Assembly: GCA_025362575.1 (NCBI GenBank)
Contig: JANYIQ010000292.1
Location: forward strand, 1 to 37,076
Length of the DNA stretch: 37,076 nt
Direction of reading: 5' to 3'
From: Bacteroidia bacterium
Lineage (GTDB): Bacteria > Bacteroidota > Bacteroidia > B-17B0 > Aurantibacillaceae
Made by a program: the position numbers and the translations under genes. The notes under the pieces are model-generated. The model did not search any database. It saw only the letters and a list, made by a program, of their open reading frames with translations, and was not told where the DNA came from. Shown here in pieces: positions 1 to 37,076 of the stretch; positions within the stretch are counted from its first letter, which is position 1, and each line of letters begins with the position of its first letter.

Positions 1-1
1 T

Positions 2-1000
2 GCCGACCTTACTAAAGCGGGAAAGCGCGATGCCATCAAAAAAATTAATGGCGACAGAAAATTAATGGAAGAGATGGAGCCTATTTTAGCAAAAGAACGT
101 TTTGCCCAGGTTATTATGGATGTTACTTATGATGTGAGCGGAGCTAAGGAAGAAAAATTCAGTTATGTTACATTTGGAAGGATGCTTAAGACCAAAAAGG
201 AAGCGCAGGCGCATAAGATCATGGAATATGTTCATAACAGAATAATGGAAAAAAAATATTCTCCCGGTACTTTAGACAGCTTAAAGGTTCCTAACGAATT
301 CCAGTATTTGAGCTTTATGAATAATTTGGTGCACTATCGTTTTATAGAAAACAACAATACTGTGGATGAAGATGATCAGGATGAGATCAACCGTTTGTAT
401 AAAATGGATTCTACGAACGAGATCTTAAGATACAATAAATTATTCTGCGCCATTAAACTGGATTCGAGCATTGGCGGATTGGATGCCCAGGCAAAAATGC
501 AGCAAAGGATCGATGAGATGTACAAAACCAAGATCGATAAAAAATATCTCGATGGTTTGAATATTGAATTTCAGTTTCGTTTAATGGATGTGTTGGATAC
601 ATCCGAATCTCCTTTAGCTCAAATTGCAGTTGAAGCCTGCATTGCACGTATTAAAAGCTTTTACGACATTAAGCAGGCCAGCTGGCAAAACGCTCAGAAG
701 TTGGCTTATGTGTTTTCACGTGCTAAGGATTTTGTTTACGCTTCTACTATTTTAGAATCGTATGTAACTTCTGAGAATGTAGATGAAAATTTATTGTTCA
801 CCTACATCAGCATTGCTTCGCACTTGCCTGAGAAATTCTATTCTCGCACTTTCAGTAATGCCATTGCCTTAGCTAAAGTGAAGAATGAAGCGCGCTATTG
901 CCGATTGTTCGGCGATCCATACATGACCTTTCAGGTACTCGATAATCCTAACATCAAAAAAGAATACTTTAGTTCTGGTTGTCCGAATGCGCCAAAGTAG
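2..1000 (+). CDS. C-terminal part of an unrecognised protein (5' end outside window)
   Basis: The frame is open from the left edge through 64 bases of coding-looking sequence before the first ATG at 65, so the gene begins outside the window. At least 333 residues are present. The visible part is mostly helical and polar, with no signal peptide or membrane segment in view, and ends in a short Cys-containing tail (GCPNAPK). Leu/Ala-rich helices between about residues 180 and 290 of the ATG-initiated part resemble an alpha-solenoid or degenerate TPR fold, but this is an inference from composition only. The next gene starts 24 bases downstream on the same strand, so they may share a transcript. 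I do not recognise the family and assign no function. Confidence 0.8.
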   Translation, partial: ADLTKAGKRDAIKKINGDRKLMEEMEPILAKERFAQVIMDVTYDVSGAKEEKFSYVTFGRMLKTKKEAQAHKIMEYVHNRIMEKKYSPGTLDSLKVPNEFQYLSFMNNLVHYRFIENNNTVDEDDQDEINRLYKMDSTNEILRYNKLFCAIKLDSSIGGLDAQAKMQQRIDEMYKTKIDKKYLDGLNIEFQFRLMDVLDTSESPLAQIAVEACIARIKSFYDIKQASWQNAQKLAYVFSRAKDFVYASTILESYVTSENVDENLLFTYISIASHLPEKFYSRTFSNAIALAKVKNEARYCRLFGDPYMTFQVLDNPNIKKEYFSSGCPNAPK

Positions 1001-1024
1001 GGGCAACTGAGGCCAAGATTGTTT

Positions 1025-2146
1025 ATGCGATTGCTTTTTATATTCCTTGGAATTTCATTTGTGTTGAATGCACAGAACTGCTATTTATTTGTGGGTTCAT
1101 ACACACAAAGCGGCAGTAAAGGAATTTACGTTTACAAATTCGATCAAAGCTCCGGGAAATTGGAATGGTTAAGCAATACGGATAGCGGTTCAGTCGTTAA
1201 TCCTTCGTTTTTAGGCATTGCCCCCAATAAAAAATTTATTTATGCATGTACCGATTCAAAAATGCCGGGTGAAGGAAGCATAAGCGCTTTTGCTTTTGAT
1301 AGTAAAACCGGAAAATTAAAATTCATTAATAAGGAATCGAGTATTGGAGAAAACCCTGTGTATTTATCCGTTCATAAATCCGGTAAATGGGTAGTGAATG
1401 CAAATTATACTGCCGGAAATATTACCGCGCATGTGATCAAAGATGACGGAAGCATAAGGCCAATGAATCAGATAATACAGCTTGAAGGCTCAGGCCCGGA
1501 TAAAGATCGTCAGGAAAAAGCGCATGCTCACGCGGCCGTGTTTTCGCCAATGGGAGAACAGCTTTTTGTGACCGACCTGGGTAGTGATAAAATAATGATA
1601 TACAATTTTAATGAATACATTAACCTGCCTATGTATCCAAACTTGCCTCCATCTTTAAATACAGTGGCAGGAAGCGGTCCAAGGCATTTTGTTTTTCATC
1701 CCAATAAACAATTTGCTTATTGTATTGAGGAGTTAAGCGGAACGGTTGCTGTTTATGATCATGTGAACGGGAGATTAGATACTGTTCAGCGTGTTTTGGC
1801 GCACGATAAAAATACTAAAGGTCCTTTTGCAAGTGCCGACATACACATATCACCCGATGGTTTGTTTTTGTACGCTTCCAATCGTGGTAATGAAAATAAC
1901 ATTGCGATTTTTTCGATCAACACGCAAACCGGAAAATTAAAATCGATAGGATATCAATCAACATTGGGAGAAGGACCTAGAAATTTCACGATCGATCCAA
2001 GCGGAAATTTTTTATTGGTTGCTAATGTGCAAAGTGGGATTGTGGTGGTTTTTAAGCGTGATAAAAAAAGCGGTTTGCTTAAAAAGGCAGGCTTCGAAAT
2101 TAAAATTCCGGCCGCAAGTTGTTTGCAGATGATGGTGGTTGAATAA
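1025..2146 (+). CDS. Secreted lactonase-family protein (6-phosphogluconolactonase-like seven-bladed propeller)
   Basis: The product has 373 residues, normal for the lactonase family (PF10282) of seven-bladed beta-propellers. It opens with a signal peptide (MRLLFIFLGISFVLNAQN), so it acts outside the cytoplasm, unlike classical Pgl. Family signatures are visible: YLFVGSYTQ right after the signal, a GPRHFVFHPN stretch near the middle, SADIHISPDGLFLYASNRG, and GEGPRNFTIDPSG near the end. The chosen start is the ATG at 1025; a TTG at 1019 in the same frame would only add two residues and fits the signal peptide less well. Family members hydrolyse sugar lactones or are uncharacterised extracytoplasmic propellers, so substrate is unknown. 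It converges with the next gene, with two bases between stop codons. Confidence 0.85.
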   Translation: MRLLFIFLGISFVLNAQNCYLFVGSYTQSGSKGIYVYKFDQSSGKLEWLSNTDSGSVVNPSFLGIAPNKKFIYACTDSKMPGEGSISAFAFDSKTGKLKFINKESSIGENPVYLSVHKSGKWVVNANYTAGNITAHVIKDDGSIRPMNQIIQLEGSGPDKDRQEKAHAHAAVFSPMGEQLFVTDLGSDKIMIYNFNEYINLPMYPNLPPSLNTVAGSGPRHFVFHPNKQFAYCIEELSGTVAVYDHVNGRLDTVQRVLAHDKNTKGPFASADIHISPDGLFLYASNRGNENNIAIFSINTQTGKLKSIGYQSTLGEGPRNFTIDPSGNFLLVANVQSGIVVVFKRDKKSGLLKKAGFEIKIPAASCLQMMVVE

Positions 2147-2148
2147 AT

Positions 2149-2913
2149 TTATTTAACCAAAGTAAATTCTCCCATCGCCCAGAAATGATCTTTGTTTACC
2201 TTATCTTCTTTAACTTTTGCTTTAGCAACGGGATGAGGTTTTGGGGCGGGTCTGGCTTTAACGGCCGTTTTTTTATCACCGGTTTCACGATTATTTTCAG
2301 TTGCAGCAGCATCTTGTGCTTCCTGCGCTTCTTTTTCTTTCTGTTTCGCTTCTTCCGCTTCTTTAGCTTCTTTTTCCAGACGTTTCTCGTAAGAATCAGC
2401 GTCTTCGTATGCATTAATGCTCCAGAGTTCAATACGAACTGAATGTGTGCCTCCACCAATTGAATTCATTTCGGTTTGAAAATTATCCGGGAAATCGAGC
2501 AGCCATGAAGACCAGGTAGCATCGGGTAATTTTTTGTTGCTTATCTGTTTTACCATTGGGGTGGCGGCGTTGTCAACATATATCCTATAAGCAATGGCTT
2601 CGGGTGTTTTGTTATCCATGAGGTCTACTGCTCTTGGTAAATAAATTCTTCCCACAAATTTTTCATCAGCTTTGAATTCGCTGCGCAACATCATTTCAAC
2701 TTCTTTTGTTTTGCCTTCGCGGGGAATGTCTTTTTTGGAGAACAGAATTATTCCCCCACCCACATAATCTTTGTGTTTTAACTTGCGCCGTTCCATGTCG
2801 GTTTTTTTGACAATGTTACGGTGGTATTCACCTTGCGGTTGACTTGAACTTTGCGAAAAATAATTTGCAGGCAATGCAAATAAAAGGAAAAGAGTAAGTA
2901 CAGAAAATCGCAT
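2149..2913 (-). CDS. Secreted protein of unknown function with a Lys/Glu/Ala-rich insert
   Basis: From the ATG at 2913 the product has 254 residues and starts with a signal peptide (MRFSVLTLFLLFALPANYFS). The longer frame to 2952 would put 13 extra residues in front and include the likely promoter, so it is rejected. Residues about 40-165 look like a beta-rich globular domain. Then comes a stretch of about 75 residues dominated by E, K, A and Q, probably a coiled coil or extended linker, with a Pro/Lys-rich part. The last dozen residues (HFWAMGEFTLVK) look like a final beta strand, so the charged region may be an insertion within a domain. No family recognised. A perfect TATATTTG element lies 18 bases upstream. 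Confidence 0.75.
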   Translation of the reverse strand: MRFSVLTLFLLFALPANYFSQSSSQPQGEYHRNIVKKTDMERRKLKHKDYVGGGIILFSKKDIPREGKTKEVEMMLRSEFKADEKFVGRIYLPRAVDLMDNKTPEAIAYRIYVDNAATPMVKQISNKKLPDATWSSWLLDFPDNFQTEMNSIGGGTHSVRIELWSINAYEDADSYEKRLEKEAKEAEEAKQKEKEAQEAQDAAATENNRETGDKKTAVKARPAPKPHPVAKAKVKEDKVNKDHFWAMGEFTLVK

Positions 2914-2930
2914 AAACTTTATTTTAAAGC

Positions 2931-2938
2931 CAAATATA
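2931..2938 (-). promoter_or_regulatory. Bacteroidota -7 element TATATTTG
   Basis: On the minus strand this reads TATATTTG, a perfect match to the TAnnTTTG element of the Bacteroidota primary sigma factor. The -33 region 19 bases upstream is only TTTT. The ATG at 2913 is 18 bases downstream, which supports that start over the one at 2952. Confidence 0.5.
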
Positions 2939-2978
2939 AAATAATTATGCATAAATAAAAATAAGAGTGAAAACTCGC

Positions 2979-3986
2979 TTATTTCTTTTCTGAATAGTCG
3001 AGTAAATTAACAGCATCCAAACCAATAGTTTTGCGGCGCTCATTCAGGTTCGAGAGATCTTTTACAGGATAGTTAACAATGCTGTAATCAAGTAAACGCT
3101 TGTACTGGGTGCCATATAACTGATAACCTTCTTTAGCCACAAAGAATTTATCTTCAAAATAAGCAAGATCTTTAATAGTTATGTCACCTTTTATGGAAGC
3201 AAGTCTGAAGGCTTCTAAATATTTTTCTTTGACCTGCCACGACGAAGAACTGACAATGAAAAAAATAACACCGTTGCTTTCCCCTACTTTTTCTTTAGAG
3301 GGATAACCAAAACGCTTCATGATGCGATCGATGCGGATCAAGACCAACGAATCATTTTTTTGATCGAGTAGTTTAAGTTCTTTGTATTTTTCTGAAGTTT
3401 TCCCAAAGGCTTTTTCCAATTTGTAAAGTGTATCGCGGTATTTTACATAGTCGAGATCAACGCTACGTAATTCTGCGACGAGTGAATCGTAAGTTGAGGA
3501 ACCTGAATTGAAGGAATATTTTTCTTCAATTAATTTGCCATTTTCAAACCAGGCTGTTTTTTCTAAATCGCCTTGAGGACTGTAGTATTTCCATTGACCA
3601 TAATAATAAAAATGCAACTTGGTTTTTTCGTTCACTATTCTGGCTTTTCCTATTATGGCCAATTTTCCGTTCTCAGGATAATGCCTGATCTTTATTTTAC
3701 TTCCTCTGTAAATTTCAATCCGATCCAATTCACCTTTTGGCGTGTTATAGATCCATTTCCCTACAGGAATGCCTTTCTTAAATCGGCCTTTGCTTAAATA
3801 TTTGCTATGGGTGCTGTCAATATAAGTTATCCATTTACCTTGTTGCTGTTGGTTCACTATCCTGTTTGTCATCCTGTCCCGATGCATCGGGATGCCGAAC
3901 GGATTGCAACCGCCTAAGAATAAGCTAATAGCAAAAGTTAAAAAGAATTGAAAGTTTAGAAAGATATATTTCTTAGAAATGCTCAA
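2979..3986 (-). CDS. Lipoprotein with MORN-type repeats and a C-terminal DUF6624-like domain
   Basis: The product has 335 residues. The N-terminus is hydrophobic and ends in a lipobox (LFLGGC, Cys27), so it is probably a lipoprotein. Residues about 48-155 hold toxin-antitoxin YwqK/MORN-type repeats (GKWITY, GKWIYN, GQWKYYSPQGDLEKTAW). Residues about 170-330 resemble the DUF6624 family: a D-K-N-D element, RFGYPSKEKVGE, and the YGTQ motif followed by an RRKTIGLD tail. The usual Gln-His after the central strand is replaced by Ser residues. There is no ATG before residue 34; an in-frame stop at 3999-4001 leaves TTG at 3986 as the only start that keeps the signal sequence. A 16-bp perfect palindrome lies inside the coding region near residues 32-37. 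The role is unknown. Confidence 0.75.
   Translation of the reverse strand: MSISKKYIFLNFQFFLTFAISLFLGGCNPFGIPMHRDRMTNRIVNQQQQGKWITYIDSTHSKYLSKGRFKKGIPVGKWIYNTPKGELDRIEIYRGSKIKIRHYPENGKLAIIGKARIVNEKTKLHFYYYGQWKYYSPQGDLEKTAWFENGKLIEEKYSFNSGSSTYDSLVAELRSVDLDYVKYRDTLYKLEKAFGKTSEKYKELKLLDQKNDSLVLIRIDRIMKRFGYPSKEKVGESNGVIFFIVSSSSWQVKEKYLEAFRLASIKGDITIKDLAYFEDKFFVAKEGYQLYGTQYKRLLDYSIVNYPVKDLSNLNERRKTIGLDAVNLLDYSEKK
3877..3892. repeat. Perfect 16-bp palindrome inside a coding region
   Basis: The sequence TCCCGATGCATCGGGA is its own reverse complement. It encodes part of PMHRDRM just after the lipobox of the MORN lipoprotein. GC-rich palindromes with a CCCGAT..ATCGGG core occur as dispersed repeats in some Bacteroidota genomes; only one copy is present here. 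Confidence 0.6.
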
Positions 3987-4010
3987 AAAACTATAATTTT
4001 AGTGCCCTAA

Positions 4011-4018
4011 CAAATTTA
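4011..4018 (-). promoter_or_regulatory. Bacteroidota -7 element TAAATTTG
   Basis: On the minus strand this reads TAAATTTG, a perfect TAnnTTTG match, 24 bases upstream of the TTG start of the MORN lipoprotein at 3986. The same 39-base divergent gap must also serve enolase, for which I see no good element. Confidence 0.45.
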
Positions 4019-4019
4019 G

Positions 4020-5315
<1,296 letters not shown>

Positions 5316-5332
5316 GCATTTTTTGAAGCCTT

Positions 5333-5362
5333 AAGCCCTTTTTCTTTAGGAAAGAGGGGCTT
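5333..5362 (+). terminator. Hairpin downstream of eno
   Basis: AAGCCC (5333-5338) pairs with GGGCTT (5357-5362), extended by five further T-A/T-G pairs towards a small loop. A clear T-run does not follow, so it is a likely but not classic intrinsic terminator. Confidence 0.6.
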
Positions 5363-5383
5363 CTTGAGATAAATGATAATTTA

Positions 5384-5414
5384 TTTGTTTATTATTTTAC
5401 AGTCATTAAATTTA
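5384..5414 (+). promoter_or_regulatory. Bacteroidota-type promoter of citrate synthase
   Basis: TTTG at 5384-5387 is followed after exactly 19 bases by TAAATTTA at 5407-5414, one mismatch from TAnnTTTG. The ATG of the citrate synthase gene is 20 bases further on. Confidence 0.6.
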
Positions 5415-5434
5415 CATAGTTAAAACTCTATCAA

Positions 5435-6763
5435 ATGGATCCGTTAAAAGAAAAATTTCATGAAAAATCAGTAGCATTAGCTGCGGATATTAAGGATATT
5501 ATAAAAAATCATGGCGACATGAAAATGGGCGACATTACTGTAGCTCAAGTGTACCAAGGGATGCGCGGTATGTTAGGCATGGTTACTGAAACATCAAAAT
5601 TAGATGCCGAAGAAGGAATTCGTTTCCGCGGTTATTCCATTCCTGAGCTGCGTAAGCAATTACCTAAGGCTCCGGGCGGAACAGAGCCACTTCCGGAAGG
5701 AATTTTTTATTTAATGTTGGTTGGTGAATTGCCTTCTCAAGATGATGTAACCTTCATCACTAACGAATGGATGAAACGCAGTAATGTTCCGAAACACGTG
5801 TTCGATGTGATCGAAGAATTACCTGTTGATGCACATCCTATGACTCAGTTTGTTATTGGTGTAATGGCCATGCAAACCGAAAGCGTTTTTGCAAAAGCAT
5901 ATGCAAAAGGCATGAGCAAAAAAGATTATTGGGATTATGCATACGAAGATTCAATGAATTTAATTGCGCGTTTACCTCGTATCGCAGCATACATTTACCG
6001 TCGTAAATACAAGAACGGCGCACACATTGAACCGGATCATAAATTAGACTGGGCGGCAAACTTTGCGCATATGTTAGGTTACGATCAGGTTGATTTTAAA
6101 CGTTTGATGCGTTTGTATCAAACCATTCACGTGGATCATGAAGGAGGAAACGTTTCTGCGCATACTACTCACTTGGTAGGTTCTGCATTAAGCGATCCGT
6201 ATTTATCATTTGCAGCAGGTATGAATGGCTTGGCAGGTCCTTTACACGGCCTGGCAAATCAGGAAGTGTTAAGTTGGATCATGGAACTGAAAGAAAATTT
6301 AGGTGGAGGTTTACCAACTAAAGATCAGATCGCTGAATACATTAAGAAAACTTTAGCTGAAGGAAAAGTTGTTCCCGGATACGGTCACGCCGTACTTCGT
6401 AAAACCGATCCGCGCTTTACAGCACAGCAGGATTTTTACAGAACTTGGATCAAGCACGATGATATTTGTGAGATCGTACAAATGGTTTATGAAGTTGCAC
6501 CTCCGATCTTGGAAGCTACAGGAAAAATTAAAAATCCGTGGCCTAATGTGGATGCACACTCAGGAGCATTGTTAGTTCATTACGGAATGCATGAGTATGA
6601 TTTTTATACCGTGTTATTCGGTGTAAGCCGTTCACTTGGTGTGTTAGCCAGTTTGATCTGGGACAGAGCAACCAACTCAGCAATTGAGAGACCAAACTCA
6701 ACAACTACCGAGGCCATTAAAGCAAAAATTAAAGCGGCACAGGAAGCTGCGAAGAACGCATAA
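5435..6763 (+). CDS. gltA: Citrate synthase, mitochondrial/type I-like
   Basis: The 442-residue protein condenses oxaloacetate and acetyl-CoA to citrate at the entry of the TCA cycle. All three catalytic residues are visible: His271 in GPLHGLANQE, His318 in GYGHAVLRKTDPR and Asp373 in NVDAHSG, at nearly the same positions as in the mature animal mitochondrial enzyme (274, 320, 375). The whole sequence follows the eukaryotic mitochondrial type, not the E. coli hexameric type: EEGIRFRGYSIPE, LPKAPGGTEPLPEG, HSDHEGGNVSAHT-like HVDHEGGNVSAHTTHLVGSA, and KNPWPNVDAHSG. The short Ala/Lys-rich C-terminus (KAKIKAAQEAAKNA) is extra. It has its own promoter upstream and a strong terminator immediately downstream. 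Confidence 0.95.
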   Translation: MDPLKEKFHEKSVALAADIKDIIKNHGDMKMGDITVAQVYQGMRGMLGMVTETSKLDAEEGIRFRGYSIPELRKQLPKAPGGTEPLPEGIFYLMLVGELPSQDDVTFITNEWMKRSNVPKHVFDVIEELPVDAHPMTQFVIGVMAMQTESVFAKAYAKGMSKKDYWDYAYEDSMNLIARLPRIAAYIYRRKYKNGAHIEPDHKLDWAANFAHMLGYDQVDFKRLMRLYQTIHVDHEGGNVSAHTTHLVGSALSDPYLSFAAGMNGLAGPLHGLANQEVLSWIMELKENLGGGLPTKDQIAEYIKKTLAEGKVVPGYGHAVLRKTDPRFTAQQDFYRTWIKHDDICEIVQMVYEVAPPILEATGKIKNPWPNVDAHSGALLVHYGMHEYDFYTVLFGVSRSLGVLASLIWDRATNSAIERPNSTTTEAIKAKIKAAQEAAKNA

Positions 6764-6769
6764 TAAAAG

Positions 6770-6795
6770 ATCCCGCCACGAGCGGGATTTTTTTT
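6770..6795 (+). terminator. Intrinsic terminator after citrate synthase
   Basis: ATCCCGC (6770-6776), loop CACGA, GCGGGAT (6782-6788), then an eight-T run to 6795. A textbook Rho-independent terminator, ending 13 bases before the mnmE start. Confidence 0.9.
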
Positions 6796-6808
6796 ACAGT
6801 AGAGATAG

Positions 6809-8203
6809 ATGAAGTTTATTTTTGACGATACCATTACTGCTTTGGCTACTCCGCATGGAAGTGGTGCCATTGCAGTTATTCGATTAAGCGGCCCTAAGTC
6901 GTTCAACATCGTTGAAAAATTATTTTATAATAAAGCACTTAAGCCAAAAACAATTTCTGATAAAGATTCTCACACAGTTCATTTTGGATTGATCATTGAG
7001 AATGAAATTATCATTGATGAAGTTTTGGTTACTATTTTTAAGAATCCGCATTCGTATACCGGTCAGGATAGTATTGAGGTTTCTTGTCATGGTTCTATTT
7101 TTATTCAGCAGCAATTGCTGCAGCTGTTCATTAAATATGGTGCCCGTATGGCAGAGCCGGGTGAATTTACCTTGCGTGCTTTTCTTGCCGGGAAATTCGA
7201 TCTTTCACAGGCGGAAGCGGTAGCAGATCTTATTTCCAGCAACTCGGGATTATCGCATCAAATTGCAATGCAGCAAATGCGTGGAGGATTTTCCAATAAA
7301 ATAAAGATACTGAGAGATCATTTAATAAATTTTGCTTCTTTAATTGAACTGGAATTAGATTTTAGTGAAGAAGATGTTGAGTTTGCTGATAGAAAAGATC
7401 TGAAAAATTTAGTGCAGACCATAATTGGTATCATCGAAAAACTGGTGAGTAGTTTTGAAGTAGGTAACGTAATTAAGAATGGAATACCGGTTGCGATAGT
7501 TGGAAAACCGAATGCCGGAAAATCGACCTTGCTGAATATTTTATTGCAGGAAGAACGAGCGATCGTTAGTGAGATACCCGGAACAACGCGCGATACCATT
7601 GAGGATGATATAATCATTGACGGAGTTTTGTTCCGTTTCATTGATACCGCCGGAATACGAACTACAACTGATATTATTGAGCAGATGGGAGTGAACAAGG
7701 CCTTTGAAATGATAAAAAAATCGGCCATTGTTATTTATTTATTTGATGCACATGAGTTAAGTTCTGGCGATCTGACCCTTGAAATAGAATTAATAAAACA
7801 ACATATTGGCACTTCGCAATTATTAATTGTAGCCAACAAAATTGATGTTGAGAATCTTGAAGACCTCAAAAAAGAATTCAAGGATTTTGAACCTGTGATC
7901 TATATTTCGGCAAAGAACGAAAAGAATATAAACGAATTAAAAGAAAAGTTGGTGAGTTTGTTTGATGCAAGAACCATTAATACAACTGATACAGTTGTTA
8001 CCAATGCTCGGCATGTGGGTTCTTTGAATGGAGCCAACCAAGCTTTACACAAAGTAGTGAATGGTTTGAATGCCAATATTGCCGGTGATCTGCTGGCTCT
8101 TGAAATTCGTTATGCACTAAATGAGTTGGGGAACATTACGGGTGAAGTTACGAATGAAGATCTATTGGATTCAATTTTTACAAGATTTTGTATTGGGAAG
8201 TAA
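6809..8203 (+). CDS. mnmE: tRNA modification GTPase MnmE (TrmE)
   Basis: At 464 residues it has the normal length. MnmE works with MnmG (not in this window) to install the 5-carboxymethylaminomethyl group on wobble uridine of certain tRNAs. The N-terminal folate-binding domain begins ATPHGSGAIAVIRLSGP. The inserted G domain shows G1 GKPNAGKST near residue 235, G2 GTTRDTI, G3 DTAGIR and G4 NKID. The protein ends in the invariant FCIGK with its catalytic cysteine. The ATG at 6809 matches the conserved N-terminus. It starts only 13 bases after a terminator and no clear promoter element is visible in that gap, so transcription may come partly from read-through. The last codons overlap the next gene. 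Confidence 0.97.
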   Translation: MKFIFDDTITALATPHGSGAIAVIRLSGPKSFNIVEKLFYNKALKPKTISDKDSHTVHFGLIIENEIIIDEVLVTIFKNPHSYTGQDSIEVSCHGSIFIQQQLLQLFIKYGARMAEPGEFTLRAFLAGKFDLSQAEAVADLISSNSGLSHQIAMQQMRGGFSNKIKILRDHLINFASLIELELDFSEEDVEFADRKDLKNLVQTIIGIIEKLVSSFEVGNVIKNGIPVAIVGKPNAGKSTLLNILLQEERAIVSEIPGTTRDTIEDDIIIDGVLFRFIDTAGIRTTTDIIEQMGVNKAFEMIKKSAIVIYLFDAHELSSGDLTLEIELIKQHIGTSQLLIVANKIDVENLEDLKKEFKDFEPVIYISAKNEKNINELKEKLVSLFDARTINTTDTVVTNARHVGSLNGANQALHKVVNGLNANIAGDLLALEIRYALNELGNITGEVTNEDLLDSIFTRFCIGK

Positions 8204-8852
8204 GAAAATAATAGTCGCACTAATTCTTTTTACCTTATTTGGGTTTAAAAAAGATAAGCAGGAAGGTGTTTGGGAATTAAAAAAAATGGAAAGCGGCATC
8301 GCTGTTTATACACGACTTGCAGAAAACTCAAAATTCAAGGAATTAAAATCGGTGTTTCAGGTAAAAACCTCTTTATCAAGTTTTGTAGCACTGTTAACAG
8401 ATTTTGAATCGTATCCTCAATGGGTTTATAGATGTGGGAAATCAAAAACAATTAAAAAGATATCCGCGCAGGAATTCATGCACTATCAAACTGTAATGGC
8501 GCCATGGCCTGTAGACAATAGGGATGTTGTGATACAGATCAAATTAGCACAAGATCCGATCACAAAAGTGGTTACTCAAAAGGCAAGCGCTATAGCAGAT
8601 TCGCTTCCTGCATTAGATAGTCATGTGAGGATAAAGACATTTAATGCTCAATGGACATTAACTCCAAATAAGAACGGAATATTAGATGTTGAATATCATC
8701 TCATGGTAGATCCTGGTGGAAACATTCCCGCCTGGCTTGTAAACCTGGCAGTTATTGATGGACCATTCGATACTGAATTGAAGATGAAAGAGTGGTTATT
8801 CAAAGAAAAATATCAAAAGTCAAAAATTTCATTCATAAAAGAGTTAGAGTGA
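8193..8852 (+). CDS. Exported START-domain (lipid-binding fold) protein
   Basis: A START-family protein (PF01852 type): the stretch from about residue 30 on contains YPQWVYRCGKSKTI, then MAPWPVDNRDVVIQIKL, the typical centre of the fold, and ends in VDPGGNIPAWLVN and a helix. Family members bind lipids or other hydrophobic ligands; the ligand here is unknown. The frame is open back to 8121 inside mnmE, but the best start is TTG at 8193, which begins a compact hydrophobic leader (GSKKIIVALILFTLFGF) and overlaps the mnmE stop by 11 bases. That overlap suggests translational coupling. An ATG at 8154 is possible but gives a poorer leader. The product would have 219 residues. Confidence 0.75.
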   Translation: MGSKKIIVALILFTLFGFKKDKQEGVWELKKMESGIAVYTRLAENSKFKELKSVFQVKTSLSSFVALLTDFESYPQWVYRCGKSKTIKKISAQEFMHYQTVMAPWPVDNRDVVIQIKLAQDPITKVVTQKASAIADSLPALDSHVRIKTFNAQWTLTPNKNGILDVEYHLMVDPGGNIPAWLVNLAVIDGPFDTELKMKEWLFKEKYQKSKISFIKELE

Positions 8853-8952
8853 TCTTGTACTAATAGAAATCGTGGTGAAGAATATGCATCTTTATAATGA
8901 ATTTTTGCATGACCCACTAATGATGGAAATTATTTGGTAATTTCACGATCCT

Positions 8953-9666
8953 ATGTTTTTTGGATTGAAGAACTTGATGAAATATGGTTCGATTTTTTTT
9001 GGATTTTCTCTCCTTGTCTCGAACTGTAAACCTTATTACAACGCATTCTATACAGATCCTGTAAAGTGCTTTGCGAAAGCTTGCGAGAATGAACCATATG
9101 ATGTAATTATTGTGCCGGGTTTTCCGTCGGATTCTGGAAGAATAAACCCAATTTTAGCTGAAAGAATTAACTGGGCATTTTTTCTTTACAAGAACAACTA
9201 TACAAAAAACATTATTTTTTCAGGCGCTGCGGTTTATAGCCCTTTTGTAGAGGCTAAGATCATGCGTTTGTATGCCTTGCAGCTTGGCATTAGACCTGAA
9301 CATATTTTTGTAGAAACGAAAGCCAAACACACTACCGAGAACCTTTATTACAGTTGCGTAATGGCCGAGGAGCTGGGTTTTAAAAAGATAGCCTTTGCCA
9401 CACAGCCTGCACAAACAAGTTTTATGAAACCGTTCAGACGGAAATTCGGATTGAAATTGGATATGCTTCCGGTGTTAACCGACTCGATAAAGAAAACTTC
9501 CTTTAACTACCAACTCATCGATCTGTCAGAAGCTTTTGTGCCTGATTTTGTGTCTATCGAAAAAACTGAAGGATTGCTTAAGCGTTTAAGGGGAACCAGG
9601 GGCAGAACGGTAAAAAAGGAAATGAGAAAAACGAAACGCCTTAAAAGGAATAAAAACCCCATCTAA
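8953..9666 (+). CDS. YdcF/ElyC-family (DUF218) protein with a basic C-terminal tail
   Basis: The 237-residue protein matches the DUF218 (PF02698) fold: DVIIVPGFP near residue 50, NIIFSGAAV near 90, EAKIMRLYALQLGIRPEHIF and ETKAKHTTENLYYS near 120-135, the last two being the characteristic acidic and T-x-E-N motifs. Members such as SanA, ElyC and YdcF are envelope proteins linked to barrier function, with unclear biochemistry. The N-terminus has a hydrophobic anchor followed by NCKPYY; the cysteine could be lipidated, but Asn at -1 is atypical, so a membrane anchor is equally likely. The last 30 residues are strongly basic (KRLRGTRGRTVKKEMRKTK). A second ATG at 8977 is an alternative start. 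Confidence 0.8.
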   Translation: MFFGLKNLMKYGSIFFGFSLLVSNCKPYYNAFYTDPVKCFAKACENEPYDVIIVPGFPSDSGRINPILAERINWAFFLYKNNYTKNIIFSGAAVYSPFVEAKIMRLYALQLGIRPEHIFVETKAKHTTENLYYSCVMAEELGFKKIAFATQPAQTSFMKPFRRKFGLKLDMLPVLTDSIKKTSFNYQLIDLSEAFVPDFVSIEKTEGLLKRLRGTRGRTVKKEMRKTKRLKRNKNPI

Positions 9667-9745
9667 AGGGTAAATTGCCATCTTTTTAATAATGAATAAC
9701 CTTGTCAGGTAGTTCATTTAAGCCATCAAAAACACACCAAATTTC

Positions 9746-9774
9746 TTGACATTTTAATTTATATTTTGTATTAT
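9746..9774 (+). promoter_or_regulatory. Promoter-like TTGACA-17-TATTAT upstream of the T9SS cargo gene
   Basis: TTGACA at 9746-9751 and TATTAT at 9769-9774 are 17 bases apart, an almost perfect proteobacterial sigma-70 pattern. The Bacteroidota primary sigma factor reads TTTG/TAnnTTTG instead; here only the TTG part fits. The ATG follows 42 bases downstream. Confidence 0.4.
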
Positions 9775-9816
9775 TACTTTTAATTAAGACCCCTAAACTC
9801 TAATAAAACCAAATTA

Positions 9817-12800
9817 ATGAAAAAATCACTACTAACATTCGTTATTCTGTTTTTTGTGGGAACCATGTTTTCACAGAAAACGGATTGGCGTAAAATGATG
9901 CAGGATTCAAATGCTAATTTTTACGACGTTCAAAAAGCTGTAAACAAATTTTTCTCAAAACATCTTAAAGAAGCTGAAGAAGAAAATGAAGATGCTGAGA
10001 TCGGATACGAACAATACAAGCGCTGGGAAGCCTTCATGGAACCACGTGTTTACCCAAGTGGTGATCTTTCGTTGCCAAGTACAGCTTGGAGTAATTATGA
10101 AAAATTCCTTAACGAAAATGCTTCGGGAAATAAATCCGGTAATAATTTAATTGCTTCTTCAACATGGACAGCAATGGGCCCTTTTGGTGCAATGACAGGT
10201 TCGGCCTGTGGTTTACCTCGTAAAGCGGGTCGCGATAATTTCATTACGTTTCACCCGAGTGTAGCTAATACTTTTTGGGTTGGCGCACCTGCAGGTGGAC
10301 TATGGAAAACGACAAACAATGGTGTAAACTGGTCAACTACAACTGATAATTTGGCAGTAATCGGTTGCAGTGATCTGGCTATTGATCCTGTTACGCCAAG
10401 TAATATGTATTTGGGAACGGGTGACGGAGATGCAGGAGATACTTATGCGATCGGTGTTTTAAAATCTACCGATGGTGGTACAACATGGAATGTAACCGGT
10501 TTAAATTGGGCCGTTAATTTACAAAGAACAATTCGTCGTGTAATTATTAATCCGGTTAACCCACAAATAATTATTGTTGCTTCAAGTGCGGGAATCTGGA
10601 GAACCACAAATGGCGGTACTTCCTGGGCATCTGTTCTTGGTATTAACGGATATGATGTGGAATTTAAACCAACAAATCCAAATATAGTTTATGCAACTGC
10701 AGCCTCGGCATTTTATAGATCAACAAACGGCGGAGCCTCATTTACGATGATATCATCAGGTATTCCAACAAGTGGTAATTCAAGATACGCAGTAGCGGTT
10801 ACACCTGCAGATACTGATTATGTTTACGTTTTGGTTGCAAACGCTTCAGCTGGCTTTGGCGGATTATACAGGTCAACCGTGGGTGGAACAGTTTTCACGA
10901 CCATGTCTACAACACCTGATATCATTGCTAATTCATGTGCAGCGCCTTCCGGTGGTAATCAAGGTTGGTATGATCTTGCACTTGATGCTTCGCCTTTAAA
11001 TAAAAATGAAGTGGTTGTTGGAGGTGTGAACCATTGGAGAAGTACCGATGGTGGCGGAACCTGGACAATCATAGGTTGTTGGAATAGTACTGTGGCGAGT
11101 CCTCCTTATGTTCACGCTGATGTGCATGAAGTGCAATATACAGCTGCAGGAACTTTATATTCTTGTAATGATGGTGGAGTTTATCAATACACAGGTACTG
11201 CATGGACAGATCTATCTTCACCAATGAATATTTCTCAGCAATATCGGATTGGTTTGTCGGGAACAACCCCTGATTACTGGATCACAGGCCATCAGGATAA
11301 CGGTTCAAATATTTATAATGGAGTTACTTATAATGCCCGTCAGTGTGGCGATGGTATGGATTGTTTCATAGACAGAACAAATAATAATAATGCATTTTGT
11401 TCCGGACCACAGGGTAATTTTTACTTATCTACCAATGCAGGAATTACCTGGGCAAGTGCAACTACGGGCATGACCGGTGGGGCAGGATGGGTATCACCAT
11501 GGCATCAAGATCCTGTTACAGCAACAACACTTTATGCCGGCAGAACTCAGATATTTAAATCAACAAATTCAGGTAATAACTGGGCCCAGGTTACGGCCAC
11601 AGGCGGTGCCGGAAATATTATTGAGTTTGCAATTGCACCTTCAAATAATCAGGTACTTTATGTTATTCATAATACCAGTGTTTTTGCCAGTATTAATGGT
11701 GGTACCAGCTGGACCAACGTAACAGCGGGGCTTTCAGGCTCTCCAACCTATGTTTGTATCAATCCTACCAATCCCAATAATGCTTGGGTTACTGTTAGTG
11801 GTTATACCGCAGGAACAAAAGTATTTATGACAACTAATGGTGGAACAACATGGACAAACGTTTCTTCTAACTTACCAAACTTACCTGCTAATTGTATTGT
11901 ATATGAACCCGGAACACTCGACAGGGTTTATGTTGGAATGGACGTTGGTGTTTATTACAAAGATAATTCCGGTCCAAACTGGACACTTTACAATGCGGGT
12001 CTTCCGAATGTGCCAATTCACGATTTAGAAATCTCTCCTGCCAATCCTGGGAAGCTTTATGCTGCAACTTACGGTCGCGGAACATATAAAGTAGATGTTG
12101 TTGTATCAGCATCGCCTGTTTCAAGTTTTTCGGTTGCAGCACCTTGGTGTACCGGTACAAACATGGTGTTTACGGATAACTCTTCTAATGTTCCAACAAG
12201 CTGGAGCTGGAGCGTAACTCCTGCTGCGGGCGTAACAATTACAACGCCAACATCTCAAAACCCAACGTTTAATTTTGCAGGTGCAGGAAATTATGTTGTT
12301 TCGATGCAAGCAACTAATGGAGTTGGTGCCGGCACTATCAGTAGTCAAACTGTAACTGTGGTGGCTACGCCAACAATAACGGTTGCAAATAGTTCGCAAA
12401 CAGTTTGTGCAGGAACGCCTATAACCTATACGGCATCGGGTGCTACAAGTTACGCCTGGACGGGTGGAGGAGTTGCTGCAATAAATTCTTACACTCCGGC
12501 ATCAAGTACAGTTTATACTGTAACAGGAACAACAAGTGGTTGTTCGTCACAAAAAACAGCTTCGGTAACGGTTAACGCCTTACCCACAGTTAATATAACC
12601 GGTATCAATTCAATTTGTACAGGAGGTTCAACAAACTTAACGGCGAGTGGTGCTTCTACATATACTTGGAATACTTCGGCAACTAGTGCTGCTATTAGTG
12701 TTACACCGGCCATTACCACTTCATACACGGTAACCGGTACTGCTGCTAATACTTGCAAGAACACTTCTACAATAACTGTAACAGTGAATACACTACCAAC

Positions 12801-13293
12801 TATTAGCGTGGCAGGAAGTTCATCTCTAATTTGTTCAGGGCAAAATGCTAATCTTAATGCTTCCGGAGCCGCAACTTATACTTGGACCCCCGGCGGCATG
12901 ACAGGTGCTGCAGTTGTCACAACGCCAACAGTAAACACAACTTATACCTGCAGCGGTACAAGTGCCGCAGGTTGTAATAATACAGCAGTGCTTACAGTAA
13001 CTGTTTCGGCGTGTACCGGAGTGCAGCAAATTACCAGTGCAACAGGATTCAATATTTTCCCGAATCCAACTACAGGTAAAGTAAATATTCAGTTTATGGT
13101 TAATAAAGCAACTTCAATAAATGCTGAGTTAATGGATGCTAACGGAAAACTAGTAATTAAGCAAGTGTTGAATTATAGCAGTGATGAATCTACTCAAAGC
13201 CTTAATATTTCAAATTTAGCTAATGGTATTTACTTCATTAATTTATCGGGTGCTAACGGCACTAAAGAAACAATTAAGATCGTTAAAGAATAA
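9817..13293 (+). CDS. Large secreted T9SS cargo: Asp-box propeller, PKD, three Ig-like modules, sorting domain
   Basis: The 1158-residue protein opens with a signal peptide (MKKSLLTFVILFFVGTMFSQ). Residues about 150-755 carry about ten Asp-box/sortilin-type motifs (TTNNGVNW, STDGGTTW, TTNGGTSW, STDGGGTW, SINGGTSW, TTNGGTTW), typical of a multi-blade beta-propeller. A PKD-like domain follows at about 765-848, then three tandem modules of about 72 residues (848-921, 921-991, 991-1064), each opening with a TPTI/LPTV-type segment and containing paired cysteines. Residues about 1078-1158 form a type A T9SS sorting domain (FNIFPNPTTGKVNIQF, then NGIYFINL and a Lys-rich end). It is therefore exported through T9SS and probably attached or released at the surface. 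Propellers of this kind can be glycosidase-like or adhesive; the substrate is unknown. Confidence 0.9.
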   Translation: MKKSLLTFVILFFVGTMFSQKTDWRKMMQDSNANFYDVQKAVNKFFSKHLKEAEEENEDAEIGYEQYKRWEAFMEPRVYPSGDLSLPSTAWSNYEKFLNENASGNKSGNNLIASSTWTAMGPFGAMTGSACGLPRKAGRDNFITFHPSVANTFWVGAPAGGLWKTTNNGVNWSTTTDNLAVIGCSDLAIDPVTPSNMYLGTGDGDAGDTYAIGVLKSTDGGTTWNVTGLNWAVNLQRTIRRVIINPVNPQIIIVASSAGIWRTTNGGTSWASVLGINGYDVEFKPTNPNIVYATAASAFYRSTNGGASFTMISSGIPTSGNSRYAVAVTPADTDYVYVLVANASAGFGGLYRSTVGGTVFTTMSTTPDIIANSCAAPSGGNQGWYDLALDASPLNKNEVVVGGVNHWRSTDGGGTWTIIGCWNSTVASPPYVHADVHEVQYTAAGTLYSCNDGGVYQYTGTAWTDLSSPMNISQQYRIGLSGTTPDYWITGHQDNGSNIYNGVTYNARQCGDGMDCFIDRTNNNNAFCSGPQGNFYLSTNAGITWASATTGMTGGAGWVSPWHQDPVTATTLYAGRTQIFKSTNSGNNWAQVTATGGAGNIIEFAIAPSNNQVLYVIHNTSVFASINGGTSWTNVTAGLSGSPTYVCINPTNPNNAWVTVSGYTAGTKVFMTTNGGTTWTNVSSNLPNLPANCIVYEPGTLDRVYVGMDVGVYYKDNSGPNWTLYNAGLPNVPIHDLEISPANPGKLYAATYGRGTYKVDVVVSASPVSSFSVAAPWCTGTNMVFTDNSSNVPTSWSWSVTPAAGVTITTPTSQNPTFNFAGAGNYVVSMQATNGVGAGTISSQTVTVVATPTITVANSSQTVCAGTPITYTASGATSYAWTGGGVAAINSYTPASSTVYTVTGTTSGCSSQKTASVTVNALPTVNITGINSICTGGSTNLTASGASTYTWNTSATSAAISVTPAITTSYTVTGTAANTCKNTSTITVTVNTLPTISVAGSSSLICSGQNANLNASGAATYTWTPGGMTGAAVVTTPTVNTTYTCSGTSAAGCNNTAVLTVTVSACTGVQQITSATGFNIFPNPTTGKVNIQFMVNKATSINAELMDANGKLVIKQVLNYSSDESTQSLNISNLANGIYFINLSGANGTKETIKIVKE

Positions 13294-13314
13294 ATTGAGT
13301 TAACTAAGTTTAAG

Positions 13315-13350
13315 ATCGGCATTCTGAGTAATTGGGATGCCGATTTTTTT
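13315..13350 (+). terminator. Intrinsic terminator after the T9SS cargo gene
   Basis: ATCGGCAT (13315-13322) pairs with ATGCCGAT (13337-13344), followed by a T run to 13350. It lies 22 bases after the stop. Confidence 0.85.
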
Positions 13351-13413
13351 ATTGGAACTTTTTGAAAAACCGACATAACATTGCTTAGAGGAACTGTTTG
13401 TAAGGCTGGAGGT

Positions 13414-16400
13414 TTAATTTAATTCTTCTACTAAATTCTCTTCTACATAAACCAATATTTTTTTAATGGAGATGTACCCCATTTTTAAAAGTGCATCCTG
13501 GTATTTGTTCATTTGCTTCTGGTAGAGTTTTGTGTTCTGCTTTCCTGTTTTGTAATCGATCACAACGGCTTTATCACCATTCAGAACGATCTTATCAGGC
13601 CGAAGCAATTCTCCCATGTCGGTAATTATTTCAGACTCGTTCTTGCTTTTTATTTTATCGGAGAAGTAAGGCCTCAGGATCTCATTATCAAGCAGCTCGT
13701 TTATCTTTAATTCAAGATCCTGCCTTTCTTCAGCCCTTATAATACCTTGCTTGAGCAGTTTGCTTAATGCAGGTGAAATATCGTTTTTGGAGTTGATATC
13801 GGATAAAATATAATGCATTTTGATGCCTTTTTCCTTCGCAGCCTCTGTGCTATCTGCGACTTTTAACCGATGGGTTCCTTTTATGTTTATTAAATTCGGA
13901 TTGTCGTTAAAATATAATTTAGAAATATCAAAAACACTGTGATGTTCTTTTCGTGACGGAAATTGTTTAGCAGTTAATTCACCAAACTCAAATAGATCAC
14001 CTTCGTTCTTTAAAGAGCTTTGTTTTAAATAATTTTCGATCCACCTGGCAACTGTTTCTTTTTTGGCAGTGATAGATCTGAGGGTAATGATGTGAAGTCT
14101 TTCAACTGCACGTGTAAAGGCTACATATAAAAGATTTAAATTATCAAGGATCTGCTCGTTCTGCTCTTCTTCAAAGATGTCCCCAAATCCGGCTTCAGCA
14201 ATGCCGGCGCTGATATTAAATAATCCGGCGGGCAAGTGAGTATTCTCATTTTCTAAATTAACCCAGTTATTCTGCATTTTATAAGTTTCCCAATTGGTAA
14301 ACGGTAAAATTACCACAGGAAATTCCAGACCTTTTGCTTTATGAATGGTCATGATCCTTACCGCATCAGTACCGTCGGGGATAATAACAGAAGCAGTATC
14401 ACGGCGTTTTTCCCACCATTCCAGAAAATTGTTTATGGAGCCGGTTTTATTGACCAGATAATCATTTACCTCATCCAGAAAGAATCGCATGTATTGGGCA
14501 TTTTTCTGGTGAAGATCAAGACGACTGATGATCTCTACACAAATGTCGAATATGTTCTTCTGAAGCAAATGATCCTCCCTGAAATCAACAGACAGGCCTT
14601 TAAGAACATCAAACAAGCTTTTGCCTTTCTGCAGATCTTTCAGATCCCTTGAAATGTCGTTTTTGATCTGCTTAGAATGAAATAAATAATTAATGACAGC
14701 AACCGCACTTATTTTATCGGCCTGATTAATTAAATAATTCAAAAAGGAAATGACACAATTTACCTCCGCGCAATTTTTCAATAAAAGCGAATCGGATGAA
14801 ACTACAGGGATCTTATTTTTGATCAGATAATTTGCCGTTAAATTGCCCTGGTAGTTATTTCGGATAATGATGCATATATCACTATATGCGAAGCCGCTTT
14901 CAAGAGCCCTGTTAATGTGCTGCAGGGCCATAGTACAGGTAGTATCTTCAAGCAGGTCCTTGTCAGTTTCACCACGTTGAACTGATACGTAGCCGCCACT
15001 TTCATTTTTTTTATCCTGGGCTTGTCCTTCGTAAATTTTTAGGAGATCGTTTTTAAGAAGGTTTCCCGAAAGGAAATCGAAAACAGAATTATTGAAGTCT
15101 ACGATTTTTCCGAGACTTCTATAATTGGTATTCAATGGCCAGGCTTTGTAATTTCGTTCTAAACTATTTTGCCTTTCGCTGATCAGTTCATTAGCATTTG
15201 CACCTTCAATTTTTGGCAGGTCGTTAAATTGCTTAACGTTGGCATTTCGCCAGCGGTAAATGCTTTGCTTGCCATCACCAACAATTAAGTTGAACTTGCC
15301 GTTTCCTAAGGAATTGTCAATAAGGGGTAAAATGTTCTGCCATTGCAGGGTAGAGGTATCCTGAAATTCATCTAATAGAAAATGACTGTACCGTTCGCCT
15401 AATCGCTCGTAAATAAAAGGTGCCGGTTCTTCCGAAACTATTTTCGAGATCTTTGAATTGAATTCCGAAATAAAAACAATCTGTTCCTCCTGCTTGAATT
15501 CATCAGCAATTTGCTGAAGCTCGTTCACTAAAATGATGGAATAAATGTTTTTCTCCAGCAAACGGCTTAGTGCAAATTGTTTCGAATTCTCATTTATATA
15601 TGCAAGTGTTTCCCCTGCAATGGAGCTTAGTTGAGGAACAATTTCCTGCAGAGCTTCGTTATCCGCCGCTGAATTCTTGTTGCTTTGCCATTTGCCGGTT
15701 TTTACGGCATCCAGTAAACGGCTTCCGCTCAGTTCATTTATTTTATCGAAATTAAAATCGGCCCATTTTTTAAATACATTTTGTGGGCCGGCTTTTGAAT
15801 AATTAAAATGTTCGTCGTTTAAATTTTTTTGTTTAATGAGTGCAAGTGTCTTTGATCCTGCAAGCTTAATAATGCTTTTGAATTCAGTATTAAAATCAAT
15901 CACTGTTTTATGGATCTGCTGAAGTTCTTCTTTACTTAATTTTTTTAGTTTTTCGAGATAAACGGAAGAGTCTTCTTTTTCAAGGGTATTGGTAAATTTA
16001 AAGATCTGCGGTTCGGGGTCCCAGGAATTGTTATCTGTTGCATTATTAATTGAAAAGGTTCGTAAAAGCTCAGTAAGCTCTTTATCATCGCCAATTTTTG
16101 CGATCAGGCTTGATACTACTTTGTTGTAAAACTCACTTACATTGGTCTCTATGCTAAAATTAACGGGTAATTTAAGATCGAAGGCAAAGGTTTTAATTAT
16201 TTTGTGCGTGAAGCTATCAATGGTGCCGATCGAGAAATCGGAATAATTATGTAAGATCTGACTGAGCAGATTACCTGCCCGGTAAGCAAGCACATCAGCG
16301 CTTAGTTGAAGTTCCTGACTTAAAATACTTGTTATGAGGCTTGGTTTGCTGTTATTTGTTTGGGATACATTTTTAAGAGCGTCAATAATGCGCTCTTTCA

Positions 16401-16563
16401 TCTCGGCAGCAGCCTTATTGGTAAATGTTACTGCCAGAATTTTTTTGTAAAGCTGTGGCTGCTCGTAGGCTTCACTTAAAGCGATCTTAAGATACTCTTT
16501 TACGAGGGTAAAGGTTTTACCGCTGCCTGCGGAGGATTTATATACAATAAAATTCTTTTGCAC
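13414..16563 (-). CDS. UvrD-family helicase with C-terminal PD-(D/E)XK nuclease (AddA/RecB-like)
   Basis: The 1049-residue protein is a superfamily 1 helicase-nuclease of the AddA/RecB type, which resects double-strand ends for recombination. Motif I is SSAGSGKT at residues 10-17; then FTNKAAAEMKERI (Ia), LLDEFQDTSTLQW near 397 (II), GDGKQSIYRWRNAN (III), LNTNYRS (IV), TIHKAKGLEFPVVILPF near 740 (V) and LLYVAFTRAVERLHI near 812 (VI). The C-terminal nuclease keeps RPDKIV, AVVIDYKTGK near 1000 and the YQKQMNKYQDAL helix, so it looks active. The start is GTG at 16563: an in-frame stop at 16576-16578 leaves no ATG. No addB partner is adjacent in this window. It sits downstream of the terminator of the PorE-like gene and so needs its own promoter; only TATCTTTA, one mismatch from consensus, is visible. 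Confidence 0.9.
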   Translation of the reverse strand: MQKNFIVYKSSAGSGKTFTLVKEYLKIALSEAYEQPQLYKKILAVTFTNKAAAEMKERIIDALKNVSQTNNSKPSLITSILSQELQLSADVLAYRAGNLLSQILHNYSDFSIGTIDSFTHKIIKTFAFDLKLPVNFSIETNVSEFYNKVVSSLIAKIGDDKELTELLRTFSINNATDNNSWDPEPQIFKFTNTLEKEDSSVYLEKLKKLSKEELQQIHKTVIDFNTEFKSIIKLAGSKTLALIKQKNLNDEHFNYSKAGPQNVFKKWADFNFDKINELSGSRLLDAVKTGKWQSNKNSAADNEALQEIVPQLSSIAGETLAYINENSKQFALSRLLEKNIYSIILVNELQQIADEFKQEEQIVFISEFNSKISKIVSEEPAPFIYERLGERYSHFLLDEFQDTSTLQWQNILPLIDNSLGNGKFNLIVGDGKQSIYRWRNANVKQFNDLPKIEGANANELISERQNSLERNYKAWPLNTNYRSLGKIVDFNNSVFDFLSGNLLKNDLLKIYEGQAQDKKNESGGYVSVQRGETDKDLLEDTTCTMALQHINRALESGFAYSDICIIIRNNYQGNLTANYLIKNKIPVVSSDSLLLKNCAEVNCVISFLNYLINQADKISAVAVINYLFHSKQIKNDISRDLKDLQKGKSLFDVLKGLSVDFREDHLLQKNIFDICVEIISRLDLHQKNAQYMRFFLDEVNDYLVNKTGSINNFLEWWEKRRDTASVIIPDGTDAVRIMTIHKAKGLEFPVVILPFTNWETYKMQNNWVNLENENTHLPAGLFNISAGIAEAGFGDIFEEEQNEQILDNLNLLYVAFTRAVERLHIITLRSITAKKETVARWIENYLKQSSLKNEGDLFEFGELTAKQFPSRKEHHSVFDISKLYFNDNPNLINIKGTHRLKVADSTEAAKEKGIKMHYILSDINSKNDISPALSKLLKQGIIRAEERQDLELKINELLDNEILRPYFSDKIKSKNESEIITDMGELLRPDKIVLNGDKAVVIDYKTGKQNTKLYQKQMNKYQDALLKMGYISIKKILVYVEENLVEELN

Positions 16564-16611
16564 TATGTAAAGATATCAAAGGGATGGAGTTTGTTATCCG
16601 ATGTAAATAAA

Positions 16612-16641
16612 TAAAAAACCCCGACAAATTCTGTCGGGGTT
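16612..16641 (-). terminator. Intrinsic terminator of the PorE-like gene
   Basis: A 10-bp perfect stem, AACCCCGACA (16617-16626) with TGTCGGGGTT (16632-16641) around a 5-base loop. The A run on the left (16612-16618) becomes the U tract for minus-strand transcription, so it terminates the gene ending at 16666. Confidence 0.88.
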
Positions 16642-16665
16642 CTCATTATGTTTTAAAAGATATTA

Positions 16666-18726
16666 TTATTCGTCAATTTCCTCACCGCTAACTTTTGGTT
16701 TGTTTTTCGGCGGCTCAACTTTAGGAGCATTAGGATCTAAATAATCCCAACTTGTAATACTGAATACAGTACGACGGTTCTTTCCATGTAAAGCTTCTTT
16801 TTCTTCTTTAGTACCTGCTTTAGCGATCACATCATCTTTGATCAACAATTTCGTTTCACCGTAACCTTTAGCAGTCATACGGGCCAGAGGAATTTTCTTC
16901 TCATTAGCTAAGTAATCAACACACGATTGAGCACGGGCCTGAGAAAGTTTCATATTAGCAGCATCACTACCACGGCTGTCTGTGTGAGCACTTAACTGGA
17001 TAATTATAGTAGGGTTATCAATTAAAGTTTGATATAGGAAATTTAAAGAGTCTTTAGATTCAGGACGTAAAGTTGATTTTCCTAGATCGTAAAGTACTGC
17101 CGGGAAACGGATGAACTGCTCAACCGGAACGATCTCGAAGTCTTTTAAGAAATCTTTTGACTCCATAACACCTGCAGTAGTCATACTACCCATGTCTTTA
17201 CTTGCTAAATAACCATCTTTATAAGTTGCAGAGATAGATTGTTTGCTGGTTTCAACGGTTACAGTGTAGGTAGTGTTCTCTTTTAATTTGAAAGCATAGT
17301 TACCATCTTTTGCTGTATTTGCTTCGTTAATTGTTCCATCGCTACCTATAGCTTTAACTTTTACATTTTCAACCGGCTCACCTTTACCAATTCCTTTAGT
17401 ACCGCCACTTGATACAACCATACCTTTTAAGTTAAACACCAATGGTGGCAAGTAGAATGACCAGATATCATCATTTCCTTTTCCGCCTTCACGGTTAGAA
17501 CTGAAATAACCACGCTGTTTTTTACCTTCAAATGTAATACCGAAATCATCAGCAGGTGAGTTCATTGGGTATTTCAAATTTTCAGGAGCTTTAGTGAATT
17601 TACCATCTGCATTCATTTCAGCTTTGAAAATATCTAAACCACCCATACCAGGATGAAAGTTAGAAGAGAAATATAAAGTTTTGCCGTCTTCAGATGCAAA
17701 TGGGAACATTTCGTCGCCTGCAGTGTTGATGCTTGGGCCTAAGTTAATTGGCTGACTCCAAGAGTTGGCTTTCTGATCGAAAGTACTCCTCCAAAGGTCT
17801 TTTCCGCCATAACCACCGGCCATTTTAGAAACGAAGTATAAAGTTTTACCGTCAACTGATAAAGCAGGCTGACCAAAAGCAACTGAATCAATGTTGAAAG
17901 GGAGTCTTTCCGGCTCAGCCCAACCTGAACCTTGTTTTTTAGCCATATAAACCTGACAACCTAATTTCTTTCCTTTTGCTTCAGGGCAACGGGTCATGAA
18001 TAATAAATCACCTTTTTTAGAAACGCTAACAGCACCTTCGTTAAAAGGCCCTGAAACTGTACCTGCAACAGGAACAGGAGTTGACCATTTACCGTTTTTG
18101 TCTAATTTACTTTCGTATAGGTCAGAGTGTTGCTGACCGGTAGTAATATCCATTTTACCACCTGCAGCGCCTTCGCGAGTAGAAGTAAACATTACAGTAG
18201 TACCTTTTTTGTCGGTAAAAGCTGGAGAAAAATCAGACTCCTTAGAGTTGATCAAAGCCATATTCTCTACTTTATAACGTGTTGGAGTATCTTTCCATTT
18301 TTGAGCGATCTCGCAAGATTTTACTCCCAGATCACCTCTAGGGTCAGATGGATTCTCTTTTTTGTAGTTATTGTATTCTGCAATTGCCTCAGGATATTTC
18401 ATCTGAGCTTTTAAGCAATCAGCAAGTTTAAGAGTTACCTCAGGTCCTGCATATTTTGCTGCAATAGCTTTGTTATAATAGGTTTCGGCAGCTTTTAGGT
18501 CGTTAATTTCCTGATAAGCGGCTCCAGTTCTGAATAAAATCTTAGCTTTTTGATCAGCTTTCTTAGCTTTAGTATAAGCTTGTTTATACAGCTCAATTGC
18601 ATTGAAATACTGTGCATTAGCAAATGCGTTATCGGCATCTGTCATGAAGTTTTTTTGTGCATTTGAAGGTAGCGCCATGCAAACCAGCGTTGCTGCAACT
18701 ATTGTAATTTTAGTAAAGTGTTTCAT
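16666..18726 (-). CDS. PorE-like OmpA-family protein (TPR, PD40 propeller, regulatory-like and OmpA domains)
   Basis: The 686-residue protein has the domain order of the T9SS component PorE: a signal peptide (to about residue 24, ending SNAQ), TPR-like helices at about 25-150, WD40/PD40 blades at about 160-425 (SPAFTDKKGTTVMFTS, QPALSVDGKTLYFVS, FASEDGKTLYFSSN), a carboxypeptidase-regulatory-like beta domain at about 430-520, and an OmpA peptidoglycan-binding domain at about 545-665 with SAHTDSRGS, LSQARAQ and NRRTVF. PorE anchors the trans-envelope secretion complex to the cell wall. Unlike the known PorE lipoprotein, no lipobox is visible. Other TPR-PD40-OmpA proteins share this layout (for example those paired with PorP/SprF), but no PorP/SprF gene is adjacent. 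It has its own promoter and terminator. Confidence 0.82.
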   Translation of the reverse strand: MKHFTKITIVAATLVCMALPSNAQKNFMTDADNAFANAQYFNAIELYKQAYTKAKKADQKAKILFRTGAAYQEINDLKAAETYYNKAIAAKYAGPEVTLKLADCLKAQMKYPEAIAEYNNYKKENPSDPRGDLGVKSCEIAQKWKDTPTRYKVENMALINSKESDFSPAFTDKKGTTVMFTSTREGAAGGKMDITTGQQHSDLYESKLDKNGKWSTPVPVAGTVSGPFNEGAVSVSKKGDLLFMTRCPEAKGKKLGCQVYMAKKQGSGWAEPERLPFNIDSVAFGQPALSVDGKTLYFVSKMAGGYGGKDLWRSTFDQKANSWSQPINLGPSINTAGDEMFPFASEDGKTLYFSSNFHPGMGGLDIFKAEMNADGKFTKAPENLKYPMNSPADDFGITFEGKKQRGYFSSNREGGKGNDDIWSFYLPPLVFNLKGMVVSSGGTKGIGKGEPVENVKVKAIGSDGTINEANTAKDGNYAFKLKENTTYTVTVETSKQSISATYKDGYLASKDMGSMTTAGVMESKDFLKDFEIVPVEQFIRFPAVLYDLGKSTLRPESKDSLNFLYQTLIDNPTIIIQLSAHTDSRGSDAANMKLSQARAQSCVDYLANEKKIPLARMTAKGYGETKLLIKDDVIAKAGTKEEKEALHGKNRRTVFSITSWDYLDPNAPKVEPPKNKPKVSGEEIDE

Positions 18727-18755
18727 ATTGACTTATACCTGATTTATTTAATGTG

Positions 18756-18785
18756 CTAAAGTAGTAAATTATTATGTTGTGCAAA
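18756..18785 (-). promoter_or_regulatory. Promoter of the PorE-like gene
   Basis: On the minus strand TTTG (18782-18785) is followed after 18 bases by TACTTTAG (18756-18763), one mismatch from TAnnTTTG. The ATG is 29 bases downstream. Confidence 0.5.
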
Positions 18786-18795
18786 AATTTTTAAT

Positions 18796-18824
18796 AAAAA
18801 AACCGAAATTCATCGGTTTTTTTT
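18796..18824 (-). terminator. Terminator at the end of the oxidase cluster
   Basis: A-run plus ACCGA, loop AATTCA, TCGGT plus T-run. The symmetric A and T tracts would work on either strand; on the minus strand it follows the stop of the subunit IV gene by 6 bases. Confidence 0.85.
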
Positions 18825-18829
18825 CGTAT

Positions 18830-19303
18830 TTAATGGTGTTCAGCCTCAGCTTCAGCCGATTTTTCATGAGCGGCACCACCATGGTGTCCTGCTTTTAAAT
18901 CTTCTTGTTGCTTTATGATAAGATTATCGAAATTCGGACGGTTTTCTATTTTTCCTGAATAAGTACCTTCATTAAGACTGATAAAGATCAAATAGCATAT
19001 GAAGATGATGTAGGGGATCAATACAACATACTTAAAAAACGAAGTCTCGTGCTTTAAGTGCATGAACCAAAGCACGATAAACGCAGCTTTAAGCACTGTT
19101 AAAGAGATAAACAACACTTTTATCCATAAAGTTCCGCTCCAACCATGTCCGGGAGCCATTGAACCTATGATCAACTCAAAAATGGTAATTGCCAACATGA
19201 TCCAAAACACATTCCAAAGCGTGCGACGGCCTGTTTTACCTTCTTCTTCGCTGTGATGAGCCATTAGCTCATATTGTGGGTAATCGTCGTGAAATTCTGA
19301 CAT
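18830..19303 (-). CDS. Cytochrome c oxidase subunit IV-family protein
   Basis: This 157-residue protein has three hydrophobic segments (TLWNVFWIMLAITIFELIIG, a second containing KVLFISLTVLKAAFIVLWFM, and YVVLIPYIIFICYLIFISL), the layout of prokaryotic oxidase subunit IV, an accessory membrane subunit of aa3/caa3-type oxidases. The phrase AAFIVLWFMHLKHE is typical of the family. The C-terminus is polar and His-rich (GHHGGAAHEKSAEAEAEHH). It is the last gene of the cluster, 32 bases after the subunit III gene, and a terminator follows directly. Subunits I and II are not in this window. Confidence 0.85.
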   Translation of the reverse strand: MSEFHDDYPQYELMAHHSEEEGKTGRRTLWNVFWIMLAITIFELIIGSMAPGHGWSGTLWIKVLFISLTVLKAAFIVLWFMHLKHETSFFKYVVLIPYIIFICYLIFISLNEGTYSGKIENRPNFDNLIIKQQEDLKAGHHGGAAHEKSAEAEAEHH

Positions 19304-19335
19304 AAAATTGTATTAAAAATTAAACGTGTTTTAAA

Positions 19336-20061
19336 TTATAATAAGTAAAAGAATGTAAATACGAACACCCATACCAAATCTACAAAGTGCCAGTATAATC
19401 CAACTTTTTCAACCATTTCGTAATGACCGCGTTTTTCGTATGTACCTTTAAGTACATTTAAGAAAATAACGAAGTTGATAACAACTCCTGAGAATACGTG
19501 GGTTCCGTGGAAACCTGTGATAAAGAAGAAAAAGTTAGCGAACTGCTGCACTCCATACTCATTATAGGTCATGTTTGCACCGTAAAACGTTTCTTCTACA
19601 TATTTTCCTAATTCCGGGTGCCATATGTGTCTTAATGCTCCTTCAGAAGTTCCTATAATGAAGTGATACCACTCCCAAGCCTGAGAACCTACGAACATTA
19701 AACCACCAATGATGGTCCAGAACATCCAGATTATCACTCCGCGCTTGTAATTACGGTGACCGGCTTCAACAGCCAATACCATCGTTACCGACGACATGAT
19801 CAATATAAAGGTCATTAAACCTACATAAGCCAGTGGCAAATGCTGATGAACAAAGGGAAAGTGAGTGAACACGTTCTCGGCTTTCGGCCAGATTACGTCG
19901 GCCTTATGCCTCGCAAAGCCGTATGCACAAAGCAAACCACCGAAAGTTAAAGCATCCGAAATAAGGAAGAACCACATGAAGATCTTTCCGTAACTTAGTC
20001 TGAATGGCGACTGACCGCCGTCCCAGGCTTCTTTTGAATCTATTTCTACTGAATGAGACAT
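19336..20061 (-). CDS. Cytochrome c oxidase subunit III (long paralogue)
   Basis: From the ATG at 20061 the protein has 241 residues; the frame also opens at TTG 20073, adding four residues. It is a heme-copper oxidase subunit III: FLISDALTFGGLLCAYGFAR in the first helix, GLMFVGSQAWEWYHFI, FFFITGFHGTHVFSGVVINF and the closing GLYWHFVDLVWVFVFTFFYL are all family signatures. A hydrophilic insert of about 35 residues between the third and fourth helices (around GTSEGALRHIWHPELGKYVE) is characteristic of the second of the two subunit III copies in Bacteroidota. It follows the short paralogue in the same operon by 36 bases. It supports the catalytic subunit I at the cytoplasmic membrane. Confidence 0.9.
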   Translation of the reverse strand: MSHSVEIDSKEAWDGGQSPFRLSYGKIFMWFFLISDALTFGGLLCAYGFARHKADVIWPKAENVFTHFPFVHQHLPLAYVGLMTFILIMSSVTMVLAVEAGHRNYKRGVIIWMFWTIIGGLMFVGSQAWEWYHFIIGTSEGALRHIWHPELGKYVEETFYGANMTYNEYGVQQFANFFFFITGFHGTHVFSGVVINFVIFLNVLKGTYEKRGHYEMVEKVGLYWHFVDLVWVFVFTFFYLL

Positions 20062-20097
20062 ATTATTTAACAAAAATTAGATTATATGACTGCAATT

Positions 20098-20709
20098 TTA
20101 ACGAATAAAATATAAAAATAAAAATAAATATACCCATAATAGGTCTAAAAAATGCCAGTAAAGGGCGCAGAGCTCAATTCCTAAGGCATTTTCAGCACTA
20201 TATTTCTTCCTCAAAGAATTTATTAACACTACAATGAGGGAAATTATACCCCCCGCCAAGTGAGCCCAATGTGCCCAAATGAACAGGATAAAAAATGAAC
20301 CGGAAGGATTGCTGTATTTACCCCCAAAAACCACGTTTTTAGCGGTTAATTCGGTCCAGCCTAAATACTGACAATAAACGAAGCCAAAGCCTAGAACGAG
20401 CGTAATGAGCGTGCCTAAGGTCATCATTTGATAATTGCTCTTTTTGGCTGCATTCTGCACCATCAAAAAGGTAATACTGCTCAAAATGATAATTGCAGTG
20501 CTGATGAAAAATATATCCGGTAATTTGAATACTAACCAATTGCCGCTGTCATGTCTTACCACATATGCACTGGTGAGTCCCGCCCAGAACATGATCATGC
20601 TAATGATGCCAATCCATAACAGAGCCTTGGCTGACTTTTTACGGGCCGTTTCCAGATCAGATTTGTAATCGGGGCTTGGTTTATATTTTATTTCTTCTGT
20701 TTCTTTCAT
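20098..20709 (-). CDS. Cytochrome c oxidase subunit III (short paralogue)
   Basis: The 203-residue protein has five hydrophobic helices in the subunit III pattern, closing with LCALYWHFLDLLWVYLFLFL. The first helix contains MIMFWAGLTSAYVVR, as in subunit III proteins. The usual TGFHGxHV motif is replaced by FILFIWAHWAHLAGG, so it diverges at a normally conserved site. It is the first of two tandem subunit III genes and follows the heme O synthase gene by 18 bases. The lower-case distinction between paralogues is known for this phylum; its separate function is not established from the sequence. Confidence 0.85.
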   Translation of the reverse strand: MKETEEIKYKPSPDYKSDLETARKKSAKALLWIGIISMIMFWAGLTSAYVVRHDSGNWLVFKLPDIFFISTAIIILSSITFLMVQNAAKKSNYQMMTLGTLITLVLGFGFVYCQYLGWTELTAKNVVFGGKYSNPSGSFFILFIWAHWAHLAGGIISLIVVLINSLRKKYSAENALGIELCALYWHFLDLLWVYLFLFLYFIR

Positions 20710-20727
20710 TTCAATTTGTTTTCAAAA

Positions 20728-21627
20728 TTAGGCTTTCGTCATTAGTGCCAGCTGAACTACAGGTAAATAGATGAGCGACAAAAAGAACAATTTTTTAGCA
20801 TTTTCATTCGTGGGAATTTTAAAAAAATTATATGCCTGCAAAGCCATAGTTAGTCCGCAAACAAATGCCACCAAGGTACTGAGCCATCCAACATAATTGA
20901 AAACGTATGGCAGCAGGCTTATCGGCACAAGAAATAAGGAATAGATCAGGATCTGAAATTTGGATTGATCGTCTTTGCCGCCGCTTGAAGGAAGCATGAA
21001 AAATTCTGCTTTCTGATAATCATCGTGGTTAAACCATGCTAGTGACCAAAAATGCGGGAATTGCCAGAAAAATTGAATGGTAAAAAGAAGTAATGCAAAG
21101 AATGAAATGGTACCAAATCCTTCAGTACATGCAACTGCCCCGATCAGTGTTGGTAAAGCTCCCGGAAAGGCGCCAACAAAAACAGAAAAAGGTGTAATGC
21201 GTTTCAACGGAGTGTAAACCAAAGCATATAAAATGATGGAAACAAAACCCAATATTCCGCTCAAAGGATTTGTGTAAATCCAAAGCATAATGGTTCCGCC
21301 CACGCCGAATAATGCGCAAAATAAAAAAGCTTCAATATTGCTGAGTTTGTTGGTAGGCATTGGCCGCAGTCTGGTGCGATCCATCAGTCTATCCAGATCT
21401 CTTTCTATGATCTGATTAAAACCATTGGCAGCCCCCGTCACTAAAAAACCTCCAACTGAAAGTGCAATGACCTGCATTAGCTGAATTTCTTTGGCAACGG
21501 TGAAGTAGGTAATGACTGCAGAAAAAACAACCAAAGCAGCTAAACGAAACTTTGTTAATTTGATAAAAGCCTGAAACTTTGAGTAGTCGGCTGATTCAAT
21601 TTTTATTTCCGTATTTGTGGTTGTCAA
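20728..21627 (-). CDS. ctaB: Heme O synthase (protoheme IX farnesyltransferase)
   Basis: The 299-residue polytopic membrane protein is a UbiA-family prenyltransferase that adds a farnesyl group to heme B, making heme O for the oxidase. The two Asp-rich motifs are visible: NGFNQIIERDLDRLMDRTRL with the following RPMP, and LAWFNHDDYQKAEFFMLPSS. About eight to nine hydrophobic helices are present. The start is TTG at 21627, with no ATG nearby; a perfect TACATTTG -7 element is only seven bases upstream, so the transcript would have almost no leader. It heads the oxidase gene order ctaB, III, III, IV. The symbol cyoE is an equally valid name for this family. Confidence 0.92.
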   Translation of the reverse strand: MTTTNTEIKIESADYSKFQAFIKLTKFRLAALVVFSAVITYFTVAKEIQLMQVIALSVGGFLVTGAANGFNQIIERDLDRLMDRTRLRPMPTNKLSNIEAFLFCALFGVGGTIMLWIYTNPLSGILGFVSIILYALVYTPLKRITPFSVFVGAFPGALPTLIGAVACTEGFGTISFFALLLFTIQFFWQFPHFWSLAWFNHDDYQKAEFFMLPSSGGKDDQSKFQILIYSLFLVPISLLPYVFNYVGWLSTLVAFVCGLTMALQAYNFFKIPTNENAKKLFFLSLIYLPVVQLALMTKA

Positions 21628-21634
21628 GGCGGGG

Positions 21635-21642
21635 CAAATGTA
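21635..21642 (-). promoter_or_regulatory. Bacteroidota -7 element TACATTTG before ctaB
   Basis: Perfect TAnnTTTG on the minus strand, seven bases upstream of the TTG start of ctaB. No convincing -33 TTTG is seen at the expected distance, so it may be weak. Confidence 0.45.
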
Positions 21643-21662
21643 ACAATTTCTAACCTTGAAAC

Positions 21663-23396
21663 TTAATTTTTTTGAAGCTCGAATAAGTTAAAATAATCAC
21701 CTTTTTTGTTCAAAAGTTCTTCATGAGTTCCATACTCACTTATTTCTCCATTTTTCAGATAAATGATCTTATTGGCATGTCTGATACTTGAAATACGTTG
21801 TGAAACAATAATGCTGGTTTTATCTTTCATGATCTGTTTCAAATTGCCAAGTATCACCGATTCCGTTTCGGTATCCACTGCTGAAAGACAATCATCAAAG
21901 ACCAGCATCTGTGGTTCATTTAAAATGGCGCGTGCAATTGAAATGCGTTGTTTTTGTCCGCCCGAAAGAGTTATTCCTCTTTCACCTACCATGGTTTCAA
22001 ATTTATCCGGAAAATTAATGATGTTATCGTAAACAGCAGCGTTCTTTGCCGCTTCTTCAATTTCTTTACGGGAGAATTTTTTCGCTCCTGAAAAAGAAAT
22101 ATTATTTAAAATGGTATCACTGAATAAAAAAACCTCTTGCGGTACAACTCCCATTGCCCGGCGTAAACTGAACAGATTATGCTGATCGATATTAATATTA
22201 TTGATCACAATAGCTCCTTTATCCGCATCATAGAATCTGCTCAGTAATTGTATGATGGTGCTTTTGCCCGAACCAACAGGCCCCGTAATGCCAAGTGTGT
22301 CTCCTTTTTTCAATTCAAAGGAAATGTTTTTAATTGCAGTAATTCCGGATTCAGGAAAAGTAAAACTTACATTTTTAAATTCAATATCACCGTTAACAGA
22401 AGTTTTTTCAGCAACCTTATTTTTTATTTTCGGTTCGGTTCTTAAAAATTCGTTGATGCGGGTTTGAGACGCAGCGGCACGTTGAATGAGTGAGGTGACC
22501 CAGCCTAATGAAGCAAAGGGCCATGTAAGTCGGTACACATATAAAATAAATTCGGTGATGTTTCCCGGCTCAATTTGTTTTTGGATCACAAGATAACCAC
22601 CATACCAGATCGTAATTAAAATACTTAAGCCAATGGTAAGTACCATGGTCGGCTGAAAGAAGGCTTCGGTTCTGGCCAGTTTTAAATTATCGTTCTTGTA
22701 AATTTCACTTTTGGCTTCTAGTGTTTCGTTAAAGAATTTTTCCTGAGCATAGGCTTTGATCACACGAATAGCCGAAAATGTTTCCTGTGCATGTGAAGTT
22801 AAATTGGAAAGTTCCTGCTGCACTTTTGTGCTGCGTTTATTTATTTTATCAGAAACTTTGTAAATGATAAATGACAATAAAGGGAGCGGTAAAAAAACAA
22901 GGATCGTTAATTGCCAGTTAACACTTAACATGAAACCGATCACTGTGATAACCGTAACAAATGTGTTGGCAAGGTACATCACTGCAGGGCCCGTGTACAT
23001 TCGTACTTTACCAACATCTTCGGTAATGCGGTTCATCAGATCGCCGGTACTGTTGTTCTTGTAAAAGTTAACATCGAGCAATTGATAATGATCGTAGATC
23101 TCGTTCTTCTGATCGTATTCAATGTGCCGGCTCATCACAATAATGGTTTGCCGCATCAAAAACATGAACAAGCCACTTACAATCGATAAACCAATAATTA
23201 TTAAACCGTATTTGATGAAGGGAGAAACATCGGCATTCTCCTGTTTGATCATTTCTAAAATGGCATTCGTTCCTTTTCTTACAATAACCGCCTGATAAGT
23301 GCCAAAAATAGTAGAAAGAGCAACAAACAATATTCCCATCAATAAGATCCACTTGTATTTTAAAAAATAGATATTGAGCGAGAACAGCGATTTCAC
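21663..23396 (-). CDS. ABC exporter half-transporter (membrane domain + ATPase) with degenerate catalytic site
   Basis: The 577-residue protein fuses six membrane helices (about residues 1-305) to an ATPase domain, the type IV exporter layout of MsbA, MdlA and YheI. In the ATPase, Walker A is GPVGSGKST (372-380), the Q loop is VVPQ (Gln420) and the signature LSGGQKQR starts at 477. Two catalytic residues are replaced: Walker B is VFDDC with Asp502 where the catalytic Glu belongs, and the switch His is Gln533 (VSQRIS). That pattern is known for the degenerate half of heterodimeric exporters such as TM287/288. No partner half is adjacent. The start is GTG at 23396, placed almost directly behind a perfect TAACTTTG element. 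The substrate (lipid, drug or peptide) cannot be told. Confidence 0.88.
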   Translation of the reverse strand: MKSLFSLNIYFLKYKWILLMGILFVALSTIFGTYQAVIVRKGTNAILEMIKQENADVSPFIKYGLIIIGLSIVSGLFMFLMRQTIIVMSRHIEYDQKNEIYDHYQLLDVNFYKNNSTGDLMNRITEDVGKVRMYTGPAVMYLANTFVTVITVIGFMLSVNWQLTILVFLPLPLLSFIIYKVSDKINKRSTKVQQELSNLTSHAQETFSAIRVIKAYAQEKFFNETLEAKSEIYKNDNLKLARTEAFFQPTMVLTIGLSILITIWYGGYLVIQKQIEPGNITEFILYVYRLTWPFASLGWVTSLIQRAAASQTRINEFLRTEPKIKNKVAEKTSVNGDIEFKNVSFTFPESGITAIKNISFELKKGDTLGITGPVGSGKSTIIQLLSRFYDADKGAIVINNINIDQHNLFSLRRAMGVVPQEVFLFSDTILNNISFSGAKKFSRKEIEEAAKNAAVYDNIINFPDKFETMVGERGITLSGGQKQRISIARAILNEPQMLVFDDCLSAVDTETESVILGNLKQIMKDKTSIIVSQRISSIRHANKIIYLKNGEISEYGTHEELLNKKGDYFNLFELQKN

Positions 23397-23400
23397 TTTG

Positions 23401-23408
23401 CAAAGTTA
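23401..23408 (-). promoter_or_regulatory. Bacteroidota -7 element TAACTTTG before the ABC exporter
   Basis: Perfect TAnnTTTG on the minus strand, only four bases upstream of the GTG start. If used, transcription would start at or within the start codon, giving a leaderless mRNA. No -33 TTTG is evident. Confidence 0.4.
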
Positions 23409-23500
23409 CAATTAAAAAAGAAGTACTGATGCGTAAATTAATTACTAATGTTTACCCCTGTTTGGCGTTTAAGAATTAGTTTTTTGTATTTTTACCACCT

Positions 23501-24826
23501 ATGTTTTGGCAAATAATTCGTTTTCTTATCAGTATTACCGGTTCTATTTTTTTTAGACGGTACAAAATTGTAAATGCCAATAATCTTAGAACTAAAGGTC
23601 CGGTTATTCTGGCGCTTAATCACCCCAACGCTTTTATGGACCCCATATTATTCGCTCTGATAGCCTATCCACCAAAGTTTTATTACATGGCAAGAGGCGA
23701 CGCATTTAATTCCTGGTTTGGAAATTATTTTTTAAACAGCGTTGGTGTTGTTCCTATTTTTAGAATACAGGATGGCGGTAAAGAGGGATTGAAAAAAAAT
23801 GATGAAACCTATAAGCGCGTTAATCAGCTCTTAAAAAATAAAAAAAAAATAATGGTGTTTGCTGAAGGACTTTGTGTTCAGGAAAAACGGTTGCGGCCTT
23901 TAAAAAAAGGCGTGGCGCGTATGGTTTTTGGGGCCATGGAAGAAATCAATGACCCTGATCTAATTGTAGTACCGGTTGGTTTAAATTACGAGGATCCAAA
24001 AAAATTCAGAGGAACATTTTTTATAAATGTGGGTGAACCGATTCGTGTTGCCGATTACATGCAGCAGTTCAAAGAACAGCCGGCCCGCACCTTAAATATT
24101 TTTATTCAGGATCTTGAACCAAAAATGAAAGAACTGATCGTACATATTAACGATCCGGCTAATGATAAACTGGTGGCTGAAATAGAACAACTCGTAAAAC
24201 GTGATTGGTGCAAGGCGCAGGGGTTAGATTTTAGGAACCTCGAACACGATCACGCGGTTTTAAAACAGATCGTTGATGTTGTAAATGTTACTGAAGAAAA
24301 AGATCCCGAAGGTTTGGCTGAGCTTCGTGAAAAAAGCAAAACCTATTTTTCAAAACTAAATAAATTAAAAATAAGAGACTGGCTTATCAATCCAATTCAT
24401 TCAAAAAAAGTGAACGGAGCAAATTTGGCTTTCAGAATACTGATCCTCGTTTTATTTTTTCCGATTTACGTTCGTGGATTATTGGGAAATTATTTCCCGT
24501 ATAAATTAGCTCAGAAACTCACTTCGAAGATCGCAAAAGCAATAGAGTTTCAGGCCTCTTTCAATTTGGGTTTTGGTAGTTTTTTGCTTTTGTTCTTTTA
24601 TATTCTTCAGTTTGTAATTGTTTATTCTATAGCGCCGCATATTGGCTGGCCTTTTTTAGTATTGTTGGTTTCGGCTGCAACAGGATTGTTCGGTTTAATA
24701 TACCACCCCTTCAAACAAAAAGCCTTTGGTTTGTTACGAACGCTCAGCCATAAAGCTGAGGTTGATAAACTAAAACAAGATAGGGCCGAATTGATGCAGA
24801 TACTTGCTAAGTTTAACAAAAATTAG
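23501..24826 (+). CDS. PlsC-like glycerolipid acyltransferase with C-terminal membrane segments
   Basis: The 441-residue protein starts with a hydrophobic segment and carries the four acyltransferase motifs: ALNHPNAFMDP (block I), GVVPIFRIQDGG (block II), MVFAEGLCVQEKRLRPLKKG (block III) and IVVPVGLNYEDP (block IV). Block I is H-x5-D rather than the usual H-x4-D, as in the yeast-type glycerol-3-phosphate acyltransferases, so G3P or lysophosphatidate are both possible acceptors. After a soluble middle part come two or three hydrophobic helices near residues 310-400, more than a simple PlsC has. It is divergent from the ABC exporter gene and is followed by the DUF3108 gene 46 bases later, probably separate in function. 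Confidence 0.85.
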   Translation: MFWQIIRFLISITGSIFFRRYKIVNANNLRTKGPVILALNHPNAFMDPILFALIAYPPKFYYMARGDAFNSWFGNYFLNSVGVVPIFRIQDGGKEGLKKNDETYKRVNQLLKNKKKIMVFAEGLCVQEKRLRPLKKGVARMVFGAMEEINDPDLIVVPVGLNYEDPKKFRGTFFINVGEPIRVADYMQQFKEQPARTLNIFIQDLEPKMKELIVHINDPANDKLVAEIEQLVKRDWCKAQGLDFRNLEHDHAVLKQIVDVVNVTEEKDPEGLAELREKSKTYFSKLNKLKIRDWLINPIHSKKVNGANLAFRILILVLFFPIYVRGLLGNYFPYKLAQKLTSKIAKAIEFQASFNLGFGSFLLLFFYILQFVIVYSIAPHIGWPFLVLLVSAATGLFGLIYHPFKQKAFGLLRTLSHKAEVDKLKQDRAELMQILAKFNKN

Positions 24827-24872
24827 TAATTTAGTTTGGCACGTAACTTGATGTATTTACGTAAAACGAACC

Positions 24873-25724
24873 ATGAAAATCATTAAACATATTTCAATAG
24901 GCCTATTGCTAAGTGCTGGCGTTTTTGTCTTGTGTTCAGCAGGCTTTAATACCACAAGTACTGAGACCATAAAGAACATGGTCTCTCAGCACGAAATTAC
25001 TTTAGATAACCTGCCTAATAACCCTAACTCTGCTTTTAAAGAAGGTGAAATTCTGTCATATCGCTTGCATTATGGTATTATGGATGCAGGTGTGGCAGTT
25101 TTAGAGGTTAAACCCAATGTTATGGATGTTTCGGGTCGCAAAGTTTACCATATTGTTGGAAACGGAACCTCCAAAGGCACATTCGACTGGTTTTTTAAAG
25201 TACGCGACCGCTACGAAACTTATATTGATAAAGATGCCATGGTGCCATGGATGTTTGTAAGAAGAGTAGACGAGGGTGGTTATAAATTCAGTCAGGATTA
25301 CACCTTTAATCACTATGCCAAAAAAGTAGATGTTGGCGGCGGAGAAAAATTTGACGTTCCTGTTGGTGTTCAGGATATGCTCTCGGCTTTTTATGCAGGA
25401 AGGAATCTCGATTTCTCTAAAGCGAAAGAAAATGATGTATTCAGTTTAATGAGTTTTGTAGATAAAGAACTTTGGCCCGTAAAGATCCGTTACGTTGGTA
25501 AAGAAACTATTGAAACCGATATTGGAAAATTTGCCTGTTTAAAATTCAGGCCCCTGGTTCAGCGTGGAAGGGTTTTTAAAAGTGAAGAAGATCTTAGTAT
25601 CTGGATAACCGATGATAAGAATCATATTCCGCTTTGTGCACAGGCAAAATTACTAATCGGTTCCATTAAAATGGATATTATTTCGGCAACTAATCTTGCA
25701 AACGCAACCTCAAAAGTAGATTAA
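24873..25724 (+). CDS. Secreted DUF3108 protein
   Basis: The 283-residue protein has an N-terminal signal or anchor (LLLSAGVFVLCSAGFN) and then a DUF3108 domain (PF11306): EGEILSYRLHYGIMDAGVAV near residue 60, GTSKGTFDWFFKVRDRYETY near 100, VQDMLSAFYAGR near 170 and the closing SIWITDDKNHIPL. DUF3108 proteins are periplasmic or outer-membrane-associated beta proteins of unknown biochemical role; they are common in Bacteroidota. The Cys in VLCSAG is a possible but poor lipobox. The stop codon directly abuts the stop of the small lipoprotein gene on the opposite strand, with no gap. Confidence 0.88.
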   Translation: MKIIKHISIGLLLSAGVFVLCSAGFNTTSTETIKNMVSQHEITLDNLPNNPNSAFKEGEILSYRLHYGIMDAGVAVLEVKPNVMDVSGRKVYHIVGNGTSKGTFDWFFKVRDRYETYIDKDAMVPWMFVRRVDEGGYKFSQDYTFNHYAKKVDVGGGEKFDVPVGVQDMLSAFYAGRNLDFSKAKENDVFSLMSFVDKELWPVKIRYVGKETIETDIGKFACLKFRPLVQRGRVFKSEEDLSIWITDDKNHIPLCAQAKLLIGSIKMDIISATNLANATSKVD

Positions 25725-25916
25725 TTACTTTACCTTACAGAAGATCGTAGTATCCGAGCCATTCTTCTTGCAGGCTTCTTCGCTGTTCTTTTTAGAAGCA
25801 TATACTAAAACATGACTTTTTTGCAAAGTTTGCACGTTCTCGCATTCGCAGGCATAAGGCTTAATGCAGGAGTTCAAAAGAAAAAGAGTGAATATGGAAA
25901 ACAATATTGCTCGCAT
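25725..25916 (-). CDS. Tiny cysteine-patterned lipoprotein (copy A)
   Basis: This 63-residue protein has a lipoprotein signal with NSC as lipobox (Cys17; Leu-Leu-Asn-Ser-Cys) and a mature part of only 47 residues. After Cys17 come a Cys23-Glu-Cys25 pair, Cys49 and Cys60. The neighbour upstream (25919-26116) has the same cysteine layout (17, 23, 25, 51, 61), so the two are tandem paralogues separated by two bases and surely co-transcribed. Excluding the lipid Cys, four cysteines remain, enough for two disulfides or a metal site. No family recognised and no function assigned. It converges with the DUF3108 gene. Confidence 0.75.
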   Translation of the reverse strand: MRAILFSIFTLFLLNSCIKPYACECENVQTLQKSHVLVYASKKNSEEACKKNGSDTTIFCKVK

Positions 25917-25918
25917 AT

Positions 25919-26116
25919 CTATTTTTTTAAACTGCAGTTATCAAGACTATCAGCCATATTAACACAGGCTTTTTGAGAGTCTTTTTTATTACCGTTAATG
26001 TAAAGGGCTTTTGAAGTACTGTCGGTATATTGATTATAATGGCATTCGCATTTGCGCGCCTTGTAACACGATGCAAATGCAAAAACAAAAAACAGTATAA
26101 ATAATTTAAATTTCAT
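25919..26116 (-). CDS. Tiny cysteine-patterned lipoprotein (copy B)
   Basis: This 65-residue protein starts at ATG 26116 with a short hydrophobic signal ending in ASC (Cys17), a good lipobox. The mature part shows Cys23-Glu-Cys25, an Ala-Cys at 51 and Cys61, with a Lys-rich end. Its cysteine spacing nearly equals that of copy A just downstream, but the remaining residues differ widely, suggesting an old duplication held by the cysteine framework. It is the first gene of the two-gene unit and is divergent from the AcpH gene. A weak TACCTTTA element (one mismatch) lies upstream. Function unknown. Confidence 0.75.
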   Translation of the reverse strand: MKFKLFILFFVFAFASCYKARKCECHYNQYTDSTSKALYINGNKKDSQKACVNMADSLDNCSLKK

Positions 26117-26158
26117 TATTTGATTGTAAAGGTATAATTTTTAAGTTTATATTCATAA

Positions 26159-26734
26159 ATGAACTATTTAGCTCACTCTTTTTTATCAAACAATAATACC
26201 AATTTGTTAATTGGCAATTTCATTGCCGATCATATTAAAATGGCAAAGGCCGGTCATTTACCCGAAGAGATCAAAAAGGGAATGATACTTCATCGCAAGA
26301 TCGACTATTTTACCGATACACATCCTTTGTTCGTTAACAGTAAGCGTTTTTTTTACGATGGCTTTGAAAGGTACAGCGGTGTGCTGCTCGATATTTATTA
26401 CGACCATATATTGGCTCAGAATTTCGATAAATTTTCGGATGTTAAACTTCAGGATTTTACCCTGAATGTTTATGATCTGTTATACGACAACAAAATTCAT
26501 CTTCCTGAATCATCTCAATTGTTTTTAGGATACGCAAAAAAGAATAATACTTTTTTTGAATATTCAAAGATCGAAGGAATTGAACTGGTCTTGAAACATC
26601 TGTCACATCGCATAGATCATGGCATCGACCTAAGTTTATCAAGTCCGTTATTCAAAGCCAATAAAGCCAGAATTGAACAAGATTTTTTTGTGTTTATGGA
26701 GGAGATGATGGAGTTTGTAAAAAAGGAGATTTAA
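26159..26734 (+). CDS. Acyl carrier protein phosphodiesterase-family protein (AcpH/DUF479)
   Basis: At 191 residues this matches the AcpH family (PF04336) along its whole length: MNYLAHSFLS at the start, LLIGNFIADHIKM near residue 17, KKGMILHRKIDYFTDTHP near 40-57 and DIYYDHILAQNF near 78. E. coli AcpH is an HD-like metal phosphohydrolase that removes the phosphopantetheine group from holo-ACP; the His and Asp residues of these motifs are present. Many Bacteroidota homologues are untested, so the substrate should be regarded as probable. The ATG at 26159 gives the exact family N-terminus. It converges with lolD across a long hairpin. Confidence 0.88.
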   Translation: MNYLAHSFLSNNNTNLLIGNFIADHIKMAKAGHLPEEIKKGMILHRKIDYFTDTHPLFVNSKRFFYDGFERYSGVLLDIYYDHILAQNFDKFSDVKLQDFTLNVYDLLYDNKIHLPESSQLFLGYAKKNNTFFEYSKIEGIELVLKHLSHRIDHGIDLSLSSPLFKANKARIEQDFFVFMEEMMEFVKKEI

Positions 26735-26753
26735 GAGGTATAAGTTATGAGTG

Positions 26754-26791
26754 ATAAGAGATAAGTGGAATAGGATTCACTAATCTCTTAT
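26754..26791. terminator. Long hairpin between the convergent AcpH and lolD genes
   Basis: ATAAGAGAT plus AGTG (26754-26767) pairs with CACT plus ATCTCTTAT (26778-26791), with one A-A mismatch and a 10-base loop. It is placed to end both transcripts and contains the core of the ATAAGAGAT repeat also found at 30513 and 35383. No strong T-run follows. Confidence 0.6.
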
Positions 26792-26795
26792 ATTT

Positions 26796-27449
26796 CTACA
26801 CTAAAACATTCCCGTCTTTCATCACCAATTTCCGATCGGCCATTTCGGCGAGTTCGGCATTGTGAGTAACGATCACGAAAGTTTGCTTAAAGCGGTTGCG
26901 CAGATCAAAAAATAATTGATGTAATTCCTGCGCATTTTTGCTATCAAGATTACCGGAGGGCTCATCGGCAAAAATTATTTTGGGATCGTTGATCAAAGCT
27001 CTGGCTACAGCTACACGCTGCTGTTCGCCGCCCGATAATTCTGAAGGTTTATGTTTGATGCGATCTTTTAATCCTAAAAATTCAAGTAACTCAATGGCTT
27101 TTGATTCCGATTCTTTTTTCGACTTTTTAGCGATCAGTGCCGGCATACAAACATTTTCCAACGCATCGAACTCCGGTAACAAATGATGGAATTGAAATAC
27201 AAAACCAATGTTGAGGTTACGGAAGGCCGCTAATTTTTTATCATTGAGTTTATATACATCTGTTCCGTTAATTATCAATTCTCCGCTTGTAGGTTTATCT
27301 AAAGTCCCCAAAATAGTAAGAAGAGTGGTTTTACCGGCACCCGAAGAACCAACAATGGATACCACTTCACTTTCCTTTATCTCAACGCTTACGCCTTTAA
27401 GTATCTCAAGCTCTCCGTATTTTTTATGTATGTTTTTTGCAACGATCAT
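26796..27449 (-). CDS. lolD: LolD-family ABC ATPase (lipoprotein release)
   Basis: The 217-residue ATPase belongs to the LolD/MacB/FtsE group: Walker [10 protein letters not shown] near residue 35, the Q-loop [17 protein letters not shown], signature [15 protein letters not shown] near 137, Walker [14 protein letters not shown] near 160 and a switch His in VIVTHN. The HHLLPEF-type segment after the Q loop is characteristic of LolD, which drives release of lipoproteins from the inner membrane with a LolCE-type permease; no permease is in the window. Its ATG directly follows the TAA of the DASS transporter with no base between, so the two are translated from one mRNA. Confidence 0.88.
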
Positions 27450-28916
27450 TTATCCTAAAAAGAAATAACAAAATAAGGTTATTATTATTATACCTGCAAC
27501 ATCTAAGATAAGGCCAACTTTGAACATATCCTTTATGTCAATGCGTTTTGTTCCGAACACAATGGTGTTATTAGCGGTGGCAACAGGTAAAATGAACCCA
27601 AGTGAAGCTGCAAAAGTGGCCGGTATCATGAGAACCAGCGGATCGATGTTGATGTTCCTTTGTAAAGCGATCATTACCGGTATAGCCAATTGTATGCTGG
27701 CAATATTGCTGGCAAATTCGCTGATAACAGTAACAACGCAACAAACTCCCAATATTATAAAGAGCACGTGAACACCTTGTAATACTTTTAGCGATTCGGC
27801 CAGCCAAACGCTTAATCCCGATACTTCGAAGCCATAAGCTAAGGCAAAACCACTTCCGAACATTAAAATAATATCGTAACGTATTTTTTTGGCGTCGTCC
27901 CATTCGAGTAAAGCCTGGCCTTTATGTTTTTTACTTGGAATGATAAACAGCAACAAAGCGGCACATACTGCCACAAAAGCATCGTCGATGTATTTAGGCA
28001 TCATAAATAAGTGGTTCCAGCCTTTGTATTTGAAACTACCGAAATCAATATCGGCCCGCGTGAACCAAAGTAAAATGCAGGAAATGAAAATCCCGAACAC
28101 CCATTTTTCTTCGTAACCAAATTTACCGATCGACCGGTAGCTTTCTTTAAAAAAATCGGGACTTAACTCGATCTTCAAGTGCTTGCTGAAATAATATTTT
28201 GAGAGCACAAAAAAAGTAAGGAATAAAAAACAAATGGATAATGGAAAACCGATCATTGCCCATTTTAAAAAATTAAGATCTGTGTTTTGAGGAAAGGCTT
28301 CTTTATAGGCTTTAAAAAAATACATGTTGGGCGGTGTACCTACAGGTGTGGCTAATCCGCCGATTGTGGCTGCAAAAGCTAACCCTAACAATAAAGCTGC
28401 TGCAAATTTATCGCGGTCTTTTTGCGATGCAATGTATTTTTCAGTTTCCAGTATCAAAGCTAATACAGCGCTGAAAAGCATCATGCAGGTAGCGGTGTTG
28501 CTTATCCAGTTACTTATTAAATAAGCCGATAGCATCACACCTAATAAAATGCTTGTAGGTTTTGTGCCCACTACCGATAAAATTTTTACGGCAATGCGTC
28601 GGTGCAGATCCCATTTCTCAATGGCAAATGCCAGCATGAATCCACCCAGGAATAAAAAGATGATGCTATCAGTGTATTGTTGCGCCACCAATTTACTTTC
28701 GGCAATGCCAAGTGCCGGTAAAAAGATCATGGGCAATAAAGCGGTTACGGCTAAGGGTACTGCTTCGGTGAACCACCAAACCGACATCCATATCGCAATT
28801 CCGGCCATGTAGGTGCAGGCCTTGTTGCCCGGACTCAGATCGAACAAGAGCCAGATCAAGATCGCCGCTATCGGACCGGCTAATAAAAAGGCGTATTTTT
28901 TTGAAGAGGTGCTCAC
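27450..28916 (-). CDS. DASS/SLC13-family sodium-coupled dicarboxylate transporter
   Basis: The 488-residue protein has about 11 hydrophobic segments and belongs to the divalent anion:Na+ symporter family (PF00939), which imports succinate, malate, citrate or sulfate. The first Na+/substrate signature is Ser139-Asn140-Thr141 in NWISNTAT. The second repeat has Ser403-Asn404-Ile405 (EFASNIAS) rather than SNT. A GTPPN hairpin motif sits near 194-197, and its second-repeat counterpart reads VATANN (about 445-450) instead of the usual ATPPN. These changes may alter substrate choice. The start is GTG at 28916. It is the first gene of a unit with lolD, an unusual combination. Confidence 0.88.
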   Translation of the reverse strand: MSTSSKKYAFLLAGPIAAILIWLLFDLSPGNKACTYMAGIAIWMSVWWFTEAVPLAVTALLPMIFLPALGIAESKLVAQQYTDSIIFLFLGGFMLAFAIEKWDLHRRIAVKILSVVGTKPTSILLGVMLSAYLISNWISNTATCMMLFSAVLALILETEKYIASQKDRDKFAAALLLGLAFAATIGGLATPVGTPPNMYFFKAYKEAFPQNTDLNFLKWAMIGFPLSICFLFLTFFVLSKYYFSKHLKIELSPDFFKESYRSIGKFGYEEKWVFGIFISCILLWFTRADIDFGSFKYKGWNHLFMMPKYIDDAFVAVCAALLLFIIPSKKHKGQALLEWDDAKKIRYDIILMFGSGFALAYGFEVSGLSVWLAESLKVLQGVHVLFIILGVCCVVTVISEFASNIASIQLAIPVMIALQRNINIDPLVLMIPATFAASLGFILPVATANNTIVFGTKRIDIKDMFKVGLILDVAGIIIITLFCYFFLG

Positions 28917-28988
28917 AAACGTAAAAGTAAATCTTTAATTTTTAATCCGGCATCAAATCTTCCATCTTAATACTTTACCTTTACAAAT

Positions 28989-29930
28989 ATGAAAATAATT
29001 TTCATGGGCACACCTGAGTTTGCGGTTCCCAGCCTGGACATACTGATCAAGAACAATTACAATGTAGTTGCTGTTGTAACAGTGCCCGATAAACCGGCGG
29101 GGCGCGGACAACAATTGCAGCAAAGTGCGGTGAAGAAATATGCATTGGAGCAGGGACTAAAAATTTTGCAACCCGAAAAATTGAAGGATGAAGATTTTAT
29201 TAATGAATTAAAAAAATTGAATGCCGATCTGCAAATTGTTGTGGCGTTTAGAATGCTGCCTGAATCGGTTTGGAATATGCCACCAATGGGTACTTATAAT
29301 CTGCATTCATCATTATTACCTAAATACAGAGGAGCGGCGCCAATTAATTGGGCCATCATAAATGGTGAGAAAGAAAGCGGAGTGACCACCTTTAAACTGA
29401 AACACGAAATTGATACCGGAAGTATTTTGTTTCAGGAGAAAGTAAAAATTGAGGATACAACCACAGCAGGCGAATTACACGACAAATTAATGCAGATAGG
29501 CGCAGAAACGGTTTTAAGAACGGTAAAGGCCATTGAAGCAAATGCAATTGATCTGAAGGTGCAGGATGATGCCGGTGCTTGCCATGCACCAAAAATATTC
29601 AAGGAAACCTGCAAGTTGAACTGGAACGAAAGTTTAAATAACATTTATAATTTGGTGAGAGGCTTATCGCCTTATCCTGCTTCTTTTACAGAGTTTAAGG
29701 ATAAAGACGGGAATATTACTTCGTTGAAATTATTTATCATTACAAAAGAAATTGTGGAACATTCGTATACTAACGGTTTACTTATTACCGACAATAAAAC
29801 CTTTGCCAAGGTGGCTTGCAAGGGAGGATACATTGTAATGAATGAATTGCAGCTCCAGGGAAAAAAGCGAATGAAGACCGAAGATTTTTTACGCGGCTAT
29901 AAATTTCCTGACAAGTGCACGTTCCTTTAA
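28989..29930 (+). CDS. fmt: Methionyl-tRNA formyltransferase
   Basis: The 313-residue protein formylates initiator Met-tRNA in the cytoplasm. It opens with MKIIFMGTPEFAVPSLDIL; the formyl-transfer site is NLHSSLLPKYRGAAPINWAI, with Asn104 and His106, and the catalytic Asp follows in EIDTGSILF. The C-terminal tRNA-binding domain ends ELQLQGKKRMKTEDFLRGYK. The length is normal. It is divergent from the DASS transporter gene with 72 bases between. No def gene is next to it, unlike the def-fmt order in many bacteria. Confidence 0.96.
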   Translation: MKIIFMGTPEFAVPSLDILIKNNYNVVAVVTVPDKPAGRGQQLQQSAVKKYALEQGLKILQPEKLKDEDFINELKKLNADLQIVVAFRMLPESVWNMPPMGTYNLHSSLLPKYRGAAPINWAIINGEKESGVTTFKLKHEIDTGSILFQEKVKIEDTTTAGELHDKLMQIGAETVLRTVKAIEANAIDLKVQDDAGACHAPKIFKETCKLNWNESLNNIYNLVRGLSPYPASFTEFKDKDGNITSLKLFIITKEIVEHSYTNGLLITDNKTFAKVACKGGYIVMNELQLQGKKRMKTEDFLRGYKFPDKCTFL

Positions 29931-30018
29931 CTAATGCTATTATTGAAATACAGGCCCTTAATCGCCTGGTTTGCCCTATAAACGGCATTTTCGGTTAATT
30001 AGCTGTTGAAAACCCTTA

Positions 30019-30042
30019 CTACAAGGCCTTTTCAGCCTGTAG
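30019..30042 (+). other. Stem-loop between fmt and the HU gene
   Basis: CTACAAGGC (30019-30027) pairs with GCCTGTAG (30035-30042) with one bulged A and a 7-base loop. No T-run follows. It may help end the fmt transcript. Apart from this, a GTTGA-TTTA-TCAAC inverted repeat at 30056-30069 and the HU promoter, I see nothing in the 238-base gap 29931-30168. Confidence 0.35.
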
Positions 30043-30097
30043 TTATTAACAATAGGTTGATTTATCAACAAAAAAGGTCGTTTTGGGCCTCAAACCC

Positions 30098-30127
30098 TTG
30101 ACAATTGCGGATTACGTTATACATTTG
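30098..30127 (+). promoter_or_regulatory. Bacteroidota-type promoter of the HU gene
   Basis: TTG at 30098-30100 is followed after exactly 19 bases by TACATTTG (30120-30127), a perfect -7 element. This is the best promoter in the window and fits a highly expressed gene; the 5' leader would be about 35 bases. Confidence 0.8.
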
Positions 30128-30168
30128 TTTCAGTAAATAATTGTTTAACCCTTTAAAACAAAAACAAA

Positions 30169-30450
30169 ATGAACAAAGCAGAATTAATTGATGCTATTGC
30201 ATCAGGATCAAAATTAACTAAAGCTGACGCAGGTCGTGCATTAGATGCAACAATTGAATCAATCCACAAAGCACTTAAAAAAGGTGACCGTATTGGATTA
30301 GTAGGTTTCGGTTCTTTCACTGTAGCTAAACGTGCTGCACGTACTGGCCGTAATCCTCAAACTGGTAAAGAAATTAAAATTGCTGCTAAAAAAGTAGTGA
30401 AATTTAAAGCTGGTGCTGATTTAGCTGGTTCAGTTAACAAAGGAAAATAA
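30169..30450 (+). CDS. HU-family DNA-binding protein
   Basis: This 93-residue basic protein has the HU/IHF fold: [12 protein letters not shown] at the start, [20 protein letters not shown] in the dimer helices, [19 protein letters not shown] leading into the arm, and [12 protein letters not shown] at the beta-arm with its intercalating Pro. HU bends and compacts DNA as a dimer. The strong consensus promoter, single-gene layout and GAAA-loop terminator agree with high expression. Codon choice is markedly narrow (GCT, AAA, GGT), also as expected for a highly expressed gene. Confidence 0.95.
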
Positions 30451-30471
30451 TTCCTTCTTTAACTAGAAATT

Positions 30472-30503
30472 AAAAAGCCCTTTCGGAAACGAAGGGGCTT
30501 TTT
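30472..30503 (+). terminator. Intrinsic terminator of the HU gene
   Basis: A 14-bp stem, AAAAAGCCCTTTCG with CGAAGGGGCTTTTT, closes a GAAA tetraloop (30486-30489) and merges into a T tract. One T-G wobble only. The mirror-image A/T ends could also serve the TPR gene from the other strand. Confidence 0.9.
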
Positions 30504-30512
30504 ATTTTACTT

Positions 30513-30534
30513 AGTTATAAGAGATGAGTTATGA
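30513..30534. repeat. Copy of the AGTTATAAGAGAT repeat family
   Basis: AGTTATAAGAGATGAGTTATGA. The first 13 bases equal 13 of the 14-bp unit tandemly repeated at 35383-35410. It lies between convergent genes and its TTA supplies the stop codon of the TPR gene. Confidence 0.6.
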
Positions 30535-32097
30535 TCTATTCAACTTATTAAGAGACCTCTCAATATAATTCTCATTAGTCATCAACGCATTCTGAATTTT
30601 TTTGGCGTAATGAATGCTATCCAGAATTTCCCTTTGTTTTTCTTCAATAATGTGTTTTTGTTTATTCGTTATTTTTAGAGAACGATACACAAAAGCGGCA
30701 AATACAATTACCAGTAATAAGCCCAATACAGCAACTCCTATCACAATTTGCTGAAAACGGTTTTTCTCTTCTGCTACAGCCCTTTCTTTTTCCTGCTGTT
30801 CTTTTATTACCGACTCCTTTTTGTCGTATTCGTATTTTAACTGACTTTTAATACTGGCCTTTCGTGATTCTTCGTTGGCAATCACATCTCTTTTAGTAAT
30901 GTACTGCTTGTAATGTGCAAAGGCACTTTTAAAATTACCATTGGACGAATCAATTTTCGTAAGTAAACCCTCGGCATTACGAATCTTTTCAGCGAAACCC
31001 AATTCTTTGGAAAGCACAAGTGAACTGTCAGAAAAATACCTAGCAGAACTGAACTTCTTTTGTGCAAAGTATACTCGACCTAGATTAATGAATGATTCTG
31101 CAAGACCATCCTTGCTGCCTGTTTCTCTTTCGATCACCAAACTTTTTTTAAAATAGTCAAGGGCCTCTGTTGTTTTTTTCTGACTGAAATATACGTCCCC
31201 GATCATTCGAAGCGAACTGGCGATGGCTGTTTTGTAGCCTATCTCTTCTCTTAATTTTAAACTTCTGTTAAAGTGATCAAGAGCAAGCGGAATATCATTA
31301 TTCACTTTATAATAAAGATAACCGATATTGTGCAAAATAATGGCGACGCCTTCTTTTGAACCCATTTCTTCGTTCAATTTCAAGCTTCGGGTATAATACT
31401 TTAAAGCTTTAGCAGCGTCGCCCTGTGAGCAATAAGTATAGCCAATGCTGTTCAATGAGCTGGCAATTCCAATTTTATCTCCGATAGATTCTCTTATTTT
31501 TAAACTGTTGTCCCAGTATTCAAGTGCTTTTGGAATATCACCCTGATTGCTGTATAAAGACCCGATGTTATTCAACATCTGTGCAATGCCTTTTTTATTT
31601 CCATTCTCTTTTTCCATTTGCAGGCTTTTGTTCCAATGATCCACGGCCTTTGAAATGTTACCTTGTGTATAATAGATAAGTCCGAGGTTGTTGTATGTAG
31701 TAGCAATACCCAGTTTATCACCGATTGCTTGTCTGATCTTTAAGCTTTGAAGATGGTATTGAAGTGCCTTATTTAGATCTCCTTTGTTTTGTGCAATGAA
31801 TCCAAAATTATTTAGGGCGTCTCCAATGCCTTTTTTCCCTTTGGTTCTTATTTTCTCATCAGCACTCTGAGCAAGTTTTTTGGCGAGTTCATAGCCTCTT
31901 TCATTGTAGAGCGGCCATACTTTCTCATCGTTAATGGTTTCTGCCAATTGAAATAATATGCTGAGTTTGCTTGTATCGCTAATATTTGTTTTTAGGACAA
32001 AAACCAGAGAGTCAACGGTTTTATCCTGCGCAACAGAAATTAAATTACTGAGGCAGAAAATAAGTGAAATTGAAAAATATTTGAATTCCTTAACCAA
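30529..32097 (-). CDS. TPR-repeat sensor-like membrane protein, ends at the signalling helix
   Basis: The 522-residue protein has a signal peptide, then about eight TPR repeats at about residues 85-390 (units such as ALNNFGFIAQNKGDLNKALQ, YNNLGLIYYTQGNISKAV, LNNIGSLYSNQGDIPKALEY), a Lys/Glu-rich coiled coil, one membrane helix (GVAVLGLLLVIVFAAFVYRS, about 450-470) and a cytoplasmic helix with KQREILDSIHYAKKIQNAL. In Bacteroidota this layout normally continues into a SpoIIE/PP2C phosphatase or another output domain. Here it stops 20 residues later, so no output domain is present. Shorter relatives with this end also exist. The start is TTG at 32097, fixed by an in-frame stop at 32101-32103. 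A TTG-19-CAAATTTG promoter-like pair lies upstream. Confidence 0.82.
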   Translation of the reverse strand: MVKEFKYFSISLIFCLSNLISVAQDKTVDSLVFVLKTNISDTSKLSILFQLAETINDEKVWPLYNERGYELAKKLAQSADEKIRTKGKKGIGDALNNFGFIAQNKGDLNKALQYHLQSLKIRQAIGDKLGIATTYNNLGLIYYTQGNISKAVDHWNKSLQMEKENGNKKGIAQMLNNIGSLYSNQGDIPKALEYWDNSLKIRESIGDKIGIASSLNSIGYTYCSQGDAAKALKYYTRSLKLNEEMGSKEGVAIILHNIGYLYYKVNNDIPLALDHFNRSLKLREEIGYKTAIASSLRMIGDVYFSQKKTTEALDYFKKSLVIERETGSKDGLAESFINLGRVYFAQKKFSSARYFSDSSLVLSKELGFAEKIRNAEGLLTKIDSSNGNFKSAFAHYKQYITKRDVIANEESRKASIKSQLKYEYDKKESVIKEQQEKERAVAEEKNRFQQIVIGVAVLGLLLVIVFAAFVYRSLKITNKQKHIIEEKQREILDSIHYAKKIQNALMTNENYIERSLNKLNRS

Positions 32098-32107
32098 TGA
32101 TTAATTT

Positions 32108-32119
32108 AGCAAATTTGCT
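32108..32119. promoter_or_regulatory. 12-bp palindrome AGCAAATTTGCT overlapping the putative TPR-gene promoter
   Basis: A perfect palindrome whose minus-strand CAAATTTG is one mismatch from TAnnTTTG and is 19 bases from an upstream TTG. It could be an operator or simply the -7 element; starts 11 bases before the TTG start codon. Confidence 0.3.
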
Positions 32120-32199
32120 TAACAGTCAGTTTAACACAATACCCGCTTTATTGTTATTTAAAGCTAAGATATAAAGGTTTTGGAAATAACGGGCAGAAA

Positions 32200-32649
32200 T
32201 TATTCAGCAACCGTGGCTTTACTTACACTTCTATAAATGTATTCATGATAGATGTGCCTTCTGGCAAATCTGGCAACGTTGCCCGAGTTGATCAGCTTGT
32301 TGTAAACGTTCTTTGGAACTCCAAAATACTCATAAACACCTCCATTCAGAAGGGTGATCTTTAAGGTCTGTCCCTTATACTGAAAATCATCAATTCCAAA
32401 AGTGTCGGTTATTTCTTTGTACTCTTCCAAATTAGCGGCATGTGTTTCGGGGGAAACACTCACTAAAAAATGATAAGCCTCAATAATGTTCTTGCTTTTT
32501 AATTCAGCTTCGGCCAGCAGTTCATCATTATCTCTGAACTTATCAGGGTGCCATTCCTTCATTAGATTTCTGTATACAGTTTTTAATTTAGCGAGATCTG
32601 CATCAGCGCTGATGTCAAATAATTTTCGGTGATCGATTATACGTTTCAT
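32200..32649 (-). CDS. J-domain protein fused to a KTSC domain
   Basis: From the ATG at 32649 the protein has 149 residues. Residues about 8-65 form a J domain with the essential His-Pro-Asp (NLMKEWHPDKFRD), so it should stimulate a DnaK-type chaperone. Residues about 90-145 match the KTSC domain (PF13619): QTLKITLLNGGVYEYFGVP, VYNKLINSGNVARFARRHI and a Tyr-rich end. KTSC has no firmly known role; it is found in lysyl-tRNA synthetase C-termini and short proteins. The frame opens at 32688, but a perfect TACCTTTG promoter lies inside that extension, so the ATG at 32649 is preferred. It is monocistronic as far as seen. Confidence 0.82.
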   Translation of the reverse strand: MKRIIDHRKLFDISADADLAKLKTVYRNLMKEWHPDKFRDNDELLAEAELKSKNIIEAYHFLVSVSPETHAANLEEYKEITDTFGIDDFQYKGQTLKITLLNGGVYEYFGVPKNVYNKLINSGNVARFARRHIYHEYIYRSVSKATVAE

Positions 32650-32659
32650 AAATGGGTTG

Positions 32660-32691
32660 CAAAGGTAGGCTATCTTGAGCTTGCACACAAA
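32660..32691 (-). promoter_or_regulatory. Bacteroidota-type promoter of the J-KTSC gene
   Basis: On the minus strand TTTG (32688-32691) and TACCTTTG (32660-32667, perfect) are 20 bases apart. The ATG is 10 bases past the -7 element, so the leader is a few bases at most. Confidence 0.65.
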
Positions 32692-32750
32692 TGTTAATTG
32701 AAAGCCTCTGAAATGGCCTGCAGCAGGGTGAATTTAATACAATTTAGGAA

Positions 32751-32942
32751 CTATAGTTTTTTTTGCGTTTTAATAAAGAACACCATGCTTAAAAAAACAA
32801 AAGCAAGAAGGGTATAGGTGGCAAAATGAGCCATGCCGGGCCATGCAATGTTATTTTTATACCCAAAAAAGTTAGGCAATACAATACCTAAACCCGCCGA
32901 AATAGCCAGAATAATTAAAAACTCTATTATCTTTTTTTTCAT
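32751..32942 (-). CDS. Small two-helix membrane protein
   Basis: The 63-residue product starts at ATG 32942 (a GTG at 32951 would add three residues). It has a Lys-rich start, a hydrophobic helix (IIEFLIILAISAGLGIVL), a short loop with FFGYKNN, and a second helix (YTLLAFVFLSMVFFI) followed by KTQKKL. Both ends are positively charged, so both probably face the cytoplasm. No family recognised. It lies just left of the inverted-repeat island and is probably part of the host backbone. Confidence 0.55.
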   Translation of the reverse strand: MKKKIIEFLIILAISAGLGIVLPNFFGYKNNIAWPGMAHFATYTLLAFVFLSMVFFIKTQKKL

Positions 32943-33036
32943 CGATTTCACAGTTGGCGATCGGTGGGGTTTGAAAATTACCCTTGCCTAAGCACAACCG
33001 TTAAGCTAATGTACAAAATTTCCCCTTACGACAATC

Positions 33037-33077
33037 GCCCGCTGGAGGTCAACCGTGTGTTATAACCAGAAGCGGGC
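33037..33077. other. Imperfect hairpin at the left end of the island, overlapping the 18-bp inverted repeat
   Basis: GCCCGCTGG (33037-33045) pairs with CCAGAAGCGGGC (33066-33077), leaving three extra unpaired bases on the right arm and a 20-base loop. The unpaired bases within a GC-rich stem recall folded integron attC sites, but the attC core GTTRRRY is not present at the GTTATAA in the loop. Confidence 0.4.
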
Positions 33078-33595
33078 ACACAGCTGCGTCACGCTTACGT
33101 GTCCGCTTTGTGTTTGTTGTGGTATCTAATTAGGTCATTAAGAAAGTCAGTGTCTTTACATTTTATTGCGTTATGAGGAATTTCAATAGCTTTCTCGGAG
33201 TTTTTTAAAATAATTGCCGTGTGACCACCAAATGCTTTACCTTGGTTAGGTCTCCACGTTATTTCTTTTATGTCTGTCCAATTATATTCTTTTCTATTTA
33301 CATTGTCTACCAATGATCGATTAGTCAGTATTACGGCAGGTTGATTTGTCATTATACCAGATAAAAATCGTGAATACCGCCGAAAGGAAACTACAAGAAA
33401 AAACAAAGGTATGGCTGCGAAAAAAATGCTCAGTCCAACGCTCTCGTCAAATGCCATAACACTTACTGTTGAAAAAATTATAACTAAAGCAAGAAGAATA
33501 ATTGTCGCAAGCGTCAAAGACTTTTTAGAAAAATAATATTCTATATTTAGGTCAGTCATTGTCTTAGGAATAGTCGTCCCGCTTTTGGTTATAAC
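33059..33595. mobile_element. Single-gene unit bounded by an 18-bp inverted repeat (17/18)
   Basis: Left end 33059-33076 reads GTTATAACCAGAAGCGGG. Right end 33578-33595, read on the other strand, gives GTTATAACCAAAAGCGGG. Only the 11th base differs. The 537-base unit holds a single gene (33095-33559) that fills nearly all of it, with stop 18 bases from one repeat and start 18 bases from the other. No transposase or integrase is present, so it would be a non-autonomous cassette or miniature element. Confidence 0.6.
33095..33559 (-). CDS. Small two-helix membrane protein with a PH-like domain (STM3941-like)
   Basis: From the ATG at 33559 the protein has 154 residues. The longer frame to 33670 would read through the inverted repeat, so it is rejected. 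Residues about 14-58 contain two hydrophobic helices (ATIILLALVIIFSTVSVMAF and GLSIFFAAIPLFFLVVSF). The rest looks like a PH-like beta domain, with AVILTNRSLVDNVNRKEYNW followed by TDIKEITWRP, typical of the STM3941-like family common in accessory regions; the assignment is from pattern memory. It ends in a His/Lys-rich helix. It is the only gene between the two halves of the 18-bp inverted repeat. Function unknown. Confidence 0.65.
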   Translation of the reverse strand: MTDLNIEYYFSKKSLTLATIILLALVIIFSTVSVMAFDESVGLSIFFAAIPLFFLVVSFRRYSRFLSGIMTNQPAVILTNRSLVDNVNRKEYNWTDIKEITWRPNQGKAFGGHTAIILKNSEKAIEIPHNAIKCKDTDFLNDLIRYHNKHKADT

Positions 33596-33677
33596 GTTTT
33601 GCGAATTTGCGCCGTTTTTTTGCTTTGTTAAGTTACACATTTGAGCGATAACCCGCAAAAAATGGAGCAAGACCTGT

Positions 33678-34584
33678 GTTACCTGCTGGTTTTATGTCAC
33701 AATATAAGCCCACGAATATACCCTTTGATGTCGTCCGATTGTGTTAGGTCGAAGTTGTTTAATTTTTTACTTATTGAAGTCAGCTTATTGATGTTAATGT
33801 TTGCGGTTAGTAAAATTTGTTTTTTTAGACGCCTTCTAATAACCGTGTCCTTTGAGATAAAATTAAGTCGTACAAATAGTGTTTGGTAATTAGCAAAAAG
33901 GGCCAAAGGATAAATAAAGGGAATTAGAAAGAGTGTCAAAACTATTGGTAATGAAAACGAGAATAAATTTTTGGAGTCGAATAGCTTGTTTGGCATTGAA
34001 AACGTCTTATAGGTCACGTACACAAGTACTGTGAGCCCAAACAAGGAGAGAATATTCTTTAGCAATTTTGTCACTTGTTCGTTTTTTTTGTCGGTCTCCG
34101 AAACTGTCTGCATGAGAACGACAAGAAGTAAAAATGGAAGCAAGATTAATTCAGTAAGTAAACTAAAGGTGTACAGATTAACTATGAATTCAATTATTAT
34201 TGTCCACTTTACGCTTTCCTTAATTACAGTTTTAAAAAATGAAAAGTCTTTTGCCTTATTGATAGAAAAGAAAAGAACTAAAGCGACACCAAAAAACCAA
34301 AATATAGTGTCTTTAAGAAGTGATTTGTCCCAAAGGTCGACTTTATAAAACAAAAAAATTACAACGCAAATGAAACTTACTTGTAAAAGAAAAGGAATTA
34401 CGATTTGTTTGTCTAAAAAAGTCGCAACTAAATTTAAAAAACCTTTTCCGACGCCTTTAGCAAAAAGTAATAAAAATGTCGCGAAGAGTCCGAGCCAAAT
34501 TAGGAAAGCCAATTCGCGAGTAGAAAATATGTCGAGAATTGCTTTCATTGTCGAGAAGTGTCCTTCGTCAAACTTGCTGGTAAC
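33678..34584. mobile_element. Second single-gene unit bounded by an imperfect 19-bp inverted repeat (14/19)
   Basis: Left end 33678-33696 reads GTTACCTGCTGGTTTTATG; right end 34566-34584 on the other strand reads GTTACCAGCAAGTTTGACG. The first six bases are identical and begin GTTA like the repeat of the neighbouring unit. It holds one membrane-protein gene, whose stop directly abuts the left end. Confidence 0.4.
33697..34548 (-). CDS. Multi-pass membrane protein of unknown function
   Basis: The 283-residue protein has about seven to eight hydrophobic segments (including AFLIWLGLFATFLLLFAKG, FLLQVSFICVVIFLFYKVD, LLPFLLLVVLMQTV and LPIVLTLFLIPFIYPLALFA) and a soluble Lys/Asn-rich C-terminal part of about 60 residues after the last helix. 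The opening MKAILDIFSTRELAFLIW resembles hypothetical proteins I have seen in accessory islands of varied bacteria; no function is known to me. Base composition is more AT-rich than that of neighbouring housekeeping genes. It occupies the second inverted-repeat unit alone. Confidence 0.7.
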   Translation of the reverse strand: MKAILDIFSTRELAFLIWLGLFATFLLLFAKGVGKGFLNLVATFLDKQIVIPFLLQVSFICVVIFLFYKVDLWDKSLLKDTIFWFFGVALVLFFSINKAKDFSFFKTVIKESVKWTIIIEFIVNLYTFSLLTELILLPFLLLVVLMQTVSETDKKNEQVTKLLKNILSLFGLTVLVYVTYKTFSMPNKLFDSKNLFSFSLPIVLTLFLIPFIYPLALFANYQTLFVRLNFISKDTVIRRRLKKQILLTANININKLTSISKKLNNFDLTQSDDIKGYIRGLIL

Positions 34585-34645
34585 TTACTTATAGGTGCTG
34601 TTTTTTAGCGCCAATTCAACAAGCCTTTGTGTGCTTAGAGAATGT

Positions 34646-35353
34646 TTAGTGCTCTTCTTCTTCAAAGCCAAAACTTTCGGCTCCGTCGGCATCATCCATA
34701 TCATCACCAAGATCGGCGTCTGCTTCTTTTTCATCATCAGCATCGCCTTCTTCTCCTTCAAGTGTGCTCAGGTCGTCTTCTTCTACGCCGTGTACTTCAG
34801 TATTTAAGGGTGCTTTGTAAGCTTCGGTATCATCATCGTCATCATGATCAGCTGCGCCGCCTAAAAGGGCTGCCAATGCAAGATCGCCGGCTGCTTCGTC
34901 TTTTATGATGGGAACAACTTTGTACTGTTTTGGTGCAGTACCAACTGTTTTTGTACAGGCCGGGTATTTTGTTTTAGGATTCTCGTTCTCGATCTTCATC
35001 ATCTCTATCATAAAACTCCACTGCGCCTGAGGATCGAATACGTAAACAAATCGCTGATGTGGTGCATCAATGTATTTCGCAATTTTTATGGTCGACATTA
35101 ATTTTTTTGGCGGTGCATTTTTCTTAATATCAATTTCATCGTGCGGCAGATCAGCTTCACGCAAAGTAATTTCTTGTCCCTTACGCCAGTAATCGTCGCT
35201 CACAAAAAAAGAAGCCGCATGTTTTTTATCAAACTTAAAAGCATCCTGTATGGCATCGTGAAACTCTTCGAAGGTTTGTCCTGATTTAATGTCTATATCT
35301 CTATAAACATCTTCGTTATCTTCTAGTATCACTCTAAATCTGTAGATCGCCAT
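34646..35353 (-). CDS. Plasmid pRiA4b ORF-3-like protein with a highly acidic tail
   Basis: Residues 1 to about 150 of this 235-residue protein match the pRiA4b ORF-3/IS1096-passenger family (PF07929): MAIYRFRVILEDNEDVYRDI, FEEFHDAIQDAFKFDKKHAA, FFVSDDYWRKG and FVYVFDPQAQWSFMIEM. The name comes from genes found on plasmids and an insertion sequence, but most members are chromosomal and of unknown role. From about residue 165 on the sequence is almost entirely Asp, Glu, Ala and Gly, including five Asp in a row, giving a large negative charge and probable disorder. No transposase is next to it. It follows the GT2 gene by 55 bases across a tandem repeat. Confidence 0.82.
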   Translation of the reverse strand: MAIYRFRVILEDNEDVYRDIDIKSGQTFEEFHDAIQDAFKFDKKHAASFFVSDDYWRKGQEITLREADLPHDEIDIKKNAPPKKLMSTIKIAKYIDAPHQRFVYVFDPQAQWSFMIEMMKIENENPKTKYPACTKTVGTAPKQYKVVPIIKDEAAGDLALAALLGGAADHDDDDDTEAYKAPLNTEVHGVEEDDLSTLEGEEGDADDEKEADADLGDDMDDADGAESFGFEEEEH

Positions 35354-35382
35354 TTTATTCTTTCTTCTATAACTTTAAACTT

Positions 35383-35410
35383 ATCTCTTATAACTCATCT
35401 CTTATAACTC
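35383..35410. repeat. Exact tandem duplication of a 14-bp unit
   Basis: ATCTCTTATAACTC occurs twice in direct succession (35383-35396, 35397-35410). Related copies are at 30513-30534 and 26752-26791. It starts at the stop codon of the glycosyltransferase gene. Confidence 0.75.
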
Positions 35411-36158
35411 ACTTCCTCATTTTATAAATTTCCGACTTCATCAATCCCAACTTATTAAAAAAGTGAGTTAAGGATGTGCCTAAAACACCCATCCCATATT
35501 TTGAACTGCGTGCAAAGTTTATTGAACTTGCTTCAGGAAAATATTTGGTAGGGCAAGTAACTTCAGCAATTTCAAAACCGGCGTAAAAAATTTGAGAGAT
35601 CATTTGATTATCGAAAACAAAATCATCTGAGTTAGCGTGGTAATTAATTTTCTCTAAAACCTCGCGCGAAAAAGAACGGAAACCGGTATGGTATTCAGAT
35701 AATTTCTGATTCACTAAAATATTTTGTGTTAAGGTCAGCATTCGGTTAAAAATGTATTTATACATAGGCATGCCTCCTTTTAAGGCTCCTTTACCCAAAA
35801 TACGTGAGCCAAAGGCAACAGGATACAGGTCGTTGGCAATTATATAGCTTAAACTGTGTATCAATTTAGGGGTATATTGGTAATCTGGGTGTAGCATCAC
35901 CACAATATCAGCTCCTAAACCAAGTGCTGTATCATAACAGGTTTTCTGATTACCGCCGTAACCTTTGTTCTTTTCATGACTGATAACATGCTTAATGCCC
36001 AGTCCCCGCGCCACTTCCACGGTATTATCCTTGCTGCAGTCATCTACAAGTACTACTTCGTCAACAATGTCGAAGGGAATTTCTTCGTAGGTTTTTTTAA
36101 GTGTAAGGGCCGCATTATATGCAGGCAATACCACCACTATTTTCTTGTTATTGATCAT
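35409..36158 (-). CDS. Family 2 glycosyltransferase (polyprenyl-phosphate sugar transferase type)
   Basis: The 249-residue protein has a GT-A fold of the DPM1/dolichyl-phosphate-sugar synthase type: KKIVVVLPAYNAALTL at the start, DEVVLVDDCSKDNT near residue 33, EKNKGYGGNQKT near 62, MLHPDYQYTP near 88 (the metal-binding Asp), and SEYHTGFRSFSREVL near 153. Such enzymes move a sugar from a nucleotide donor to a lipid carrier or to a surface glycan at the inner face of the membrane. There is no C-terminal membrane domain; the end (LGTSLTHFFNKLGLMKS) may be a peripheral helix. A perfect TATTTTTG element lies 11 bases upstream of the ATG. Confidence 0.88.
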   Translation of the reverse strand: MINNKKIVVVLPAYNAALTLKKTYEEIPFDIVDEVVLVDDCSKDNTVEVARGLGIKHVISHEKNKGYGGNQKTCYDTALGLGADIVVMLHPDYQYTPKLIHSLSYIIANDLYPVAFGSRILGKGALKGGMPMYKYIFNRMLTLTQNILVNQKLSEYHTGFRSFSREVLEKINYHANSDDFVFDNQMISQIFYAGFEIAEVTCPTKYFPEASSINFARSSKYGMGVLGTSLTHFFNKLGLMKSEIYKMRK

Positions 36159-36168
36159 AATATTTAAA

Positions 36169-36176
36169 CAAAAATA
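36169..36176 (-). promoter_or_regulatory. Bacteroidota -7 element TATTTTTG before the glycosyltransferase
   Basis: Perfect TAnnTTTG on the minus strand, ending 11 bases before the ATG at 36158. No clear -33 TTTG is seen. Confidence 0.45.
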
Positions 36177-36239
36177 ACAATTTTGATTAAAGTATGGTTA
36201 TGTAATTTTTTAAATTTCGACGTATCTTAGGCCTTTATT

Positions 36240-37076
36240 GTGGCTTTTAAAAAATTACATAGCTTATTGGTAAAATCGTTTTTACCGCCCTTTATCATTA
36301 CCTTGTTTGTAAGCGTGTTTTTGTTCTTTTTAGTGGAGATCGTTATTACATATTTAGACGAACTTATCGGCAAGGGCCTGAGTTTTTGGGCTTTATTGGA
36401 ATTGTTCTTTTATGCCTGGCTCACCATTATCCCTCAATGCATCCCTCTGGCAGTGCTGCTTGCATCAATTATGACTCTTGGGGGACTGGCCGAAAATTAC
36501 GAGCTGGCTGCCATGAAATCGGCAGGGCTGTCTCTTTTTAAAATATTAAGACCTCTTTTTGTGACCGTGCTTGTTTTGGGTGCGGTAACTTTTGGCTTCA
36601 ATAATTACATTTTGCCTAAGGTTTCCTTAAAATTTCAAACAATGTTGTGGGATGTAAGACAGGCCAAACCCGCCATGAACATTAAGGAGGGTATATTTTA
36701 CAATAAAATTAACGGCGACAGTTACTCGATGCGGGTAGGCAAGAAAGGCAAGGACGGACATGCCATAAAAGATGTTATTATTTTCGACCATTCGGCCCGA
36801 ATTGGGAATAATATTCAGCTTTACGCGGATAGCGGAAGCATGAACATGACCGCTGACACCAATTACCTGGTGATAAAGTTAAATGATGGAAACCGTTATG
36901 AAGAAATGGTGCCGGATCCCGGACATAAATTGAGCAAACCCTTATCACAATTAAATTTCAAGGAACTCGAAGTTAATATTGAGTTAACCGATTTTAAATT
37001 AAAACGCACCGACGAAAAATTATTTGGCGGCTACAGCGAAATGATGAACGTGTGGCAGATCGATCGTGAGATCGAT
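36240..37076 (+). CDS. LptF/LptG-family permease, N-terminal part (runs off right edge)
   Basis: The frame starts at GTG 36240, after an in-frame stop at 36228-36230, and stays open for 279 codons to the window end. The N-terminal part has three membrane helices (LPPFIITLFVSVFLFFLVEI, then WLTIIPQCIPLAVLLASIMT, and LFVTVLVLGAVTFGF). The segment GLAENYELAAMKSAGLSLFK is the conserved cytoplasmic loop of the LptF/LptG (YjgP/YjgQ) family that contacts LptB. After it comes the start of the periplasmic beta-jellyroll (EGIFYNKINGDSYSMRV onward). LptFG lifts lipopolysaccharide from the inner membrane. Which of the two paralogues it is cannot be told from this part. Confidence 0.88.
   Translation, partial: MAFKKLHSLLVKSFLPPFIITLFVSVFLFFLVEIVITYLDELIGKGLSFWALLELFFYAWLTIIPQCIPLAVLLASIMTLGGLAENYELAAMKSAGLSLFKILRPLFVTVLVLGAVTFGFNNYILPKVSLKFQTMLWDVRQAKPAMNIKEGIFYNKINGDSYSMRVGKKGKDGHAIKDVIIFDHSARIGNNIQLYADSGSMNMTADTNYLVIKLNDGNRYEEMVPDPGHKLSKPLSQLNFKELEVNIELTDFKLKRTDEKLFGGYSEMMNVWQIDREID

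Follow-up and report, generated by a model that had tools for sequence, protein, structure and literature searches.

The window, meaning the whole stretch of DNA analysed here (37,076 nucleotides), carries a small membrane-protein gene, P1, framed by an 18-bp inverted repeat. The sequence GTTATAACCAGAAGCGGG lies at 33059–33076 on the plus strand and its inverted copy, with one mismatch (17/18), at 33578–33595 on the minus strand, where the arm upstream of the gene reads GTTATAACCAAAAGCGGG (33595–33578); each arm stands exactly 18 bases from the P1 stop or the P1 ATG. This is precisely the arrangement described in an earlier note on the locus, and the note's view that such a match at the gene ends is very unlikely to arise by chance was borne out as well—100 dinucleotide shuffles of the window gave no inverted-repeat match, with up to three mismatches allowed. 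Eight of the 18 bases form the palindrome GTTATAAC, which fits both strands, and the informative remainder is CCAGAAGCGGG / CCAAAAGCGGG. A more important element was missed on that first reading, namely an attC-like site between P1 and its neighbour P2, together with a second cassette upstream. The features are as follows.

33095–33559, minus strand: gene P1, 154 codons, a membrane protein of 154 aa
33059–33595, minus strand: cassette 1, one gene (P1) between an extended R' arm (33595–33578) and an extended R'' arm (33076–33059)
33578–33595, minus strand: 5' end of cassette 1, with GTTA (the R' core, common to attC_A) and the TAACCAAAAGCGGG arm, then the common motif GGGACGAC
33059–33076, minus strand: 3' end of cassette 1, with the CCCGCTTCTGGTTA arm and TAAC (the R'' core), preceded by the common motif CTGTGTGC
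33592–33681, minus strand: attC_A, reading TAAC...hairpin...AAAACGTTA and scoring 82.5 bits against covariance model R1
33697–34548, minus strand: gene P2 of cassette 2, a multi-pass membrane protein of 283 aa with no family match
33678–34584, minus strand: cassette 2, putatively bounded by GTTACCAGCAAGTTT (34584) and CCAGCAGG-TAAC (33678)
32990–33062, minus strand: attC_B, the presumed site expected after P1, recognisable by its outer arm and TAAC only
30451–34645, no strand assigned: a 4.2-kb block that five relatives of the same genus lack in the interval bounded by the HU and pRiA4b-ORF3-like genes

P1 bears a distant resemblance to the STM3941 family (27 bits; cut-off 40) and has almost no close homologues; one at locus L006 shares 37% identity and has no R1 site nearby. 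P1 homologues were too few to guide the delimitation of the unit and were dropped for that purpose. Searches of plasmids and phages returned no match to P1 and viral contigs held no exact match of the site core, and a phage or plasmid origin was rejected on these grounds. Defence-system models matched neither P1 nor P2. A 66-aa ORF at 32751–32951 was considered as a third cassette and set aside, no matching 3' arm being visible by eye.

A family of attC-like sites and the pairing of cassette ends

Used as a DNA query, the spacer at 33575–33700 finds dispersed homologues within this genome, its genus and its family, and also beyond the family, in several others of the same class. Those matching best over the full length (contig C126 of this genome, and genome G028) run from TAAC to GTTA. 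An alignment of 23 copies gave the consensus hairpin TAAC-A-[L'']-T-tract stem-loop-[L']-AAAAC-GTTA, the stem arms of which covary, with compensatory change in 12 of 16 consensus pairs. This genome contains 24 attC-like sites, and R1 finds at least one in 58 of the 87 genomes of the family; the counts are lower bounds because R1 misses versions with long loops. Such versions, about 180–190 nt in length, were seen at L105 6380–6562 and 8049–8240. The imperfect palindromes are conserved in structure over sequence and ordered R''-L''-L'-R', which is the criterion for integron sites. Six or seven of the seven L-arm pairs are kept in 91 of 111 sites with intact ends, and, of 99 sites with a clear outcome, 81 fold better as the bottom strand and 18 as the top. 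The cores GTTRRRY (R') and RYYYAAC (R'') are kept in 10 and 9 of the 111 sites, respectively, only GTTA/TAAC being retained.

The ends of each cassette also pair with one another. Across 47 intervals that separate one site from the next, the bases directly following GTTA were scored against the reverse-complemented bases directly preceding TAAC. Two ends belonging to one cassette scored 8.6 on average, against 1.56 (sd 0.28) for ends shuffled between cassettes; none of 10,000 permutations reached 8.6, and a cassette's own partner end was the best of the 47 in 35 cases. The same pairing (8.3 vs 1.6) recurs in 13 distant intervals from Flavobacterium, Pedobacter, Arundinibacter and others. The paired ends are 350–1,570 bp apart, the largest ORF lies in the sense direction in 43 of the 47 cassettes, and the units form head-to-tail arrays with one hairpin site between neighbours. 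Cassette 1 fits this pattern: its end-to-end score of 12 is within the range of the other cassettes, and both CTGTGTGC before the 3' arm and a GGACGAC-like sequence after the 5' arm are present. The repeat in the window is thus the pair of outer arms that would flank the hairpin core in a circular cassette; their meeting around that core in the circle would explain why the ends of a cassette are inverted repeats and why arms differ from one cassette to the next. Two further observations concern array content. Nearly identical cassettes of about 350 bp without a sizeable sense ORF occur at L062 7272–7629 (G035) and L126 7132–7476 (G108), and at L094 3611–4779 (G100) a cassette array has an IS3-like two-ORF transposase directly inside it or at its end.

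These properties bear on what the earlier note had proposed. Its description of the unit as a non-autonomous cassette is well supported, since many other one-gene cassettes form a large family whose ends are built alike, and so is its notion that one gene is moved at a time; the MITE-like half of the proposal is not supported, the arms being specific to each cassette. The 18-mer does not serve, as had been suggested, as an end sequence framing other single genes: with up to two mismatches, the 4.3-Mb genome holds no copies beyond the two ends of cassette 1, and among 100 relatives searched there are two near matches, both in unrelated settings (L003, L004). An 18-mer found here and nowhere else was the outcome named in advance as refuting, yet the cassette reading stands because the arms of this system are cassette-specific.

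Comparison between genomes gives a view of movement. A mercury-transport cassette present in G111 and G464, members of two families, is 86.6% identical; the homology opens 11 bases ahead of the cassette (−11) and stops with the final base of the cassette's own site, and both flanks are unrelated. A MazEF-type cassette common to G035 and G005, members of two genera, shows homology from CGTTA to 11 bases into the site. The limits of these two shared cassettes place the crossover at AAAAC-GTTA, as judged by comparison—one cassette with both ends at the core and a second with its 5' end there.

The tyrosine recombinase beside the arrays

Many genomes of the family encode a tyrosine recombinase of about 380 aa, often with a contig end no more than 2.5 kb downstream of it, and where enough sequence is available the sites usually lie downstream of it on the same strand. 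We assembled 80 recombinase loci from data with one genome per species; most are Bacteroidota, and a few records carry other labels. At these loci, 34 of 35 matches to R1, a model built before the loci were seen, and 102 of 105 matches to R2, a model partly trained on the loci on which it was tested, are downstream of the recombinase and on its strand. With at least 1.5 kb available downstream, R2 finds a site at 33 of 41 loci and none at the remaining 8, the first site standing a median of 1,065 bp beyond the recombinase; no attI site was recognised. The suggestion that a recombinase is supplied from elsewhere thus agrees with what is seen in relatives, where arrays adjoin this gene. This genome retains a C-terminal remnant at C282:4745–4978, 677 bp upstream of a four-site array (two of the sites are short; the other two, read by eye, have long loops). 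N-terminal fragments occur elsewhere, one of them cut by the start of contig C192; searches of the 327-contig assembly found no intact recombinase.

The catalytic residues R, K, H, R, H and Y are invariant in this recombinase, and IntI4 residues 186–239, which include the I2 patch, have no counterpart, 12 residues standing in place of 54. The best NCBIfam profile is the XerA model NF040815 (210–215 bits, just under the cut-off of 220), and scores against the IntI model TIGR02249 are 199–207 bits, with a cut-off of 265. In searches with a full structure model, the top Foldseek match was IntI4 on its site DNA (PDB 2a3v, E 3.7e-18) with XerA close behind, and VIA-align ranked XerA first. The N-terminal 65 residues are predicted to form a compact separate domain (pLDDT 87) with a W-S-x3-K-x-W motif that we take to be reminiscent of HARP. 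The domain's fold matches are weak (Foldseek E about 0.1, none below 0.001), with a Z of 6.9 to the archaeal XPB damage-recognition domain and of 4.3 to SMARCAL1 HARP (4o66; rmsd 1.9 over 49 residues), a score range that includes unrelated folds, and sequence profiles gave no match. The modelled likeness to HARP/XPB is a lead, not a finding.

One alternative is that a true, patch-bearing IntI, encoded in certain cells or relatives, moves these units in trans as classical integron cassettes, the ~380-aa recombinase being a bystander. The architecture of the sites does resemble attC, and one family genome does encode a true IntI (G029:C26:4401–5339, L104; 443 bits, interrupted by an in-frame TGA). 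TIGR02249 is matched weakly by all 87 family genomes, as it is by Xer proteins, and by all 14 control genomes too; its cut-off is exceeded in that one genome of the 87, whereas sites occur in 58, and the 6.6 kb around the G029 gene contain no R1 site. The position of nearly all R2 sites downstream of a patch-less recombinase and the poor retention of the GTTRRRY / RYYYAAC cores also speak against this explanation, which we regard as unlikely.

A probable cassette system and the state of the window copy

We conclude that the unit is very probably a cassette with a single gene, part of a gene-shuffling system of Bacteroidota that resembles integrons. A cassette of this kind carries one short gene with an attC-like site behind it; once it is excised as a circle, the two end arms would join around the hairpin core to give one long stem made of the outer arms, the TAAC/GTTA core, the L stem and a variable loop. 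Exchange proceeds by crossover at the AAAAC-GTTA junction, judged by the two shared cassettes. The enzyme most likely to act on these sites is the ~380-aa tyrosine recombinase whose gene lies a short way upstream of the arrays; it would probably recognise a folded single strand, the bottom strand preferred, in the manner of integron integrases.

Hairpins after genes often end transcription, and the core here has a T-tract stem and is located 3' of genes, so the hairpin and its arms could be read as transcription terminators or RNA processing signals, the inverted repeat having no part in recombination. We consider this very improbable as a full account: it leaves unexplained why ends 350–1,570 bp apart pair, why shared cassettes have exact ends, why there are arrays and why a recombinase is linked to them, and Rfam returned only sub-threshold matches in the region. 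A double role, in termination or processing as well as in recombination, is possible. Least probable of all is a MITE-like or transposon unit with terminal inverted repeats served by a transposase in trans, for while an inverted repeat does frame a single gene, it is unique to cassette 1 and so supplies no terminal repeats common to dispersed copies, the arms pair within each cassette and differ between cassettes, the units stand in head-to-tail arrays with one hairpin site between them, and shared cassettes end at attC-like cores.

Under the cassette reading, the copy in the window appears worn. The inner stem of attC_A is intact and its outer L arm is mismatched (3 of 7 pairs); because of this mismatch, the site folds as a single strand no better than shuffled sequence (z about 0). 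Its halves look as if derived from two sites, and site halves more generally look as if exchanged between sites. In three genomes one L'' half, ACAGGTCTTGC, is combined with L' halves that do not match it (window 33592–33681; L055 8398–8486; L060 7575–7662). Cassette 2 starts at GTTACC and its upstream junction has no attC core, as if it had been inserted at a secondary, non-attC site, for which a missing upstream core is expected. The site after P1, attC_B, shows no recognisable inner hairpin and no match to R1, and has presumably degenerated by loss of that hairpin. Beside it, an imperfect inverted repeat (GGCGAT...AATCGCC, 32955–33043) may be a remnant of another element. A CALIN is a cluster of two or more attC sites, spaced by less than 4 kb, that has no integrase; the window holds one recognisable site and a second, degenerate one.

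The earlier note had looked to relatives for empty sites: the 4.2-kb block is missing from the same interval in five genomes of the genus, and for cassette 1 itself no empty site is demonstrable, P1 having almost no close homologues. Given that the assembly yields nothing but recombinase fragments and that attC_B is degenerate, the window probably carries an outpost of two cassettes, inserted between two conserved genes and left stranded there, that no longer moves alone. Separately, a gene for a four-helix-bundle-like protein of ~129 aa lies between the glycosyltransferase and pRiA4b genes at L021 1734–2314 (G001) and L016 1087–1681 (G004), framed by tandem GGTTATAA / CTATAACC octamers and absent from four other relatives.

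Significance and comparison with known systems

The I2 domain is reported to be required for cassette capture and to be known from IntI alone (PMC7790495), and the insertion has been called essential for integron function, though it is not fully conserved in an integron-like subgroup (PMC8138268). Published surveys for a patch-bearing IntI with canonical attC sites report almost no complete integrons in Bacteroidetes, Salinibacter ruber being the only case (PMC9024848). Searches of the open-access literature found no description of the cassette system reported here; subscription journals and preprints may hold one. We propose, with somewhat less than even confidence, that Bacteroidota harbour a large, overlooked system of the integron type, run by an enzyme without I2 in which the HARP/XPB-like N-terminal domain and the long outer arms, formed in the circle only, substitute for the patch; either the domain or the arms could have taken its place. 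If so, this would be a second route to single-strand cassette recombination, whether independent or ancestral. Should the patch-less recombinase handle hairpin sites, the rule that I2 is necessary would be incomplete, a phylum-wide gene-exchange system would have been missed, and the adoption of single-stranded sites by integrases could be tested by comparing two solutions. The cassettes would offer toxin-antitoxin genes, mercury-transport genes and many unknown genes a route for single moves among environmental Bacteroidota.

The resemblance to integron cassettes and CALINs extends to one short gene per cassette and to head-to-tail arrays in one orientation. As with attC, the site is an imperfect palindrome 3' of the gene, with TAAC/GTTA ends, a covarying stem, a variable terminal loop (total length about 90, 126 or 190 nt) and a more stable bottom strand; as in integrons, crossover would fall at the GTT core and the recombinase gene stands at the array end. 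Unlike integron attC sites, those described here retain GTTA/TAAC in place of GTTRRRY as the R core, and their outer arms would lengthen the R stem by roughly 4 to 14 bp more, joining in the circle only. Recombinase and array share one reading direction, unlike in integrons, and the enzyme differs from IntI in having no I2 patch and an extra N-terminal domain. IntI4 of Vibrio cholerae (2a3v) has the same core-binding and catalytic domains plus the residues 186–239 missing here, whereas XerA / Xer proteins (PDB 5hxy, 4a8e, 1a0p; NF040815), the closest by sequence profile, likewise have no patch but lack the roughly 100 extra N-terminal residues and the linkage to cassette arrays. HARP of SMARCAL1 and the archaeal XPB damage-recognition domain resemble the N-terminal domain as weak fold matches, with no profile match. 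Judged by anatomy and genome comparison, the system is integron-like, yet it lacks two of the hallmarks that define integrons: a GTTRRRY core and a patch-bearing IntI.
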